DNA from: Fusobacterium varium
GTDB lineage: Bacteria; Fusobacteriota; Fusobacteriia; Fusobacteriales; Fusobacteriaceae
Reading direction: 5' to 3'
NCBI GenBank assembly: GCA_900637705.1
Contig: LR134390.1
Coordinates: 2,108,001-2,172,000 of the forward strand
DNA length: 64,000 bases
Part shown: piece after piece, positions 1 through 64,000 of the stretch
How the letters are laid out: the number at the start of each line of letters is the position of its first letter
Numbering within the stretch: the first letter of the stretch is position 1
Made by a program: the position numbers and the translations under genes
Notes under the pieces: generated by a model
What the model was told of the DNA's origin: nothing
The model's input: only the letters and a program-made list of their open reading frames with translations
Database searches by the model: none

Positions 1-784
1 AAGCTTTAGTTATATCAATAGTTTGAAAAAAAAGAAGAATATCCTGTTTAAATTTATTTTTATTTTTCAAAATAAATTCAGCATCTCTATTACTGAAACT
101 ATAACCACCTTCCATAGCATGAATAGTAGTTACTCCATTACAACTGGCAGTATAAAGAGCTTTTTCCACTGCCTTTTCTCTCATCTTATCATTTATTTTC
201 TGTGATATTCGATTTTTCACAAAAGCTCCAGCTTTTCCACTCAATATTCCCAATGGAAGATTTCTCTCATCTCTTGGCATTCCCTCTATATCATAAGGAA
301 GATTCAGCTCTAATAAAGCCATTGAATTTATAACACTAGTATGATATTCAATGCTATTGAGCCATACAGGATTATTAGGAGCAATCTTATCCAATTCTTT
401 TCTAGTAGGATATCTATTCTCCTTTATATTACTTATATTATACCTTACCCCCTGTACTAATTCTCCCTCTTTAAGAGTATCTGCTTTCTTTTTTATCAAT
501 TCCAGTACTTCTGTTATGGTAGAGGCTTCACTTAAATCTACTCCAAAAAGTATATTTATTCCTGTTTGCACCAAGTGAACATGGCAATCATAAAAACCTG
601 GAAGAACTATTCTTCCTTTTAAATCAATAGGTTTTTTTGTAAATTTCAATAGAGATTTATATTCATCATTACAGCCAGTTTTATAGATTTTTCCATCTTT
701 TACAGCTACCCAGTTGTATACTTCATTTTCCATTGAGTAAATAGTTCCATTATACAAAAGTAGAGAGATATCTTTTTTCTCCAT
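1..784 (-). CDS. Amidohydrolase family protein (YtcJ-like), 3' end outside window
   Basis: This is the N-terminal ~261 residues of a metal-dependent amidohydrolase; the frame is still open at base 1, so the C-terminal half is missing. The start ATG (782-784) follows an AGGTGG ribosome site. The N-terminus has the small beta-sandwich typical of the family, followed by the metal-binding HxH motif in 'YDCHVHL'. The YtcJ-like subgroup usually hydrolyses amide or imidic bonds of unknown substrates. It lies downstream of and co-directional with an M20 deacylase and an NhaC-type carrier, which suggests one catabolic operon for an acylated or amidated compound. The subgroup assignment is from recognition of the sequence and the substrate is unknown. 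Confidence 0.8.
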   Translation of the reverse strand, partial: MEKKDISLLLYNGTIYSMENEVYNWVAVKDGKIYKTGCNDEYKSLLKFTKKPIDLKGRIVLPGFYDCHVHLVQTGINILFGVDLSEASTITEVLELIKKKADTLKEGELVQGVRYNISNIKENRYPTRKELDKIAPNNPVWLNSIEYHTSVINSMALLELNLPYDIEGMPRDERNLPLGILSGKAGAFVKNRISQKINDKMREKAVEKALYTASCNGVTTIHAMEGGYSFSNRDAEFILKNKNKFKQDILLFFQTIDITKA

Positions 785-910
785 ATACTAACCACCTTTT
801 CTTTTTCTCTATTATATCATGTTCATTAATATTTTCATGAAAAAGCTATTAAAAACCATTCATTTATATTCTTAATTGGAGCTAGTACTAAGCAGTCAAA
901 TATTTATCCA

Positions 911-2098
911 TTATATAGCTAAATATTCAACAAGAAAATCATAGAGAACTTCTATTGTTTCATAAAAACTTTTTATATCTACTGATTCATCACTTCCATG
1001 AAAATTATCTCCTGAGGCTCCATATATAATAACAGGAATATTCAATTTAGATGCTATAGAATTAAAATCTCCAATGCTTGAAAAATATTTTATTTCAGCT
1101 TCCTTGGAAGTTATTTTTTTTACAGAATTTTTTAAAATTTCTACTTCTAACAAGTTTTCATCTACAACATATGGCATAAATCCATCTGCATTTTCTAGTG
1201 GAGCTTCACGAAATATTATTTCATATTTACCTTTTAGTGCACATCTTTTAGCAGCCTCATCTACTTCTTTTTCTATAGTATTTTTATTCTCTCCGCGTAC
1301 TATATGTCTAAATATTTTTATCTCTGCATTATCAGGAACTGAACAAGCAGCTCCTCCACCTTCTATTTCAATTACACAATGGCTTGAATGTCCAAGCTTT
1401 TCATCATACACTGGAATAGTTTTACTAAGTTCAACAATAAGTTTCCCTGCTTCCTCTACAGCATTTATTCCTTTTTCAGGAGTGGCAGCATGACTTGATT
1501 TTCCATATATTTTAATACTGTATCCATATCCACCCCTTGCTCCTAAACATATCACAGGTTCTTTTGTACAAAGGAAACCACTGCTTGGTTCTGTCACTAT
1601 TGCTATATCACTTTCACTTACCAATCCATCATTTAAAAGAAAATTTGTTCCTAATCCATATGGTCCTTCTTCATCAGAAACAAAAGAATATATTATTTTC
1701 CCCTTAAATTTTTTAACACTCCTTTTAAACTCTCTAAGTGCTATCATAGCAGCAACACACCCTGATTTCATATCAAGACTACCTAATCCATAAAGTTTTC
1801 CATCTTTTTCTTCTGGAATATACGGATTTTTACTCCACCCAGTGCATTCTTCTACTGTATCAAGATGTCCATTTATAAGTAGCACAGGACCATCTTCTGT
1901 TCCATTTATCTCTCCTATTATATTTATTCCACTAAAGTTAGTTACCTTATCATCTCTGTAATAATGATATGAAGCATTCATATCATTGCTTTTAAACCAG
2001 TTATAACAATATTCCATTATTTCTTTTTCATGAAAATAGTTGCTTTTTATGCTTATTAATTTTTTCAATAAATCCAGACTTTCTTTTTTATTCACCAT
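911..2098 (-). CDS. M20 family metallopeptidase / deacylase (ArgE/DapE/ACY1 type)
   Basis: Zinc-dependent amidohydrolase of 395 residues, the usual M20 length. Visible motifs are GHLDTV (metal ligand His and Asp), the bridging Asp in 'GSLDMKSG', the general base Glu in 'SDEEGPYG', and the C-terminal metal-binding His in 'NFHGSDE'. The frame is open upstream to 2155, but ATG at 2098 is preferred because AAGGTGG sits just upstream (about 2103-2109) and because the longer form would overlap the preceding antiporter gene. Family members remove acyl groups from amino acids or cleave dipeptides; the exact substrate cannot be read. It is co-directional with the antiporter upstream and the amidohydrolase downstream, so joint induction is likely. 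Confidence 0.88.
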   Translation of the reverse strand: MVNKKESLDLLKKLISIKSNYFHEKEIMEYCYNWFKSNDMNASYHYYRDDKVTNFSGINIIGEINGTEDGPVLLINGHLDTVEECTGWSKNPYIPEEKDGKLYGLGSLDMKSGCVAAMIALREFKRSVKKFKGKIIYSFVSDEEGPYGLGTNFLLNDGLVSESDIAIVTEPSSGFLCTKEPVICLGARGGYGYSIKIYGKSSHAATPEKGINAVEEAGKLIVELSKTIPVYDEKLGHSSHCVIEIEGGGAACSVPDNAEIKIFRHIVRGENKNTIEKEVDEAAKRCALKGKYEIIFREAPLENADGFMPYVVDENLLEVEILKNSVKKITSKEAEIKYFSSIGDFNSIASKLNIPVIIYGASGDNFHGSDESVDIKSFYETIEVLYDFLVEYLAI

Positions 2099-2114
2099 TC
2101 TAAATACCACCTTA

Positions 2115-3503
2115 CTATTTTTCTGTTTTAAAAATAAACTTATTTGTCCAGCCATATATTATGGTAATAATTGGTGCCAAGAAAGCAAGAAATGTATATG
2201 GAGCATATTCAAATGTACTTACTCCTAATGCCCCAGTAAAGAATAAACCACATAATCCCCATGGTACTAAAGGAGAAGTTACAGTAGCACTATCTTCACA
2301 CACTCTTGAACATACTGATGGTAAAATTCCTTTTTCTTTATAACTTGGTGCAAGCATTCTTCCAGAAAATATGATTGCCATATGCTGACTTGCTGAGAAA
2401 AAATTGATAGCTATTGCCATGAAAACATGAGTAGTAATCAATCCCCCTGTACTTTTCGTAATTCCCTTCAATCTGCCAAGAAGTACATCCAATATATATG
2501 TTTTTTCAAACAATCCTCCTAAACTCAAGGCTATCAATCCTAATGATGTAGTCCACATCATGCTCTGCATTCCGCCTCTTGAAAGAAGTCTGTCTACCTT
2601 TGCTATTCCTGTTTTAGATACAAATCCAAAATCCATAGCATTCATTATCTCTCCTATTCCATATCCACCAAATGTAACGGCAAAAAAACCTCCTAATAGA
2701 CCAGCTATAGCCATTACAGCCAATCCATTTACTTTTTTTACAGCTAATATTATTACAATTATCATTGGCAAAAATGCTATGGGACTTATAAAATAATTTT
2801 CTTTTAATCCTGCTGTTATCAAATCTATCTGTGATGAGTCAATATCTCCACTAAATTTCATTCCCAAAATAAAATATAAAATAAGAGAAATAATTATAGC
2901 TGGGCCTGTGCTGTACATCATACTTTTGATATGATCAAATAAATCAGCCTCTGCTACTGCTGCTGCTAAATTTGTCGAATCAGACATTGGCGACATTTTA
3001 TCTCCAAATATTGCACCAGAAATAACTGCTCCTGCTGTCATAGCTGGAGGAATATTTAGACCCATTCCTATTCCCATGAATGCTACACCCACTGTTGCTC
3101 CTGTAGTCCATGAACTTCCTGTTGAAAGAGAAGCGATACAGCAAATAAGACAAACTGTAAATAAAAATATTTTAGGGTTTAAAATTTTCAGTCCATAATA
3201 TATAATTGATGGAATTGTTCCTGCTGGTATCCACGCTGCTACTACCACTCCTACTAATATCAAAATAAGTGCTGGTATCATTGCTAAATTAGCTCCATGC
3301 ATTATTCCTGCTTGAATATCCTCCCAAGTAAACCCTGAAATAAATGCAACAATTACTGTTACTACAGTTACCCCAAGAAGTGTAATATGTGCTATATCAT
3401 TATTTCTTATTATAAATATCTGTGCTGCCATGGCAAATATCAAAAATAAAAATACAAACATAGCTGCCAAAAAACTAGGTCTTTTCTCAATTTTTTTATC
3501 CAT
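2115..3503 (-). CDS. NhaC-family Na+/H+ antiporter or related carrier
   Basis: Polytopic inner-membrane protein of 462 residues with about 11-12 hydrophobic segments, the normal size for the NhaC family. The conserved segment around 'GAIFGDKMSPMSDSTNLA' is a hallmark of the family. The start ATG follows a GGAGGGTT ribosome site. Members exchange Na+ for H+, but several relatives exchange organic substrates such as malate/lactate or amino acids. Its place as first gene before an M20 deacylase and an amidohydrolase favours an organic-substrate exchanger over a pure Na+ pump; that is inference from context. Confidence 0.85.
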   Translation of the reverse strand: MDKKIEKRPSFLAAMFVFLFLIFAMAAQIFIIRNNDIAHITLLGVTVVTVIVAFISGFTWEDIQAGIMHGANLAMIPALILILVGVVVAAWIPAGTIPSIIYYGLKILNPKIFLFTVCLICCIASLSTGSSWTTGATVGVAFMGIGMGLNIPPAMTAGAVISGAIFGDKMSPMSDSTNLAAAVAEADLFDHIKSMMYSTGPAIIISLILYFILGMKFSGDIDSSQIDLITAGLKENYFISPIAFLPMIIVIILAVKKVNGLAVMAIAGLLGGFFAVTFGGYGIGEIMNAMDFGFVSKTGIAKVDRLLSRGGMQSMMWTTSLGLIALSLGGLFEKTYILDVLLGRLKGITKSTGGLITTHVFMAIAINFFSASQHMAIIFSGRMLAPSYKEKGILPSVCSRVCEDSATVTSPLVPWGLCGLFFTGALGVSTFEYAPYTFLAFLAPIITIIYGWTNKFIFKTEK

Positions 3504-3886
3504 TTTTCAACCCTCCACATTTTATGATAACATCATAATACAATATGATAGTACTATCTAGTGTTTTATTTATTGTTTTATTATAAAAATTATTGATAAA
3601 TTTCAAAATTTATTTTCCAAAAATAAAACATAAAAAATATATAGTATCATTCTATATAATTTTTTTCTATAAATTATTTTTTCTTTAATTCAGCAAATTA
3701 AAGAAAATATTTATAAAAGAACTGAAATTATCTTTTTTTCTGATTTTTAAAAACTTCCAGCAACTACCAAGTGCGTAATTGAATATTCAGCTTTCTTGTA
3801 TGCAATCATAAATTATGATATAAGTTATTAAGACATCCCCATACAATATACATCTTTGGGCAGACAAAATATTGGAGAGTGATCAA
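3504..3886. other. Divergent intergenic region with promoter for the unknown cluster
   Basis: AT-rich 383-bp gap between the minus-strand antiporter gene and the plus-strand unknown gene. On the plus strand there is a good promoter: TTGTAT at 3796-3801, a 17-bp spacer and TATAAG at 3819-3824 with TG at the extended -10 position. It would start transcription near 3831. No open frame with a ribosome site, no RNA fold and no repeat was recognised in the rest of the gap. Confidence 0.5.
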
Positions 3887-5593
3887 GTGGAAAACAAAGT
3901 AAAAGCAGTAACAGACAAAATGATTGAAATTTTTGAATTTTATGAAAAAGAAATCCGAGAAGCTATTGAGAAAAAAGAAACATTACCAAAGAATAAATTC
4001 ATGCCTGGTTGGGCAAAAGGAATTCATTTTTCTTGGTATCATCATAAAGCACAGCCTGAATATGATGTAAAAGAAAATAATGAAATCTCATGTTTTTTTG
4101 AATTTAATGGAATCCATGTATCTTATAACAGAATGGAAAAGCAGACTGATGTAGATTTAAAATTTTTAACAAGTGAAATTTTTGAAAATGAAATAGTTCC
4201 TACAATACAGAAGTGGCTGCAAAACAAAGTTGATAATGAATCTTATGGGGGATTGTATAATGCTTCATTTGGAATCACTATGACACTAAGTGTTTCCCGT
4301 GATCCTCTTCCTACAGACGCTCCACATATGCAGGGACAGGTATGGGAACAAACCAGAATAACAGCTAAAGATGAAAAACGTCTGAGTAAGCATAAAGAAA
4401 TGATATATAATTTCATTAAAAATGAAGAATATAAGACTTGTGATATTGGAGATATAAACAATTCCCTAGTTTCCATATGCTCTGTTGCTGTACAGGATTT
4501 TTTTGAAGAATTTGGAAAAAATTACCTCACTGAATTCTTTACTGTCCTCATTGCACAAGCCAAAAAATCCAGATTCAGCAGTACTATGAGCAACCTTATC
4601 TATGGTTTTGCCAATGGAGCTGCCATACTTACTCAAGCAGATGAAAACCACACTCCTAATAATGAGGAATTGGCTCTTGCCTGCTGGTTATGTATGATGA
4701 TGTTGATACATGGAACTGATAAATATGAAAAACAACATGGACGAAATTATCTGAAAAAAGCCAGTGAATTGGGATACAAAGAAGCTAAAAATATACTGAA
4801 ATTTGGAACAGGTCAGATTTCTGCAGATATAGTACAATACAAAGATAAATATGTAACTTGTTTGGGAAATGACATTGATAAAGTTATAGATCTCAAGATA
4901 AAAGAGGAATGTGAAGAAGCATATAAAGCTATGATTGAATTCATCATTCGTTTGATAAAAGCTGGATTTCCTAATGAATACAGTATAAAATTCAACTCTA
5001 AAATTAAAGAATTTCTTCCTATTCCTGATTTAAAAAAGACAAAAGCAAATATATTCTGGAACAACTGTGCCAAGTATCCAGCACTTTATCCTTTAATGAA
5101 AGAATATGTTTTAACTATAATGGATCCATATGACTATTACAGTGATGCAGACAGTGAAGAAGCTGTTCCAGTTGGAGGGTATGCTGTATTTGCTCTGGGA
5201 CTGGCTGATATTTCAAATGGTGATATAGTACAAAAATTTATGGAGCAGAATGATTCTGAACACTCTATTACTCCAAGCTGGTTTGTGGGAGAATATATAG
5301 ATAAATTCGGTATTACTTCTGAGAATATTCCTGTAGTCATTGCCTGTTTAATTAATTCAAATAATCATGGTTATAAGGGAAGTAATTTTGATGGATTGAA
5401 TAATCCTGATATTTTAAGAAAATTTGTAGAAGAACTGGAAAGCAGCGAAATCAGCAGCTATTCTATATATGAAATCATAGAAAGTATATGGGGTAGTGAA
5501 GATGTATTGGAAGAAGCTATCACTATGGCCGAGGAAGTAAATCAACCATATCTTCAAAAAATTCTGACTTTATCTGAAGATGATGATGAATAG
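3887..5593 (+). CDS. Hypothetical protein, about 568 aa (possibly DUF6138-like)
   Basis: I do not recognise this protein with certainty; the general look recalls DUF6138, at low confidence. It is soluble, with no signal peptide or membrane segment, rich in aromatic and acidic residues, and ends in an acidic tail (EDDDE). A stretch near 'YLKKASELGYKEAKNIL' resembles a Sel1/TPR-like helical pair. The frame can begin at TTG 3872, but GTG at 3887 is more likely because GGAGAGTGAT lies at 3874-3883, right before it. It is followed at 30 bp by a small membrane protein and further unknown genes. Such runs of odd, mostly unrelated genes are common for toxin/immunity remnants, but nothing here proves that. 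Confidence 0.72.
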   Translation: MENKVKAVTDKMIEIFEFYEKEIREAIEKKETLPKNKFMPGWAKGIHFSWYHHKAQPEYDVKENNEISCFFEFNGIHVSYNRMEKQTDVDLKFLTSEIFENEIVPTIQKWLQNKVDNESYGGLYNASFGITMTLSVSRDPLPTDAPHMQGQVWEQTRITAKDEKRLSKHKEMIYNFIKNEEYKTCDIGDINNSLVSICSVAVQDFFEEFGKNYLTEFFTVLIAQAKKSRFSSTMSNLIYGFANGAAILTQADENHTPNNEELALACWLCMMMLIHGTDKYEKQHGRNYLKKASELGYKEAKNILKFGTGQISADIVQYKDKYVTCLGNDIDKVIDLKIKEECEEAYKAMIEFIIRLIKAGFPNEYSIKFNSKIKEFLPIPDLKKTKANIFWNNCAKYPALYPLMKEYVLTIMDPYDYYSDADSEEAVPVGGYAVFALGLADISNGDIVQKFMEQNDSEHSITPSWFVGEYIDKFGITSENIPVVIACLINSNNHGYKGSNFDGLNNPDILRKFVEELESSEISSYSIYEIIESIWGSEDVLEEAITMAEEVNQPYLQKILTLSEDDDE

Positions 5594-5623
5594 GAAATCA
5601 AAAATATAAAGGGGAAAAATTTT

Positions 5624-6241
5624 ATGAAAAAAATGATAAAATACTTGTCTTTATTTCTGGTATGGGGAATTTTACTAAGTATAGAAATAATTTTTGCTGT
5701 TGTTCTTTATAAAGAAGCTACCAGATTTCCTGTAGAACTTGTTGGGCCATCAAGAAAAGAAGATGCAGTTTTTGCTATTCTTATTATTACAGCAGTAGTT
5801 TTTCTTGTCTGCATTATATGGTTTTTTGCATGGAAAACTATGTGGAAAAATCAAGATATTTTTGAATCTCTTCTTACTGATGAAGAAAAAGAAGGTCTCT
5901 CTCTTAATTTTACTATTTATTCGCTGCCTTTGCTGCTTCATGAGAATCTTCTCATAATTAACAGAGGATTTTCACTTGAAAAATTAAATATTGATTCAGT
6001 AGTATGGATACATACACATGAAGTATTTCGAAAATATAAAAATGCCTTAATGATATATTTTTATAAAAATAATGGTAAAAATGTAAAAGTAATGTTGGAG
6101 CCTCATCAAATTCCTTTGTTTCAAGCTCTTTTAAGAAAAATACTCATTAATAATCCTAAAATTGAAGTGACCAAAGGATTTCTTTCAAAAGAATACAAAA
6201 GGCAGAAAGAGATATATAAAGATTCAGTAAGGTATAATTAA
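5624..6241 (+). CDS. Hypothetical membrane protein, 205 aa
   Basis: Two strong transmembrane segments lie in the first third (about residues 7-28 and 47-70). A soluble, probably cytoplasmic C-terminal domain of about 130 residues follows, with alternating beta-like stretches that could be a PH-like fold. No catalytic motif is visible. The gene starts 30 bp after the preceding unknown gene with ribosome site AAAGGGG, so the two are probably one transcript. The family is not recognised. Confidence 0.7.
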   Translation: MKKMIKYLSLFLVWGILLSIEIIFAVVLYKEATRFPVELVGPSRKEDAVFAILIITAVVFLVCIIWFFAWKTMWKNQDIFESLLTDEEKEGLSLNFTIYSLPLLLHENLLIINRGFSLEKLNIDSVVWIHTHEVFRKYKNALMIYFYKNNGKNVKVMLEPHQIPLFQALLRKILINNPKIEVTKGFLSKEYKRQKEIYKDSVRYN

Positions 6242-6273
6242 TTAAGACACTAGTCATTTATAAGGGGGAATTT

Positions 6274-6396
6274 GTGAAAACACTTTTAATAATTTTATCC
6301 TCTATAACTGTTTTTATTATTTTATTCATGGGTATATTTTTTATTTATAAACAGTATAGAAATTATAATGATAACAAAAAAGATTATGATATGTAA
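6274..6396 (+). CDS. Small single-pass membrane peptide, 40 aa
   Basis: GTG-started frame of 40 codons preceded by a very good ribosome site (AAGGGGGA, 4 bases before the GTG). The product is one hydrophobic helix (about residues 4-25, rich in Ile, Leu and Phe) followed by a polar tail with Lys, Tyr, Asn and Asp. It begins 32 bp after the 205-aa membrane protein and runs in the same direction. Nothing in it suggests a known toxin. The match of start, ribosome site and single-helix design is the only support, so it remains a prediction. Confidence 0.5.
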   Translation: MKTLLIILSSITVFIILFMGIFFIYKQYRNYNDNKKDYDM

Positions 6397-6513
6397 AAAA
6401 TTATAAGAACAATATTTTTTATATTTAATTAAAATTATAATTGTCAGAATGAATTTTTTATAAAAAGTTCTGCTATATTTATAATGTACAAAATTTATTT
6501 ATGGAGGTATGAT

Positions 6514-6980
6514 ATGAATATTATAGAAAAATATGGTGAAAAAACAATTAATGAATTGGGGAAACTTTTTTTCGAGATAGGAAATAAACAATTAGTTCCT
6601 GAACTTTCAAAGCATATAAATCTTGCTTTGGAAAAATTTAAAGAAATGCAGGATGAGAATAGTGAATTAAATGAAATAATTATTGTTGCTGATATTGATG
6701 AAAAACTTTTCGCATTTGCCACTGGAGATGGAAGTGAGTTAAACAGTAAAGAAGATGAAAATATTTTTATATAGCAAAAAGTGAAAATTTTAATGAATGT
6801 ATGGAATTATTAAAATATATATGTTTTGGAAATCATCCAGAAGGGTATCTTTCATTAGACGGAGAAGTATATCATTGGATTGGAGATGCTATGCCTGATA
6901 TTGATGAAGATATGTCTGTGACTATTTATGGAGGATATTATTATGGAGAAACTGAAGTTGATCCATTTTGGGAATCTTAA
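6514..6980 (+). pseudogene. Hypothetical gene, frame broken at a T5 run
   Basis: The gene starts at ATG 6514 after a perfect GGAGGT site and reads 86 residues to a TAG at 6772-6774. The -1 frame then continues without interruption to TAA at 6978-6980 and gives a natural acidic/aromatic tail (for example 'YHWIGDAMPDIDEDM'). One extra T in the T5 run at 6764-6768 would join both parts into one protein of about 155 residues. I do not recognise the family; the intact protein is small, acidic and soluble. It could be a real frameshift, a programmed slip at the T run, or a sequencing error; the same pattern elsewhere in the window favours an error. Confidence 0.6.
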
Positions 6981-7086
6981 ATTTTAATCAAAACTTTTCT
7001 TATCCTCAAATTATTAAATAATACCTGATAATTCGAGGGTATTTTAATGAAAAATTTTTATTCAAAGAGAGTTAATCAAATAAAAA

Positions 7087-7120
7087 ATCACCTATAAGAT
7101 AAATCTATCTCATAGGTGAT
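7087..7120. terminator. Bidirectional terminator
   Basis: Nine-base arms ATCACCTAT / ATAGGTGAT with further inner pairing form a strong hairpin. On the plus strand T7 follows at 7123-7129, and on the minus strand a T6 run follows directly. It lies between the plus-strand unknown gene ending at 6980 and the minus-strand peptidase ending at 7131, so it can stop both. Confidence 0.8.
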
Positions 7121-7130
7121 AATTTTTTTA

Positions 7131-8200
7131 TTAGAATGATTTTATTATATCTTTATTCAATTCTTTTATTACTTCCACAGCTAATGATATAGCTGCTGTC
7201 AAATCATCTATTGAAGCATATGAATAGTGCGTATGGATATATCTTGTAGGAATACCAAGCACAAGTACAGGAATACCAGTTTCAGAAATATGATATTTTC
7301 CTCCATTAGTTGATCCTTTTTCTCTTGCTATCATTTGGTATTTTATTCCCTTTTTATCAGCTATATCCCTTGCAAATTTTAATACTCTTGGATTAGATAT
7401 CATAGCTCCGTCTACAACTCTCAGCTGAACACCTTTTTTCAATGCTCCATGAGAAGAAGTTCCTTCTTTAAAGCTGTCATCAGCAGGTGAACCTTCAAAT
7501 ACTATTGCAAAATCAGGCTTTACTCTATAAGCAGCTACCTGTGCTCCTCTCAATCCAACTTCTTCCTGTGATGCAAATGCTCCAACTACATTAACATTAG
7601 TTATTTTTTATCTTTCACAGCTTTTAATACTTCAATTGAAGCAGCACACCCTAATCTATTATCAAAAGCTTTTGCTCTCATTATACCTATTTTTTCATCA
7701 TATACAAAACTTACATCTGGAACGATTGGATTTCCTACTTCTATTCCATAGAGCTCAACAGTTTCTTCATAACTGCTTGTTCCTATATCAATAGTAAGCT
7801 CTGACATTTTTGGAAGTCTGTTTTTTTCTTCATCAGTCATAAAATGAGGTGGTTTAGATGTAACTATTCCTTTAATATATTCCCCTTTATTATTTTTTAT
7901 AACAACTGCACTAGCAGGAACATTTCCTACATGCCATCCACCTAAAGTAAGAAAACTTATAGAACCATTTCTGTTAATATTTTCTACTATAAATCCCACT
8001 TCATCAGTATGACAATCTAATGCCACTGTAGGTATAGATGAATCCTTTTCTCCAAGTCCTATATATAAATTATTCATGGAATCTCTTTCAGCACTTAGAA
8101 AATTTACCTCTTTTTTTATTTTTTCCATAACCTCATCTTCAAAACCGGGAGCTCCAAAAGTATTTGTCAGTTCCTCAATCATCTTAATAAGTTTTTTCAT
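7131..8200 (-). pseudogene. M42 family aminopeptidase, frame broken at an A6 run
   Basis: Two adjacent frames together make one M42 (FrvX/PepA-like) metallo-aminopeptidase of about 355 residues. The first part (8200 to 7601) carries metal ligands in 'DCHTDEVGF' and 'AFDNRLG'. The second part carries the catalytic Glu pair in 'SQEEVGLRG' and the C-terminal His in 'THYSYAS'. The break is at T6 7604-7609 (A6 on the coding strand); one more A joins the frames. The gene follows the oligopeptide-binding lipoprotein by 32 bp, which fits uptake then hydrolysis of peptides. As written the peptidase is inactive; I think the loss of one base is more likely a sequencing error. Confidence 0.85.
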
Positions 8201-8232
8201 TTTATTATGCCTCCATCTTTAATTTTGCCAAT

Positions 8233-9759
8233 CTATTTCTTAAAACTTAATTCATCGAAATTAATATAGCTTGTTGCCTTTACTCCTTCTATTCCTTTTA
8301 CAGCTGCTACTGTATTATTAGAATAATATATAGGAATAACAGGTACATCATCATAAATTATTTCTGCAACTTGTTTGTATAATTCTTTTCTCTTATTTTG
8401 ATCTACTTCTTTTTTAGCCTCATCTAATAATTTATCCATTTCTGGATTTACATATTGTGATCTATTTCCAGCTCCACCTAATTGTGAACTGTGAAAGTTA
8501 GGATAGAATCCATAATCTCCATCATATGTAGATGGTCCCCAACCAAGTGTAAACATATCAAGATCTCCTCTACCAGTTGCAGCTAAGAAAGTACCCCATT
8601 CTAAAGATTCTATAGATACATCTATTCCTATTTCTTTTAGTTGAGCCTGAATTATTTCACACATCTGCATTCTTACTGGACTGTTGCTTACTCCAAGACT
8701 TAACTTAGTTCCTGTCAATCCTTTTTCCTGAATTATTTTTTTAGCTTCTTCTGGATTATACTCTAAAACTTTTGATTCTGGACTGTATCCAAATGTTCCT
8801 GGAGCTATAAAACTATTGGCTTTGTCTACTGTTCCCATCATGATACTGTTAATAATATCATCTCTATTTATAGCCATTGCTATTGCTCTTCTTACATCTC
8901 TATCTTTTAAAACACCTTTATTTGTATTTATTCCTACATAGTTTACAGATATTCCACTTGATTCAAGATAATTTATTTTATCTTTATTGTCCAAAACTAT
9001 TTTTCTTGATTCAGCTCCAAGGTCAGCTGTCATATCGATTTCTCCAGTTTCAAGTCCTATAACTCTGCTGTTCTCTTCTGGAACTGCTCTTACAACTATA
9101 TATTTTATTGCTGGTTCACCTTTAAAATATTCAGGAAATGCTTCTAAAGTTATTCTGTCACCTATCTTCCAATCTTTATATTTATAAGGACCAGTTCCTA
9201 CAGGATTTTCAAAATATTTATCTCCTTTTTCAGCATAATATTTTTCACTTATTATTGAAGCTGTTTTATGACTTAAGTGAGCTAATAATGGAGCGAAAGG
9301 CTCACTTGTTACAATTTTCACTGTATTATCATCTACAACTTCTACATTGCTTATTAATTTATATAAGTGTCCTACTTTTGGTAGACCTTTAGCTCTTTCA
9401 ATAGTAAATTTAACATCATTTGCTGTAAATTTTTCTCCATTATGAAATTTTACATTTTCATTAAGGTGAAATAAAAGAGTATTATCATCTATCCTTTCCC
9501 AGCTTTTTGCCAGTCCAGGTACTATTTCTCCTGTCATTTCATCTACTTCTACAAGTCTGTCATAAAGTACATTTATTATTCTTTGAGAATATTGCTCTGT
9601 AGTATCTTGTGGATCTAAAGTTTTACATTCTGATATTTGAGCAAACACTAATGTATCTTTTGGTGCAGAAACCGATTTTTCATCAGTCTTGCTTCCTCCA
9701 CAACTAACTAATAAAAAAGACAATAAACATGATAACAATATTAAAATTCTTCTCTTCAT
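8233..9759 (-). CDS. Peptide ABC transporter substrate-binding lipoprotein (SBP family 5)
   Basis: 508 residues with a lipoprotein signal ('LLVSCGGSK', lipobox Cys about residue 20) and the family 5 periplasmic binding fold (DppA/OppA/GsiB type). Recognisable segments include 'IINVLYDRLVEVD', 'LAKSWERID', 'KFTANDVKFTIERA' and 'VGTGPYKY'. It delivers di- or oligopeptides, nickel-chelates or glutathione to a permease that is not in this window, so it is an orphan binding protein here. The start ATG follows GGAGGGAG. The gene is directly upstream of an M42 aminopeptidase on the same strand. Its upstream gap has an AT-rich promoter-like stretch (TGGTATATA near 9798-9806 on the minus strand). Confidence 0.9.
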   Translation of the reverse strand: MKRRILILLSCLLSFLLVSCGGSKTDEKSVSAPKDTLVFAQISECKTLDPQDTTEQYSQRIINVLYDRLVEVDEMTGEIVPGLAKSWERIDDNTLLFHLNENVKFHNGEKFTANDVKFTIERAKGLPKVGHLYKLISNVEVVDDNTVKIVTSEPFAPLLAHLSHKTASIISEKYYAEKGDKYFENPVGTGPYKYKDWKIGDRITLEAFPEYFKGEPAIKYIVVRAVPEENSRVIGLETGEIDMTADLGAESRKIVLDNKDKINYLESSGISVNYVGINTNKGVLKDRDVRRAIAMAINRDDIINSIMMGTVDKANSFIAPGTFGYSPESKVLEYNPEEAKKIIQEKGLTGTKLSLGVSNSPVRMQMCEIIQAQLKEIGIDVSIESLEWGTFLAATGRGDLDMFTLGWGPSTYDGDYGFYPNFHSSQLGGAGNRSQYVNPEMDKLLDEAKKEVDQNKRKELYKQVAEIIYDDVPVIPIYYSNNTVAAVKGIEGVKATSYINFDELSFKK

Positions 9760-9955
9760 TAAATCTCCCTCCGTCTAATATTTTTTCCTTGTTTACTATA
9801 TATACCACATTTTTTCAATAATAAAAATATTATATTTATATACATATGATTTATTTTATTTACTGTGTTATTTTGTTAAAATCTTTTAGTTATGCTTTTT
9901 ATATCTATCTTTTATTACTATTTTATGTTAGAATAGTGCTCAGAGGTGAAGATAA

Positions 9956-11008
9956 ATGGAATTAACAGTTAGAAATTGGGGCAAAACAAAATTTGATGAA
10001 ACAGTGAAGTTATATACTCTCAAAAATGATTTTTTAGAAGTTGAAATCTTAAATTATGGAGGAATTATAAGAAAAATATCTTTTCCAGATAAAAATGGGA
10101 AAGTCGAAAATGTAGTTTTAAATTTGAATAGTATTTCTGATTATGAAGAAAAATCTCCTTATTTTGGTGCTATAGTTGGAAGAAATGCTGGAAGAATATC
10201 CAATGCTGAATTAAAAATAAAAGATAGAATATATAAACTTAATAGCAATAGTGGAAATAATAATATTCATGGAGGAATAAATAATTTCAGTCATAAAATA
10301 TGGAATGTTGAGGAAATAAAAGGAGATGATTTTATTGGTCTGGATCTCACACTAAAAAGTCCTCATCTGGAGGAAGGATTTCCAGGAAATGTTTCTGTTT
10401 CTGTAAAATACATATTAAAAAATGATGAATTATCTCTTGAGTATAATGGAACTACAGACAGAGAAACATATATAAATCTTACCAACCACTCATATTTTAA
10501 TTTAAGTGGAGATTTTAAAAGAGATATTTCTGATGAATACCTAAAACTTAATTCTAGTGCTTTCATTGCTGTAGATGAGGCTACACTTCCTGTAAAAATA
10601 GCTGAAGTAAACAGTACTCCTTTTGATTTTCATGAATTCTCTCTTTTAAAAGCCTCTCTTGATTCTGATAATGAGCAAATCAAGATTGTAAATAATGGAC
10701 TGGATCACCCTTTCATTTTAAATCAAGATAAAGATATACCTGCTGCTGAACTTAAAGATAAGCTTTCTGGAAGAATGTTAAAAGTCTTTACCGACCAGCC
10801 AGCAGTTGTTATATACAGTGGAAATTACCTTCATGAGGTTGGAAAACTTTCAAATGATATAGAGTGTAAAAAACACATGGGAATCTGTTTTGAAACTCAA
10901 GATTATCCTAATGTTTTAAATTTTCTTCCTGAAAAAAGTAAAATATACTCACCATCAAATCCTTATATTCAAAAAACTATTTTTAAATTTTTAATAAATA
11001 AAAATTAA
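9956..11008 (+). CDS. galM: Aldose 1-epimerase (mutarotase)
   Basis: 350 residues, the normal length. It interconverts alpha and beta anomers of galactose, glucose and related sugars. The catalytic set is visible: His in 'NNNIHGG', His in 'TNHSYFNL', and the general base Glu in 'FETQDYPN'. The ribosome site is AGAGGTGA, 7 bases before the ATG. An extended -10 (TGTTAGAAT, 9926-9934) just upstream is a likely promoter. No galK or galT is next to it; it is followed at 16 bp by the LysO genes, which do not share its pathway. Confidence 0.92.
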   Translation: MELTVRNWGKTKFDETVKLYTLKNDFLEVEILNYGGIIRKISFPDKNGKVENVVLNLNSISDYEEKSPYFGAIVGRNAGRISNAELKIKDRIYKLNSNSGNNNIHGGINNFSHKIWNVEEIKGDDFIGLDLTLKSPHLEEGFPGNVSVSVKYILKNDELSLEYNGTTDRETYINLTNHSYFNLSGDFKRDISDEYLKLNSSAFIAVDEATLPVKIAEVNSTPFDFHEFSLLKASLDSDNEQIKIVNNGLDHPFILNQDKDIPAAELKDKLSGRMLKVFTDQPAVVIYSGNYLHEVGKLSNDIECKKHMGICFETQDYPNVLNFLPEKSKIYSPSNPYIQKTIFKFLINKN

Positions 11009-11024
11009 TAAAGGGGGAAATTTT

Positions 11025-11300
11025 ATGCATGACATTATATTATATATTCTTATAATTTCTGTAGGCTATTTTATAACTAAAAAAGGGTGGATTCCTAAAA
11101 TTATTGACAGAAAAGTTGGACTTCTTCAGACTTTATCTCTATTTTTCCTACTTGGAGTAATGGGGTACAAAATAGGTTCAGATGATAAAATTATTGCTAA
11201 TTTTCACATACTAGGATTAGAATCTATCATAGTAGCAGCCTGCGCAGTATTAGGCAGCATACTTTTAACTCATATTTTTTACAGAGGAGGGGATAAATAA
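11025..11300 (+). CDS. LysO family transporter, N-terminal piece
   Basis: 91 residues with three hydrophobic segments, matching the N-terminal third of the lysine exporter LysO (DUF340, YbjE). It starts after AAGGGGGAAA. Its stop codon overlaps the ATG of the next gene by one base (TAATG at 11298-11302), a layout for translational coupling. In Escherichia coli LysO is a single protein; here the transporter is divided into a small and a large subunit, and both are co-oriented and in good condition, so this is a natural split and not a break. Confidence 0.75.
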   Translation: MHDIILYILIISVGYFITKKGWIPKIIDRKVGLLQTLSLFFLLGVMGYKIGSDDKIIANFHILGLESIIVAACAVLGSILLTHIFYRGGDK

Positions 11301-11902
11301 TGCTTGGAATAGCTTTATCTGTTATTATAGGAGCTCTTCTTGGATTTTTCCATAAAAGCCCTCTTGTCTTAGCTCATGCTGATAATCTTATTAAATTTGG
11401 ATTATGTCTTCTTTTATTCTTTGTTGGAATAGATATAGGAAAAAACCAAAGTGTTTTTGAACAATTGAAAACTTTAAATAAAAAAGTATTATTGCTACCT
11501 TTTATAACAATAATTGGTTCTTTACTTGGTGGAGTTGTTGCTTCTTTTATCACTACTCTTTCTTTAGGTGAAGGAATAGCAGTGAGTTCTGGTATGGGTT
11601 GGTATTCATTTTCTGCTATAGAGCTTTCTAAAATAAATGCTCAATTAGGTGGAACAGCTTTTCTTTCAAATGTGTTCAGAGAACTTTTAGCAATATTTAC
11701 AATACCATTTATAGCTGCCAAAATTGGATCATTTCAATCTGTATCATCTGCTGGTGCTACTGCAATGGATTCTGTTCTTCCTGTTATCAACAGAAGCAAT
11801 CCCCCTGATATATCTATAATAGCTTTTTACTCAGGACTTGTTATTACAATAATTGTTCCTGTCATGGTTCCAGCTGTTGTAGCAATATTCAGCTTAAGTT
11901 AA
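11300..11902 (+). CDS. Lysine exporter LysO family protein, C-terminal piece
   Basis: 200 residues with about six transmembrane segments. The conserved segment 'GMGWYSFSAIELSK' and the following 'FLSNVFRELLAIFTIPF' belong to the LysO/DUF340 core. The family exports L-lysine and the toxic analogue thialysine in E. coli; the substrate here is inferred. It is translationally coupled to the 91-residue gene before it and is followed by a strong terminator, so galM and the two lysO pieces form one transcription unit. Confidence 0.85.
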   Translation: MLGIALSVIIGALLGFFHKSPLVLAHADNLIKFGLCLLLFFVGIDIGKNQSVFEQLKTLNKKVLLLPFITIIGSLLGGVVASFITTLSLGEGIAVSSGMGWYSFSAIELSKINAQLGGTAFLSNVFRELLAIFTIPFIAAKIGSFQSVSSAGATAMDSVLPVINRSNPPDISIIAFYSGLVITIIVPVMVPAVVAIFSLS

Positions 11903-11910
11903 AATTTTTA

Positions 11911-11938
11911 AAACGATTATTTTTATAATCGTTTTTTT
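11911..11938 (+). terminator. Rho-independent terminator of galM-lysO
   Basis: Arms AAACGATTA and TAATCGTTT with a short T/A loop are followed by a T run to 11938. It lies 9 bp after the LysO stop codon. Confidence 0.85.
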
Positions 11939-12058
11939 ATTTTGATAATATAATTATAAAATATAGAAATTTTTTATAAATAATTGAAGCATTTAAAATA
12001 TTAATGACTTATAGATTTAAATATAGTTTTTATCTATAAAGTCCACTATTCATAAAAA

Positions 12059-12103
12059 TTGACATTTTCAGTAAGAAATGTTAAGATAATTTTGTTATCT
12101 TAA
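12059..12103 (+). promoter_or_regulatory. Promoter with palindromic operator over the -10
   Basis: TTGACA at 12059-12064, a 17-bp spacer and TAAGAT at 12082-12087 form a promoter. A perfect 9-bp inverted repeat TTAAGATAA / TTATCTTAA (12081-12089 and 12095-12103, 5-bp spacer) covers the -10 and the expected start point. Without a following T run it is not a terminator, so a repressor site is the natural reading. It controls the 86-residue gene and the DJ-1 gene downstream. Confidence 0.6.
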
Positions 12104-12138
12104 ACAAATTTAATACATATAAAGAGGTGAAAAAAATT

Positions 12139-12399
12139 ATGTCTATAATTGAAAACTGGGAAGAGGAGCTGTATGATTCTACTTTTGATACTATATATGA
12201 AGCTCTTGTTGAGGAATACAAAAAAGGACTACTTACTATTGAGGAATTAGATAGAAACATTGCTGAACAGCAACAGATTCTTCTTAATGCTTTCTTTGAA
12301 GGAGAAACTAAATCTGTATATTGTAACGCAGTGGTAGATGCTCATCAATTTGTTCGTTCATTGATTACTCAAGGAAAATTGACTGTAGAAAATCTATAA
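12139..12399 (+). CDS. Hypothetical protein, 86 aa
   Basis: Small, soluble, mostly helical acidic protein. The frame can be read from GTG 12127, but that GTG is part of the ribosome site AGAGGTG; ATG 12139, 9 bases later, is the correct start. It has a single Cys in 'SVYCNAVVDAH' and no recognised domain. It is followed at 24 bp by the DJ-1/PfpI gene with its own AAGGAGGT site, so the two are one operon under the palindromic promoter at 12059-12103. Function unknown. Confidence 0.7.
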   Translation: MSIIENWEEELYDSTFDTIYEALVEEYKKGLLTIEELDRNIAEQQQILLNAFFEGETKSVYCNAVVDAHQFVRSLITQGKLTVENL

Positions 12400-12423
12400 T
12401 TAATATACTAAGGAGGTATCAGT

Positions 12424-12969
12424 ATGAAAAAAGTTTATGTTTTGTTGGCAGATGGTTTTGAACTTATTGAAGCCTTAACTCCTGTTGATGTTTTAAGAAG
12501 AGGTGGAATAGATGTAAAAACTGTTTCTATTACTTCTGAAAAAAATATTATGTCAGCTCAAGAAGTATTGGTTAAAGCTGATACTACTTTAAAAGAAACT
12601 GATATAAAAGATGGAGATATGCTTGTACTACCTGGAGGATATCCTGGATATGTCAATCTTGGAAACTCTAATGAAGTCGTAGAACTTGTCAAATTTTATG
12701 TAAATAATGGTAAATTTGTAGGCGCTATATGTGGAGCTCCTTCAATTTTAGGAAATCATGATATTGCCCCTGGAAAAAAAGTAACATGCCATACTTCTAT
12801 AAAAAATCTTATGAAAAATTATCAATATGAAGAAAAAAATATTGTTAGAGATGATAAAATTATAACTGGTATGGGTGCAGGACATTCTGTTGCCTTTGCA
12901 TTTAAATTAGCTGAGGCTTTGCTTGATTCGGATACTATAAGCAAAATAAAAACTGGTATGGAATTATAA
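12424..12969 (+). CDS. DJ-1/PfpI family protein (ThiJ/YajL-like)
   Basis: 181 residues with the class I glutamine amidotransferase-like fold. The reactive nucleophile Cys is in the elbow 'GAICGAPS', the conserved Glu early in 'DGFELIEALTP', and 'LVLPGGYPG' supplies the oxyanion region. Family members act as methylglyoxal/glyoxal hydratases, chaperones or protein deglycases. In Bacillus subtilis a DJ-1 member (yraA) is controlled with an alcohol dehydrogenase by the MerR protein AdhR; here an iron ADH and a Cys54 MerR protein lie within 2 kb, so a role in aldehyde stress is plausible. Confidence 0.9.
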   Translation: MKKVYVLLADGFELIEALTPVDVLRRGGIDVKTVSITSEKNIMSAQEVLVKADTTLKETDIKDGDMLVLPGGYPGYVNLGNSNEVVELVKFYVNNGKFVGAICGAPSILGNHDIAPGKKVTCHTSIKNLMKNYQYEEKNIVRDDKIITGMGAGHSVAFAFKLAEALLDSDTISKIKTGMEL

Positions 12970-13020
12970 AATTTATTCATTTTTTGTTATTTTTTTATTT
13001 GATTTCAAAAAATTTTAATA

Positions 13021-13049
13021 TTGACTAAAAATAATAGATAGGGTATACT
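13021..13049 (+). promoter_or_regulatory. Strong promoter for a candidate small RNA
   Basis: TTGACT at 13021-13026, exactly 17 bp, and TATACT at 13044-13049. This is one of the best sigma-70 promoters in the window, yet no coding frame follows before a terminator. The expected start is about 13056. Confidence 0.75.
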
Positions 13050-13055
13050 TTAATC

Positions 13056-13170
13056 GAGACTGACACAGTAAATTAGATTTCTGTAACCCCCAGAGTCTAT
13101 TTTTAGTCTTTGTTTTTTTAACACTCCCCCGTGTTATAAAAAAGCCCCTCTATTATTGAGGGGACTTTTT
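13056..13170 (+). ncRNA. Candidate small RNA with two C5 loops
   Basis: The transcript from the promoter at 13021-13049 would be about 60-115 nt with no coding frame. It folds as follows: outer stem AGACT (13057-13061) with AGTCT (13094-13098); inner stem ACAG (13065-13068) with CTGT (13081-13084), leaving AACCCCCAG unpaired; then a hairpin AACAC (13120-13124) with GTGTT (13131-13135) and loop TCCCCC; and finally the terminator CCCCTC (13145-13150) with GAGGGG (13158-13163) plus a T run. A T7 run at 13113-13119 could also end a shorter form. C-rich unpaired loops are complementary to the G-rich ribosome sites common here (such as AAGGGGGAA), which suggests a trans-acting RNA. The last hairpin is also the terminator of the opposing dehydrogenase gene. 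Confidence 0.55.
13145..13163. terminator. Bidirectional terminator
   Basis: Six-base arms CCCCTC / GAGGGG around a 7-base loop, with an A run before and a T run after, so it can end both the plus-strand RNA and the minus-strand alcohol dehydrogenase transcript. Confidence 0.85.
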
Positions 13171-13196
13171 TATTTTATTATATTGTTACTGTAATT

Positions 13197-14360
13197 TTAT
13201 TTTGCCAATTTTAATATTTCAAACACATCATTTTCATACAATTTTTTGAAATTTCCTTGTGGTCCTTTTCTACAACATTTTTCTGCCATCTCTTTTAATC
13301 TATCATCGGGAATATCAACTTCATGCAAATATACAGGAAGCCCTAAACTATAGTAAAATTCTTCAAGTTTTTGAATACCTTGTTTTACTACAAGCTCTTT
13401 ATCTGTAAGAGTCATGTTCACATCAAATACACGAACTGCAAATTGTACAAATCTATCCATATTCTCATGACACACATATTTCATCCATGCAGGAAACACA
13501 ATTGAAAGTCCTGCACCATGAGCTATGTCATATATAGCACTGATTTCATGCTCTATTTGATGAGAACCCCAATCTCCAAGACGCCCTGTATTTAAAAGAC
13601 TGTTATGAGCTATTGTTCCAGCCCACATAATTTCAGCACGTACATCATAATTTTCTGGTTCTTTAATCGCAAGAGGAGCATAATCTATAACTGTTTTCAT
13701 AGTTGCTTCTATTAATCTGTCTGTAAAATCTACATGTTCTACTTGAGTAAAATAACGCTCCATAAGATGAGCTAATATATCTGAAGCTCCACAGGCAGTT
13801 TGATAACTTGGAAGAGAGAATGTAAATTCAGGATTCATTATTGCAAACTTAGGAATCATTGAAACATTTCCACATGAACGTTTTAAAAGTCCTTCTTCCT
13901 TTGTGATAACGCTTCCCATACTTGATTCGCTTCCTGCTGCTGGTATAGTCAATACTACTCCAATTGGAAGTGCTTCATCAGGTCCAGCCTTTCTTTCATA
14001 AAAATCCCATACATCTCCATCATAATTCACTCCAGCTGCTATTCCTTTGGCAGTATCAATTGTACTTCCTCCACCTACAGCCAGTATCGCATCTAATTTA
14101 TGTTCTCTACATAGTTTAATACCCTCTTTTACTAATTTTAATCTCGGGTTAGGCTGTACTCCTCCTAATTCTACAAAAGAGATATTTTCGGCATTTAAGG
14201 ACTTCACAACAGTATCATATAGTCCTATTCTCTTAATAGTTCCTCCCCCATATACTAAAAGTACACGACTCCCTAATTTCTTCATTTCTTTCCCCACTTG
14301 ATTTTCAGTTCCTTTTCCAAAAATAATTTTTGCTGGGTTGTAAAAAGTAAAATTTTCCAT
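13197..14360 (-). CDS. Iron-containing alcohol dehydrogenase (butanol dehydrogenase type)
   Basis: 387 residues, typical of group III Fe-ADH (BdhA/YqhD type). The N-terminal half binds NAD(P)H with the signature 'AVGGGSTIDTAKGIA'. The C-terminal half carries the metal ligands: Asp and His in 'GASDILAHLMERYF', His in 'IEHEISAIYDIAHGAGL' and a second His there. It reduces aldehydes to alcohols, or the reverse. The start ATG follows GAGGAGGAAG. The MerR regulator lies 152 bp upstream on the same strand; the gap between them has no copy of the MerR palindrome, so read-through from the MerR promoter is the simplest control. Confidence 0.9.
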   Translation of the reverse strand: MENFTFYNPAKIIFGKGTENQVGKEMKKLGSRVLLVYGGGTIKRIGLYDTVVKSLNAENISFVELGGVQPNPRLKLVKEGIKLCREHKLDAILAVGGGSTIDTAKGIAAGVNYDGDVWDFYERKAGPDEALPIGVVLTIPAAGSESSMGSVITKEEGLLKRSCGNVSMIPKFAIMNPEFTFSLPSYQTACGASDILAHLMERYFTQVEHVDFTDRLIEATMKTVIDYAPLAIKEPENYDVRAEIMWAGTIAHNSLLNTGRLGDWGSHQIEHEISAIYDIAHGAGLSIVFPAWMKYVCHENMDRFVQFAVRVFDVNMTLTDKELVVKQGIQKLEEFYYSLGLPVYLHEVDIPDDRLKEMAEKCCRKGPQGNFKKLYENDVFEILKLAK

Positions 14361-14512
14361 TTTGCATCTTCCTCCTCGTATAATAATGTTATCTAATTAA
14401 TTTTCTATTAATTATTTATTTTCATAAAATCTTTTCTTTTACTCTTTTCTATCTCATCTTTTATATAAGATAATATTTATAACAGATAGAGGTCATAGTC
14501 TTAAAAGTATTA

Positions 14513-14926
14513 CTATATGTCACAGTTTTCTGGATAAAACTTTTTCTTCACATTTTTAGAACTTCCTACTTTGCAGGCAGCTTCATAATAATCTAATTTT
14601 TTACTGATTTTATTTAATTCTTTTTTTAGCTCCTCTATTTTTTCCTCCACCATTTTTTTCTGCTTCAATACCATTTTTCTTCTCTCTTCGAGGGTAGAAT
14701 CTCCCATTGTTGTATATTTTACAAATTTTCTTATTTCTTTAATCGGCATTCCTGTATTTTTCAAACAGGTAATAGTATTTATTATCTCCATATCCTTTTC
14801 ATCATATACTCTTCTTCCAGCTTCATCTCTTCTAATGGATCCCAGAAGCTCCTCTTTTTCATAATATCTTAAAGTATATTCTGTAAGACCAGTTTCTTCT
14901 GCTACTTTTTTTATACTAAGACTCAT
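14513..14926 (-). CDS. MerR family regulator, NmlR/AdhR-like with Cys54
   Basis: 137 residues: an N-terminal winged helix-turn-helix (residues 1-70, 'TLRYYEKEELL') and a coiled-coil dimerisation helix (about 75-115). There is a Cys at position 54 ('TITCLKN'), where the thiol-sensing subgroup NmlR/AdhR has its conserved Cys. That subgroup responds to formaldehyde, methylglyoxal and other electrophiles. Two more Cys are near the C-terminus. The promoter just upstream has a perfect palindrome inside a 19-bp spacer (14954-14984), so the protein is very probably autoregulated. The next gene on the strand is an iron alcohol dehydrogenase. Confidence 0.88.
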   Translation of the reverse strand: MSLSIKKVAEETGLTEYTLRYYEKEELLGSIRRDEAGRRVYDEKDMEIINTITCLKNTGMPIKEIRKFVKYTTMGDSTLEERRKMVLKQKKMVEEKIEELKKELNKISKKLDYYEAACKVGSSKNVKKKFYPENCDI

Positions 14927-14953
14927 AAATTTCCCCCTCCTTCCTTTATATTT

Positions 14954-14984
14954 AGTATATACATTAGAGTATACTCTAAGTCAA
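14954..14984 (-). promoter_or_regulatory. MerR-type promoter with operator in a 19-bp spacer
   Basis: Reading on the minus strand, TTGACT (14984-14979) and TATACT (14959-14954) are separated by 19 bp, the long spacer diagnostic for promoters activated by MerR proteins. The spacer holds the perfect 16-bp palindrome TTAGAGTATACTCTAA (14964-14979). It lies about 28 bp upstream of the merR-like ATG. Both layout and palindrome match NmlR/AdhR-type operators. Confidence 0.85.
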
Positions 14985-15060
14985 GAGTAAAAATAAAAAA
15001 AGATGATTTTAAATGTTTTTAAGCTTTAATGCTTTCAACATACAATCATCTTTAAATCTT

Positions 15061-15753
15061 TTAAACAAATACCCTTACAAGAGGTGCTATAACTATTGTA
15101 AGTATTCCTGCTATAACTATTGACAGAGCACTCATAGCTCCTTCCACTTCTCCCATCTCTATTGCCCTGCTTGTTCCCACAGCATGACTTGATATTCCTA
15201 TACCTATTCCTTTTGCCACTGGGTGTTTTATTCTAAATATAGAAAGTATATAAGGAGCAGAAACATTTCCTGTAATTCCTGTTATTACTATTGCAAAAAC
15301 TGTTATTGAAGGAATACCTCCAAGCAGTGTAGAAAGTTCTATTCCTATTGGTGTTGTAATAGATTTAGGCATAAATGAAAGCAAAAGCTTCTGATCTATT
15401 CCCATCAATTTTCCCAATACTACTACAGAAACAATAGCAACAATTGAACCTACTATACCTCCTCCCATTATTGGAACAAAATTCTTTTTTAAAAGCTCTA
15501 TCTGTCTGAAAAGAGGAATAGCCAATACAACTGTTGCAGGTGCTAAAAAGAAAACTATAAAATTTCCTCCCTGCATATAGTTATTGACAGGTATCTTAAA
15601 AAAGTTAAGAAAAAGTATAACTATAATAGTTCCAATCAAAAGGGGATTGAACAATGCCATTTTCGTTTTTTTAAATATTAATTTTCCTATTTCAAAAGCT
15701 ACAAGACTTATTATTACTCCAAAAAATGGATTATTAGTCAATACTTCTACCAT
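15061..15753 (-). CDS. lrgB: LrgB family membrane protein
   Basis: 230 residues, about eight transmembrane segments, with the LrgB/CidB signature 'FMPKSITTPIGIELS' and 'GIGISSHAVGTSRA'. LrgAB/CidAB proteins were described as holin-like modulators of murein hydrolase activity and, in some bacteria, form a pyruvate carrier. The gene starts inside the 3' end of the lrgA gene (20-bp overlap), which implies coupled translation. Confidence 0.92.
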   Translation of the reverse strand: MVEVLTNNPFFGVIISLVAFEIGKLIFKKTKMALFNPLLIGTIIVILFLNFFKIPVNNYMQGGNFIVFFLAPATVVLAIPLFRQIELLKKNFVPIMGGGIVGSIVAIVSVVVLGKLMGIDQKLLLSFMPKSITTPIGIELSTLLGGIPSITVFAIVITGITGNVSAPYILSIFRIKHPVAKGIGIGISSHAVGTSRAIEMGEVEGAMSALSIVIAGILTIVIAPLVRVFV

Positions 15754-16099
15754 GTTTTCTCTCCCTTCTCTCTATGAGATATTGAACAGTTATTCCTGTT
15801 ACTACCATTGTTAATAAAGTCGTAAAAATAAGTAAAAATATTATTTTTAGCAACCCTGTTTTTAATAAATATAATGATTCAATCAATTTTACAGAAGGAG
15901 GCATAAAAAATATTGTCATATTCAGCAGCAAAAAATCTCCTGCTCTTTCTATCTTCTCCAGCTTCAGCACTTTAAAATAAAGCAGTGCAAAAAGTAAGAG
16001 CATTCCATTAATCGTTCCTGGAATTGGCAAATTAAACACTTCTGTAAGAATAATCCCAATATAATTAATTATAAAAATAATTAAAAATTCTTGTATCAT
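15734..16099 (-). CDS. lrgA: CidA/LrgA family holin-like protein
   Basis: 121 residues with four hydrophobic helices and the family pattern 'LPIPGTINGMLLLF'. It is the partner of LrgB, whose gene overlaps the 3' end. The start ATG has a GGAGGGA site. A regular promoter (16128-16156) lies upstream. No LytTR-type two-component pair, the usual regulator of lrgAB, is nearby. Confidence 0.9.
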   Translation of the reverse strand: MIQEFLIIFIINYIGIILTEVFNLPIPGTINGMLLLFALLYFKVLKLEKIERAGDFLLLNMTIFFMPPSVKLIESLYLLKTGLLKIIFLLIFTTLLTMVVTGITVQYLIERRERKHGRSID

Positions 16100-16127
16100 T
16101 TTCTTCCCTCCTACATTCTAAAAAAAT

Positions 16128-16156
16128 ATTTTAGCACATTTTGTTCTTAGTTGCAA
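16128..16156 (-). promoter_or_regulatory. Promoter of lrgAB
   Basis: On the minus strand TTGCAA (16156-16151), a 17-bp spacer and TAAAAT (16133-16128), with TG one base before the -10. Confidence 0.6.
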
Positions 16157-16203
16157 AGTAAAAAATATTTTTTTCTTGAATTATAAATATCTTTATACTA
16201 AAA

Positions 16204-16251
16204 AAGTACACCTTATTAAAACAGATTTATTCTGTCTTTATAGGTGTACTT
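16204..16251 (-). terminator. Terminator of the lysS operon
   Basis: Long hairpin with outer arms AAGTACACCT / AGGTGTACTT and inner arms ACAGA / TCTGT. On the minus strand it is followed by a T run, so it ends the transcript of lysS, whose stop is at 16284. Confidence 0.8.
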
Positions 16252-16283
16252 CAATCTTAGTTTATATAGTTTTAAGTTTTAAA

Positions 16284-17792
<1,509 letters not shown>

Positions 17793-19205
17793 TTAATTTA
17801 ATTTTAACAAATATATACTACTTTTTGTACTCCATGATGACTTTGGAAATTTCTGTCTTACAAAAGTAAAATAATTTCTGCTTTCTTCTTTATTTCCAAG
17901 TTTATCATAAGCTATTCCCATATTATAGTATATTTCTGCCTTTTTGTCATCGCTTTTTTCTATATTAAGTGCTTTTTTATAATTATCTATAGCTTTTTGA
18001 TAATTTTCAAGTTGAAAATTGCTCTGTCCCATATAAAAATAAATATCTTTAGTTTCAGCATAATCTTTATTTATACTTAGAGCTTTTTCAAAGTGTACCA
18101 ATGCTTCTACATAACTTCCTTGATTGAAACTGTTTTCTCCATCGCTTAAAAATGATCTGAATTGAGTATAGTTTTTATTCTCAAGTTCTGCCATTGGATC
18201 TACTATTTCTCCTTCAGCCTTAGTAAATATAGATTCTAATAGTTCAGGAGCAATTCCCTCAATAGTTCCATTTATATATTGAGTTCCTCTATTTATATCT
18301 CCATTTTTTAAGTACCAGTTACCTATGAATTCAGCTGTTTCCTTTGTTGGTTCATCTCTAAAATATTTTTCCAAAAATTCTATTTCCCCTCTATCAACAG
18401 AAGTTTTTGAAAGTATTATTTTTTTTAATTCAGGATTAAGAATAGTATTTGCTGAATTATATTCCAACAATACTGGATCTAATTTAGTGCCAGCACTTCC
18501 TATTCCTGAAAGAGTATCTAATATTGTCAATTTATCCTGTTCATCTAAAGTTTTATATTTTTTCAAAAATTCTATCTCTTCTTTTACAACTTTTGTGTTA
18601 CCATCTTTTCCTGCTAATTCCATCAGCATGAAAGATATCTCTTTATCTCTAAAACTGTCTGGAAAAGCCATTCTATGTAAAGCCACACTATTTTGTAATT
18701 GTTTTATATCATTCTTAGCATAATTTTTTAGAATTATATCATAATTATTCTGTTCCGTAAATCTATATTTTAATTTATTTAATATTTTTATCCTTCTTGT
18801 TACTCCACCCATAGAGTAAACATCTAAAGTAAATTCTCCCTGATATATACTTCTAAATACTAAATTCTTTCCCTTTATTCCCAATTCATAAGAAATATTT
18901 CTTGGATAAGACATAAGTTTAAAATCATCTTCTGATTTTAAAGGAATAAAAAGATAATCTCCAGCATATACTTCAAAAGTATTTCCATTATAATTTTCTG
19001 AGTATTCTTTACTTTTTCCCTCTCTTAATGCTCTTGAAACTTCATCTAAAATACCAGAAGAATCACTTTCTGCCAGAATGATTGTTTCTTGTGTTAATGG
19101 TTGTTCTTCACTTCTTCCCCATATGCTTCCCAAGTCAGTTTTTTGAGGAAGTCCAGTACAACTGTACATAGTAAGAAGAATTAATAAGTACCCTATCGCT
19201 TTCAT
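17793..19205 (-). CDS. TPR-repeat lipoprotein
   Basis: 470 residues. The N-terminus is a lipoprotein signal with Cys at about residue 16 ('LLTMYSCTG'). The C-terminal third holds at least two clear tetratricopeptide repeats ('ALVHFEKALSINKDYAET' and 'AIDNYKKALNIEKSDDKK') plus a third ('AEIYYNMGIAYDKLGNKEES'). The middle part is of unknown fold. The protein should sit in the periplasm anchored to a membrane and act as a scaffold, by analogy to YfiO/BamD- or PilF-type proteins. It precedes lysS by 27 bp. A specific function cannot be read. Confidence 0.85.
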   Translation of the reverse strand: MKAIGYLLILLTMYSCTGLPQKTDLGSIWGRSEEQPLTQETIILAESDSSGILDEVSRALREGKSKEYSENYNGNTFEVYAGDYLFIPLKSEDDFKLMSYPRNISYELGIKGKNLVFRSIYQGEFTLDVYSMGGVTRRIKILNKLKYRFTEQNNYDIILKNYAKNDIKQLQNSVALHRMAFPDSFRDKEISFMLMELAGKDGNTKVVKEEIEFLKKYKTLDEQDKLTILDTLSGIGSAGTKLDPVLLEYNSANTILNPELKKIILSKTSVDRGEIEFLEKYFRDEPTKETAEFIGNWYLKNGDINRGTQYINGTIEGIAPELLESIFTKAEGEIVDPMAELENKNYTQFRSFLSDGENSFNQGSYVEALVHFEKALSINKDYAETKDIYFYMGQSNFQLENYQKAIDNYKKALNIEKSDDKKAEIYYNMGIAYDKLGNKEESRNYFTFVRQKFPKSSWSTKSSIYLLKLN

Positions 19206-19263
19206 TTTACCTCCTATTTATGAAAATAGAGCATAAATCAGATATGCTCTATTCAAAAGATTA

Positions 19264-19632
19264 TCAATATTCTTTAATGGTGATTGAAATGTTATTGACT
19301 TCTTCTCCATTATCTAATATTTTATAAGAAAATTCCAATATATTTTTTTTATAAGTTATTTTCTCTCCAAGTATACAAAAGTTTTTTTCAAATCCTTCAC
19401 CACAGTATAAAAATTCAGTCATATTGTTTAAATCAACTTCTATAATATTTTTTATACCATTATTTTCTCTCTGGATAAATACCTTTTCATCATAAAAAGA
19501 TATTTTACAATCACCCAATTTACTTTTATATTCATAGATAATTTTATTATTTTCCTCTTTTTTTAAACCTCTAACTATTTCAAAGGATTTTTCATTGTAA
19601 CTATCCAGACTTTTTATCATAAATTTATTCAT
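19264..19632 (-). CDS. DUF1934-like small beta-barrel protein (YwiB type)
   Basis: 122 residues of alternating beta-strands, with no membrane segment. The spacing of 'IYEYKSKLGDCKISFYDEKV' and 'FIQRENNG' resembles DUF1934/YwiB, a calycin-like barrel of unknown role. The ATG shares a base with the stop codon of the gene before it (at 19632), so the two are translationally coupled. Assignment to DUF1934 is by appearance only. Confidence 0.6.
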   Translation of the reverse strand: MNKFMIKSLDSYNEKSFEIVRGLKKEENNKIIYEYKSKLGDCKISFYDEKVFIQRENNGIKNIIEVDLNNMTEFLYCGEGFEKNFCILGEKITYKKNILEFSYKILDNGEEVNNISITIKEY

Positions 19633-19967
19633 TAATAGTATTCCTCTTCGTCCTCATAGTAATCCTCATTGTCAAATTTTTCACTATATTCATCTTCTCT
19701 GTCATAATATTCATCTTCTTCATAGTCACCTATATCATCACCAGACAAATATTCTTCTCTCCAATATTCTATAACTTCCATAGCATCGCTATCTTCCATT
19801 AAATAAATATCCTCTTCCTCTTCGTCGTATAAAAATACATGGATCTGTCCATCAAAATCCTCTGCAATTATATACTCCTTATCTCCCATTACAACATTTT
19901 CAATTACATGTAATTCGTACTCTTCATCATCAATGTCATGATAAAAAGTTTCTCCTTGCGAATACAT
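19632..19967 (-). CDS. DUF1292 family protein with acidic tail
   Basis: 111 residues. The first 70 resemble DUF1292 (YrzB): 'DDEEYELHVIENVVMGDKEY' followed by 'VFLYDEEEEDIYLMED'. The last 40 residues are almost only Asp, Glu and Tyr. In Firmicutes DUF1292 proteins are small cytoplasmic proteins of unknown function. The gene lies between rlmH and the DUF1934-like gene, all in one direction with short gaps. Confidence 0.75.
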   Translation of the reverse strand: MYSQGETFYHDIDDEEYELHVIENVVMGDKEYIIAEDFDGQIHVFLYDEEEEDIYLMEDSDAMEVIEYWREEYLSGDDIGDYEEDEYYDREDEYSEKFDNEDYYEDEEEYY

Positions 19968-20017
19968 AACTTTTCCCTCCTAAATTTATTAACTTTTAAA
20001 TATTTTTATAAACTATG

Positions 20018-20485
20018 TTATTTATGATATTTTGTATTTTTTATAATGCTGAACCATCTATATATCTGTTCACAGAGTATCAATCTCATCAATTGATGAG
20101 GAAAAGTCATTTTAGAAAAACTCAACCTCATATTCACTGTTTTTCTTACATTTTCTGATACTCCATATGAACCACCAATTATAAAATTTATACTGCTCAC
20201 ACCATTTACTGTAAGCCTTTCTATTTCTTCCGACATCTCTTCCGAAGAAAAATTCTTTCCTTGAATATCAAGTAAAATATTATATCCACCTAATTTTTCC
20301 ATTGTTTTGAGAATTTCCTCTGATTCTTTTTCAATAGAAATATTTCTACTGCTGTCATTTCCATCTTCTTTTAACTCTACAATTTTCATTTTAGCAAAAG
20401 ACTGCATTCTTTTCAAGAACTCATTTATTCCCTCAACTATGTATTTTTCCTTTACTTTTCCTACACATATAATAGATACATTCAA
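20018..20485 (-). CDS. rlmH: 23S rRNA (pseudouridine1915-N3)-methyltransferase
   Basis: 155 residues, the usual SPOUT-class RlmH size. The SAM-binding knot is seen in 'INFIIGGSYGVSENVR', and the C-terminal 'MTFPHQLMRLILCEQIYRW' is highly conserved. It methylates pseudouridine 1915 in helix 69 of 23S rRNA. It follows mutL by 30 bp on the same strand. Confidence 0.95.
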   Translation of the reverse strand: MNVSIICVGKVKEKYIVEGINEFLKRMQSFAKMKIVELKEDGNDSSRNISIEKESEEILKTMEKLGGYNILLDIQGKNFSSEEMSEEIERLTVNGVSSINFIIGGSYGVSENVRKTVNMRLSFSKMTFPHQLMRLILCEQIYRWFSIIKNTKYHK

Positions 20486-20515
20486 AATATACTCCTTTTT
20501 TCAAAAAAATTCAAT

Positions 20516-22443
20516 TTATTTTCTTTTAAAAAGTTTTTCTAAATCATTTAAAGTAATTTTTACTATAATTGGTCTGCCATGAGGACATGTATATTCCCCA
20601 ATTTCATGAAGCTTTCTTATTATTGTTTCCATTTCATTTAAAGAAAGTTTCTCATTTGCTTTTATAGCACCCTTGCATGACATTGAAATTATAATACTTT
20701 CTCTAATATCTGTTTCCTTATTTTCTTTAAGATTTTTGATTATATTTTTGAAAATATTTTCTGTACTATCCCTAAAGTTCATAACTGGAACGGATCTTAT
20801 CACCACTTCATTTTCATCAAACTCATCAATTTCAAATCCAAATCCTGTAAAATATTCTATATTTTCAAAAATAAGCTCTCTTTCTCTTGGATCAAGAGTT
20901 ATTCTTATAGGCACCAAAAGCTGCTGTCTGCTCACATTTGTTCCATAGTACTCTTTTTTTAGTTTTTCATAAAGTATTCTTTCATGAACTATATGTTGAT
21001 CATATATCTCAAATACTCCATCTCTTTCTACTAAGATAAAAGAATCAAATATCTGCCCAAATACTTTAAAATCTATTTTAGATGCTGCATTTTTTTCTTC
21101 TGATACAATTATTCTATCTTCTTTAATCTCATCTTTAAATTCAGATTTTACTTCAGATACAACATCGGTTTTTATTATATCAGATTTTTCATTTCCTTCA
21201 AATACTTTTATTTCTTCTTTTATTTCAAAAGGGGTAGTTCTACCTTTTTCAATAAATATTTTTTCAAAATTATCTTCATTAGATTCTGTAGTTTCTTTTT
21301 TTATATCCCTATCAGATACTTCTGCTTCTCTCTCTGTTTTTGGATATTTTTCTACTTCAATTCCTTCAAACTTGATATTTTCTGCCTTCATAGGAACAAA
21401 CTTTGAAAACTCTGAAAATCTATTAAAGCTTCATTTTCTTTCTCAAAAGTTTTTTCCATTGTTGGAGAAACAAAAATATCATCACCTTCAAAACAATTTT
21501 TTATCTCTTTTAAAACTCTTCCATATATATTAGATTCATTTGAGAACTTAACTATTTTTTTTGAAGGATGCACATTAACATCTACTTCTTTAGGGTCTAT
21601 CTCAAGAAATAATATTGCAAAAGGATATTTCCCCTTCATAAGCTTTGTATAATATCCATCAATGATGGCATTCTCCAGAAGTTTTGATTTTACCATACGA
21701 CCATTGACAAATGTGAATATAGAATCTCTTGTTGCTCTATATAATGAAGCATTTCCCAAATATCCCATAGAAAAAGGTTTTGAATTTTTTAGAACATTTC
21801 TTCCAAATATTTCTACAATAGTGTTATCTATCCCATTTCCAGTTGTTTTTATACTCACTTTATCGTCTAATATAAGAGTTATTGCAGTATTGGGATTCCC
21901 CAGTGCTTCCTGTACTATTATATCTTTTATATTCATATATTCTGTTGTAGTCTTTCTCAAAAACTTCAACCTTGCAGGAGTATTAAAAAATAAATCCTTT
22001 ATTTCTATAGTAGTTCCTACATTTCTCTGTATCTCTTTAAGACCTGTTATTTTCCCACCTGAAACTGTTATTGCTGATCCTGTTTCATCATCTTTAGTAC
22101 GAGAAGATAGAGTCATTTTTGATACTGCCGATATAGAAGACAGAGCCTCTCCCCTAAATCCATATGTAAAAAGATTATATAAATCCTCTTTTTTAGCTAT
22201 TTTACTTGTAGCATGCCTTTCTACAGAAAGAAGTAGATCATCTTGAGTCATTCCTTTTCCATCATCAGATATTATTACATGTCTTCCACCAGATCTTACT
22301 TCTATTTTTATACTTTTACTCTCTGCATCTAATGAATTTTCCAAAAGTTCTTTCAGCATACTGGCAGGATTTTCCACTACTTCTCCAGCTGCAATTATGT
22401 TAGAAACTGATTCGTCTAATACTTTTATTATTCCCATCTCCAC
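20516..22443 (-). pseudogene. mutL: DNA mismatch repair protein MutL, frame broken at a 4-base run
   Basis: Two overlapping frames cover one MutL of about 640 residues. The N-terminal part (22443 to 21388) has the GHKL ATPase motifs 'LLENSLDAESKSI', 'DDGKGM' and 'FRGEALSSI'. The C-terminal part (21391 to 20516) is the dimerisation domain with 'GQIFDSFILVERDGVFEIYDQ' split by this quote limit, and 'CPHGRPIIVKI'. In the coding strand a T4 run (plus-strand A4 at 21415-21418) needs one more T to join 'EALIDF' to 'SEFSKFVPM'. If real, the strain would lack full MutL and be a mutator; the window-wide pattern makes a sequencing error more likely. The gene heads the rlmH-lysS run. Confidence 0.9.
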
Positions 22444-22600
22444 CTCCTAAAAAACAAAATACTGCTTTTCATTATCTAATATATTTTAAATAATTTCAAT
22501 ATATTTTTTTAAAAATAAAAAAATAATATAATTGTTGCCATTTTTAAGTTATTTTGTAATAATTATAGTAACAGATATTTTAATAAGAGGTGTCTTAAAA

Positions 22601-24448
22601 ATGAAAAAAATATTTATGATTTTATTTTTTATTATAAATAGCTCCATAGCTTTTACTTACACTTATGAAGATTATGATATTTTTATTCAAGGAAAAAATG
22701 CTTATCGTAATGGCAACTATGAAGAAGCCCAAAGTAAATTTGAAACACTTTTAAAAAGCTATTCCTTTTCTCCTATTTTAAAAAATAATTATGCTTTCTA
22801 TTTTATAGGAATGACTTATTATAAAATGGGAGAGTGGAAGAACGCTGTTTACTATCTTGAAAAAGCTGTTTTCAGTCATAAACTTTCTTTTTTTAACAGA
22901 GGATCAGAGATTGAAAAAAATATTTACTTTGCTGAAAGAGATTATTCTCTTGGTGATGCTCTCATAAAAATGGGAAATAAAGAAACTGGGCTGCTATATT
23001 TAAAAAGACTGGACTACTCTACTTTTTCTCCTATTACTTCACATTTTGAAGAAAAAGCTCTTGAATTGCTTGCAAAAGAAGATATTCACTATCAAAATTA
23101 TTACAATCTTAAATATAAAAATGATTTCTCTCATGTTGGAGAGATTCCAACATCTGAACTTTTAAAAGCTGCTCATTTTTTCCTTTCAAAAAAGGAATAT
23201 GAAAAAGCTAAAAAACTTTATAAAATAATTTTAAAAACTCCCAATATTACAGTACAAGATAAAGAAAAAGCTGAATCTGAGCTTTTTAGAACTTTAATCA
23301 TCTCTGGCAAAAATAAAGAGATTATTGCTTTGGCAGATGAATATGGAAAAAATGGAAATAAGGATTTATATTTTTTCTATAAAGGGCTTGCCTACTATAG
23401 ATTAAAAGATTTTTCAAGATGTCTTTATGCTTTTGAAAATGTAAAAGGAAACAGATATGCTTCTCTTGCATTATTTTATAGAACAGGTATATATTATTCC
23501 TTTGGTGATTATGACCAAGTATTAAAAACAGCTGCTAAAATACCAAATAAAAATATAATAACAGAAATAATGATTGCCAATTCCTACTTAAAACTTGGAA
23601 ATAACAAACTTTTTGAAAAAAAAGCTGAAAGCATCATAAAAAAATATCCTAATTCATATGAAGGAATGTTTTATTCATTTCTCTTAAAAAATAAGGATAT
23701 TGACATAAATAAGCATAATTCGGTTTTTAAAATTGGATTGATACTTGACAATCTTCTTGTAAACTGTAAAAATATAGATGAGAATTTTATCAGCACAGTA
23801 GATAAAATAGAAATTGAAAAAATATCAGCCATTGCTTCTATGAAAGACGAGGAACTTATTAAAATAGAAATTGAAAATAGTAGTTTTATTAATAAATATT
23901 CTATTCAAAATGGTTATGCAATAACTACAATTCTTGAAAAGGGAGAGTTTTTTGATCTTGCTTATAAAAATTCTTCTACATACAGAAAAAGTTTTTTTGA
24001 ATATAAAGATTTAATAAAATATAATTATCCTTTGTATTACAAAAATATAGTTGATATAAATTCAAAAAAATATGATGTCCCTCAAGAACTTATTTATTCT
24101 GCAATGCTTATTTCCAGCAAATTTAATAAAAGGCTTTTATCAGAAAATTCCAAAATAGGTCTTATGCAGATTCCATATGAATCAAGTAAAGATATAATTT
24201 CTCTTTTTGATCCTCAAATAAATATAGCAATTGGAACTGAAAAGTTAAAATCTCTTCTTGAATCTTATAAAGGAAATAAGCTTAAATCTCTTATAGCATA
24301 TATTTATGGGGAAGAACTTCTCAATAGAATACAATTTGATTATGATGGAGATTTGAATTTAGATTTAATAACTGATCCAGAGGAGCGATATGAACTGCAA
24401 AACCTAATACTTACATATATGTTTTATAAAAAATTATACAATTTTTAA
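22601..24448 (+). CDS. TPR protein with degenerate lytic transglycosylase domain
   Basis: 615 residues from ATG 22601, chosen because AGAGGTG precedes it and a signal peptide ('MILFFIINSSIAFTY') follows; the frame is open further upstream from 22532. Tetratricopeptide-like repeats fill residues ~20-400 ('NAYRNGNYEEAQSKFETLL', 'YYKMGEWKNAVYYLEKAV'). The last ~130 residues match the soluble lytic transglycosylase fold: 'VPQELIYSAMLISSKFN' aligns with the family's ELIY...RQESxFN and 'IGLMQIP' is retained. The catalytic Glu is a Ser (residue 505, codon 24113-24115). The protein is probably periplasmic and a non-catalytic peptidoglycan binder. It is followed at 10 bp by recJ. Confidence 0.8.
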   Translation: MKKIFMILFFIINSSIAFTYTYEDYDIFIQGKNAYRNGNYEEAQSKFETLLKSYSFSPILKNNYAFYFIGMTYYKMGEWKNAVYYLEKAVFSHKLSFFNRGSEIEKNIYFAERDYSLGDALIKMGNKETGLLYLKRLDYSTFSPITSHFEEKALELLAKEDIHYQNYYNLKYKNDFSHVGEIPTSELLKAAHFFLSKKEYEKAKKLYKIILKTPNITVQDKEKAESELFRTLIISGKNKEIIALADEYGKNGNKDLYFFYKGLAYYRLKDFSRCLYAFENVKGNRYASLALFYRTGIYYSFGDYDQVLKTAAKIPNKNIITEIMIANSYLKLGNNKLFEKKAESIIKKYPNSYEGMFYSFLLKNKDIDINKHNSVFKIGLILDNLLVNCKNIDENFISTVDKIEIEKISAIASMKDEELIKIEIENSSFINKYSIQNGYAITTILEKGEFFDLAYKNSSTYRKSFFEYKDLIKYNYPLYYKNIVDINSKKYDVPQELIYSAMLISSKFNKRLLSENSKIGLMQIPYESSKDIISLFDPQINIAIGTEKLKSLLESYKGNKLKSLIAYIYGEELLNRIQFDYDGDLNLDLITDPEERYELQNLILTYMFYKKLYNF

Positions 24449-24458
24449 AGGAGCAAAA

Positions 24459-27040
24459 ATGAGAAATACAAGATGGGTTTATAAAGATAATCCCTTAAAA
24501 AACAATAAGGATATTAAGGAACTTAATTTAGATAAAGATATTCTTAATCTTTTATATAATAGAAATATAATAGAAAAAGAGGAGATAAAAAATTTTCTTG
24601 ATGTAGATGTAAAAAATATAGCTGATCCCTTTTCTCTAAAAGATGTAGACAAAGCTGTCAATAGACTTGTTCAAGCTAAAGAGAACAATGAAACTGTATG
24701 GATATATGGAGATTATGATGTTGATGGAATTACTTCAGTTTCTTTATGTTTTTTGGCTCTAAGTGAATTGGGAATTGATGTGAAATACTATATTCCATTG
24801 AGAGATGAAGGTTATGGCCTCAATATGGAAGCAATAAACTATATAAAAAATGAAGGTGGAACTCTCGTTATAACTGTTGACTGTGGTATCTCTTCACATG
24901 AAGAAATATCTCATGCCTCATCTTTAGGTATAGATATGATAGTTACTGACCATCATGAAATAAATAATGGCAATCCTAAAGCTCTAGCAGTTATCAATCC
25001 CAAAAGAGAAGATAACGACTATTCTTTTAAATATCTAGCAGGAGTAGGAACTGCTTTTATGATGATAGCTGCCCTTTTCAAAACTCTTGATAAAGAAGAA
25101 GAAGTTTACAAATATCTTGATATAGTTGCTATTGGTACTGTAGCTGATATCGTTCCTCTTCTTAAAGAAAATAGAATATTTGTAAAAGAAGGGTTGGAAC
25201 ATCTCAGAAGAAGTAGATGGCTTGGACTCAATATGCTGATTAAAAAAATTTTTGAGGACTATGATATAAGAAAATTTAATACTTATGACATAGGTTTCAT
25301 AATAGCTCCTATATTTAATGCTGTTGGAAGATTGGAAGATGCTAAAAAAGCTGTTGAACTTTTTATAGAAAAAGATCACAGAGTATGCTCTGCAGCAATA
25401 AAAGACCTCTTAGAAAAAAATAGTGAAAGAAAAGAAATACAAGAGGAAATTTTTGAAAAAGCTATTGAAAAAATAGAAAATGAAAAACTTTATGAAAACA
25501 GTGTTCTTATAGTGGGAGAAAAGGGATTTCACCATGGGGTTATTGGTATAGTTGCTTCTAAAGTTCTGGACAGATATTATAAACCTACCATAATAATGGA
25601 AATAAAACCTGATGAAGGAATTGCTACTGCTTCATGCAGAAGTATAGAGGGATTTAATATTATAGAAGCCATCAATAATTTTTCTGACCTTCTTATCAAA
25701 TATGGAGGACACAGTGGAGCTGCTGGGTTTTCAATAAAAATAGAAAACATTGAAGAATTCAGCAAAAAACTAAATGATTATGCTAAAACTGCAATGGAAG
25801 ACAGCACTCTTATAAAACCAATTAAAGTGGATAGGCCACTTCCTTTTTATAAAATATCATATGATTTTTTAGATAAAATATCTCTTTTAGAGCCATTTGG
25901 TTTTGGTAATCCATCTCCTTTATTCTCATTAAATAACTGCCAATTTGATGGATTGAGGCTCATAGGAAAAGATAAAAACATATTATGATGAATGTTATAA
26001 AAAATGGAAATGAAATAAGAAATTGTGTCTGGTTTAACAGTGATGATATTTTTGAAAATCTCGTCAATTTAAGAAATATAGATATTGCCTTTAAATTAAA
26101 ACTGGAAACATACAAGGATAGATATCAATATAAAATGTACATTGAAGACATAAGAGAAACTATCCATACATCTAATGAAATAGAAAATATTTTCGATCTT
26201 TATGATATTCAATTTCCTATAGAAACAGTAATTTATACTAGAAGAAAAATGGATTCTCCAAAAGTAAGGCTTACTTTCTCTGATCAGGGAATAACTGTAG
26301 CCAATGATCGTACATATCTTGGAACTTTAGATAATCAGACTGAATTCATACTGAGTTCTTTAAAAAAAATGTATAACATTGAATTTTCTGCTGCTGTAAA
26401 AGATGTTATATTAAAAGATGAAAATTATAATGTTCATATTCTTATTGATAAAGACTATACTTTTTCATCTTATGCCATAAAGCAGAATGAGTTATTTAAA
26501 GAAATTAAAAACTTTCTTATAGGAGAATTTAATTATAATTACATTCAAAAGAAAACTTTAGCTTCTGTTTTTAAAGAAAAAAATAACACAGTAGCAATTA
26601 TGGAAAAAGGAAGAGGAATCGAAACCATAATTCAAACTATAGGACTTTATTACAAAAATATAAATGAAAAAGCTATTCTTATAACAAAAGAAAATATATC
26701 TAAAAAAACTATTTCAAGTATAGGGATAGGAAATAAATTTATTGATGGATATGATTTTTATATTTTCCTTAATCCTGAAAAATCTGAAATAGAAAAATAT
26801 ACAGATAAAAAGATTCTTATAATAACAGAGGATAAGAATTTTGAAATGGAAGAATTCTATATTATTGCTGATAATTATGAAATTCCATCAAATGTAAAGT
26901 TCATTTCTGAAGAGGAACTTAAAAATAAAAATATAATTTTTAGTAAAAAACTTCCTCTAGATAAAAGAATTGAAGTTATTAAAAATTTAAAAAATTATAC
27001 GGAAATATATTCAACAAAAGATATACTTCCATATTTATAA
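24459..27040 (+). pseudogene. recJ: Single-stranded-DNA exonuclease RecJ, frame broken at an A5 run
   Basis: Together the two frames encode a RecJ of about 860 residues, the long Firmicutes-like form with an extra C-terminal region. The DHH phosphoesterase motifs are clear: 'IYGDYDVDG', 'TVDCGIS', 'IVTDHHE'. DHHA1 is seen in 'GGHSGAAGFSI'. The first frame ends at 25988 and the second starts at 25985, in the OB-fold. One more A in the A5 run at 25974-25978 restores 'GKDKKHIMMNVIKNG', as expected for RecJ. RecJ degrades single-stranded DNA 5' to 3' in recombination and mismatch repair. Loss of function or a sequencing error are both possible; I favour the error. Confidence 0.9.
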
Positions 27041-27070
27041 AATAAAATTTTTTAATTTATCTTTTTATAC

Positions 27071-27106
27071 AAAAAAGGAGCAGCTAAAATGCAATGCTCC
27101 TTTTTT
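27071..27106. terminator. Bidirectional terminator
   Basis: Arms AAAAAAGGAGCA and TGCTCCTTTTTT with a 12-base loop. It lies between recJ (plus) and the small minus-strand gene ending at 27167, and can end both. Confidence 0.88.
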
Positions 27107-27166
27107 ATATTATCTTTTAATTAAAAATTAAATTATAATTATTTACCAATCCATTTCGATTAAAAA

Positions 27167-27418
27167 TTATGCCCTTTTCTTTTTTAAAATATCAAAGAAA
27201 TTATTTTTCATGATATCCCCTGTTTTTCTAATTGAATCTTTATGATAATGCTCTTTATATTTTTTCAGCTCCCTCATTATTTCAATATATTTGTCCAATG
27301 ACATAACTATTGTTTTAGAAGAATTATTTTCCACTATTATATCTTCATAATGAGCTCTTTCTAAATTCTTTTTTAAATTTTTTTCAAATTCTCCTCTTTT
27401 AAGTATCAACACACCCAA
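27167..27418 (-). CDS. Small Phd/YefM-like antitoxin-type protein
   Basis: 83 residues or slightly fewer; several TTG/GTG starts lie near 27412-27418 behind AAGGGTGG, and there is no ATG. The segment 'IIVENNSSKTIVMSLDKYIEIM' has the shape of Phd/YefM antitoxins (a strand pair followed by 'VMSLEEY...'). The C-terminal part is basic. No toxin gene of the RelE, Doc or Fic type is adjacent, so it would be an orphan; it may also be a small chromosomal regulator. The gene sits 20 bp after the binding protein of the ABC importer and could be read from the same promoter. Confidence 0.5.
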   Translation of the reverse strand: MGVLILKRGEFEKNLKKNLERAHYEDIIVENNSSKTIVMSLDKYIEIMRELKKYKEHYHKDSIRKTGDIMKNNFFDILKKKRA

Positions 27419-27437
27419 CCACCACCCTTTTCTGTTA

Positions 27438-28379
27438 TTATTTTTTTATGATAGTATTGATATCTATTTTCTTTTCCTGAAGACCGTTTTCTATCAAGAA
27501 ATCTTGAGTTTTTACCAAATCTTCTATATCAGAAGCTTTAATTTCAGTATTAAAATCATATAATGGATAAAGCTCCATTACTTCATCTTTTGAAAGTCCT
27601 GTATCCTCTGCTGTTATTTTTAATGTAGTTTCAAGATCGTCTTTTATAAATTTAACAGCTTCTTCATTTACTTTAAGAAATCTATCTACAAGCTGTGGAT
27701 TTTCTTTAAGAAATTTTCCACTCACAGCAGTAACCACTATTCCTTCAACAAGTCCTTCTCCATTAGTTACCACATTTGCACCATTTTTAATAGCTTTTAA
27801 GGCTACTGGTCCTGCTAAAAGTGCAGCATCTACATTTCCACTTTGAAGTGCTGCCATAGCTTCTGGAAGACCCATATTAATAAATTCTATATCATCAACT
27901 TTTAAATCTCCTTTTCCAAGATAAGTCAGAAGAAGCTGATGAAGTATAGTTCCTTTTGGCCCAGCTACTTTTTTACCAACTAAGTCTTTTGGCTCCTTTA
28001 TGTCACTAGATTTAGATATAAGCATAAATCCTTTTGGTGATCTGCTGTAAATATTAGTTATTTTTAAATCTACTCCATTAGAAGCTGCTATGATAGCTGA
28101 TGTTCCTCCGAGTGCATGAAGAAAATCCAGCTCTCCTGCTGCTAAAGCCTGTGTCTGTTCTGGTCCTGTTGTAAGCTCATGAAATTTTACCTCTATTCCA
28201 TCTTTTGAAAATTCTTTTCCAAACATATCTCTATTTTTTTCTAAAATAGATGGTATGTTTAAAGGTGCTTTTACATAGGTTATATTAATCTCCTTTGGTA
28301 CAGCAGTTTTTTCTTTTCCACAACCAGCAATAAGAAGCATAGTTCCCATTGCAGCAGCTACAATGATTTTTTTCAACAT
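27438..28379 (-). CDS. NitT/TauT-type ABC transporter substrate-binding lipoprotein
   Basis: 313 residues with lipobox 'LLIAGCGKE' (Cys about residue 20) and the SsuA/TauA/ThiY-like periplasmic fold ('GELDFLHALGGTSAII', 'ALQSGNVDAALLAGPVAL'). Such proteins bind sulfonates, nitrate or thiamin precursors. It is the last of three genes, permease, ATPase and binding protein, with gaps of about 13 bp. The ligand cannot be predicted. The start ATG has a GGAGGGA site. Confidence 0.9.
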   Translation of the reverse strand: MLKKIIVAAAMGTMLLIAGCGKEKTAVPKEINITYVKAPLNIPSILEKNRDMFGKEFSKDGIEVKFHELTTGPEQTQALAAGELDFLHALGGTSAIIAASNGVDLKITNIYSRSPKGFMLISKSSDIKEPKDLVGKKVAGPKGTILHQLLLTYLGKGDLKVDDIEFINMGLPEAMAALQSGNVDAALLAGPVALKAIKNGANVVTNGEGLVEGIVVTAVSGKFLKENPQLVDRFLKVNEEAVKFIKDDLETTLKITAEDTGLSKDEVMELYPLYDFNTEIKASDIEDLVKTQDFLIENGLQEKKIDINTIIKK

Positions 28380-28392
28380 CTTTTCCCTCCAT

Positions 28393-29094
28393 TTAATTAT
28401 TTATTTTATTCAAAATTTCTTTCTTTAAATTAATAAGCTCCATATCAGCTATATCTCTTGGGAATTCTTTTGCTATATCATAATTGTATATCTTCCCTTC
28501 ATTTATGACTATTATTCTGTGAGCAAGCATTAAAGCTTCGTCTATATTATGAGTGACAAAAATTATTCCTGTTTCAGTCTTCTCATATACTTTTATTATT
28601 TCTCTTTGGAGCTGTTCCCTTGTGAAATAATCCAAAGCTGAAAAAGGCTCATCCATTAAAAGTGTATCTGGCTGATAGGACAGAGCTCTTGCTATTGCTA
28701 CTCTTTGTGCCATTCCTCCAGATAATTGTGATGGATAAGCATCTTTAAACTCCTCTAAAGATATCATTTTTAAATATTTATCTGTATCTATTTTATTCCC
28801 ATGTATCTCTATATTTTCTTTTACTGTAAGCCAAGGCATTAAACGACTTTCCTGAAAGACCATTCCTATTTTAGCCTTTACCTTTTCTCCATTCTTGTTA
28901 TAAAAATCTATTCTGCCATCTGTTATTTCTTCAAGACCAGCTATCATTCTTAAAAGTGTAGTTTTCCCACAGCCACTTTTTCCAAGAATAATTGTTATTT
29001 CTCTATTATCTATATTTAAATTCATATTTTCAAAGATTGTTTTTTTATTTCCATTTATTTCAAATATTTTTTTGAGATTTATAACCTTATACAT
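28393..29094 (-). CDS. ABC transporter ATP-binding protein (NitT/TauT type)
   Basis: About 233 residues from ATG 29094; the frame extends to 29112 inside the permease gene. It carries Walker A 'ILGKSGCGKTTLLRMIAG', signature 'LSGGMAQRVAIARAL', and Walker B 'TLLMDEPFSALD', with the switch His in 'IFVTHNIDEAL'. It energises the importer formed with the neighbouring permease and binding protein. Confidence 0.93.
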   Translation of the reverse strand: MYKVINLKKIFEINGNKKTIFENMNLNIDNREITIILGKSGCGKTTLLRMIAGLEEITDGRIDFYNKNGEKVKAKIGMVFQESRLMPWLTVKENIEIHGNKIDTDKYLKMISLEEFKDAYPSQLSGGMAQRVAIARALSYQPDTLLMDEPFSALDYFTREQLQREIIKVYEKTETGIIFVTHNIDEALMLAHRIIVINEGKIYNYDIAKEFPRDIADMELINLKKEILNKINN

Positions 29095-29095
29095 A

Positions 29096-29866
29096 TTATT
29101 CAAAGTAACCACCCTGTTTCCTCTTTATATAAGTTGAAACAATCTTGGAAAATACATTATCTGTTATTATTCCTAAAGTTCCTATTACTATTATTCCCAA
29201 CATAACTATATCTGATCTTGATATCTGCTGGGCATCTAATATGAGATACCCTATTCCAGATGAAGCAGCTATAAGTTCAGCTCCAATTATAGCCCTCCAA
29301 CTATATCCTATTCCCAATTTCAATCCTATCAAAATGTCAGGAACTGAGTTTGGAAGTATTATTTTTAAAAATATATCCTTTTGAGATAGGTTAAAAACTT
29401 TTCCTACTTCTATATATTTTTTATCACAACCTCCTACTCCCTTTAGTACATTTAAAAATACTGGAAAAAATGATGCCAGTATTATAATTACTATTTTAGA
29501 AGTTTCTCCTATACCAAACCATAAAATTATCATTGGTATAAGTGCTAAAGGTGGTGTATGACGAAAAAACTCAAAAATTGATTTAAAATAGACATATACA
29601 TTAGTAAAAGCTCCAAAAAATATTCCTAATGGAACTGCTAAAAAAACAGTAATGGAAAATCCTATAAATATACGTCTTAAACTTATAGCTATATGCTTTA
29701 TCAACTTTCCATTTTCTATCAACTTCACAAAAGAATCTATTATCTTTGTTGGAGCAGGGATTATATAACTGTTCCACAAACCATAATGTGATCCTGCTGT
29801 CCATATAAACAAAATAAGTACAATTAAATATATACCTTTCAATTTTTCTCTTTTCAAACTATCCAC
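29096..29866 (-). CDS. ABC transporter permease (NitT/TauT type)
   Basis: 256 residues with six transmembrane helices and the EAA-loop region 'LPNSVPDILIGLKLGIGYSWRAIIGAEL'-like segment (quoted only in part). BPD_transp_1 family, SsuC/TauC type. It is first in the operon. The upstream gap toward the MATE gene shows no clear riboswitch on this strand. Confidence 0.92.
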   Translation of the reverse strand: MDSLKREKLKGIYLIVLILFIWTAGSHYGLWNSYIIPAPTKIIDSFVKLIENGKLIKHIAISLRRIFIGFSITVFLAVPLGIFFGAFTNVYVYFKSIFEFFRHTPPLALIPMIILWFGIGETSKIVIIILASFFPVFLNVLKGVGGCDKKYIEVGKVFNLSQKDIFLKIILPNSVPDILIGLKLGIGYSWRAIIGAELIAASSGIGYLILDAQQISRSDIVMLGIIVIGTLGIITDNVFSKIVSTYIKRKQGGYFE

Positions 29867-30020
29867 TTCACTTTATTTTAATTTTAATATCAATTCAAGT
29901 TTAACATAAATTCAGAAAAAATGTAATACCTAAAAATTAGTTATAGAGCCAAAAAAAATTATAACTTTTGTTCTTTTTACAGGAAAAATATGTTACAATA
30001 AAAAATAAAGATCTTGATAT

Positions 30021-30096
30021 GAAGAATATATTTCGTTAAAAAATTTACAGATAAATTTATTTTTATTCTGTAAATTTTTGTTTTTTATAATTCTTC
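30021..30096 (+). promoter_or_regulatory. Leader hairpin before the MATE gene
   Basis: A long imperfect hairpin: GAAGAAT (30021-30027) pairs with ATTCTTC (30090-30096), and inside it AAAATTTACAGA pairs with TCTGTAAATTTT, followed by TTTTTGTTTTTTAT. The inner part looks like a terminator and the outer pairing ends 34 bases before the start codon. An extended -10 (TGTTACAAT, near 29992-30000) lies upstream. This could be an attenuator or a terminator of an upstream transcript; no known riboswitch class is recognised. Confidence 0.45.
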
Positions 30097-30130
30097 ATTG
30101 AAAGTGATTATACTAAGGAGGAATGGCGTT

Positions 30131-31507
30131 ATGAAAATAGGTCTCTTATCATCAAATGTCCAAAAGAGGCGTGACATGATTCTCAATGGAAATATTCTTA
30201 ATACTTTGCTTTTTTTATCTCTTCCAACTGTTTTGATGGGTATGGTTTCATCCCTCATACCATTATCAGATGGATTATTTTTAAACCATACCTCAGGATA
30301 CTTAGTAGCAGCGGCAGTTGGTTTTGGGCAGCCTATAATCAACATACTTAATGCTTTGTCGTTAGGGTTAGGAGTAGCTTCCATGGCCATCGTTGGTCAG
30401 ATTAATGGAACTTGAGATTTAGAAAAAGTAAAAAAAGTTTCTACTCAAATTATGGTATTTGCATTTTTTATAGGTATTTTAGTTGCTCCTACTTCTATTA
30501 TTTTTGCATCTATTGTATCACAAAATATAAGCCCTGAAATAGCTCATCAAGTTTTTCTCTATTTGAGTCTTTATTCAATTGTTATTCCATTATTATTTAT
30601 GGCTGCGATATATAATGCAATAAAAAATGCAACTGGACAGCCAGAAGCAACACTTATTAGAATAATAATTTTATTGCTTCTGAAAATTATATTCAATACT
30701 TTGTTCCTAGCTATTTTTCATCTTGGAATAATTGGAGCTGTTATGGCTTCCCTTTGTTCATATATAATCATTGCTATCTGGATGTTTTATGATTTATTCA
30801 TAAAAAAAAGTGAAACACAGCTTATTTTAAGAGGTTATTATCCAGATTTTTCTCTATTGAAAAAAGTTTTAATATTAGCTCTTCCTTCCATGATTACTTA
30901 TTCATTGATAAATTTTGGATTTTTCTTAATTAATATGGAGGTAGAAAAATATGGTGCAATAGTACTTACAGCTCAAACTATTGCAAGTAATATCAATACT
31001 ATGTGCTTTACTCTTCCCTCTTCTATTGGTACTACTGTAACAACTATGGTCAGTATGAATATTGGAGCTGAAAAGCCTAAAAATGCTGAAAAGTCTTTTA
31101 AATATGGTTCGCTAGTAAGTTTGGTCATTTCTTTCATTCTTATTGCAATATTTCTTCCAAGCAGCAATTTTCTAGTAAGATTATTTCAGAATCATGAAGA
31201 GATAGTAAAACTTGCTGATCATTCATTGAAAATATATACTTTTTCTATTATAGGTTTTGGCTTATTTATGGTTTCACAGGGGGCCTTTATAGGTCTAGGA
31301 AGAACAAGACTTCCTCTGATTATGGGACTTTTAAGAGTGTGGCTGATAAGATATATTTTTATCATAATAACTAAAAAATGGCTTGGAGTTGACTCAGTAT
31401 TTTGGGGAAATCTTGTATCCAACTGGGTTGCTGGATTGTTGTTCTATTATATTGTTACAAAAACTCCATGGGTATCAGTAATAAAGAAAGATAAACATTC
31501 AATATAA
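30131..31507 (+). pseudogene. MATE family efflux transporter with in-frame TGA
   Basis: One frame from ATG 30131 (ribosome site AAGGAGG at 30115-30121) to TAA 31505-31507 encodes about 458 codons, full MATE length with 12 transmembrane segments, but TGA at 30413-30415 interrupts it after 'GQINGT'. Relatives usually have Gly there ('NGTGDLEK'), so a GGA to TGA change is likely. Both sides are otherwise in good condition and in the same frame. MATE proteins export drugs and cationic compounds in exchange for Na+ or H+. Unlike the other broken genes, this is a substitution and not a run-length change, so it is the best candidate for a real inactivating mutation. Confidence 0.85.
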
Positions 31508-31825
31508 TAAAAAAGAGGATACAATTTAGAGATTAAATAAATTTTAGAAATTTTTTATTAGAAGAAAATGGTAAAAAAGTTAAATTATGTTTTAGAAGTT
31601 TGGAAATTAAAAAGGTTTGTGTAATTAATAATATTAATAAAACGTGAAAAACAGTATGTTTGAGTGAAGCTCTTATAATTCTTCATCTATTCTTCTATGT
31701 TTTAGGAACGAAATTAATAACAAATCTTTCTACTGGAAAACTTCTAAAGCTATATTTATACTTGTAATTATCTTTCTCTAATATCTAAAATTTATGTTTC
31801 TCTTTTAATTATCCTCTTTTTTATT
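31506..31825. repeat. Long palindromic dispersed element, copy 1
   Basis: 320 bp bounded by a perfect 16-bp terminal inverted repeat AATAAAAAAGAGGATA (31506-31521 and, inverted, 31810-31825). The similarity of the two arms continues inward for about 120 bp with gaps, so a transcript would fold into one long imperfect hairpin. There is no coding frame. A second copy in the opposite orientation lies at 47983-48269; shared blocks include 'AAATTAAAAAGGTTTGTG' in one arm and 'TTAATAACAAATCTTTC' in the other. The element starts in the stop codon of the MATE gene and fills the convergent gap to hslU. Best read as a MITE-like or REP-like repeat. Confidence 0.75.
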
Positions 31826-31858
31826 TTAAGAATACATTAGCTTAATTTTTTCTTTCTT

Positions 31859-33175
31859 TTAAAGAATATATTTATCTAAATTTTCTTCTTCATTTTCTTT
31901 TTTAAATATTTTTTTAACAAAATTTGCATCTATGCTGACTTTTTTCTTTTTCTCATATGGAGCTTCATACATTACTTCTCTCAAGAGTTCTTCTACTACT
32001 GCCGAAAGTCTTCTTGCTCCTATATTTTCTACTTTTTCATTCATTACAGCTGTTATATCTGCTATTTTTTCTATAGCCCCTTTTGTAAAAGAAAGCTCTA
32101 CATTATCAGTTGCCAGCATTGCTGTATATTGATCAAGAAGATTATACTCTACATCTGTCAGTATTTTTACAAAATCCTCTCTCTCTAAATTTTTTAATTT
32201 TACTCTTATTGGAAATCTACCCTGTAATTCAGGCATTAAATCTGATGGAGAACTTTGTGTAAATGCTCCAGCTGCAATAAAAAGAATATGATCTGTCTTT
32301 ACAGGTCCGAATTTTGTCATAACTGTGCTTCCTTCTACTATTGGAAGAATATCTCTCTGTACTCCCTGTCTTGATACTTCCCCTTTTCCTACTCCATCTC
32401 TTTCAGCTATTTTATCTATTTCATCAATAAAAATAATCCCATTATTTTCTACATTTTCTATAACTTCTTCATTTAAAGAATCTAAGTCAAGCTTCTTCTC
32501 TACCTCTTCATCTATCATTATTCCAATAGCATTTTTCACAGTAGTTATCATTTTCTTACTTTTTCCAGATACTCCTGCCATTACTTGATCCAGTATACTT
32601 CCAATACCAGAAGTATCATCATTACCAGATACAACCTCAATTATTGGAAGATCTAAGTCTTTTCTAGTTTTTTCTATTTCAACTTCTGTGTCATCATATT
32701 TTCCTTCATCAATATCCTGCATAATTTGAGCTTTCTCTTCATCATTAAGAGAATCATATGGTTTTACAAGTTTTGCTGCTTTTTCTAATGCAGTTTCATA
32801 AGCCTCTTCTCTTAACTCATTAAATTTTTGTTCCTTCATTTTTCTGTAAGTAAGAGAAGTCAAATCTTTTATTATGCTTTCTACATCTTTTCCAACATAT
32901 CCTACTTCAGTATATTTAGTAGCTTCTACCTTTAAAAATGGTGCATCAGCTATTTTAGCTATTCTTCTTGCTATTTCAGTTTTCCCCACTCCAGTTGGTC
33001 CCATAAGAATTATATTTTTAGGAGTAATTTCCTTTCTTAATTCCTCATCTTCTATACTTTTTCTTCTATCTCTGTTTCTTAAAGAAATAGCAACATTCTT
33101 CTTAGCTTCATCTTGTGATATTATATATTTATTAAGTTCTTCTACTATCCTCTTGGGAGTAAGCCCTCTGTTCAT
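31859..33175 (-). CDS. hslU: HslU, ATPase subunit of the HslUV protease
   Basis: 438 residues, normal length. The N-terminal 'LTPKRIVEELNKYIISQDEA' leads into the AAA+ core with Walker A 'GPTGVGKTEIARRI', Walker B 'IIFIDEIDKIA' and the C-terminal sensor 2 'ENIGARRLSAVVEELL'. The I domain is in the middle (about residues 110-230). HslU unfolds substrates for the threonine protease HslV. hslV is not next to it here; the upstream neighbour is rdgB. The start ATG has a GGAGA site. Confidence 0.96.
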   Translation of the reverse strand: MNRGLTPKRIVEELNKYIISQDEAKKNVAISLRNRDRRKSIEDEELRKEITPKNIILMGPTGVGKTEIARRIAKIADAPFLKVEATKYTEVGYVGKDVESIIKDLTSLTYRKMKEQKFNELREEAYETALEKAAKLVKPYDSLNDEEKAQIMQDIDEGKYDDTEVEIEKTRKDLDLPIIEVVSGNDDTSGIGSILDQVMAGVSGKSKKMITTVKNAIGIMIDEEVEKKLDLDSLNEEVIENVENNGIIFIDEIDKIAERDGVGKGEVSRQGVQRDILPIVEGSTVMTKFGPVKTDHILFIAAGAFTQSSPSDLMPELQGRFPIRVKLKNLEREDFVKILTDVEYNLLDQYTAMLATDNVELSFTKGAIEKIADITAVMNEKVENIGARRLSAVVEELLREVMYEAPYEKKKKVSIDANFVKKIFKKENEEENLDKYIL

Positions 33176-33338
33176 TATCTCTCCTTTTAGCTTTCTTGTT
33201 TTTATATTTTTACACTAAACTTATTATATCACAAAGTTATCAAAGAAAAAACTTCAATTATTATTTAAAAATTATGATATTTTATTTTCTGAAATCTTTA
33301 AATACTATGCTTGATTATTTATAAAAACATTAGAAAGT

Positions 33339-33414
33339 AAAGACTGATTTATAAAGAATCTTAAATTTTAGAATTTTTATTTCTTAAAATCAATCTTCTT
33401 TTTAATCAGTCTTT
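33339..33414. repeat. Hairpin between rdgB and hslU
   Basis: AAAGACTGATT (33339-33349) is inverted as AATCAGTCTTT (33404-33414), followed by T6 on the plus strand. The interior has a second imperfect pairing around AATTTTAGAA. This may be a terminator or processing site between rdgB and hslU. It shares the AATTTTAGAA motif with the long palindromic elements but is much shorter and is not counted as a copy. Confidence 0.45.
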
Positions 33415-33437
33415 TTTATATTCTATATTTTATTTTC

Positions 33438-34028
33438 TTAATCTTTTAATATGTTTTCCAATTCAGCTTCAAGCTTTTTCAAAGCATTAGCTCTGTGACT
33501 TATTATATTTTTTATATCTGGCATCTCTGCAAGCGTCTTTCTATATTCAGCTACAAAGAAATGAGGATCATATCCAAATCCTTTATCTCCTCTTGGTTCA
33601 TCTATTATTTCTCCTGATACCTCTCCTCTGAAAGAATAACTTCTTCCATCTGGTTTTCCTAAAGTTATTACACTTACAAAGTGAGCCTTTCTATTTTCTT
33701 TCCCCTGTAATTCTCTAATCAACTTTTTATTATTAGAATCATCTGTTGCATTTTCTCCAGAATATCTGGCTGAATATACTCCCGGTGCTCCATTCAGAGC
33801 ATCTACACACAATCCTGAATCATCAGCTATTGTTATCATTCCAGTATATTTTGCTATTTCCAATGCCTTTTTAGCAGAATTTGCTTCAAAAGTATCTCCA
33901 TCTTCTACTACTTCTGGTATGTCTATCCCATCTTTAATAGAAAGTATCTCTATATTTTTTACATTTTTAAAGATAGCTGTTATCTCTTCTATTTTATGTT
34001 TATTTCCTGTTGCTAGAAATATTTTCAT
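33438..34028 (-). CDS. rdgB: Non-canonical purine NTP pyrophosphatase (RdgB/HAM1)
   Basis: 196 residues, normal length. It hydrolyses dITP, ITP and XTP to the monophosphate and keeps them out of nucleic acids. Motifs: 'ATGNKHKIEE' at the N-terminus, 'DDSGLCVDALNGAPGVYSAR', and the C-terminal 'GFGYDPHF' and 'SHRANALK'. It begins 4 bp after the end of rph on the same strand; rph-rdgB is a common pair. Confidence 0.96.
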   Translation of the reverse strand: MKIFLATGNKHKIEEITAIFKNVKNIEILSIKDGIDIPEVVEDGDTFEANSAKKALEIAKYTGMITIADDSGLCVDALNGAPGVYSARYSGENATDDSNNKKLIRELQGKENRKAHFVSVITLGKPDGRSYSFRGEVSGEIIDEPRGDKGFGYDPHFFVAEYRKTLAEMPDIKNIISHRANALKKLEAELENILKD

Positions 34029-34032
34029 AATA

Positions 34033-34797
34033 TTATTCTCCTATTATTTCATTTTGAAGTCTGATTATTTCTTTTATTCCAACTTCTGCCAAATCTATAA
34101 GTTCATTAAGTTCTTTTCTTGTATAAGTTGCCTCTTCTCCTGTTCCCTGCACCTCTACAAATTCTCCTTTGCCATTCATTACTACATTCATATCAACTTC
34201 TGCTGCTGAATCTTCAGTATACATCAAATCAAGCATTGGAGTTCCTCTTACAATACCTACACTGATAGCAGCCACATTAGAAACTATTGGATTTACAGAT
34301 AAAACTCTATCTTTCATAAGTTTTTTTACAGCTAAAGCAAGTGCAATAAATCCTCCTGATATAGAAGTAGTTCTAGTTCCTCCATCAGCCTGAATAACAT
34401 CACAGTCAATAGTTATAGTTCTCTCTCCCAGCTTATCCAAATCTACAGCTGTTCTTAAAGCTCTTCCTATAAGTCTTTGTATTTCCATAGTTCTTCCAGA
34501 AAGTTTTCCTTTAGCTGATTCTCTTTGGTTTCTCTCTCCAGTAGCTCTAGGTATCATAGAATACTCAGCTGTAAGCCACCCTTTTCCTTGTCCTCTCATA
34601 AAAGGTGGTACTTTATCACTTACAGAAGCTGTACATATTACTTTTGTATTTCCAAATTCTATCAATACTGATCCCTCTGCATAGAGGTTAAAATCTTTTG
34701 TTATTTTTATTTCTCTAAGACTATCTACTTTTCTTCCATCTTCTCTTAATTTTAAAGTTCTTAAATCTTCCTCTATTATCATTTCTTTGACTTCCAT
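34033..34797 (-). CDS. rph: Ribonuclease PH
   Basis: 254 residues. Phosphorolytic 3'-5' exoribonuclease that trims tRNA precursors. Recognisable: '[14 protein letters not shown]', '[20 protein letters not shown]', '[16 protein letters not shown]' and '[16 protein letters not shown]'. The start ATG at 34797 has AGGAGAAA upstream. It lies 34 bp after msbA and 4 bp before rdgB. Confidence 0.97.
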
Positions 34798-34831
34798 TAT
34801 TACATTTCTCCTCTTGATTCATCAATTTATT

Positions 34832-36613
34832 TTATGCCAATACTTCCTCTTTTACCTTTTCTTTCTTTCCAAATTGTATTTCATAGAAATGTTTATACAG
34901 CCCTTTGAACTCCAACAATTCCTGATGAGTTCCTATCTCTTTTATTTCTCCATTTTCCATTACAACTATTTTGTCTGCATTGATTATAGTTGATAATCTA
35001 TGAGCTATTACAAAAGTTGTTCTATTGACCATCAATTTATCTAAAGCGTCTTGCACTAATCTTTCCGATTCAGTGTCCAAAGCAGATGTAGCTTCATCTA
35101 AAATCATTATCTCTGGATTTTGTATAAGAGCTCTGGCAATAGCTATTCTCTGCTTTTGCCCTCCAGAAAGAAGCACTCCTCTTTCTCCCACTTCTGTTTC
35201 AAATTTATTTGGAAGTTCCATAATAAAATCATATGCATTAGCCATCTTAGCTGCATTTATTATCTCATCTTCTGTTACTCCATTTTTTCCAAAAGCTATA
35301 TTTTCTGAAATTGAACCACTGAAAAGAAAACTTTCCTGAGGAACTATTCCTATATAATCTCTATATTTTTTCAGGGAAATATTCTTTATATCAATACCAT
35401 TTACTTTTATAGCTCCCTCAGTAACTTCATAAAATCTAGGTATAAGATTTACAAGAGTAGTTTTTCCACTTCCACTTTTTCCTACAAGTGCTATAACTTC
35501 TCCTGCTTTTACATTGAGATTTATATTTTTTAATATTAATTCTGGAGAATCATCATAATGAAATGATAGATTTTCAAATTTAATATCTTTTATTTCTGAT
35601 TTAAGCTCTTTTTCCTCACCAAAATAATCCTGCTCCAAAGGAACATCTAATATTTCTATTACCCTGTCTGCTGATGGCAGAGCTTCCTGAAGATCATTAT
35701 TTTTACTTATAAGCCTTTTTAATGGCTGGCTCATAAGTCCTAAAGCAGTAACAAAGGAAATAAGATCCCCTGCTGTCATACTTTTCAAAACAATTATCTG
35801 ATATCCTCCATATGAAGCTACCAAAAGAACCATTATAGTTGTTATTACTTCATTTATAGGAGATACCTTTGCTTTTATTTTTGTGCTCTTGTATGATTTT
35901 TCAAATTCATCTTTACTTATGACTTTATATTTTTCAATCATCTCATCACTATTATTAAAAGCTTTTATTACAAAGATTCCAGAAAGAGTTTCTTGAATAA
36001 ATGCTGTAACTGCTCCAGAAGTATCCTGTCTGATTCTACCAGATTTTCTTATCTTCTTAGTATATTTTTTTACTGTGCTTATAATAAGAGGCATTACTAT
36101 CAGAGCTACAAGTGCCAGAATATAGTCAACCTGAAACATTCTGAAAGTAAGAGCCACTACTGTAAGAAATTCTTTAAACATATCAAATATTATAAAACCT
36201 ATTCTTCCTAAAGTGGCAGAATCTCCAGAAAGTCTTGCCATTACATCTCCAAGTTTATTTCTTTTGAAATATGACATTGGAAGTTTTTGAAGATGTGAAT
36301 ATACATCTATTTTTATATCTCTTTTTATAGTTTCAGTCACATAATTAGATGAAATAGAAGAAAAATAGCCAGTTACTACTTTCAATATAGTAGAAACAAA
36401 TATTCCCCCTATTACAAGAGCCATCATTTTTGCATTCTTATTTACCAGTACATCATCTATAAGGTATTTACTCAACCATGCTGGAACTGCTCCCATTGCT
36501 GAACTTACAGCTGATGTAAATACTACTGCAGTCATTACCCACTTATATTTTAAACTATATCTTAAAAATGTATTTAAAGATTTATTTTTAAATATATTTA
36601 ACTTTCCTATCAT
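34832..36613 (-). CDS. msbA: Lipid A export ABC transporter (MsbA type)
   Basis: 593 residues: an N-terminal six-helix ABC exporter domain (about residues 20-320) and a C-terminal nucleotide-binding domain with Walker A 'ALVGKSGSGKTTLVNL', signature 'LLSGGQKQRIAIARAL' and Walker B 'IMILDEATSALD'. Position directly after lpxB, with a 4-bp overlap, identifies it as the flippase that moves lipid A-core across the inner membrane. Homologues exist in drug export, but context is decisive here. Confidence 0.92.
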   Translation of the reverse strand: MIGKLNIFKNKSLNTFLRYSLKYKWVMTAVVFTSAVSSAMGAVPAWLSKYLIDDVLVNKNAKMMALVIGGIFVSTILKVVTGYFSSISSNYVTETIKRDIKIDVYSHLQKLPMSYFKRNKLGDVMARLSGDSATLGRIGFIIFDMFKEFLTVVALTFRMFQVDYILALVALIVMPLIISTVKKYTKKIRKSGRIRQDTSGAVTAFIQETLSGIFVIKAFNNSDEMIEKYKVISKDEFEKSYKSTKIKAKVSPINEVITTIMVLLVASYGGYQIIVLKSMTAGDLISFVTALGLMSQPLKRLISKNNDLQEALPSADRVIEILDVPLEQDYFGEEKELKSEIKDIKFENLSFHYDDSPELILKNINLNVKAGEVIALVGKSGSGKTTLVNLIPRFYEVTEGAIKVNGIDIKNISLKKYRDYIGIVPQESFLFSGSISENIAFGKNGVTEDEIINAAKMANAYDFIMELPNKFETEVGERGVLLSGGQKQRIAIARALIQNPEIMILDEATSALDTESERLVQDALDKLMVNRTTFVIAHRLSTIINADKIVVMENGEIKEIGTHQELLEFKGLYKHFYEIQFGKKEKVKEEVLA

Positions 36614-37683
36614 TGTTCTCCTTTAATCAGAAAATTTCCATAGCTCTTTACAACATTCTTCCCTGATAGTTTTTTCCTTACTTCAGCTATGTCTTCAGCT
36701 ATTTTCTCCTTGGAATTTTCAAAGTAATCAAGGTATTTCTCTATTTCTTCTGGATTGCATTTTTCCTGCAATAATTCCGGATATACTTCTCTATTTAAAG
36801 TTAGATTAGGTAGAGAAACAAAACCTACTTTCAAAATATACCTTGCTATAAAAGCATTTATAAAACTTGTCTTATAAACAACAATAACAGGAATACCCAT
36901 CAAAGCAAGTTCCAGTGTCACTGTTCCAGAAGCTGCAACAGCTGTCTTTGATTCTTTTACACATTCAGCCAGACTTTTATCTGATACTATTTTTAAATTT
37001 TTATATTTATTTAAATCCTCATCTATCCATTTTAGATGCTCAGTACTAGAAAGCTTTAAAAGAAATGTTTCATTTTTTTTCTTTTCTACCACTTTCAGCA
37101 TCACAGGAATAAGTGTTTTTATCTCCTGTTTTCTGCTTCCTGGAAGAAGAAGTATATTATTTCCAGTTCTCTCAATCAATGAGTATTTATCCACAAATGG
37201 ATTTCCAAAGTATACAGCATTTACTCCATGTTTTTTATAAAAATCTACTTCCCATGGAAAAATAACCATTATGTGATCAGCCTTTACCAGTTTAGTTATT
37301 CTTTTTTCCCCCCATATCCAAAGCTTTGGTGGTATATAATAATAAACTTCAACTTCTGGTATTTCTTTTTTTAAAAGTTCTAAAAACTTAAGATTAAATC
37401 CTCCATAATCTACAAGAATTACTTTATCTATTTTTTCTTTCTTTATAAAATCAATATATTCATTTGCTTTCTTTTTTAAGAAACGATACTTCTTAAGTAC
37501 TTCAGTAAATCCCATTACAGCCAGCTCTTCTATGTCCTGTATTACTTCTACTCCTTGAGCTCTGCTGTAATTTCCTGCTACTCCATAAAACTTCAGATTT
37601 TTATCCTGTTCAAGCATGGCTTTTACTAAATATGAAAGATGTAAATCTCCTGAAACTTCTCCTGTAGATACAAAAAATTTCAT
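36610..37683 (-). CDS. lpxB: Lipid-A-disaccharide synthase
   Basis: 357 residues. GT19 glycosyltransferase joining UDP-diacylglucosamine to lipid X to give the disaccharide. Motifs: 'STGEVSGDLHLS' at the N-terminus, 'PKLWIWGEKR' and 'LPGSRKQEI'. It lies between lpxI (12-bp gap) and msbA (4-bp overlap). It acts at the inner face of the inner membrane. Confidence 0.96.
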   Translation of the reverse strand: MKFFVSTGEVSGDLHLSYLVKAMLEQDKNLKFYGVAGNYSRAQGVEVIQDIEELAVMGFTEVLKKYRFLKKKANEYIDFIKKEKIDKVILVDYGGFNLKFLELLKKEIPEVEVYYYIPPKLWIWGEKRITKLVKADHIMVIFPWEVDFYKKHGVNAVYFGNPFVDKYSLIERTGNNILLLPGSRKQEIKTLIPVMLKVVEKKKNETFLLKLSSTEHLKWIDEDLNKYKNLKIVSDKSLAECVKESKTAVAASGTVTLELALMGIPVIVVYKTSFINAFIARYILKVGFVSLPNLTLNREVYPELLQEKCNPEEIEKYLDYFENSKEKIAEDIAEVRKKLSGKNVVKSYGNFLIKGEQ

Positions 37684-37695
37684 AAAAATCTCCTT

Positions 37696-38499
37696 TTAAG
37701 CTTTTATTCCAATGATAAAAAGAGAGTGCTCCTCAGCAAATTCTACAGCTTCATCTCTGTTGAGAAAAAGCATTTTACCTGCTTCTCCAACAATTCCCTT
37801 TGCTCCTATTTCTACTGCTCTTTTTATAGTTTCTATTCCAACAGCTGGTATATCTACTCTCATATCTTGCTGTGGTCTTGACATCTTTACAATTATTGTC
37901 CCTGTCCCAGCTAATTCCCCAGCTCTCTTTATAGTTTTATCTGTTCCTTCTATTCCTTCTAGAGCTATAACAGAAGAGTCTTTACATACAACAGTCTGTC
38001 CAGCATCTACTTCACTTAAGGCCTTAGCTGCCTCCATTCCAATTTTTATGGTTTTCATATCTTCTTCAGAAGGCTTTATCCCTGTGTAACATTTCTCTTG
38101 AAACATAAAATTTTTCAAAAGATAGTTCTGTGGAAGAACTTTTATTCCATTTAACCTAAAAAATGCAATAATTGCAAAAAGGAGAGTTTCATCTTTTTTG
38201 TCTGGTAATCTTTTAAGAAGCTCCTCTCCATATTTGTCTAATTTCATTTCTTTAAAAATAATTTCTTTTTCAACTTTACCAAGCATAATAATCTCTCTTA
38301 CATCATTTAAGAGAAAATGTTTTACTATAGCTCCTACTTCACCTATATTAAAAGCTTTAAAGTTGCTGTAACTTTTGATTTCAGGTTCAATAGTTTCAAA
38401 AAGACCTATGGGAAAAACATTGATTTTCTGCTTTTCAGCTTCCTGTAGGAAATAAAGGGGCAGCTTTCCATTACCAACTATTATTCCTAATTTATTCAT
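37696..38499 (-). CDS. lpxI: UDP-2,3-diacylglucosamine pyrophosphatase LpxI
   Basis: 267 residues, DUF1009 family. It produces lipid X from UDP-2,3-diacylglucosamine and replaces LpxH in many bacteria. Seen: 'LGIIVGNGKLPLYF' at the N-terminus, and the conserved C-terminal part 'MRVDIPAVGIETIKRA' with 'GIVGEAGKMLFL'. The ATG at 38499 overlaps the last base of the lpxA stop. The presence of LpxI and not LpxH fits the position between lpxA and lpxB. Confidence 0.95.
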   Translation of the reverse strand: MNKLGIIVGNGKLPLYFLQEAEKQKINVFPIGLFETIEPEIKSYSNFKAFNIGEVGAIVKHFLLNDVREIIMLGKVEKEIIFKEMKLDKYGEELLKRLPDKKDETLLFAIIAFFRLNGIKVLPQNYLLKNFMFQEKCYTGIKPSEEDMKTIKIGMEAAKALSEVDAGQTVVCKDSSVIALEGIEGTDKTIKRAGELAGTGTIIVKMSRPQQDMRVDIPAVGIETIKRAVEIGAKGIVGEAGKMLFLNRDEAVEFAEEHSLFIIGIKA

Positions 38500-39272
38500 T
38501 ATCTAGTTATCCCCCTATTACTGCTATTTATAAATTCCAGCAAGTATTTTATATTATCATCTTCACCATATTCTTCCTCTACTTGTTTTACAGCTTCTTT
38601 CAAAGGAAGACCATTTCTAAATATAATTCTATAAGCTTTCTTTAGATTTGACAATGTTTCATCAGAAAAACCTCTTCTTCTGAGTCCGATACTGTTTAAT
38701 CCTCTTACTTCAGCTTTATTCCCTTCAGCAAGTACGAAAGGACAAATATCCTGATTTACAGCACTTGCCCCTCCTATCATAGAATAAGATCCTATTCTGC
38801 AGAATTGATGAATTGGAGTAAGACCTCCTATTATTGCAAAACTGTCAACTACTACATGCCCTGCTAAAGTGACATTATTTGCGAGTATACATCCATCTCC
38901 TATGATGACATCATGAGCAACATGGACATAAGCCATGAGAAGATTCCCATTTCCTATCCTTGTTTCCCATCTGTCATCTGTTCCTCTATGAATAGTAACA
39001 AACTCTCTTATTGAGTTTTTATTTCCTATAATAGTTTTTGTGGGTTCATTTTTATATTTTAAATCTTGAGAAGCTTTTCCAATAGAAACAAATGAGTAAA
39101 TAGTATTTTCTTCCCCTATTTCTGTAATCCCTTCTACAACTACATGAGATTGTATAACTGTATTTTTTCCTATTTTTACATCTTTTCCTATTACACAGTA
39201 AGGTCCTATTTTTACTCCATCTTCTATAATTGCTCCCTCTTCAATTATAGCAGTGCTATGAATATCTACCAA
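38499..39272 (-). CDS. lpxA: UDP-N-acetylglucosamine acyltransferase
   Basis: 257 residues. Left-handed beta-helix of hexapeptide repeats ('IIEDGVKIGPYCVIG', 'VKIGKNTVIQSHVVV'), with the catalytic His in 'YVHVAHDVIIGDG' and the signature 'NNVTLAGHVVVDSFAIIGG'. It adds the first acyl chain in lipid A synthesis. The gene is 18 bp after fabZ. Confidence 0.97.
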   Translation of the reverse strand: MVDIHSTAIIEEGAIIEDGVKIGPYCVIGKDVKIGKNTVIQSHVVVEGITEIGEENTIYSFVSIGKASQDLKYKNEPTKTIIGNKNSIREFVTIHRGTDDRWETRIGNGNLLMAYVHVAHDVIIGDGCILANNVTLAGHVVVDSFAIIGGLTPIHQFCRIGSYSMIGGASAVNQDICPFVLAEGNKAEVRGLNSIGLRRRGFSDETLSNLKKAYRIIFRNGLPLKEAVKQVEEEYGEDDNIKYLLEFINSSNRGITR

Positions 39273-39290
39273 AATGAATACCCCCTAATC

Positions 39291-39716
39291 TTATTTGTCT
39301 GTTATACAGAATGTAAATGTAGCTTCGCATGCTAAAACTCCATCTACTTTTGCTACTCCATGAGCTTTTACAAAGTTTCTTTTTATCTTTTCTACTTCCA
39401 CTTCATAAATAATTTGATCCCCAGGTTTTATTGGACTTTTAAATTTAGCACTCTCAACACCTACGAAATATGGAACTTTTCCTTCTACACCGTCCATTAC
39501 AAGTACACCTAAACATTGTGCCATTCCCTCTACTATTAGTACTCCTGGCATAATTGGGTGTCCTGGAAAATGCCCATTAAAAAACTCTTCATTGATAGTT
39601 ACATTTTTCAATCCTTTTATTTTCTGCTCTTCTTTATTCACCTCAATAATTCTATCAACAAGTAAGAATGGGTATCTGTGTGGAATTCTCTTCATAATTT
39701 CTAAAGTATCTAACAT
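39291..39716 (-). CDS. fabZ: 3-hydroxyacyl-[acyl-carrier-protein] dehydratase FabZ
   Basis: 141 residues, hot-dog fold. The active-site His lies in 'NGHFPGHPIMPGVLIVEG' with the downstream Glu, and 'IPHRYPFLLVDRI' is typical. It dehydrates 3-hydroxyacyl-ACP, the same pool that LpxA and LpxC draw upon, which explains its place in the lpx operon. It follows lpxC by 30 bp. Confidence 0.97.
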   Translation of the reverse strand: MLDTLEIMKRIPHRYPFLLVDRIIEVNKEEQKIKGLKNVTINEEFFNGHFPGHPIMPGVLIVEGMAQCLGVLVMDGVEGKVPYFVGVESAKFKSPIKPGDQIIYEVEVEKIKRNFVKAHGVAKVDGVLACEATFTFCITDK

Positions 39717-39746
39717 ATTTTTTTCCTCCTAAGATTTAAGTAAATT

Positions 39747-40571
39747 TTATAAATTTTTTAGTAATTTTGCAAATTCTATATCTAAAGCATGTCCTGCTTT
39801 GACTGCTATTATATGACCTTTAATAGGTCTGTTCAGGATTTTCAAATCTCCTATAATATCAAGCATTTTATGTCTTACAAACTCATCTTCATATCTAAGT
39901 CCTTCTGGATTCATTACACCATCTTTTTCTATTACAATAGCATTCTCTAAAGTCCCCCCTAGAGCAAGGTTATTTTTCTTAAGATACTCTATTTCATAAT
40001 CGAAACCAAAAGTTCTAGCTGAAGCTATCTCTTTTTTATAATTTTCAAGATTTATTTCAAATTCTGCCAGCTGTGATTTTAAAAAGCTGTGTTCAAACCT
40101 GATAGCATATGTTATTTTATAACCATCATATGGCAAAGCAACTATACTTTTATCATTTACTGTAAGATATACTGGTTTACTTATAACTATAGGCTCTACT
40201 TCTTTATCTAATTCTTTTATTCCAGCAGCCTCAAAAAGCTCTATAAAATTACATGCACTCCCATCACAAATAGGAAGTTCGTTTCCATCAAGTTCTATTA
40301 TCAAGTCTGTTATCTCAGCTGCATATAGTGCTGATAAAAAATGTTCTATTGTATGTACTTTAGCTCCAAATTCATTTTTTAAATTAGTTCCTCGTGTTAG
40401 ATCAAAAGTATTTTCTATATCTAATTTTATTTCATTTTTTCCTTTTTCAAAGTCTACTCTTCTGAAAATTATTCCATCACTTCCAGGAATAAGTTTCATA
40501 TCAATATTTTCTCCCTTATGAAGCCCAATACCAGAATAAACAATTTCTGATGCCAGTGTTTTCCTTTTCAT
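39747..40571 (-). CDS. lpxC: UDP-3-O-acyl-N-acetylglucosamine deacetylase
   Basis: 274 residues. Zinc amidase for the committed step of lipid A synthesis. The zinc ligands are visible in 'VHTIEHFLSAL' (His) and 'RHKMLDIIGDL' (His and Asp), with the general acid His in 'GHALDIEFAK'. The N-terminal 'VYSGIGLHKGENIDMKLIP' is diagnostic. It is 13 bp after pcrA. Confidence 0.97.
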   Translation of the reverse strand: MKRKTLASEIVYSGIGLHKGENIDMKLIPGSDGIIFRRVDFEKGKNEIKLDIENTFDLTRGTNLKNEFGAKVHTIEHFLSALYAAEITDLIIELDGNELPICDGSACNFIELFEAAGIKELDKEVEPIVISKPVYLTVNDKSIVALPYDGYKITYAIRFEHSFLKSQLAEFEINLENYKKEIASARTFGFDYEIEYLKKNNLALGGTLENAIVIEKDGVMNPEGLRYEDEFVRHKMLDIIGDLKILNRPIKGHIIAVKAGHALDIEFAKLLKNL

Positions 40572-40584
40572 CTTCCCTCCTTAT

Positions 40585-42762
40585 CTAGTTTTTTGTTAAA
40601 AACTTATCTGCAACTGCCATTGCAATTTCTCTTTTTCCATCTACGAAATCTATTTCTACTTTTTTATCCGATACTCCTCTTACTACCCCTAAACCAAATT
40701 TTTTATGCATTACTTTTTCCCCAATAGAATAAGGATACTCTTTATATGTTTTATTCAAATCTTCTATAGTTATCATTTTTTTGAATTGATGTTTAACTGG
40801 AGTTTTTACGGGATTTATTGCTTCACGCTTAAATTGAGATTCTATATTGCTTTCAAGAAGATTTTCAGGAAGTTCATCTATGAATCTTGATTTTGTTCTG
40901 AAACTTTCCTCTCCATACATAAACCTGCTTGCTGCATAAGAAATATACAATTTATCTTCTGCTCTTGTTATTGCTACATAGCATAATCTTCTTTCCTCTT
41001 CAAGTTCTCTTGGCTCAAAATCTGCTTTTTTCCCCGGAAATACCTCATCTTCAGTTCCCACTAGAAATACTGTTGGAAATTCAAGTCCTTTTGAATTATG
41101 AATAGTCATAAGTTTTACATAATCTTTTTCCTCTTCAAGATTATCTGTAGCACTGACTAATGATATATTTTCTAAATACTCTCTTAAAGTGAGAGTTTCT
41201 ATTATTTTTTCCATTTCTGTAATAGAGTTTCTCAACTCTTCTATATTATTTATCCTATTTTCACTATCTTCATAATTTGCTTCCAGATAGTCAAAATACT
41301 TTATACTTTTTATCACTTTGTCGAAAAGTTCTGAAACAGGTTCAGATTCACTTATTTCAATAAGTTCTGTCATCATTTTATAAAATTCTTCTAAAACCAA
41401 TTTCATATTAGCAGTAAGAGTATCTATTTCTTTAGCTCTTCCTAATGCTTCAAAAAGAGTAAGTCCATTTACAGAAGCAAATTCATTTATCTTTTCTAAA
41501 CTTTTATCTCCTATTTTTCTCTTAGGTACATTAAGTATTCTGCTCAAATTAAGACTATCTTTAGTATTATTAATAACAGCAAGATAAGCAACTATATCCT
41601 TAATCTCTGCTCTTTGATAGAACTGCATTCCACCAAATATTTTATATGGAATATTAAACCTCAAAAAACCTTCTTCAAATAGTCTTGATTGAGCATTCAT
41701 TCTATAAAGAATAGTAAAATCTCTATATTTCTTACCTTGATTTTTTCCTTTAATTATCTCTTCAATTATGGTATTTACTTCCTGTCTTCCATCATTGCAT
41801 TGAAGAAGAGTTATTTTCTCACCAGTAGTTTTTTTAGTCCAAAGTTTTTTATCTCTTGCACTTGAGTTATTGCTTATTACAGCATTAGCAGCATCAAGTA
41901 TTACTGAAGTAGAACGATAATTTTCTTCAAGTTTTACTACTTCTGCATTTGGATAATCTTTTTCAAAATCAAGAATATTCTGAATATTAGCTCCTCTAAA
42001 ACCGTATATACTCTGATTTTCATCTCCAACTACACATAAATTTCCATATTTGCTTGCTATTTTATTGATTATCTTATACTGGATATTATTTGTATCCTGA
42101 TATTCATCAACCATTATATATCTGAATTTATCCTGAACTTTATTTAAAATATCAGGTATCTCCAAAAGTTTTGCTGTATTAATTAATATATCTGAAAAGT
42201 CCATTCCATTATTATTTTTAAGAGTTATATTATATCTTCTATATATTTCAGCCACTACTACAGCATTCATATTATATTTGTTTTCTGATTTTTCATATTC
42301 ATCAGCAGATATCTCTTCCTCTTTTAGTTTTGAAATAAGAGATACTACCATTCCTTCAGTAAGATTTTTATCTTTTACTACAAGCTCTTTCATAATACCT
42401 TTTACCACTCTCTTCTGGTCATCAGCATCATAAATGGTAAAGTTGGCTCCATAACCAAGTCTATCTCCATATGTTCTTAAAAGTCTTACCCCAAACGAGT
42501 GAAAAGTAGAAACCATCGTTCTTCTTCCATCTTCTCCTACAAGATCTTCAACTCTTTCCTTCATCTCTTTAGCTGCTTTATTTGTAAATGTCACAGCTAA
42601 TATTTTGTATGGAGATATTCCTAATTCCTGAATCATATGTGCTATTCTGTAAGTGATTGTCCTTGTTTTTCCAGAACCTGCCCCTGCAAGTATAAGCAGT
42701 GCTCCTTCTATTTTTTCAGCAGCTTTCCTCTGTCTGTCATTCAATTTTTCCAATATGCTCAT
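40585..42762 (-). CDS. pcrA: ATP-dependent DNA helicase PcrA/UvrD
   Basis: 725 residues, superfamily 1A. Motif I 'LAGAGSGKTRTITYRI', motif II 'MVDEYQDTNNIQY', motif III 'VGDENQSIYGFRGA', motif V 'MTIHNSKGLEFPTVFLVG', and motif VI 'EERRLCYVAITRAEDKL'. The C-terminal 'GEKVMHKKFGLGVVRGV' is the Tudor-like element that contacts RNA polymerase in PcrA. The gene leads the long minus-strand run to hslU and has its own promoter (42791-42820). Confidence 0.95.
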   Translation of the reverse strand: MSILEKLNDRQRKAAEKIEGALLILAGAGSGKTRTITYRIAHMIQELGISPYKILAVTFTNKAAKEMKERVEDLVGEDGRRTMVSTFHSFGVRLLRTYGDRLGYGANFTIYDADDQKRVVKGIMKELVVKDKNLTEGMVVSLISKLKEEEISADEYEKSENKYNMNAVVVAEIYRRYNITLKNNNGMDFSDILINTAKLLEIPDILNKVQDKFRYIMVDEYQDTNNIQYKIINKIASKYGNLCVVGDENQSIYGFRGANIQNILDFEKDYPNAEVVKLEENYRSTSVILDAANAVISNNSSARDKKLWTKKTTGEKITLLQCNDGRQEVNTIIEEIIKGKNQGKKYRDFTILYRMNAQSRLFEEGFLRFNIPYKIFGGMQFYQRAEIKDIVAYLAVINNTKDSLNLSRILNVPKRKIGDKSLEKINEFASVNGLTLFEALGRAKEIDTLTANMKLVLEEFYKMMTELIEISESEPVSELFDKVIKSIKYFDYLEANYEDSENRINNIEELRNSITEMEKIIETLTLREYLENISLVSATDNLEEEKDYVKLMTIHNSKGLEFPTVFLVGTEDEVFPGKKADFEPRELEEERRLCYVAITRAEDKLYISYAASRFMYGEESFRTKSRFIDELPENLLESNIESQFKREAINPVKTPVKHQFKKMITIEDLNKTYKEYPYSIGEKVMHKKFGLGVVRGVSDKKVEIDFVDGKREIAMAVADKFLTKN

Positions 42763-42790
42763 CTATTTTCTCCACTCCTTCTAAAAGTTA

Positions 42791-42820
42791 ATTATACCAT
42801 AAAACACCTGCTCTTATCAA
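42791..42820 (-). promoter_or_regulatory. Promoter of the pcrA-lpx run
   Basis: On the minus strand TTGATA (42820-42815), an 18-bp spacer and TATAAT (42796-42791) with TG just before (TGGTATAAT). It lies about 30 bp upstream of the pcrA ATG. Confidence 0.75.
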
Positions 42821-42894
42821 TTAGAAGTCATCACTCCTCTATAATATTCAATATTTTTTATTTATACTTATCATTTGAACAGTTTATAAAAAAA

Positions 42895-42915
42895 GGAAGA
42901 AGCTCTGCTTCTTCC
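42895..42915 (-). terminator. Terminator of the SRP RNA
   Basis: Nine-base arms GGAAGAAGC / GCTTCTTCC around a 3-base loop, followed on the minus strand by a T8 run. It is 20 bp after the end of the SRP RNA. Confidence 0.88.
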
Positions 42916-42934
42916 TATGTAAGCTTTTTTAAGT

Positions 42935-43057
42935 GTCGTAAAAACTGAAAGAAGTTTTAACTCATACCCGTAATAAATACCTTAGTGCTGCTTCCTTCCA
43001 GACCTGACACGGTTCGATAATATTACGCCATGAGATTCCTCAGACAATTTTCACGAC
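42935..43057 (-). ncRNA. ffs: Signal recognition particle RNA (4.5S, small bacterial type)
   Basis: About 123 nt. On the minus strand the SRP domain IV core is clear: 'CAGGTCTGGAAGGAAGCAGC' with the GGAA tetraloop and the asymmetric Ffh-binding loop. The 5' end GTCGTGAAAA pairs with the 3' end TTTTTACGAC, closing the RNA. It binds Ffh and docks ribosomes to FtsY for membrane protein insertion. It has an excellent promoter (43063-43091) and terminator (42895-42915). Confidence 0.95.
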
Positions 43058-43062
43058 GATTA

Positions 43063-43091
43063 ATTATATCAAGTTTTTATAATTCAGTCAA
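43063..43091 (-). promoter_or_regulatory. Promoter of the SRP RNA
   Basis: On the minus strand TTGACT (43091-43086), 17 bp, TATAAT (43068-43063); the RNA starts 6 bases later. Near-consensus, as expected for a stable RNA. Confidence 0.88.
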
Positions 43092-43103
43092 CAATTTTAT
43101 TTC

Positions 43104-44825
43104 TTAAAACCTTTTAAACAATTCATTCAATATATCTTTTTTATTTTTCGACTTTAAAAAATTTATCTGTTCCTCAATTTTACTAAGCTCATTTATTTGA
43201 ATTTCCAATCCATCTTCAGATTTTTTTCTTATCTCTTCTTCTTTTGCTTTTAAAAGTTCTTCATATTTTGCAATTTCTTTTTCACTATTTTGCTTCATAT
43301 CCTGAATTATTTTCTTTTTCCAATATCCATCTTTATCATTTAATACCTGCAATATTTTTTCAGAAAGATTACTCTTTACAGTGACTCTTCTTGTATTTGA
43401 ATTATAATTATAGCTGATATCGCCATTTTTCACATCGCAAAGAAGAGGTATTATCATATCTTTTAACAATGGTATTTTTATATTTAAAGAATCTGTTATT
43501 TTTTGTGCATTAAGGTTCATATTATGTATATTAAGATTTCCCTTTATGACTATATCATTTCTTGAAAGAACAGTTTTCTGTGAAAGCCCTGCTGATCCAC
43601 CAAGTATATATTCATTAAATTCTTTCAATTCTTCAAGATCAACTTTTGAAATATCTATATTTATATATCCTTCCAAAGTATTGACATTAAAGTATCCATC
43701 TATTTTTCCATGACTGTCTTTTTTCTCTCCATTTAAAAAGAAAGTTACATTATCTTCATTTTTTGAAAGTCTGCTTGAAATATTATTTAATTCTCCATTT
43801 AAAGAAAATCCATATAATTCAGATGTAAGATCAATCTTTTCAACATATACTTCCCATTTATCTTTTTGCTGCAAATCTTCATTTTTTCTAAGTTCAATCT
43901 CTTTTAAAACTTCTCTGTATTTTACTACTATTTCATAAATTTTCTTTTCATAAACTTCATTAAGATATATATTTACAAGAGAATCTAAATCCTTTATTGC
44001 TATTTCTCCATTTTGTACAAAAGATTCTACACTTTTTTCAACAGAAAATTTTAGTTCAGGAGAGTTTTTCATATCTTCTAAATCTAATCTTATCTGTTCT
44101 TTTTCATCTTTTAATTGTTCATTTAATATCTTTGCAGATTCTATTATATTCTTTACTTCCCTATCCATTTTAAAAATATCCAATGGATTTTTCAAAGTTG
44201 TTACTTTTTTCAAATTTTCCCTTATACTTTTAAATTCACTGCCTTTTTCAATTTCTTTTATTCTTGTTTCCCAATAGTTTCTCTTCTCTTCTAAAAGTTT
44301 ATTATTTTTTTCATACTCACTTTTAAGAATATTTTCAAGATTTAAATCATTTAACTTCATGCTATTTAAATAAGAATTCTCTATTTCTGTTACCAGTACT
44401 TCTTTATTTTTTTCTTCGTCATCTGGAACGAGTACCTGTGATGCATCTAATGTAGTTTTTTCTTTCATTCCTATGTTTCCATCTGTCTTTCTATCTGTAA
44501 AAAAATCCACATTTATTATGTGAGCTTCACTTATTAATACTTTTTTATCTGAAATATATACATCATAGTCTGCATTGAACTCCTTTACTGTTATGAAGTT
44601 TTTCATACTGTTTCTCTGACTTGTTGCTTCTATATCTCTTACTACTATTCTCTTTTTAAAAGGAGAAAATTCAACTTTTCCTATATCCACCTTGCCTTTA
44701 TTTATTTCTGTAAGTTTCTTTTCTAAAATATTTTTTACTATAATGTTTCTGGCAGCATATACTCCTACTATTAGTATAATAATTCCTGCTACTAAATATG
44801 TAACTATCTTCTTCATTTTTTTCAA
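43104..44825 (-). CDS. AsmA-like / TIGR03545-type envelope protein
   Basis: 573 residues. One N-terminal membrane anchor (about residues 6-25) is followed by 'KKLTEINKGKVDIGKVEFSP', an AsmA/YhdP-like start. Then come long charged coiled-coil stretches (residues ~150-320) and a beta-rich part with 'GGSAGLSQKTVLSRNDIVIK'. The total length and order resemble TIGR03545, an uncharacterised family of Gram-negatives; this is by appearance. It is likely periplasmic and anchored in the inner membrane, and may work in lipid transport between membranes. It is 4 bp downstream of the ylmH-like gene. Confidence 0.65.
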   Translation of the reverse strand: MKKMKKIVTYLVAGIIILIVGVYAARNIIVKNILEKKLTEINKGKVDIGKVEFSPFKKRIVVRDIEATSQRNSMKNFITVKEFNADYDVYISDKKVLISEAHIINVDFFTDRKTDGNIGMKEKTTLDASQVLVPDDEEKNKEVLVTEIENSYLNSMKLNDLNLENILKSEYEKNNKLLEEKRNYWETRIKEIEKGSEFKSIRENLKKVTTLKNPLDIFKMDREVKNIIESAKILNEQLKDEKEQIRLDLEDMKNSPELKFSVEKSVESFVQNGEIAIKDLDSLVNIYLNEVYEKKIYEIVVKYREVLKEIELRKNEDLQQKDKWEVYVEKIDLTSELYGFSLNGELNNISSRLSKNEDNVTFFLNGEKKDSHGKIDGYFNVNTLEGYINIDISKVDLEELKEFNEYILGGSAGLSQKTVLSRNDIVIKGNLNIHNMNLNAQKITDSLNIKIPLLKDMIIPLLCDVKNGDISYNYNSNTRRVTVKSNLSEKILQVLNDKDGYWKKKIIQDMKQNSEKEIAKYEELLKAKEEEIRKKSEDGLEIQINELSKIEEQINFLKSKNKKDILNELFKRF

Positions 44826-44829
44826 CTCC

Positions 44830-45600
44830 TTAGCTGAATTTTTTTATCAATACTCTTATTTTTCCCTTTTTACTCTCACCTAAAACAGAATCAATCAAAA
44901 ATTTTCCTTTTCTTCTTATGGAAATAATATCTTTTTCTTTTACTATCCTACTTTTATCTTTATCAATATTATAATTCAATGTTACATCTCCAGATTCTAA
45001 AACCTCTATTGCACCATTTCTGGAGAAATTTCCCAAAGCTGCTGTTACTACATCTAGCCTCAAAGATGTTAAACTTTCTACTAATTCCTTAAATTCTGTT
45101 TCTGGAATATCTTCATAGGTTATTTCATCAACTTCTACAGGAATTTTACCTATCATTTTAAGATTTTCCTTTAAAAATATAAATAATTCTTCATTTATTA
45201 TACCATAACATATTCCCTCTTTTACAATCAAATCTCCTAATATCTCCCTTTTTAATCCTAATGACATAATACTTCCAAGATAGTGCTTATGCTCTAACTC
45301 TTTAAATTTAGACCTACTAATTACTTTGAAATATTTTATTGGAAAATTCAGCATAGCTGAATCAAAATCTTTTGGATATATTCCTATCATTCTCTTTTCA
45401 CAGTTATTATTGATACCTAAAAAAGAAAACTTAACTCCCACATTTAAATTTTCTAATCTACTCCAAAAATTAGGTGGATAAAAATATCTACTGTACACAG
45501 GGTAATCTATCTCTTTACAGAGCTCTATATCATCACATATAGCTCCTACCAAAAATTCATCTATATCATAAAACAGTGATTGAAATTTTTTTCTCTCCAA
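44830..45600 (-). CDS. YlmH-like S4-domain RNA-binding protein
   Basis: 256 residues. An N-terminal YlmH-like domain of unknown role is followed by a C-terminal S4 domain ('LRLDVVTAALGNFSRNGAIEV...' with 'DGD'-type turn and 'DIISIRRKGKFLI'). YlmH in Bacillus binds ribosomes and rescues stalled 50S complexes. In Firmicutes it sits in the division cluster; here it is next to an AsmA-like gene instead. The start ATG follows AAAATTTTGGAG-like sequence. Confidence 0.8.
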   Translation of the reverse strand: MERKKFQSLFYDIDEFLVGAICDDIELCKEIDYPVYSRYFYPPNFWSRLENLNVGVKFSFLGINNNCEKRMIGIYPKDFDSAMLNFPIKYFKVISRSKFKELEHKHYLGSIMSLGLKREILGDLIVKEGICYGIINEELFIFLKENLKMIGKIPVEVDEITYEDIPETEFKELVESLTSLRLDVVTAALGNFSRNGAIEVLESGDVTLNYNIDKDKSRIVKEKDIISIRRKGKFLIDSVLGESKKGKIRVLIKKFS

Positions 45601-45741
45601 AATTTTCTCCTTTTTTCTTTTATCTTACTATATGATTTTATATGATTTTGCTTAGAAAAGGAATACCTAAAAAAAGTTTTTTTATTTAATATAAAATTAT
45701 TGGATATTCTACTACTTCAGATGCTTGTATTCAACATTAGA

Positions 45742-45770
45742 TTGAAAATTTGTTTTTTTTATGCTAAAAT
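45742..45770 (+). promoter_or_regulatory. Promoter of pssA
   Basis: TTGAAA (45742-45747), 17 bp, TAAAAT (45765-45770) with TG at the extended position (TGCTAAAAT). Confidence 0.65.
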
Positions 45771-45810
45771 TAAATGAATATTTTTCAACATTAAGGAGAT
45801 GAAATTTAAA

Positions 45811-46611
45811 ATGGTAAAAAGAAAGTATATAGCACCCAATGCAATCACTGCTGCTGGTTTATTTCTAGGTTATTTGAGTATTACAGCATCAATTAAAGGT
45901 GAATTTATACGTGCTATAGTTTTTATTATATTAGCTATGGTTTGTGATGGACTGGATGGAAAAACTGCGAGAAAATTAGATGCTTTTAGTGAATTTGGTA
46001 AGGAATTTGATTCCTTCTGTGATGCAGTTTCTTTTGGTCTTGCTCCAAGTCTTTTAGTTTATTCTATATTGACACAAAAAATTGCAGCTAGTCCATTTAT
46101 TGTCCCAGTTTCATTCTTATACGCTCTTTGTGGAGTTATGAGGCTTGTAAAATTTAATATCATTACAGTTGCCTCAAGTGAAAAAGGTGATTTTAGTGGA
46201 ATGCCTATTCCTAGTGCTGCTTCTATGGTTTGTTCTTATTTTCTTTTCTGTTATATGGTAAACAAACATTTAGGTATCAATCTATTTAACATAGATGCTC
46301 TTATGGCTATTACTGTAATTGCTGCTGTTCTTATGGTAAGTACTATGAAGTTCAAAACTCCAGATAAAGCATTTCCTTTTATACCAAAGAAATTTGCTGG
46401 TGCTTTTATTCTTCTGGTAGTGATTACACTTCCTATAAGTTTATTTATAGTAACTTATGCATATGTTCTTATCAATATTATGGCTCATGTTACTAAAAGA
46501 TTTTTTGGTTCTGAAAATTCATCTGATGATAACGATGAAATAGAAGAAATAATAGAAGTTATAGAAGAAGAAAATTCTGAAGAAAAAGATTTGGAAGAAT
46601 ATCATAAATAA
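45811..46611 (+). CDS. pssA: CDP-diacylglycerol--serine O-phosphatidyltransferase
   Basis: 266 residues from ATG 45811. An earlier ATG at 45799 is part of the ribosome site AAGGAGATG and is too close to be the start. The CDP-alcohol phosphotransferase motif DG-xx-AR-x8-G-xxx-D-xxx-D is complete in 'DGKTARKLDAFSEFGKEFD' plus the following SFCD. About eight membrane helices, then an acidic C-terminal tail rich in Glu. It makes phosphatidylserine, the precursor of phosphatidylethanolamine. Own promoter and terminator. Confidence 0.93.
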   Translation: MVKRKYIAPNAITAAGLFLGYLSITASIKGEFIRAIVFIILAMVCDGLDGKTARKLDAFSEFGKEFDSFCDAVSFGLAPSLLVYSILTQKIAASPFIVPVSFLYALCGVMRLVKFNIITVASSEKGDFSGMPIPSAASMVCSYFLFCYMVNKHLGINLFNIDALMAITVIAAVLMVSTMKFKTPDKAFPFIPKKFAGAFILLVVITLPISLFIVTYAYVLINIMAHVTKRFFGSENSSDDNDEIEEIIEVIEEENSEEKDLEEYHK

Positions 46612-46633
46612 AAGTATATTTAAAATATAAACT

Positions 46634-46668
46634 AAGGACAGATTGATAATATCAAATCTGTCCTTTTT
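46634..46668 (+). terminator. Terminator of pssA
   Basis: Arms AAGGACAGATT / AATCTGTCCTT with a short AT loop and a T5 tail, 23 bp after the pssA stop. Confidence 0.85.
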
Positions 46669-46748
46669 GTTTAGAATCAAATATATTTTTTATTTTTTCA
46701 AATATGTGGTATCATATATATAAAGCTAAAAAAACGAGGTGGTTTAAT

Positions 46749-47987
46749 TTGGATTTCACTTTAAAATTAAAACAAGAAATGAAGCTTTCTCTGACACAAG
46801 AAATGAAAATTTCTATGAATATACTTCAAATGTCTTCATCTAACCTAAAAGATTTTATTGAAAAAGAAGCCTTAAAAAACCCAATGTTAGAAGTAACATA
46901 CTCTACTCCCTCATCTAAATATAATTCTGATGAAGAAACTACTTCACCTTTTGACTTTATTATTGAAGAAAAAACTTTAATTGACTTTCTAGAAGAGCAA
47001 CTTGGATATTTAAAAATTTCACCTAAAATAAAATCTATTTGTGAATATGTAATAAATAATCTAGATGATAGAGGATACCTTTCCATATCTAAATTAGAAA
47101 TAAAAAAAGCTCTTAAAATTTCTACAGCCCAACTGAAAGAGGCTATGGATATTATATATACATTAGAACCTGCTGGTATTGGTGCAGAAAATTTAAAAGA
47201 AAGTCTAAAAATACAGCTTATAACAAAAGATATTATTGATGAAAAGCTCTTTACCCTTATAGATGATTATTTAGAAGAACTAGGAGATAGAAAATATTCC
47301 CTCATAAGTGAAAAATTACATGTATCAGTTGAACAAATAGAAGATTATCTTGATATAATAAAATCATTGGAACCTATCCCTGCAAGAGGATATTTTGTAG
47401 GAAATAGAACAAATTATGTAGTTCCAGAAGCTAAAATAGAAATAGTTGATGATGAATTAACAGTTACATTAAATGAAGAAGCTATACCTAAAATAAAAAT
47501 AAACAGTTCATATAAATCTACAAATTCATTATCTGATAAAAATAATATGTATACAGCTATAAATCTGATTAAAAGTATTGAAAAAAGATATATCACTCTT
47601 GAAAGAGTTTTAAATCAACTTATAGTAAAACAAAAAAATTTCTTTTTTAGAGGAAAAGACTTTTTACAAACTTTAACTTTGAAAGATATAGCAAAAGAAT
47701 TAAATCTTCATGAATCTACTATTTCTAGAGCAATTAGAGATAAATTTATAGAAACTCCTCAGGGAATAATAGCTATAAAATCTCTTTTCATATTAAATTC
47801 TGAATGTCTTGAAATAAAAAAAACTATAGAAGAACTCATAAAATCTGAAAATAAATCTTCACCTTTATCTGATGAAAAAATATCCTTATACTTCAAAAAT
47901 AAAGGCTGTAGCATTGCCCGAAGAACCATAGCAAAATATAGAGAAGAACTTGGAATTCCTTCTACCAGAGAAAGAAAAAGAAAATAA
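46749..47987 (+). CDS. rpoN: RNA polymerase sigma-54 factor
   Basis: 412 residues from TTG 46749, chosen because GAGGTGG lies at 46736-46742 and the protein then begins 'DFTLKLKQEMKLSLTQEM', the normal Gln-rich region I. The core-binding domain and the DNA-binding domain follow, and the C-terminus carries the RpoN box 'RRTIAKYREELGIPS'. Sigma-54 needs an AAA+ activator; one is encoded at 51532-52872, and a matching -24/-12 promoter lies at 51299-51314. A palindromic element begins at its stop codon. Confidence 0.95.
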   Translation: MDFTLKLKQEMKLSLTQEMKISMNILQMSSSNLKDFIEKEALKNPMLEVTYSTPSSKYNSDEETTSPFDFIIEEKTLIDFLEEQLGYLKISPKIKSICEYVINNLDDRGYLSISKLEIKKALKISTAQLKEAMDIIYTLEPAGIGAENLKESLKIQLITKDIIDEKLFTLIDDYLEELGDRKYSLISEKLHVSVEQIEDYLDIIKSLEPIPARGYFVGNRTNYVVPEAKIEIVDDELTVTLNEEAIPKIKINSSYKSTNSLSDKNNMYTAINLIKSIEKRYITLERVLNQLIVKQKNFFFRGKDFLQTLTLKDIAKELNLHESTISRAIRDKFIETPQGIIAIKSLFILNSECLEIKKTIEELIKSENKSSPLSDEKISLYFKNKGCSIARRTIAKYREELGIPSTRERKRK

Positions 47988-48269
47988 AAAGAAGCTAAGT
48001 TTAAGAATAGTATAATTTTAGAATTTTTCCAGTAGAAAGGTTTGTTATTAATTTTGTTCATAAACACATAAGAATAGATGATGGATTACAGCAGCTCTAC
48101 TATTGCATCTCAGTAATTATAGCAGTTAAAACTAACTGCTTAATTATTGAAAACTTGCTTTGCTCAAACATACTATTTTTATGTTTTACTTACTTCATTA
48201 ATTGCACAAACCTTTCTAATTTCCAAATTTCTAAAATTTACTTTATCTTTCTAAATTAGCCTCTTTTTT
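47983..48269. repeat. Long palindromic dispersed element, copy 2
   Basis: About 287 bp, inverted relative to copy 1 at 31506-31825. The left end reads AATAAAAAGAAGCTAAG and the right end, inverted, AAAAAAGAGGCTAA. Both arms pair imperfectly over ~90 bp with shared blocks 'AGAAAGGTTTGT' and 'ATTTTAGAA'. The centre differs from copy 1 and includes its own hairpin AGCAGTTA / TAACTGCT. A block of ~50 bp present in the arm of copy 1 is absent. It begins at the rpoN stop codon and fills the convergent gap to the AtuA-like gene. No coding frame. Confidence 0.72.
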
Positions 48270-48293
48270 CCCCAGTGTTTTTATATAGCTTTT

Positions 48294-48593
48294 TTAAATC
48301 TCCATCTCTAATAATGCTGAAGATAAGCTTTTTCCATGTTTATCTAATGCTAATGATCTTGTTACTCCCCCACCTAAAGCTTCGTCCATAACGAAGTTCA
48401 AAGCCCCTAAATTTGGTATTTCATATCTAACTACTTCCCCATGTACTATATCCTTAAAGTACTCTTTTACTTTTTCAGCAGTTACTTTTTCACAAATTAA
48501 TTTATAATCTTTTTCATCATAAACTATAAGAGAGATATTTGAAATATTTCCCTTATCTCCTGTTCTTGAATGAGCTATGTCTAATAATTTCAT
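48294..48593 (-). CDS. AtuA-like C-terminal domain protein, 99 aa
   Basis: The start ATG 48593 is right after GAGGAGG; a longer frame to 48644 lies inside the preceding gene. The protein 'MKLLDIAHSRTGDKGNIS' with 'LNFVMDEALGGGVTRSL' matches the small C-terminal domain found in many AtuA proteins. Here it is a separate subunit. It overlaps or abuts the stop of the AtuA gene (48595), so the two are coupled and probably form one complex. Confidence 0.85.
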   Translation of the reverse strand: MKLLDIAHSRTGDKGNISNISLIVYDEKDYKLICEKVTAEKVKEYFKDIVHGEVVRYEIPNLGALNFVMDEALGGGVTRSLALDKHGKSLSSALLEMEI

Positions 48594-48594
48594 T

Positions 48595-49947
48595 TTAAAC
48601 CTCCTCATACTTAACTTCAATTTTAATATCTTCTCTAGGAACAAATATAGAACATATTGAAACTACTTCACTTACGCTCTTAGTTACTCCACCACCACCA
48701 GATGGTCCATTAGTATAAAGAGTTTCCACTTCATTTACTATTTTAGTTGCTTCTGCTTTATTGACTGTTCTTCCTGCAACTCTTAATCTCACTTCTCCTA
48801 AAACAGATGGATCACATAGTTTTCTTCCAATAGTATCTCCATAAAGAGAGTTTACTCCTAAAAGATCTATTTTTAATTCTTCAAATTTTACCCCTGTATG
48901 TTCTAATCTTTTCTTAACTACTTCTCCTGCAAGAGCTGCTTTTGCATATGCTGTAGAGCCACCATAACTTATTCCAGCATCTCCTATAAAGCAATCTCTG
49001 TAACCAATACTTACTTTTAAAGTTTTTGGTTTCTCTTTACCAGTTGCACCAGTTAATAACACTCTATCTTTTCCTATTTCTTTTAATGAAATAGTTGTAA
49101 AATCAGCTACTCCATCAGGTGTCAAATAGTTTGCTGGGTCGTGTATCTCATAAATAAGCTGTTCTTTGCAAGTATGAGTATTTACAAGTCCACCAGTTGT
49201 TTCAGTTTTAGTAATTATTACTTCTCCATTTTCACTTACTTCAGCAATTGGGAAACCTACATTCCACAAATCTTTTACTTCATTATATCCAGGTACTGCA
49301 AAATATCCTCCACACACCTGAGCTCCACATTCAAGCAAATGTCCTATCATAATACCTTTTCCAATTAAATTATGATCATTTATATCCCAGCCAAATTCAT
49401 AAATTAATGGAGCCATAAATATTGCTGGATCAGCACAACGTCCAGTTACTACTATATCTGCACCATTTTTTAAGGCTTCTACTATTCCATCAGCACCTAG
49501 ATATACATTTGCAGATATTAATTTATCCTCTATATTTTTTAAAGGTACCCCTAATTCTAATATTTCACGATCAAGGTATTTTCCAAGATGTTCTGAAATA
49601 TCATCTCCTAACACAGCTGCCAATTTAAGATTTTTTATTCCCATAGATTCTGCCATTGATTTTATTTTCTTTATAGCACTTAGAGGATTAGCTGCTCCCA
49701 TATTAGTTATTACTTTTATTTTTTTCTCTGAACATATAGGAAGTATTTTTTCAAATCTATATTCCAACAAACCATTATACCCCTTGTCTGGGTCTTTTAA
49801 TTTTTCTTGCTGAGCTATAGCTATTGTTCTTTCTGCAAGGCATTCAAAAACTATATAGTCTATATTTCCATTGAGCATCAAATCTATAGCTGGTTCTATT
49901 CTATCTCCAGCATATCCTGCCCCTGAACCTATTCTTACTTTTTTCAT
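48595..49947 (-). CDS. AtuA family protein (DUF1446)
   Basis: 450 residues. N-terminal 'RIGSGAGYAGDRIEPAIDL' and the Gly-rich 'TNGPSGGGGVTKSVSEV' near the end are typical for the AtuA family (acyclic terpene utilisation). The biochemical role is not established; some members work with acyl-CoA carboxylase genes, which are absent here. It lies between a CitMHS-type carrier and its own C-terminal partner, in an operon driven by a sigma-54 promoter. A catabolic role for a carboxylic acid imported by the carrier is inferred. Confidence 0.88.
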   Translation of the reverse strand: MKKVRIGSGAGYAGDRIEPAIDLMLNGNIDYIVFECLAERTIAIAQQEKLKDPDKGYNGLLEYRFEKILPICSEKKIKVITNMGAANPLSAIKKIKSMAESMGIKNLKLAAVLGDDISEHLGKYLDREILELGVPLKNIEDKLISANVYLGADGIVEALKNGADIVVTGRCADPAIFMAPLIYEFGWDINDHNLIGKGIMIGHLLECGAQVCGGYFAVPGYNEVKDLWNVGFPIAEVSENGEVIITKTETTGGLVNTHTCKEQLIYEIHDPANYLTPDGVADFTTISLKEIGKDRVLLTGATGKEKPKTLKVSIGYRDCFIGDAGISYGGSTAYAKAALAGEVVKKRLEHTGVKFEELKIDLLGVNSLYGDTIGRKLCDPSVLGEVRLRVAGRTVNKAEATKIVNEVETLYTNGPSGGGGVTKSVSEVVSICSIFVPREDIKIEVKYEEV

Positions 49948-49966
49948 TTTAACCTCCCGAAGTTAA

Positions 49967-51247
49967 TTATCTATATAAAGCCCCTGTTATTATTGCCACT
50001 ATAAGCATTACTATTGTAGTTAAAAACGCATATGGAATTGTTTTCTTTTGATGTTCTCCTAACTCCACTCCTGTTAATCCTACCAAAAGGAATGTTGAAG
50101 CTGTAAGTGGACTTACTGGAAATCCAGTTGTCATTTGTCCTAATATAGCTGCTCTACCAACTGCTATTGCTGAACTTCCAAACTCCTGAGCTGTAGTAGC
50201 AAGGACTGGCATTACTCCAAAATAGAATGAGTCTGGATCAAACAGTAAACTTGCTGGCATACTGATTACCCCTGTAATGACTGCCATATAGCTTCCCAAT
50301 GATTGAGGAATTGTTTTTACTATAACTGTAGACATCTCTGTTATCATTCCAGATTTTTGCATAATTCCAATAAATGCTCCTGCTGCAAATAATATACTCG
50401 CCATCATGAGAGCTGCCTTTGCATGAGCATCTACTCTTTCTTTTTGTTCTTTTACAGATGGGAAGTTTATTACTATTGAAATACAGAAGGCAATCATAAA
50501 TACAACTGTTGGTGATAATTTTCCAGATACAAGAACCACTATAGCTACTATTATTGTTAAAATATTAACAACAAAGTTTCTACTTTTTTTCTTTTCTCCA
50601 AGATTATTTGTATCAATTTCTATTTCTTCTATATTCCCTATTCTTACTTTTTCATCTCTTCCAAGTTTAAAGGCTACAAAAAGAACAAATATTATCCCTG
50701 TTAAAACTGGTATAAGTAAAGGATTGAAAAGTTCTGTTACAGGTATTTTTAAAGAAGTTGCTGCTCTGATAGTAGGTCCTCCCCATGGAAGAATATTCAT
50801 TACCCCTGCTCCTAAAGCTACTATTGTTGCTAAAGTAGTTTTTCTCATTCCTAACGCTTCATAAAGTGGAAGCATTGCTGGAACTGTTACTAGAAATGTC
50901 ACTGCTCCTGATCCATCTAAGTGAACTATCATAGATAATATTGCTGTTCCAATTGCTATTTTTATTGGATCTTTTCCTACAACTTTTAAAATTTTATCAA
51001 TGATTGGCTGGAAAGTTCCTGCATCTGTAAGAATACCAAAGAATAAAATTGCAAAGATAAACATAGTACCTGTTGGAGCTATTGATTTTACCCCATCATT
51101 AATATACTTTCCAATATTTAATCCATGACCTCCTATAAGTGCTGTGATTACAGGTACAGATATAAGTGCTACTAATGGTGACATTTTCTTTGTCATTATT
51201 ACTGCCAATAGTACAATAATCGTTATAAATCCTAAAGCTGCTACCAT
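49967..51247 (-). CDS. CitMHS-type citrate/carboxylate transporter
   Basis: 426 residues with about 12 transmembrane segments. The pattern 'VHLDGSGAVTFLVTVPAMLPL' and 'PWGGPTIRAATSL' fits CitMHS (metal-citrate:H+ symporters), and 'DPDSFYFGVMPVL' is another conserved part. It is the first gene of the operon behind the sigma-54 promoter at 51299-51314. The substrate is likely a di- or tricarboxylate; the AtuA partners suggest something other than plain citrate. Confidence 0.85.
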   Translation of the reverse strand: MVAALGFITIIVLLAVIMTKKMSPLVALISVPVITALIGGHGLNIGKYINDGVKSIAPTGTMFIFAILFFGILTDAGTFQPIIDKILKVVGKDPIKIAIGTAILSMIVHLDGSGAVTFLVTVPAMLPLYEALGMRKTTLATIVALGAGVMNILPWGGPTIRAATSLKIPVTELFNPLLIPVLTGIIFVLFVAFKLGRDEKVRIGNIEEIEIDTNNLGEKKKSRNFVVNILTIIVAIVVLVSGKLSPTVVFMIAFCISIVINFPSVKEQKERVDAHAKAALMMASILFAAGAFIGIMQKSGMITEMSTVIVKTIPQSLGSYMAVITGVISMPASLLFDPDSFYFGVMPVLATTAQEFGSSAIAVGRAAILGQMTTGFPVSPLTASTFLLVGLTGVELGEHQKKTIPYAFLTTIVMLIVAIITGALYR

Positions 51248-51298
51248 ATTTTCCTCCCTTGTTTTTATTTAATATATATCTTATTCACAATTATATTA

Positions 51299-51314
51299 AG
51301 CAATTTGTATGCCA
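51299..51314 (-). promoter_or_regulatory. Sigma-54 (-24/-12) promoter
   Basis: On the minus strand TGGCATACAAATTGCT, that is TGGCA-N6-TTGC with exactly 10 bases between the invariant GG (51313-51312) and GC (51301-51300). The start point is expected near 51288, about 40 bp upstream of the transporter ATG. rpoN and an AAA+ activator are both nearby. Confidence 0.85.
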
Positions 51315-51388
51315 TAATAAATATTTTCCATTCTTTTGCAATTTATAAGGATTTTTAAAATTTATTATAAATTATCCATATAACAAAA

Positions 51389-51525
51389 TTCTAATTTTTT
51401 AGAAATAAAAATCTGAGTGAATAGTTTTATTTCACTCAGATTAATATTTTTATATTCATAATATTCTCAAAGATTAATTTCTAATTTTTAGAAATTAATA
51501 TTGTTCTATTTCTAATTTTTTAGAA
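51389..51525 (-). promoter_or_regulatory. Three palindromic enhancer sites for the sigma-54 activator
   Basis: TTCTAATTTTTTAGAA occurs at 51389-51404 and again at 51510-51525, and a one-base shorter version TTTCTAATTTTTAGAAA at 51478-51494. The third is nested in a wider GTTCTA / TAGAAC pair (51503-51526). Relative to the predicted start near 51288 they lie about 100, 190 and 220 bp upstream, which is the classic range for bacterial enhancer-binding proteins. The adjacent activator gene is the likely binder. Confidence 0.75.
51411..51441 (-). terminator. Terminator of the activator gene
   Basis: Eleven-base perfect arms ATCTGAGTGAA / TTCACTCAGAT, followed on the minus strand by TTTTTATTTC. 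It ends the activator transcript and separates it from the sigma-54 operon; it sits between enhancer sites 1 and 2. Confidence 0.85.
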
Positions 51526-51531
51526 CAGCAT

Positions 51532-52872
51532 CTATTTTTCAAGTTTATTGTATAAAGTAGCAAGAGAAATTTCCAGTGCTTTAGCTGCTTTTTTCTTTCC
51601 TTCTACACTATCACCATATATTTCTATTACTTTTTTTAAATAACTCTTTTCTGCTTCTTTGACTACTTCACTAAGAGGAGATATATTATCATTTTCTTTA
51701 AGATTCTTTTTTATGGCTATTGGAAGATGCTCAGCTTTTATCTCGTTTCCTTCAACCATATTAAATGTAAATTCAATAATATTTTTTAACTCTCTAATAT
51801 TTCCCGGCCAGTCATATTCTTTTAAGACCTTTAAAGCATTCTCATTTAATTTTACTTCTTTTTTATATTTTATAGATAAATCCAAAAGAAATTTTTCAGC
51901 TATTGATTTTATATCATTCTTCTTTTCTCTCAACGGAAGTATGGATAAAGGCATTATTGCTATCCTATAATAAAGATCTCTTCTAAAAGTATTATCTTGT
52001 ATCATCTTTTCTAAGTTTTTATTGGTAGCACAAATCAACCTCACATCTATTGGTATCTCTTTTGAGCCTCCAATTTTCCTTATACTTTTTTCCTGAAGTA
52101 CTCTAAGAAGTTTCCCCTGTAATCCGTATTCAAGCTCCCCTATTTCATCTAAAAATAAAGTCCCTCCCTGTGCAAGTTGGAATAATCCTGTTTTTCCGTT
52201 TTTCTTTGCTCCAGTAAAAGCTCCTTCTTCATAGCCAAAAAGTTCGCTCTCTATGAGATTCTTTTCAAAAGAAGCGCAATTTACAGGAATAAATGGAAAA
52301 TCTTTTCTTGGACTTAAATTATGTATTGCACTTGCATAAAGTTCCTTTCCTGTCCCACTCTCTCCAGTTATCAATACATTAGAATCAGCAAGGGCTATTC
52401 TCTTAGCAAAATCTTTTACTTCTACACTTTTTTCATCTACAGCAATGATATCATCAAAACTATATTTTCCATTTCCTAATGTTTTTACATGCTCTTTTAA
52501 GTTTTGAATTATTATTTTAGAAAGATTAAGTTTTTCTGTAAGCTTATAGATATCTACCAATTCATTAAGAAGAGATATTCCTCCTATAACTTTCCCCTCT
52601 TCATAAATAGGTACCATATTTACAAGGTATTCTACTTCCCCCATCTTTCTGTGAGCTCCCAGTTCCATTTTTTCATTTTTCACTACATTTGTAAGTCTGC
52701 TTCCAGGACGTACTTCAGAAAGATATCTTCCTATTATATTTTTTTCTTCAACTTTTGTAATTCTTGTATAAGCTGGGTTTATATATCTTACTATCCCTTC
52801 CTTATCTATTATAAGTATTCCATCATACAGTGAATCAAATATAAGTTTTGCATGTCCTGTTATTTTTATCAT
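51532..52872 (-). CDS. Sigma-54-dependent activator with PAS domain
   Basis: 446 residues from ATG 52872 (GGAGAA upstream; a weaker start at 52884 is possible). A PAS domain is at residues ~10-115 ('YDGILIIDKEGIVRYINPAY'). The AAA+ domain follows with Walker A 'LITGESGTGKELYASAI', the sigma-54 contact loop GAFTGA ('EEGAFTGAKKNGKTG') and Walker B 'GGTLFLDEIGEL'. A Fis-type helix-turn-helix is at the C-terminus ('KKKAAKALEISLATLYNKL'). It has no receiver domain, so it senses a ligand directly. It is transcribed just upstream of the sigma-54 operon. Confidence 0.95.
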   Translation of the reverse strand: MIKITGHAKLIFDSLYDGILIIDKEGIVRYINPAYTRITKVEEKNIIGRYLSEVRPGSRLTNVVKNEKMELGAHRKMGEVEYLVNMVPIYEEGKVIGGISLLNELVDIYKLTEKLNLSKIIIQNLKEHVKTLGNGKYSFDDIIAVDEKSVEVKDFAKRIALADSNVLITGESGTGKELYASAIHNLSPRKDFPFIPVNCASFEKNLIESELFGYEEGAFTGAKKNGKTGLFQLAQGGTLFLDEIGELEYGLQGKLLRVLQEKSIRKIGGSKEIPIDVRLICATNKNLEKMIQDNTFRRDLYYRIAIMPLSILPLREKKNDIKSIAEKFLLDLSIKYKKEVKLNENALKVLKEYDWPGNIRELKNIIEFTFNMVEGNEIKAEHLPIAIKKNLKENDNISPLSEVVKEAEKSYLKKVIEIYGDSVEGKKKAAKALEISLATLYNKLEK

Positions 52873-52873
52873 A

Positions 52874-53671
52874 TTATTCTCCATTCCATATTTTCAAACT
52901 TTTATATCTCAATTCAAGCTTTTCTTCTGGAGTTTTTTTCCAGTAACCTTCATATAATCCCCCTTCCCAATCCCCATACATTGGATTAGGAAACACTATA
53001 TATTTAACTCCATATTTATCCTTAATTTTATCTACATATTCACTTCTTTCATTATTATTTTTCCCTCTAACTTCAGAATCAAAATCATTTAGATTATCTC
53101 CAAGAAGCATTACTATTTCATATCCATTTTTCTCTATCTGCTCTCTTCTTCCTTTTTTATCAGAACTCTCTTTCACTAATAAAAGTGTTTCTTCTGTTAC
53201 CTCTGGAAATCCTAAAGCTATTAAGTTTTCTTTTATTGCATCAAATTCTTTTTGTGAACGGTTGGATATATAGAACATCTTCCCGCCATTATCATTTATA
53301 TATTTAGAAAATTCAACTGCCCCTGGTACAGCCTCTGCTTCTTTTGCCTGAGCCCATTTATGCCAAGCTTCTGAACTGTATGTCACCCCATTTTTTATCT
53401 GCCAGCCTGCCATCTTTCCATTATCTATCAACGTTTCATCAAGATCAGCCACTACTGCTTTTACTTTTCCCTCTTTTATTTTCATATTATCAAAAGACAG
53501 CTTTGCTGTATTAAAAGCCTGATATACCAATGCTCTATACTCTCCCGACTGCTGCATCCAAATAGTTCCAAGCATCATTTGTTCAGTAAGTCTTTTATTT
53601 ACATCATTATTTGATTCCTTTCCAAATAAAAAACTTGTAACTATAAATAATCCCAAAATTATTTTTTTCAA
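52874..53671 (-). CDS. P4-type acid phosphatase / 5'-nucleotidase (HAD superfamily)
   Basis: 265 residues. HAD motif I 'VVADLDETLIDN' and motif IV 'MLLGDNLNDFDSE' are typical of the e(P4) class B/C acid phosphatases that dephosphorylate NMN and other nucleotides outside the cytoplasm. The N-terminus 'MKKIILGLFIVTSFLFGKES' is a signal peptide, but there is no Cys in the whole protein, so it cannot be a lipoprotein as e(P4) of Haemophilus is. It should be a soluble periplasmic enzyme. It is just upstream of the activator gene on the same strand. Confidence 0.9.
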   Translation of the reverse strand: MKKIILGLFIVTSFLFGKESNNDVNKRLTEQMMLGTIWMQQSGEYRALVYQAFNTAKLSFDNMKIKEGKVKAVVADLDETLIDNGKMAGWQIKNGVTYSSEAWHKWAQAKEAEAVPGAVEFSKYINDNGGKMFYISNRSQKEFDAIKENLIALGFPEVTEETLLLVKESSDKKGRREQIEKNGYEIVMLLGDNLNDFDSEVRGKNNNERSEYVDKIKDKYGVKYIVFPNPMYGDWEGGLYEGYWKKTPEEKLELRYKSLKIWNGE

Positions 53672-53854
53672 TTTTGTTCCTCCAATTTATATAATTTTCT
53701 ATATTAATTATACTATAAAGAATCTCTTATTTCAAAAATACATTTTCCTCATCAATAAAAAAATGACCCCAATGAGAAATATATTTTCAAAATTTCATTA
53801 ATCAAAAATCTTAAAATTTAATCCCTCTTTAAAGCCATTCTTTTTTCTGTTATT

Positions 53855-55480
53855 TTATATATTATAAACTTCTATAATATTAAAAATATGATCTCTTACT
53901 CTTCTGTAATGGTTTAAAATATCCATATAACTTGTAGTCAACATAGCTATCGGATTTTCTTGTCCTCCATCTTTAAGGTGTATATGTTTTGCTTCTCTAT
54001 ATTTTTCAGTTATCCTATTAGCTTTAATTATTCCTTTCATAAACATCTCACGATTTTTTAACGCATAAGCTGTATTTACATTTCTAAACAATTCTCTTGT
54101 TTCTTCATTAAATTCCTTCAATGTAGTTTTTTCATCTTCGGTAAGGCTTATTGAATTATCTTGAAGCTTTTTAAGTGAATTAGTTACTCTCATTAAATAA
54201 TCGCTAATAGTTTCATATTCATCACATACTTCAAGATTATTTCTAGTATCCATTTTCATTTTATCTGTTATATTTTTATTTAAAATCACAAAGTTCGCAT
54301 CTGTTATTTCCTTCTGAAAAAGATCCAAGTCATCTTCTATCTTTCTCATTTGAGCTACTCTTTCTGGCGTGATAAATTCATTATTAGCATAGATGTTATC
54401 CAAAGTACTAAACATTTCTTCAATATATTTTCCCATTGTAAGTATCTCTGTTTTCGTCTGCCCTACAACAACACTTGGTGTTTTAAGCATAAGAAAATCA
54501 ATTTTAGTAACTCTTTCATCTTTTTTCCCATCATCTTTTACTATTTTATTTAAAAGATCGGCCATAACCCCTATAAAAGGAGTGAATAACAATACATTTG
54601 TCACATTGAACATTGTATGAGCTGTTGCTATTGCCATAGTTATATTAGCTTCTGGACTTCCAAAATTTGAGAGAAATTTTAGATAATATGGAAATACTGC
54701 TGTTACCCATATAACTCCCAAAGTGTTTATGATAGTATGAGCATAAGCAGCCCTTTTAGCATTTACATTTGCATTTAATGTAGCCAGTATAGCAGTTATT
54801 GTAGTTCCAACATTTTCTCCTAGAACTAAAGCAACTGCTGTAGGATAATCAATAAGCCCTTGAACTGCAAGAGTTATTGTAATACCAAGGGTAGCAGATG
54901 AAGATTGAACTATAGCTGTAATTAATGCTCCCACTGCTGCAACTTTTATTACTCCAAAATATGTATCAGCAGAAAACATATGAAACATACTTACAAATTC
55001 TGGCATACTTCTAACAGGTTTCAATCCATTACTCATTAATTGAAGCCCTAAAAAAATCATTCCAAGACCCATAAAAGTAAGAGCCTTTGTTTTTGCCCTG
55101 TCCCCTTTTAAAAAAATATACAATATAGCCCCTGCTCCAACAATTGGCAGACCATATTTTCCTATATTCAATACAAGTATCCACCCTGTTACTGTTGTTC
55201 CTATATTAGCTCCAAATATTACTCCAAGAGCCTGTTTAAGTGTTAGCAACGAAGCATTTACAAATCCAATTGTCATAACAGTACTCACTGATGATGACTG
55301 AACCAGCATAGTCACTCCTATTCCCATTAATATAGCCACAACTCTGTTTGTTGTAAGAAGTGCAAGAATTTTTTTCAGTCTTTGCCCTGCCAGTTTCTGC
55401 ATTCCTGATGACATGCTGTCCATTCCATAAAGAAATATCCCCAATCCTCCAAGAACATTAAAAATGATATCTAAATACAT
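53855..55480 (-). CDS. Na/Pi cotransporter family protein with PhoU-like tail
   Basis: 541 residues. The NptA/PNaS repeats each contain the QSSS signature ('TMLVQSSSVSTVMTIGF' and 'TAIVQSSSATLGITITL') and 'GANIGTTVT' / 'GENVGTTIT'. Residues ~330-541 are soluble and helical, like PhoU. It exports or imports phosphate with Na+. The upstream region carries TTTACA/TTAACA repeats every 11 bp (55548-55577), much like a PHO box. The start ATG has AGGAGGAA. Confidence 0.93.
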   Translation of the reverse strand: MYLDIIFNVLGGLGIFLYGMDSMSSGMQKLAGQRLKKILALLTTNRVVAILMGIGVTMLVQSSSVSTVMTIGFVNASLLTLKQALGVIFGANIGTTVTGWILVLNIGKYGLPIVGAGAILYIFLKGDRAKTKALTFMGLGMIFLGLQLMSNGLKPVRSMPEFVSMFHMFSADTYFGVIKVAAVGALITAIVQSSSATLGITITLAVQGLIDYPTAVALVLGENVGTTITAILATLNANVNAKRAAYAHTIINTLGVIWVTAVFPYYLKFLSNFGSPEANITMAIATAHTMFNVTNVLLFTPFIGVMADLLNKIVKDDGKKDERVTKIDFLMLKTPSVVVGQTKTEILTMGKYIEEMFSTLDNIYANNEFITPERVAQMRKIEDDLDLFQKEITDANFVILNKNITDKMKMDTRNNLEVCDEYETISDYLMRVTNSLKKLQDNSISLTEDEKTTLKEFNEETRELFRNVNTAYALKNREMFMKGIIKANRITEKYREAKHIHLKDGGQENPIAMLTTSYMDILNHYRRVRDHIFNIIEVYNI

Positions 55481-55547
55481 TCTTCCTCCTAAATTTTAAT
55501 AAACATCTTCAATCGAAAAATATATTATCATTTTAATGTTATTCTAT

Positions 55548-55677
55548 TGTTAATTTTGTGTAAAAATTGTGTAAAAAATATTATTTCCATTTAATCCTTT
55601 ATTTTTACTGGATTTAAAAAGAATAGTTTTATAAAAATTTTATATTTTTTCAAAAATTAACGTAAAAATTCTGTAAA
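55548..55677 (-). promoter_or_regulatory. PHO-box-like 11-bp-spaced hexamers
   Basis: On the minus strand the hexamers TTTACA (55677-55672) and TTTACG (55666-55661) form one pair; TTTACA or TTACAC-like (55575-55570), TTTACA-like (55564-55559) and TTAACA (55553-55548) form a second set with an exact 11-bp period. The PhoP box of Gram-positives consists of TT(A/T/C)ACA repeats with about 5-bp spacers. The near set ends 67 bp before the ATG of the Na/Pi cotransporter. A hairpin (AAAAAG / CTTTTT, 55675-55716) follows the far set. Regulator identity is inferred. Confidence 0.6.
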
Positions 55678-55815
55678 AAGACAGAGATAGAATTTTATTT
55701 CTGTTTTCTGCCTTTTTAAATATTTTATTTTTATTTATAATGTTTTCAAAAAACAGCAATAGTTTTTTAGCTCATGGTTAAAAATTTGATTTATAAATTT
55801 TTTAGTAATAAAAAA

Positions 55816-55844
55816 GAATGATATGAAAATAAATTCACACCATC
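55816..55844 (-). terminator. Terminator of the S9 peptidase gene
   Basis: On the minus strand GATGGTGTGAA pairs, with G-U pairs, with TTCATATCATTC, followed by TTTTTTATT. Confidence 0.7.
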
Positions 55845-55871
55845 CTTTAATACTTTTATTAAAATTTTAAA

Positions 55872-57853
55872 CTAATCTTTCAAATATTTTTCAAACCAGT
55901 TAGTCATTTCTTCAAGTCTTCTTACTCTATGTTTTGGTTTTCCACTTCTTGAAAGTTCATGATTCTCTCCTCTGAACATACAAAGTCTAGCTTCTACACC
56001 ATGATATTTTAAAGCTGTAAACATTTGTATTCCTTCAGCAAGCCAGCATCTATAGTCTTCTTCTGAATGAATAAACAATGTAGGTGTTTTAACCTTATCA
56101 GCATATTTCATTGGTGAATGCCACCACAATTTCTCCTGATTTATCCAAGGAGTTGAAGCATTCTGATCTGCGTTAAAATAATATCCAATATCTGTAGTTC
56201 CAAATTTAGATATCCAGTTGGCTATACTTCTTTGAGAAGCAGCACATCTAAATCTATCTGTATGTCCGATTATCCAGTTAGTCATATATCCACCATATGA
56301 CCCCCCTGTTACTCCTATTCTGTCTGCTTTAATTGGATATTTTTCCAATACTACATCTGTAAATTTCATTAAATCATCATAATCAATAGTTCCGTATTTT
56401 CCTCTGATATCAGCAAAAGCATTTCCTCTACCATCTCCACCACGAGGATTACAGAAAAATACAAAGTATCCCATATTTGCCCAAACCTGCATTTCATGAT
56501 AAAAAACTTCTCCAAATACAGTTTTTGGTCCTCCATGAATATCTAAAATAGCTGGATATGTTTTTGTTTCATCATAGTCTACAGGTTTTAATACCCAACC
56601 TTCTATTTCTATTCCATCATTTACAAAATTACATTTTTCAGGAATAGATATTTTTTATCTGTATATATATTTTCATTAAATTTAGTAATTTGAGTTTCTT
56701 CTCCATCTTTTAAACTATATATTTCTTGAAGTTTGATCCCTCTAAGTCCAGCAAAAAGAATTTCATTTCCATGCACATCATATACATCTACTGATCCATC
56801 AGCTTTAGTAAGCACTGTTTCATTTCCAGCAAGGTCTATGGTATTCAAAAAAGAATCTTTAAATACAGTAGTTGGGAAATACAATTTTCCATTAGCTACT
56901 CTATAACTTTTTCCTCCTCCATATCTACAATCTGAACCAACAGTATTTGCCATCCATGTATCATGTTTTTTCAATAATTCAACTTTTCCATTTTTAATGA
57001 TATAAAAACTAGGATTTTGATTCATTCCATATTCTTTACAATCATTTAAGGCACATATAACTGTATCTTCTAAAAATTCAGCAAAAGTTACTCTGAAGTT
57101 AGCATCTATTGGAAGAAGAGTTTCTGTTGTTTTAGAAGCTATATCATAACAAAATATTCCTTCTCTCTGCTCTAATTTTCCTTCAAATAAATTTCCAACA
57201 TAAAGTACTTTTCCATCTTTGTATGAGAAATATGTTACAACTGTATGTTCACAACTCAATGGTGTAACTTCATTAGAAATTCTATTATACAGATAAAGTC
57301 TATTTCTTTTCTGATTAGTAAATCCTCCACCATTGCTCCAGAAAGGAATTTCGTCAAGAACTTCATAATCTTTCTCCTCTTTTAACTTTGCAACAGCTTT
57401 ACTTCTTTCTTCTCCAGTTAGCTCATTTAAATTGATTCCATAATTATCATATTGAGCAGTGAGAACAAAATTATCTTTATCTATCATTTTTATAGAAGTA
57501 ACCAAAAGAGGAATCTGCATATATTTATCAGCTTCTCCTCCATTGATATCTATTGAATAGTAAGCAGTCCATTTTTCCCCTTGACTAACTTTTTCTCTTA
57601 ATTTAGCATCTCTCGAAGCTGGAAAAATAATTGTTGAGTTATCTATCCATAAGAATGACTTTTCTTCATTTAAAGAAGTCAGCTTAGAATATTTTTTAGT
57701 TTTATTGTTTAGAAGCCAGATATTAGATTGATAATTGTTATCATCATAATTTGTAGTGTGTACTACAAAACCTGCATTTTCCCCATTTGGTGAAAATTCA
57801 AGATTAGAAAGATACTTGTAGTCTAAAAAATCTTTTAATTTTAGGTTTTCCAT
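55872..57853 (-). pseudogene. S9 family (prolyl oligopeptidase-type) peptidase, frame broken at an A6 run
   Basis: Both frames together encode about 660 residues. The N-terminal part (57853 to 56621) is the beta-propeller. The C-terminal part is the alpha/beta hydrolase domain with the Ser nucleophile in 'GVTGGSYGGYMTNW', Asp in 'HSEEDYRCW' and His in 'RGENHELSRSG'. The break is in T6 56651-56656 (A6 on the coding strand); with seven A the reading continues as 'DKKISIPEKCNF...' into the hydrolase. It cleaves peptides or acylated amino acids. As written only the propeller would be made; a sequencing error is the simpler explanation. The start ATG has GGAGG. Confidence 0.88.
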
Positions 57854-58266
57854 TTGTGTGCCTCCATTATTTTAATAGATTAGTGTCTGAATTACCTAAT
57901 ATTATATATTAGATTTAGTGACTTTACAATTTATTATTTAGAAATTTAAGATGTTTTTTTATTTGCATAAATTTAATTTTTAACAGTATTTTTTTCATTT
58001 TAAAGATATAATTATTTATTTCTTTATGATCAATTTTTTCCATTTTTTATTCCTTTCAAATATAATAAAAAAATTCAAAATAGCAAGATAATAATTTTAA
58101 TGTTATACTCTTAATATGAAAAAGAAAATGTAATTTTAAAGTCAGCAATAAAAACCTTAATAAATTAAGCTGAAATAAAATAAATTTATTCTTTATTTTC
58201 AAATAATAATATATAATCTTTATAGATATAAAACTTTTAGAAAATTTATACTTAGTAGGAGATAAT
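57854..58266. other. Divergent intergenic region between S9 peptidase and smc
   Basis: 413 bp, about 80 percent AT. On the minus strand a promoter for the peptidase: TTGTAA (57929-57924), 17 bp, TATAAT (57906-57901). On the plus strand a likely smc promoter: TATAAT at 58212-58217 with a weak -35 (TTCTTT at 58189-58194). A frame from 58056 to 58346 on the minus strand is a low-complexity artefact. Nothing else recognised. Confidence 0.5.
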
Positions 58267-61200
58267 ATGTATTTAAAAGCTGTTGAAATATTTGGATTCA
58301 AATCTTTCGGAGAGAAAGTATATATAGAATTCAACAGAGGAATCACGTCTATAGTGGGACCTAATGGAAGTGGAAAATCAAATATTCTAGATGCAGTTCT
58401 ATGGGTGCTTGGTGAGCAGTCCTATAAAAATATCAGAGCAAAAGAAAGTTCTGATGTTATTTTTTCTGGTGGAAAAGATAAAAAACCAATGAATTCAGCT
58501 GAAGTTTCTTTATATATAGACAACACTGATTCTTTTCTTCCATTGGAAAATGAAGAGATTAAAGTAACTAGAAAACTTTATGCCACTGGTGATAATGAAT
58601 ACTATATAAATGATGTAAAAACAAGATTAAAAGATATTGGAAATCTTTTTCTGGATACAGGAGTAGGTAAAAGTGCCTATTCAGTTATTGGGCAGGGAAA
58701 GGTGGAACGTATCATTGGATCATCTTCAAAAGAAATAAAAGGAATTATTGAAGAAGCTGCTGGAATAAAAAAGTTTCAAATAAAAAAGAATGAAGCTGTT
58801 AAAAATCTTAGCAATGTGGAACTTGAACTGGAAAAAATAGATTTGGTCCTAAGAGAAGTAAAAGAAAATAAGGACAGAGTGGAAAAGCAAGCTGGAAAAG
58901 CTCAAGAATACCTCAATCTCAAAGATGAAAGAGATAAACTGGCGAAAGGGATATATTTGAGTGAGTTTAATGAAAAACAAGCTAAATTAGATGATGGAGA
59001 TGCAATAAAAGAAAAACTTACCTCTGAAGCTGCTGAATTAGAAAGAGAATTTAATTCCATTGAAAATAGACTTGATGAAATAGACAAAGAAAAGCTTACA
59101 CTAAAAAAAGAAATTGAAGAATTAAGTGGAAAAAATCAAGAATTAAAAAGAGAAATTGAACTTAAAGAAAGAGAAAAAGTAAGAATAAGTGAGAGAGTAG
59201 AAGGATACAAAAGGGAAGTCAGTGATAGACATGAAAGAATGAAAAACAGCGACCTTAAAATAACTGAAAAATTGAAATCACTTGATATGCTTGTTGAAGA
59301 AAGAGAAACTCTCAAAGAAAAAATAGAAAAACTTTCAGAAGAAAATTTAAAATTTGAATCTCAGTTGAAAGAACTTGAAAATACCAAAAAAGAATTTGAC
59401 TTGGGAATGGAGCTCAAAAAGAAAAAAGTCATGGAGCTTGAGCTAGAAAAATTAAAGCTCCTAAATGAAATAGAAAGTTCAAGCAGGAGAGTAAAGGGAA
59501 GTAATACTAAAATTACAAACCTTAGAGAAGAACTTTCATCTTATGACATGAAATTAAGTTCTGCCATAACAGAATTAGAGAAAGCTGAAATTTCTAAAAA
59601 TGAAAAAGAAAAAAAACTTATTGAAATTGAGGAAAGAGGAACTTTTCTAGAAGAGGAAATAAGCAAACTTAGTCAAAGGAGCAACAAGCTTTCTGAAATA
59701 GTAAGAACTGCTGAATATGATGAAAAAAGACATTCTGCCAAACTTCAGGCTCTTGTGAGAATGGAAGAGAATAATGAAGGATTCTTCAAAGGAGTAAAAG
59801 AAGTTCTTAACAGTAAAATTATTGGAATAGAAGGTGTATTTATCTCCCTTGTAACTATTCCTGAAAGATTAGAAAAGGCTATTGAAGCTGGAATTCCTGG
59901 AAATATACAAGATATAGTTGTAGATACTGGAGATACAGCTAAAAAAGCAATAAACTTCCTTAAAGAAAGAAAAGCTGGAAGAGCATCTTTCCTTGCATTA
60001 GATACTATCAAGGTTCCATTAAAAAGAGAAATAAAAATAAACATTCCTGGAGTAATAGGAAGAGCTGCTGAACTGGTAACAGTTGATGAAAGATATAAAA
60101 ATGTAGTTGAATTTGTACTTGGAAATCTACTTATAGTTGAAAACTTAGATACAGCATTGAAAATAGTTAAAAATAATATGTTTATGGGAAATGTTGTAAC
60201 TCTTTCTGGAGAACTTATGAGTTCCCGAGGGAGAATAACAGGAGGAGATTCTGGCAATTCAACAGCCAGCCAAATATTTGAGAGAAAAAAAGAAATAAGA
60301 GTTCTTAAAGAAACTGTTGAAAAACTCACTAGAACTATAAAAAGTGCTTCTGCAGAGCAAAATGAAATAAGTAAAACTCTTGAAAATTTTGAAAATGAAA
60401 TAGATAAAATAGATTCTTTGGAAGATGGCATTAGAAAACAGCTCAAATTAGCAGAAGAACTATATAATGATTATATTTTGAAGAAAGAAAGAATAGAAAA
60501 AGATAGAAGAGTTGTCAAAGTAGAACTGGAAGAAGAAGAAAAATATAGTCAAGAATTTGAAAAGAGAATAAATAGCTCTAAAGATGAAAGAGAAAGAGTC
60601 GACCAAGTTATTGCTGAAATCAAAGCTGATGAAGAACATGAAAGTGAAAAAGTTAAGGAAATAAATACTGCTATTGAAAAGAAAAAAGAAGAGTTTTCAG
60701 ATGTAAGAATTCTCTTTATGAATAGTCAGGACAGACTTGGACAACTGGACAGAGAAGAAGAAAGAGAAAAGAAAGAATATGAATTTCTTGTAGATGAAAA
60801 AAGAAATATGGAAGAAAAAACTGCTTTTCTTGAAGAGGAAATAGCTTCTCTTGAGGAAAAAGAAAAGATATTAAAAATAGAAATTGAAGAAAGAATAAAT
60901 AAATATGAAAGTGAAAATACTGAAGTACAAGAAAGAAAAACTAAAAATGACGCTCTTACAGAGGAAGAAAGAGGTCTTAACAAGAGAAGAAAAGAAACTG
61001 AAAGTTATTTGCTCCATAAAAAAGACAGCTTAAACAGGATAGAGGAAAGTCTAGAGAGAACTAAAGTTGATTTAGAAAGATTAAAGGATATTCTAAGTAC
61101 TCTGGAAGATGTAGAGGCAGTAGAAATAGAAGAAGAAAAAATAAAAGAACTCAAAGATAAATTAAAAATTCTGGATAATAGATTAAAAAACTTCCAAGCA

Positions 61201-61785
61201 GTAAATCTCTTAGCAATAGAAGAATTTAAGGAATTGAATGATAAATATATCTTCCTTACTACCCAAAAAGACGATCTTGTTAAAGGAAAAAATGTCTTAA
61301 TGGAATTGATTAAGGAAATTGATGACACTATTCACAAAAAATTCTTTACTGCTTATAAAGAGATAGATGCCAATTTTAATCAAATGTGTATGGAAACTCT
61401 TAATAACTCTGAAGGAAAACTTCTTGTAATTAATCCTGAAAATTTTGATGAGTGTGGTGTTGAAATCTTTGTAAAATTTAAGAATAAAAAAAGACAGACA
61501 TTATCCCTACTTTCAGGGGGAGAAAAATCTATGGTTGCCATAGCATTTATTATGTCTATCTTTATGTATAAACCTAGTCCATTTACATTTCTTGATGAAA
61601 TAGAGGCTGCCCTAGATGAAAAAAATACCAGAAAGCTTATTGGAAAATTAAAGGAGTTTACTGAAAAATCTCAATTTATCCTTATTACACATAACAAAGA
61701 TACTATGAGAGAATCAGAATCTATATTTGGAGTAACTATGAATAAAGAAATAGGTATCTCCAAAATAGTTCCTGTTAAATTCTAA
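58267..61785 (+). CDS. smc: Chromosome segregation protein SMC
   Basis: 1172 residues, full length. N-terminal ATPase half with Walker A 'VGPNGSGKSNILDAVLWVLG', two long coiled-coil arms (residues ~170-500 and ~670-1020), a hinge at ~510-650 with the flexible Gly-rich 'GELMSSRGRITGGDSGNS', and the C-terminal half with the signature 'LLSGGEKSMVAIAFIMSI' and Walker B 'TFLDEIEAALDEKN'. It organises and separates chromosomes with ScpA and ScpB, which are not in this window. The start ATG has AGGAGAT. Confidence 0.97.
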   Translation: MYLKAVEIFGFKSFGEKVYIEFNRGITSIVGPNGSGKSNILDAVLWVLGEQSYKNIRAKESSDVIFSGGKDKKPMNSAEVSLYIDNTDSFLPLENEEIKVTRKLYATGDNEYYINDVKTRLKDIGNLFLDTGVGKSAYSVIGQGKVERIIGSSSKEIKGIIEEAAGIKKFQIKKNEAVKNLSNVELELEKIDLVLREVKENKDRVEKQAGKAQEYLNLKDERDKLAKGIYLSEFNEKQAKLDDGDAIKEKLTSEAAELEREFNSIENRLDEIDKEKLTLKKEIEELSGKNQELKREIELKEREKVRISERVEGYKREVSDRHERMKNSDLKITEKLKSLDMLVEERETLKEKIEKLSEENLKFESQLKELENTKKEFDLGMELKKKKVMELELEKLKLLNEIESSSRRVKGSNTKITNLREELSSYDMKLSSAITELEKAEISKNEKEKKLIEIEERGTFLEEEISKLSQRSNKLSEIVRTAEYDEKRHSAKLQALVRMEENNEGFFKGVKEVLNSKIIGIEGVFISLVTIPERLEKAIEAGIPGNIQDIVVDTGDTAKKAINFLKERKAGRASFLALDTIKVPLKREIKINIPGVIGRAAELVTVDERYKNVVEFVLGNLLIVENLDTALKIVKNNMFMGNVVTLSGELMSSRGRITGGDSGNSTASQIFERKKEIRVLKETVEKLTRTIKSASAEQNEISKTLENFENEIDKIDSLEDGIRKQLKLAEELYNDYILKKERIEKDRRVVKVELEEEEKYSQEFEKRINSSKDERERVDQVIAEIKADEEHESEKVKEINTAIEKKKEEFSDVRILFMNSQDRLGQLDREEEREKKEYEFLVDEKRNMEEKTAFLEEEIASLEEKEKILKIEIEERINKYESENTEVQERKTKNDALTEEERGLNKRRKETESYLLHKKDSLNRIEESLERTKVDLERLKDILSTLEDVEAVEIEEEKIKELKDKLKILDNRLKNFQAVNLLAIEEFKELNDKYIFLTTQKDDLVKGKNVLMELIKEIDDTIHKKFFTAYKEIDANFNQMCMETLNNSEGKLLVINPENFDECGVEIFVKFKNKKRQTLSLLSGGEKSMVAIAFIMSIFMYKPSPFTFLDEIEAALDEKNTRKLIGKLKEFTEKSQFILITHNKDTMRESESIFGVTMNKEIGISKIVPVKF

Positions 61786-61918
61786 TTTTTTAAAATTTCA
61801 ATCTTGCCTCAGTAAAAATAAAGTTTATTAATTTTGTTTGAAAGAATACAGCTTTATTTCTAATTTCTGCAACTTTGAAACTTATTATTTTTCTTTTTGG
61901 TATACTATTAAGGCAAAA

Positions 61919-61951
61919 AAATAGGACTTCACATTTTGTGAGAGCCCTATT
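61919..61951 (+). terminator. Terminator downstream of smc
   Basis: Arms AAATAGG / CCTATTT with inner CACA / TGTG and a T6 tail. It lies about 135 bp after smc. An extended -10 (TGGTATACT, near 61897-61907) just before it could start a very short transcript. Confidence 0.7.
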
Positions 61952-62030
61952 TTTTATCTATATATTAAAACATCTTGGGGAAAGATTTATAAGATAATAG
62001 TATCAATCCATTATGTCATTTATGTTACAA
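61949..62030 (+). repeat. 82-bp direct repeat, copy A
   Basis: Starts in the T run of the smc terminator and runs through 'AAAACATCTTGGGGAAAGAT' to 'TATGTTACAA'. Copy B at 63602-63684 differs by five substitutions and one T. The centre forms a small hairpin ATCTT-GGGGA-AAGAT. It lies about 90 bp upstream of the HD gene. Confidence 0.85.
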
Positions 62031-62120
62031 TCATATTAAAAAACTATTCAATAATAAATTAGCTTTTAAGAAAAAATAAAGTTATAATATATATAATTAC
62101 ATATCACAGAAAGGAGAATC

Positions 62121-63565
62121 ATGGGAAAAAAAGTAATTAAAGACTTAATACACAGCTATATAACAATAGATACTGATGTTCAAAAGATAGTAGATACTCC
62201 ATCTTTTCAAAGGCTGAAAAGGATAAAGCAGCTTACTTGTGAATATCTTTTCCCCTCTCTCAACCATACAAGGTATGAACATTCTCTTGGAGTAATGAAA
62301 CTAGCTTGTGATTTTTTTGATTCTTTAAATAAAAATATGGAAGACTTTGGAATATCCAAAGAACAAATAGAAAATTATAGATTTCATATAAAATTTGCAG
62401 CTCTTTTACATGATGTAGGGCATGCTCCCCTTTCTCATTTAGGTGAATCTTTTTATGATAAGAAAGAAATATATGAATCATTAATAAAAAATCTATCAAA
62501 TGAAAAAGAAGCAGACAGAATATTTAAAGATGAAAATGGAAATATGATAGGAAGTCCTCATGAATTAATGTCATGCCTATGTATTATAAAAAAATTAAAG
62601 CCTGTTCTTGAAGAAATAAATCATAATATCAATATAGAATTAATATGCAGAATAATTATAGGAAATCTATATCCAGATAAAGATTTATGGCTAGAAAATA
62701 TTCTAATAGAAATAGTTAATTCTAAAACCATAGATGTGGATAAGCTTGACTACCTTATTAGAGATAATCACATGAGTGGATACATAGCACCAAGAATAGA
62801 TATTGAAAGACTTTTTTCCTGTACTTTTATAGGAGAAGATAAAAAACTAAAATATAGTTCTAAAGCTATTCCTGCTATGCAGTCTGTTGTCGATTCCAGA
62901 GATTTACTATACCTTTGGGTATATAATCATCACATATCTGTTTATACCGAGTTTATTATAAGAGATATTCTTGGGCATTTTATGAAGCTTTATGAAGAAC
63001 AAAATGGAAAGTTTCCTGAAGAAATGAATAAAAAAGATTTTTTTTCAACTGAGGCAGTAATAGATAATTTAGTAATAGATGATGATATTTATTCTCATTT
63101 AAGAAAAGCATATCTAGCTTCCCTAAATGGAAAAACTGTTGAATATACTTTTATAGTCATGAAGCAGTTGATGGAAAGAAAATTCTTAAAACCTTTATGG
63201 AAAACTATTTATGAATATGAATGTTTAGAAGATGAATTAGAATTAGAAAAATTAGTAACAGACAGATTAGATAAAATATTGAGAGATAATGAGAAAATTA
63301 AAAAATAGTAGGAGAAATAGGAGAAACACTTAACCTTAAAAAAGGTGAAATATTTATAATAACAAGATATAATAAATTTTACCATGCTGTATCTGAAGCT
63401 AAAATCTATGTATCACTTAATGGTGAAGATAAGCTTCTCTCTGACCTTCTTCCACAAAAAAGTTTTAAAAGATTCAGTAATATATCTTTTTATATCTTTG
63501 GTCCAGGAGAAAAGAAAGAAGAAATTAAAAAGTTATTTTTAAGAATAATAAAAGAAGAACTATAA
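62121..63565 (+). pseudogene. HD-domain phosphohydrolase, frame broken at an A6 run
   Basis: Start ATG 62121 after AAAGGAG. The first frame (395 residues, stop 63306-63308) holds an HD domain of the dGTPase/SAMHD1-like type: 'YEHSLGVMKLA', the metal pair in 'ALLHDVGHAPLSH' and 'DVDKLDYLIRDNH'. The next frame continues 'IVGEIGETLNLKKGEIF' to TAA 63563-63565, a natural C-terminal part of ~85 residues. One more A in the A6 run at 63300-63305 joins both. The active site is all in the first part, so an enzyme without the tail may still work. The likely substrate is a nucleotide (deoxynucleoside triphosphate), not proven. Confidence 0.85.
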
Positions 63566-63578
63566 TTCAAATAAAAAA

Positions 63579-63603
63579 ATCTCTCTAAAATAATTAGGGA
63601 GAT
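63579..63603 (+). terminator. Terminator of the HD gene
   Basis: Arms TCTCTCT / AGGGAGA (one G-U pair) with a T7 tail, 14 bp after the stop codon. Confidence 0.8.
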
Positions 63604-63684
63604 TTTTTTATCTATATATTAAAACATCTTGGGGAAAGATTTATAAGATAATAATACCAAGTCATTATGTCATTTGTGTTACAA
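63602..63684 (+). repeat. 82-bp direct repeat, copy B
   Basis: Second copy of the repeat at 61949-62030, again directly in the T run of a terminator. It lies about 250 bp upstream of the next gene. The two copies thus frame the HD gene and its terminator. Confidence 0.85.
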
Positions 63685-63930
63685 AGGAAAAAATAATTTT
63701 TCATAATAAATTTATTAAAAATAATTAATTCTTACATTTATAAATGTATACAATTAAATTTTGTTATTATTTTATTAGCTAACGATACTTTAAGTCTTAC
63801 ATACAAAATAAAATTTTTATAATATTTTTTATGTCTATAAAGGAATTAAATGACTTTTTTCTAAATAATTAAATAATTTTAATATTTATAGTATATAATA
63901 AATTCTATTTATATAACTAAGGAGGCTCAT
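63685..63930. other. AT-rich upstream region of the last gene
   Basis: Together with terminator and repeat B it makes a 365-bp gap without a gene. A TATAAT at about 63894-63899 is a possible -10 for the gene at 63931. Nothing else recognised. Confidence 0.4.
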
Positions 63931-64000
63931 ATGTTTAATGACATACTTTTAACAGACAACATAAGTTTTATTTTAGTTTTTTTAGGAGGAATATTTTCTT
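63931..64000 (+). CDS. Membrane protein, N-terminal fragment (cut by window edge)
   Basis: Start ATG 63931 follows an excellent AAGGAGGC site. Only 23 residues are inside the window: 'MFNDILLTDNISFILVFLGG' then IFS. This is the beginning of a hydrophobic helix. A start such as 'FLGGIFSF' followed by 'LSPCVLP' would mark a CcdA-type thiol-disulfide transporter, but the decisive part is outside, so this is only a guess. Confidence 0.5.
   Translation, partial: MFNDILLTDNISFILVFLGGIFS

Follow-up and report, generated by a model that had tools for sequence, protein, structure and literature searches.

A dispersed family of terminator-dwelling, probably mobile palindromic hairpins in Fusobacterium varium

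Terminator hairpins are targeted by the IS1182-family element IS1272, whose insertion is blunt-ended, deletes part of the stem-loop, and produces no target duplication (PMC4923244). Stable DNA mini-hairpins have been described as well (PMC10527192). We analyzed a window of Fusobacterium varium DNA (the whole stretch of 64,000 nucleotides, contig LR134390.1), in which an earlier note had described the non-coding block at 31506-31825 as a MITE- or REP-like palindromic element. That description held as far as a genome-wide palindromic family is concerned and failed in that there was no target duplication and the REP features tested were missing. The MITE features present were a short length (70 to 300 bp), the lack of coding sequence, dispersal, and inverted-repeat ends, while against the REP hairpin of 20 to 40 bp with a GTAG or CGTC foot the element measured 100 to 265 nt and ended in approximately GGATGACTAAAAAGC. 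Its mode of insertion, into terminator hairpins with loss of the stem-loop and no duplication, matched that of the IS1182 family (PMC4923244). Since no target was duplicated, the REP features failed, and no parent was found, among the IS1182 and Y1 families tested, in the genome containing the window (G000), we did not class the element as a MITE or a REP; by analogy, it works like a MITE with the insertion mode of IS1272.

The features of the locus are collected in Table 1. The 16-bp terminal inverted repeats of the block were perfect, as had been claimed, the right one being the exact reverse complement of the left, and the proposed long hairpin was borne out by RNA folding of 31480-31850, which gave -83.8 kcal/mol (z -6.5) versus -55.7 ± 4.3 kcal/mol for dinucleotide shuffles (0 of 100 as stable). 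The block does start at a stop codon, its left repeat overlapping the last two bases of a TAA; it fills the gap to the convergent gene only in part, with about 34 bases of the gap lying outside it. From sequence and general knowledge, we take the upstream gene to encode a MATE-type efflux protein and the convergent one to be hslU-like. The MATE-type gene lies in two ORFs (105 and 351 amino acids) at 30098-31507, and its orthologue in the relative G008, beside the element L031, is one ORF of 467 amino acids; the split is probably a frameshift. The outer arms of the block aligned weakly to the ends of the element, the left arm to the left end (4 of 2,000 mononucleotide shuffles aligned as well) and the right arm to the right end (12 of 2,000). 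Judging from the sequence, the focal copy is probably nested inside the relic of another, older copy. It is an atypical member of its family, with a damaged tip: the right half of the conserved tip motif is missing from it and intact in L031. Because the focal copy retains just half of the motif, the latter had been overlooked in the earlier note.

Table 1. Features of the two copies in the window and of the genes flanking the first (coordinates in the window)
Feature	Position	Strand	Basis
Left half of outer terminator-like stem, AATAAAAAAGAGGATA	31506..31521	+	Sequence; paired in minimum-energy fold
Right half of outer stem, TATCCTCTTTTTTATT, with T-run	31810..31825	+	Sequence; paired in minimum-energy fold
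Left arm, probable older shortened copy enclosing core	31522..31570	+	Weak alignment to element's left end
Right arm, probable older copy	31764..31811	+	Weak alignment to element's right end
Core, copy 1	31577..31763	+	Covariance model R1, G000:C1:2139577-2139763, 114 bits, E 2.6e-20
Left half of conserved tip motif, TGTTTGAGTGAAGC	31657..31670	+	Sequence; alignment with L031
Main ORF of upstream gene (presumably MATE-type efflux), ending within left stem	30452..31507	+	ORF list
Convergent gene (presumably hslU-like)	31859..33175	-	ORF list
Copy 2 (long form, L022) with terminator-like stem, between convergent genes	47986..48271	-	blastn; junction display
Core, copy 2	48002..48249	-	R1, G000:C1:2156002-2156249, 117 bits, E 6.6e-21
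Tip motif of copy 2, variant TGTTTGAGCAAAGCAAGTTT	48151..48170	-	Sequence

The homologous block of opposite orientation that had been placed at about 47983-48269 was recovered by blastn (67% over 314 bases, 82% over 95), and the suspected genome-wide family was found by blastn and a covariance model as dispersed copies in the genome itself and in its relatives. In G000 (a single contig of 3,302,398 bases), there were at least 68 partial blastn matches to the element, and the covariance model of the core gave 32 matches at E <= 0.01, that is, about 30 copies; in the close relatives G008, G009, and G010 it gave 32, 28, and 16, respectively. Diverged families of similar length were detected with the model in G001, G002, and G005 and in G034, which belongs to another genus. 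By length, the copies fell into three classes, of about 102, 190, and 265 nt, which have their ends in common and differ in the amount of hairpin tip held, and the mean column identity of 17 mostly non-orthologous copies was 87% over about 175 nt. None of the outcomes named beforehand as speaking against the element (just two copies, no copies in relatives, or a conserved 3' UTR of unrelated origin) came true. The remark that no repeat of this kind has a name also stood, as no description was found in the literature by sequence or by topic. Rfam, searched at the gathering score and at permissive E-values, gave nothing relevant to the element, and the phage and plasmid collections searched with it gave no match. 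A chance origin of the focal block and its family is excluded, and what we describe is a real, dispersed, and probably mobile family of terminator-dwelling hairpins.

Nearly every copy was situated between the two complementary halves of a terminator-like stem, with an A-tract and a T-tract. The sequence of this bounding stem is private to the site (e.g., AGTGGGTAAC...GTTACCCACTTTT or AGAGGTTGAT...ATCAACCTCTTTT); the 16-bp repeat, called terminal in the earlier note, is not a constant transposon end and forms the base of such a stem, its sequence being different at nearly every copy. The copies usually start 10 to 30 bases past the stop codon and show the features of an intrinsic terminator, namely, a stem and then a T-run behind a stop codon, and none lies between divergent genes. 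When the 63 copies with both neighbors called were counted, with orthologues entered separately and genes called as open frames, 45 gaps were convergent, 18 were tandem, and 0 were divergent. For G000 only, the numbers were 18, 7, and 0, versus 5, 26, and 6 for the gaps of the window (Fisher p 4e-6). The repeats are almost certainly a dispersed family living in terminators.

The flanks of 16 elements were then located in the other three genomes (one genome per species), and the sites were read. At the L003 site, the element is present only in G000, and the three relatives (L142, L148, L133) have plain terminators of 24 to 25 nt; the left flank is homologous up to AAAAG and the right flank up to CTTTTT, and therefore one stem-loop replaced another without any duplication. 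At the L063 site, two relatives are plain (L109, L124; AGAGCCTAGCTGATGCCAGACTCT) and one is filled, and further orthologous sites with plain terminators were L098 and L121 versus L062 and L138 versus L022. The target-site duplication that one could have anticipated was seen at none of the empty versus filled orthologous sites, compared at the species level; the stem-loop had been replaced instead. Shrunken relics were found too, with 73 nt versus 263 (L154), 68 versus 190 (L126), and 30 versus 129 (L129). We consider it very likely that the element was exchanged for the stem-loop of the host terminator. Counting against a mobile element, the stems differ among element-free relatives too, and some of the exchange may have another cause; moreover, with one genome compared per species, no fresh within-species insertion was seen. 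The plain terminators at L098, L121, L133, L142, and L148 have unrelated stems within flanks about 90% identical, and therefore terminator turnover is general in the F. varium group, and that of the stems is very fast.

Filled sites also changed in place. The orientation was inverted relative to the flanks in at least one genome in 9 of the 20 groups of orthologous filled sites (one of the nine, L002/L073, being a weak match). The elements L009 (G000) and L050 (G008) are 99.4% identical over 175 bases yet inverted, and since their flanks are merely 87 to 88% identical, this near-identity suggests that the hairpin was recently transferred or converted by itself. At the L007 site, G000 has a long tip and the three relatives a short one, and private changes of the arms are common to all.

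Two transposase families, IS1182 and Y1, were tested in G000. The IS1182 transposase (NF033551) was absent from this genome, and Y1_Tnp (RAYT, PF01797) was absent from G000, G002, G005 (which holds 37 motif copies), and G011. An IS1182 parent within G000 was rejected on two grounds, the absence of the transposase and the element ends (approximately GGATGACTAAAAAGCTAG), which do not match those of ISFv2. IS1182-family matches, of the 1.78-kb ISFv2, numbered about 49 in G010 (L087 to L094), with two broken pieces in G008 and none in G000 or G009; the ends of ISFv2 are themselves terminator-like palindromes. IS1182-type ends were found on elements in G005, G034, and G035 only, and the IS1182-type repeat GGCTGTTGCAAATT, absent from G000, terminated elements of G005 and G035. 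In G005, G034, and G035, this type of stem was also borne by plain terminators, so that the elements may either have been moved by IS1182-type enzymes or have settled in terminators made by such enzymes. The chance that the family is moved by a hairpin-targeting transposase seems to us slightly below even. The leading candidate, if a rather doubtful one, is a transposase of the IS1182 family, since elements in two other species have IS1182-like ends.

Families whose arms differ have in common a tip, TGTYTGA-RY-GNA-RY-GAGTTT, in which the RY positions change together (AC..GT, GC..GC, GT..AC). Its center, RYGNARY, has the pattern of d(GCGAAGC), a stable DNA mini-hairpin. The tip was found in 42 of 98 Fusobacteriota genomes, in up to 42 copies each, with the reversed-pattern control near zero, and a GC-rich variant was found in at least 117 stretches across Proteobacteria, Bacteroidota, and Firmicutes; whole-genome counts in genomes picked for holding the motif reached 73, with the control at zero. 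It caps locus-specific stems, a perfect 8-bp stem being present in 52 of 85 matches versus 1.2 expected. In viral contigs, the GC-rich motif occurred just 6 times. The Bacteroidota tip hairpins (L238 to L317, e.g., L284, L292, and L307) have a common outer stem and T-run, AGCCTTGATTTTTTG, and a repeated internal-loop module, GCGTTAAGAA / TTTTAGC. In Ralstonia (G104, L378 to L382), the motifs often form outward-facing intergenic pairs 250 to 500 bases apart, and inspection by eye of the genes between paired motifs of this genome revealed no candidate transposase. It is possible, and we propose it tentatively, that the F. varium repeats form one branch of a mobile-hairpin superfamily found bacteria-wide, whose mark is a conserved tip of the d(GCGNAGC) mini-hairpin type rather than the arms or ends; its members would settle in the 3' ends of genes, take over their terminators, and be served by a novel enzyme recognizing folded single-stranded DNA. 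The tip is all that the hairpins have in common bacteria-wide, and their descent from one family is conjectural.

Several explanations were weighed, and that of ordinary overlong terminators, alike by chance or convergence, can be taken as refuted: all copies are indeed terminator-like, but a mean column identity of 87% among 17 copies, most of them non-orthologous, across about 175 nt is beyond convergence. A selected functional RNA or mRNA 3'-end element, such as a protein-binding hairpin setting mRNA stability, is a more serious rival. In the 17-copy alignment, 98.4% of cells pair and 19 of 49 pairs are changed on both sides, compared to 5.9 ± 1.6 in shuffles; covariation of this strength, together with the conservation of the internal loops and the tip, would suit an RNA, and it could come either from selection for folding or from a replication process in which one arm is copied onto the other. 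The location at 3' ends speaks for an RNA too, as does the orientation of the tip in the tandem gaps of the F. varium group, which is sense to the genes in 15 of 18 (orthologues counted separately). Against these stand the flipping of orientation between orthologues, the gain and loss of sites between close species, the lack of an Rfam match, and the lack of strand bias with respect to tandem genes among other fusobacteria (7 sense, 7 antisense) or bacteria-wide (12 and 19). This lack of bias outside the F. varium group, together with the absence of a recurrent neighboring gene or protein at the motif loci, favors an element of DNA. We judge the RNA explanation improbable, and we are fairly confident that the element acts as DNA.

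Among the DNA-level explanations, REP-type elements mobilized by a RAYT (Y1 HUH) transposase would account for dispersed, extragenic, hairpin-forming palindromes, but the absence of Y1_Tnp from G000, G002, G005, and G011 and a size and terminator siting unlike those of REPs (PMC3733652) leave them very little probability. Gene conversion among terminators, in which single-stranded or replicating terminator DNA would switch template at shared A- and T-tracts and copy whole stem-loops between loci without any transposase, is the strongest competitor, although we hold it to be unlikely. It agrees with the exchange of whole stem-loops between retained A- and T-tracts, with the finding of both orientations and of tips swapped within conserved arms, and with the variation of stem sequence among element-free relatives as well; yet the flanking tracts shared are just about 5 to 9 bases long, and a tip conserved bacteria-wide suggests specific recognition over passive copying.

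The explanation that we favor, with some reserve, is that the repeats are non-autonomous palindromic mobile DNA elements which reside in intrinsic terminators and recycle them. The element would move as a folded DNA hairpin, and its recognition mark could be the tip, in which two base pairs flanked by GA/GA carry a GNA triloop. The enzyme, a structure-specific transposase or nuclease, would cut the target terminator near the base of the stem, remove the stem-loop, and join the element in its place. Once inserted, the element may serve as a terminator, possibly a bidirectional one, and since it would take over termination, it would do little harm. Flips, swaps of the tip, and shrinkage would come from ordinary palindrome instability, through template switching or hairpin cleavage. 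If this is true, terminators are a niche for a mobile element that supplies the very terminator it destroys, its near-harmlessness would let it persist, and the large differences in terminator stems between close species would be in part explained. By its sequence, the tip motif offers a way to search much of the bacterial tree for such elements and for the protein recognizing them.

Of the described systems, IS1272/TnSha1 of the IS1182 family (PMC4923244) is similar in that it enters terminator hairpins in both orientations, with the stem-loop lost and no target duplicated, and an IS1182-like end sequence is present on the elements of G005 and G035; these insertion sequences are coding, with TnSha1 measuring 3 kb, whereas the element described here is gene-free, and its long internal hairpin is conserved at the tip. 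The SPRITE, BOX, and RUP repeats of Streptococcus pneumoniae (PMC10969869) are likewise small, dispersed, and non-coding, one being terminator-like, and insert into one another; by their description (PMC10969869), they are set apart in that no stem-loop replacement, flips in place, or bacteria-wide tip is reported. REP sequences and their RAYT enzymes (PMC3733652, PMC6006769) are comparable as extragenic palindromes thought to move as single-stranded hairpins, but REPs are 20 to 40 bp long and tagged with GTAG or CGTC at the foot, whereas here a hairpin of 100 to 265 nt is conserved at the tip and no Y1 transposase accompanies it. The MITEs ERIC, NEMIS, bcr1, and RUP (PMC3733652) resemble the element in length (70 to 300 bp), non-coding nature, inverted-repeat ends, dispersal, and non-autonomy; unlike them, the element of the F. 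varium group has neither a constant terminal repeat nor a target duplication and is restricted to terminators.

Follow-up and report, generated by a model that had tools for sequence, protein, structure and literature searches.

A dedicated sigma-54 enhancer circuit very probably (probability of approximately 0.9) controls a CitMHS-AtuA-AtuA_ferredoxin operon of Fusobacterium varium: the activator encoded by the adjacent gene would bind DNA dyads upstream of the operon and drive its expression, which would enable the uptake and cleavage of an acid. The claim of an earlier note on this DNA, that a sigma-54 promoter and activator-specific palindromes precede the operon, is supported by conservation across two phyla, and from sequence we infer the binding of the activator and the dependence on sigma-54.

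Organization of the locus

The window, by which we mean the whole analysed stretch of 64,000 nucleotides, contains on its minus strand, in this order, the genes of an acid phosphatase and an activator, three dyads, a -24/-12 element, and the CitMHS, AtuA, and AtuA_ferredoxin genes. The rpoN gene is located beyond them on the plus strand.

52874-53671, minus strand: acid phosphatase, lipoprotein e(P4)-type, adjoining the activator gene
51532-52884, minus strand: activator (bEBP) with a PAS domain, an AAA+ sigma-54 interaction domain with GAFTGA, and a putative C-terminal helix-turn-helix
51510-51525, no strand assigned: distal putative enhancer dyad (TTCTAA-N4-TTAGAA), which begins shortly after the activator stop codon, 211 bp upstream of the -24 element
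51479-51493, no strand assigned: middle putative enhancer dyad TTCTAA-N3-TTAGAA, 15 bp, approximately 32 bp (3 helical turns) from the distal dyad
51405-51442, minus strand: likely intrinsic terminator of the activator gene, stem AATCTGAGTGAA/TTCACTCAGATT and then TTTTTATTT, between the middle and proximal dyads
51389-51404, no strand assigned: proximal putative enhancer dyad (TTCTAA-N4-TTAGAA), which begins 90 bp upstream of the -24 element
51299-51314, minus strand: sigma-54 promoter TGGCATACAAATTGCT, a near-consensus -24/-12 element (-24 GG, -12 GC)
49967-51247, minus strand: CitMHS-family carrier, first gene of the operon (Pfam CitMHS 4.4e-34; TIGR00784 429.9 bits)
48595-49947, minus strand: AtuA-family protein, likely large subunit of a tertiary-hydroxy-acid lyase (Pfam AtuA 1.3e-157)
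48294-48593, minus strand: AtuA ferredoxin-like domain protein, likely small lyase subunit (Pfam AtuA_ferredoxin 1.7e-37)
46704-47987, plus strand: rpoN (sigma-54), intact (TIGR02395 346.8 bits, cut-off 277)

The score of the carrier is above the TIGR00784 cut-off of 259.7, and its family includes citrate:proton symport. The AtuA protein reaches 525.5 bits with PF07287 (cut-off 22.8) and its AtuA_ferredoxin partner 128.6 bits (cut-off 27). The listed open reading frame of the partner has a TTG start and extends to 48644, while the ATG at 48593 (MKLLDIAHS) fits the orthologs, as judged by comparison with loci L028 and L053.

Predicted sigma-54 promoter

The exact GG-N10-GC spacing previously proposed upstream of the CitMHS and AtuA genes is present in the element TGGCATACAAATTGCT, which differs from the Clostridiales sigma-54 consensus TTGGCATNNNNNTTGCT only in its leading T (PMC6615313). 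Transcription is expected to start at approximately 51288, and the ATG of the CitMHS gene follows about 41 nt further on at 51247, preceded by GGGAGGAAAAT. In the genome scan for -24/-12 promoters that the earlier note had called for, the strict form of the pattern has 11 matches in the 3.30 Mb F. varium genome and none in the reversed control. Most of the 11 sites adjoin one of the 13 uninterrupted activator genes of the genome, so that F. varium has about ten circuits of this type, the CitMHS-AtuA locus among them. The core of the element is invariant, except for C/T at two positions, across 19 orthologous promoters, which were found with a pattern already fixing most of the core letters.

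It is extremely unlikely that a sigma-70 promoter drives the operon and that the -24/-12 element is a relic. Sigma-70-like matches do occur at 51341-51314 and 51299-51271, but the region has about as many such matches as its shuffles (35 versus 32), whereas the -24/-12 element is kept before the CitMHS gene in all loci with the activator and its strict pattern is absent from the reversed control. With sigma-70-like sites this frequent, a second promoter in the region is possible.

Two further sites of the F. varium genome were recorded. A strong -24/-12 element at G000:C1:114139-114154 has no activator gene within approximately 15 kb. An apparently broken sigma-54 activator gene is located at G000:C1:2973540-2974042 (L025, L026), where the AAA+ match is spread over two frames and a stop codon interrupts one of the stretches.

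Putative enhancer dyads

The three dyads are located 75-211 bp upstream of the -24/-12 element, between the activator stop codon and the CitMHS gene. The earlier description of three near-identical palindromes holds for their presence and positions, but the formula TTCTAAT(5-6)AGAA is better written as TTCTAA-N4-TTAGAA, with N3 in the middle dyad. The middle dyad is 16 bp long in the closest orthologs, and the distal dyad is conserved in L059-L062.

Single dyads carry little information in this AT-rich genome. The loose pattern TTCTAATN{4,8}AGAA alone is not significant in the window (4 matches versus 2.26 expected), and single copies of TTCTAAN4TTAGAA are at chance level in the F. varium genome (5 versus 5 in the reversed control), as are single perfect dyads in five genomes of the genus. 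A genome scan with the lone palindrome, previously suggested as a test of the regulon, is therefore unusable, and only clustered dyads are informative. The dyad is absent from the ten other strong sigma-54 promoters of the F. varium genome.

The 300-bp regions upstream of the orthologous -24/-12 elements contain 37 perfect dyads, distributed over 18 of the 19 regions, one of which belongs to contig L030 that ends before any activator gene; 1000 dinucleotide shuffles of these regions averaged 0.019 and never exceeded 2. The distant ortholog L063 yielded just a dyad with one mismatch. A composite search for a dyad, a gap of 52-82 bases, and the promoter, with no protein in the query, matched four of the 98 genomes of the phylum once each, always at the CitMHS-AtuA locus: the hits are the F. 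varium locus and three orthologs, nothing else, and the reversed control gave none.

The palindromes could alternatively act as RNA hairpins within the 3'-terminal part of the activator transcript, affecting its termination or stability, rather than as protein-binding sites. The dyads of the window follow the activator stop codon, either ahead of the likely terminator or shortly past it, and RNA folding of the region is strong (z -5.78), but any DNA palindrome folds as RNA. The terminator itself is supported by its sequence and RNA fold, and a consensus terminator scan did not list it. A dyad of C. drakei (L053) lies approximately 2.4 kb beyond the activator, with a gene for 667 residues intervening, and a second one precedes a second -24/-12 element between the CitMHS and AtuA genes. 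The activator gene is divergent in L063 and L082, which places the dyad outside its 3' end. In nearly all loci, the dyads are about 55-230 bp from the promoter. The dyads thus track the promoter rather than the end of the activator gene, which favours DNA binding; a role as RNA is very unlikely.

The two distal dyads are separated by 29-32 bp (3 turns) in most loci and by 20-21 bp (2 turns) in four, so that two activator dimers bound to them would share one face of the DNA. Members of the genus differ in the distance from the middle to the proximal dyad, which shifts from 89-90 bp to 111 bp or 68 bp; these changes of +21 and -22 bp each correspond to about two turns. Strict helical phasing of all three sites was rejected, because the distance to the proximal site, counted in turns, is not constant across all loci; phasing fits only the distal pair and the changes within the genus. 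The spacing thus fits a protein bound on one face of the DNA, with few independent events behind this agreement.

Conservation of the module

Close orthologs of the activator are encoded in four of 11 other genomes of the genus, and a relative with 44% identity occurs in another genus of the family. A search with AtuA brought in 30 loci from named genomes. The activator-bearing module is present in Clostridium homopropionicum, Tissierella, Sedimentibacter, Alkalihalobacillus, Pseudalkalibacillus, uncultured Firmicutes, and C. drakei. Wherever an activator ortholog was found, the CitMHS, AtuA, and AtuA_ferredoxin genes follow, with a -24/-12 element before the CitMHS gene. Fifteen AtuA loci without a detected activator, mostly from Bacteroidota, have neither the dyad nor the -24/-12 promoter. 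The activator, dyads, and -24/-12 element thus co-occur across two phyla and are missing together; these elements, their conservation, and their co-occurrence are read from the sequence itself.

Variants of the arrangement were also noted. The Bacteroidota loci L039, L041-L043, L046-L049, L052, and L054 contain CitMHS-AtuA-AtuA_ferredoxin without the activator or sigma-54 element, and several adjoin esterase genes. C. drakei has two -24/-12 elements with dyads (L053:5247 and L053:6934), one before CitMHS and the other before AtuA-CoA transferase-thiolase. Just upstream of the module of Sedimentibacter saalensis, the region L050:252-3733 contains a further activator, a -24/-12 element, and a LeuC/LeuD-like pair.

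Activator and its specificity

The PAS-AAA+ protein with GAFTGA that had been reported as the next gene was found at 51532-52884 on the minus strand. It matches Pfam Sigma54_activat (PF00158, 6.5e-68) and PAS (7.6e-9), contains GAFTGA, and has a PAS fold. Its C-terminus ends ...GKKKAAKALEISLATLYNKLEK. The Fis-type HTH PF02954 was not reported at E <= 1e-3, but the C-terminus aligns up to residue 449 with the full-length NtrC-family chain 4l4u, and the end is conserved and HTH-like. Among 16 aligned orthologs, the recognition helix ISLATLYNK shows almost no change, with T-F-Y in place of T-L-Y once, in L062, and it differs from the ends of the other F. varium activators whose ends were read.

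The best NCBIfam match of the activator is PrdR, the activator of proline reductase (NF041552), which has the same domain order over the matched part. The identification as PrdR was rejected: the score of 419.9 bits is below the cut-off of 795, and the PrdR sites reported in PMC6615313 are of the TGT-N10-12-ACA type.

The F. varium genome encodes several activators, and the one nearest by recognition helix, that of L012, has the very similar sequence ISLATLYRK. This raises the prospect of cross-regulation, in which the dyads would be bound by another of the roughly 13 activators of the genome instead of the adjacent one. However, the divergent promoter region of the L012 activator gene contains another dyad, TTCTCA-N3-TGAGAA, in two copies, and the dyads of the CitMHS-AtuA locus are present or absent together with the adjacent activator across two phyla. 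Cross-regulation is thus a most improbable explanation. The pair of TTCTCA-N3-TGAGAA dyads recurs in three related genomes, twice in one of them, and in the F. varium genome and three of four relatives the dyad occurs only as pairs 86-89 bp apart. The N/R difference between SLATLYNK and SLATLYRK is a candidate specificity residue, as judged from sequence comparison, and the two activators paired in one genome (SLATLYNK/TTCTAA and SLATLYRK/TTCTCA) allow a simple test of the residue that sets specificity.

The region L076:7000-7300 (G000:C1:99092-99192) itself resembles a second sigma-54 circuit, with the ISLATLYRK activator, a pair of TTCTCA-N3-TGAGAA dyads spaced by 86 bp, and, divergently oriented, the element TTGGTATGGTTTTTGC.

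Relationship to rpoN

The earlier note had counted the nearby rpoN gene as part of a complete circuit. The gene is indeed intact and located 3.3-4.6 kb away, but the link was overstated, since this closeness is found only in part of the genus. In F. varium, rpoN is approximately 3.3 kb from the promoter, and it is similarly close in genomes G026 and G027; in G025 it is further off, about 7 kb past the operon, and in G028 it is on another contig. All nine genomes searched have a TIGR02395 match above the cut-off, three members of the genus that were searched carry rpoN without a close activator ortholog, and rpoN is absent from the Firmicutes locus stretches compared. By this sequence comparison, rpoN is a lineage-specific neighbour that does not belong to the module, even though its product is presumably required at the promoter.

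Function of the operon

The predicted structure of AtuA (mean pLDDT 91) matches citramalate lyase in complex with ADP and pyruvate (9evf) with a Z-score of 32.3 and an rmsd of 3.6 over 402 residues; 9evf was the sole full-length match in the structure list searched. A profile search with AtuA finds 9erq, CmlA (1.2e-5). The similarity of the model to 9evf makes an organic acid with a tertiary hydroxyl group the probable compound that is imported and cleaved through the operon. AtuA shares the fold of CmlA (9erq, 9evf), but the sequence identity to the solved lyase is only about 16%, and therefore the substrate may differ.

In the degradation of naphthalene, the AtuA-like lyases ThnQ/ThnS are reported to split an acyl-CoA that has a tertiary hydroxyl group (PMC12016498); their substrate is thus a CoA thioester. 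AtuA of F. varium is encoded beside the small AtuA_ferredoxin protein. In enterobacteria, a DUF1446 gene adjoins mesaconase and methylaspartate-pathway genes (PMC4682846). Our literature searches found no direct literature on CmlA or on DUF1446 with sigma-54.

In C. drakei and C. thailandense, the module is followed by CoA transferase and thiolase genes, which would fit the formation of acetoacetate from 3-hydroxy-3-methylglutarate, whereas the aconitase-family gene pair upstream of the module in S. saalensis (family assigned by eye) would fit citramalate or dimethylmalate. Because of these differing neighbours, the substrate is a guess within one chemical class, with citramalate, 3-hydroxy-3-methylglutarate, and citrate as candidates.

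Proposed mechanism

The PAS domain may sense a ligand, upon which the activator would assemble on the TTCTAA-N4-TTAGAA dyads upstream of the CitMHS-AtuA-AtuA_ferredoxin operon. The distal pair of dyads, 2 or 3 turns apart, would present two dimers on one DNA face and could seed a ring-forming assembly, to which the third, proximal dyad would add. The assembled activator may then remodel the RNA polymerase-sigma-54 complex held at TGGCATACAAATTGCT so that the promoter opens. The operon would import a tertiary-hydroxy di- or tricarboxylic acid, which the AtuA-type two-subunit lyase would presumably cleave. We infer the activation step, the ligand, and the substrate.

Comparison with known regulons

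The CitMHS-AtuA circuit is a standard bEBP regulon. It shares with the Clostridiales regulons described in PMC6615313 a PAS-AAA+ one-component activator adjoining a single target operon, the consensus TTGGCATNNNNNTTGCT, and multiple enhancer sites, mostly 100-250 bp upstream. That study (Nie et al. 2019, PMC6615313) covers the sigma-54/bEBP regulons of 57 Clostridiales species, with Fusobacteria not among them. It lists CitP, whose motif differs from TGT-N-ACA, as controlling citA in Clostridium, Alkaliphilus, and Geosporobacter, with citA annotated as 'Transporter'. The CitMHS target fits the citA transporter, whereas the main table of the study lists no AtuA; the circuit is possibly the CitP-citA regulon of Clostridiales. 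The extension to Fusobacteria and Bacilli and the link to AtuA were not found in the literature searched, and sigma-54 regulation in Fusobacteria seems to be little described in the open literature searched.

We speculate, as a doubtful proposal with the odds against it, that the locus represents an unrecorded regulon of Fusobacteria, Clostridia, and Bacilli with a new bEBP specificity class (TTCTAA-N4-TTAGAA with SLATLYNK, versus SLATLYRK for TTCTCA-N3-TGAGAA), which would control the anaerobic uptake and CoA-independent AtuA-type cleavage of a tertiary-hydroxy acid, for example 3-hydroxy-3-methylglutarate. The locus gives a concrete cross-phylum putative binding motif for one activator family and ties it to AtuA-type lyases, a widespread family with mostly unassigned substrates. 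The inducing acid, if found, would show at once what the PAS domain senses and what the lyase cleaves.

Other observations at the locus

The last 11 bases of the acid phosphatase gene (window 52874-52884, minus strand) also belong to the activator gene. This overlap is kept in the relatives L079, L081, and L060 but not in L080, and therefore the two genes are probably co-transcribed only in part of the genus. At positions 55872-57853 of the window (minus strand), a peptidase-like gene is split by a frameshift, real or due to a sequencing error, into frames of 410 and 206 codons; its counterpart in G027 (L079:904-2886) is a single frame of 660 codons.
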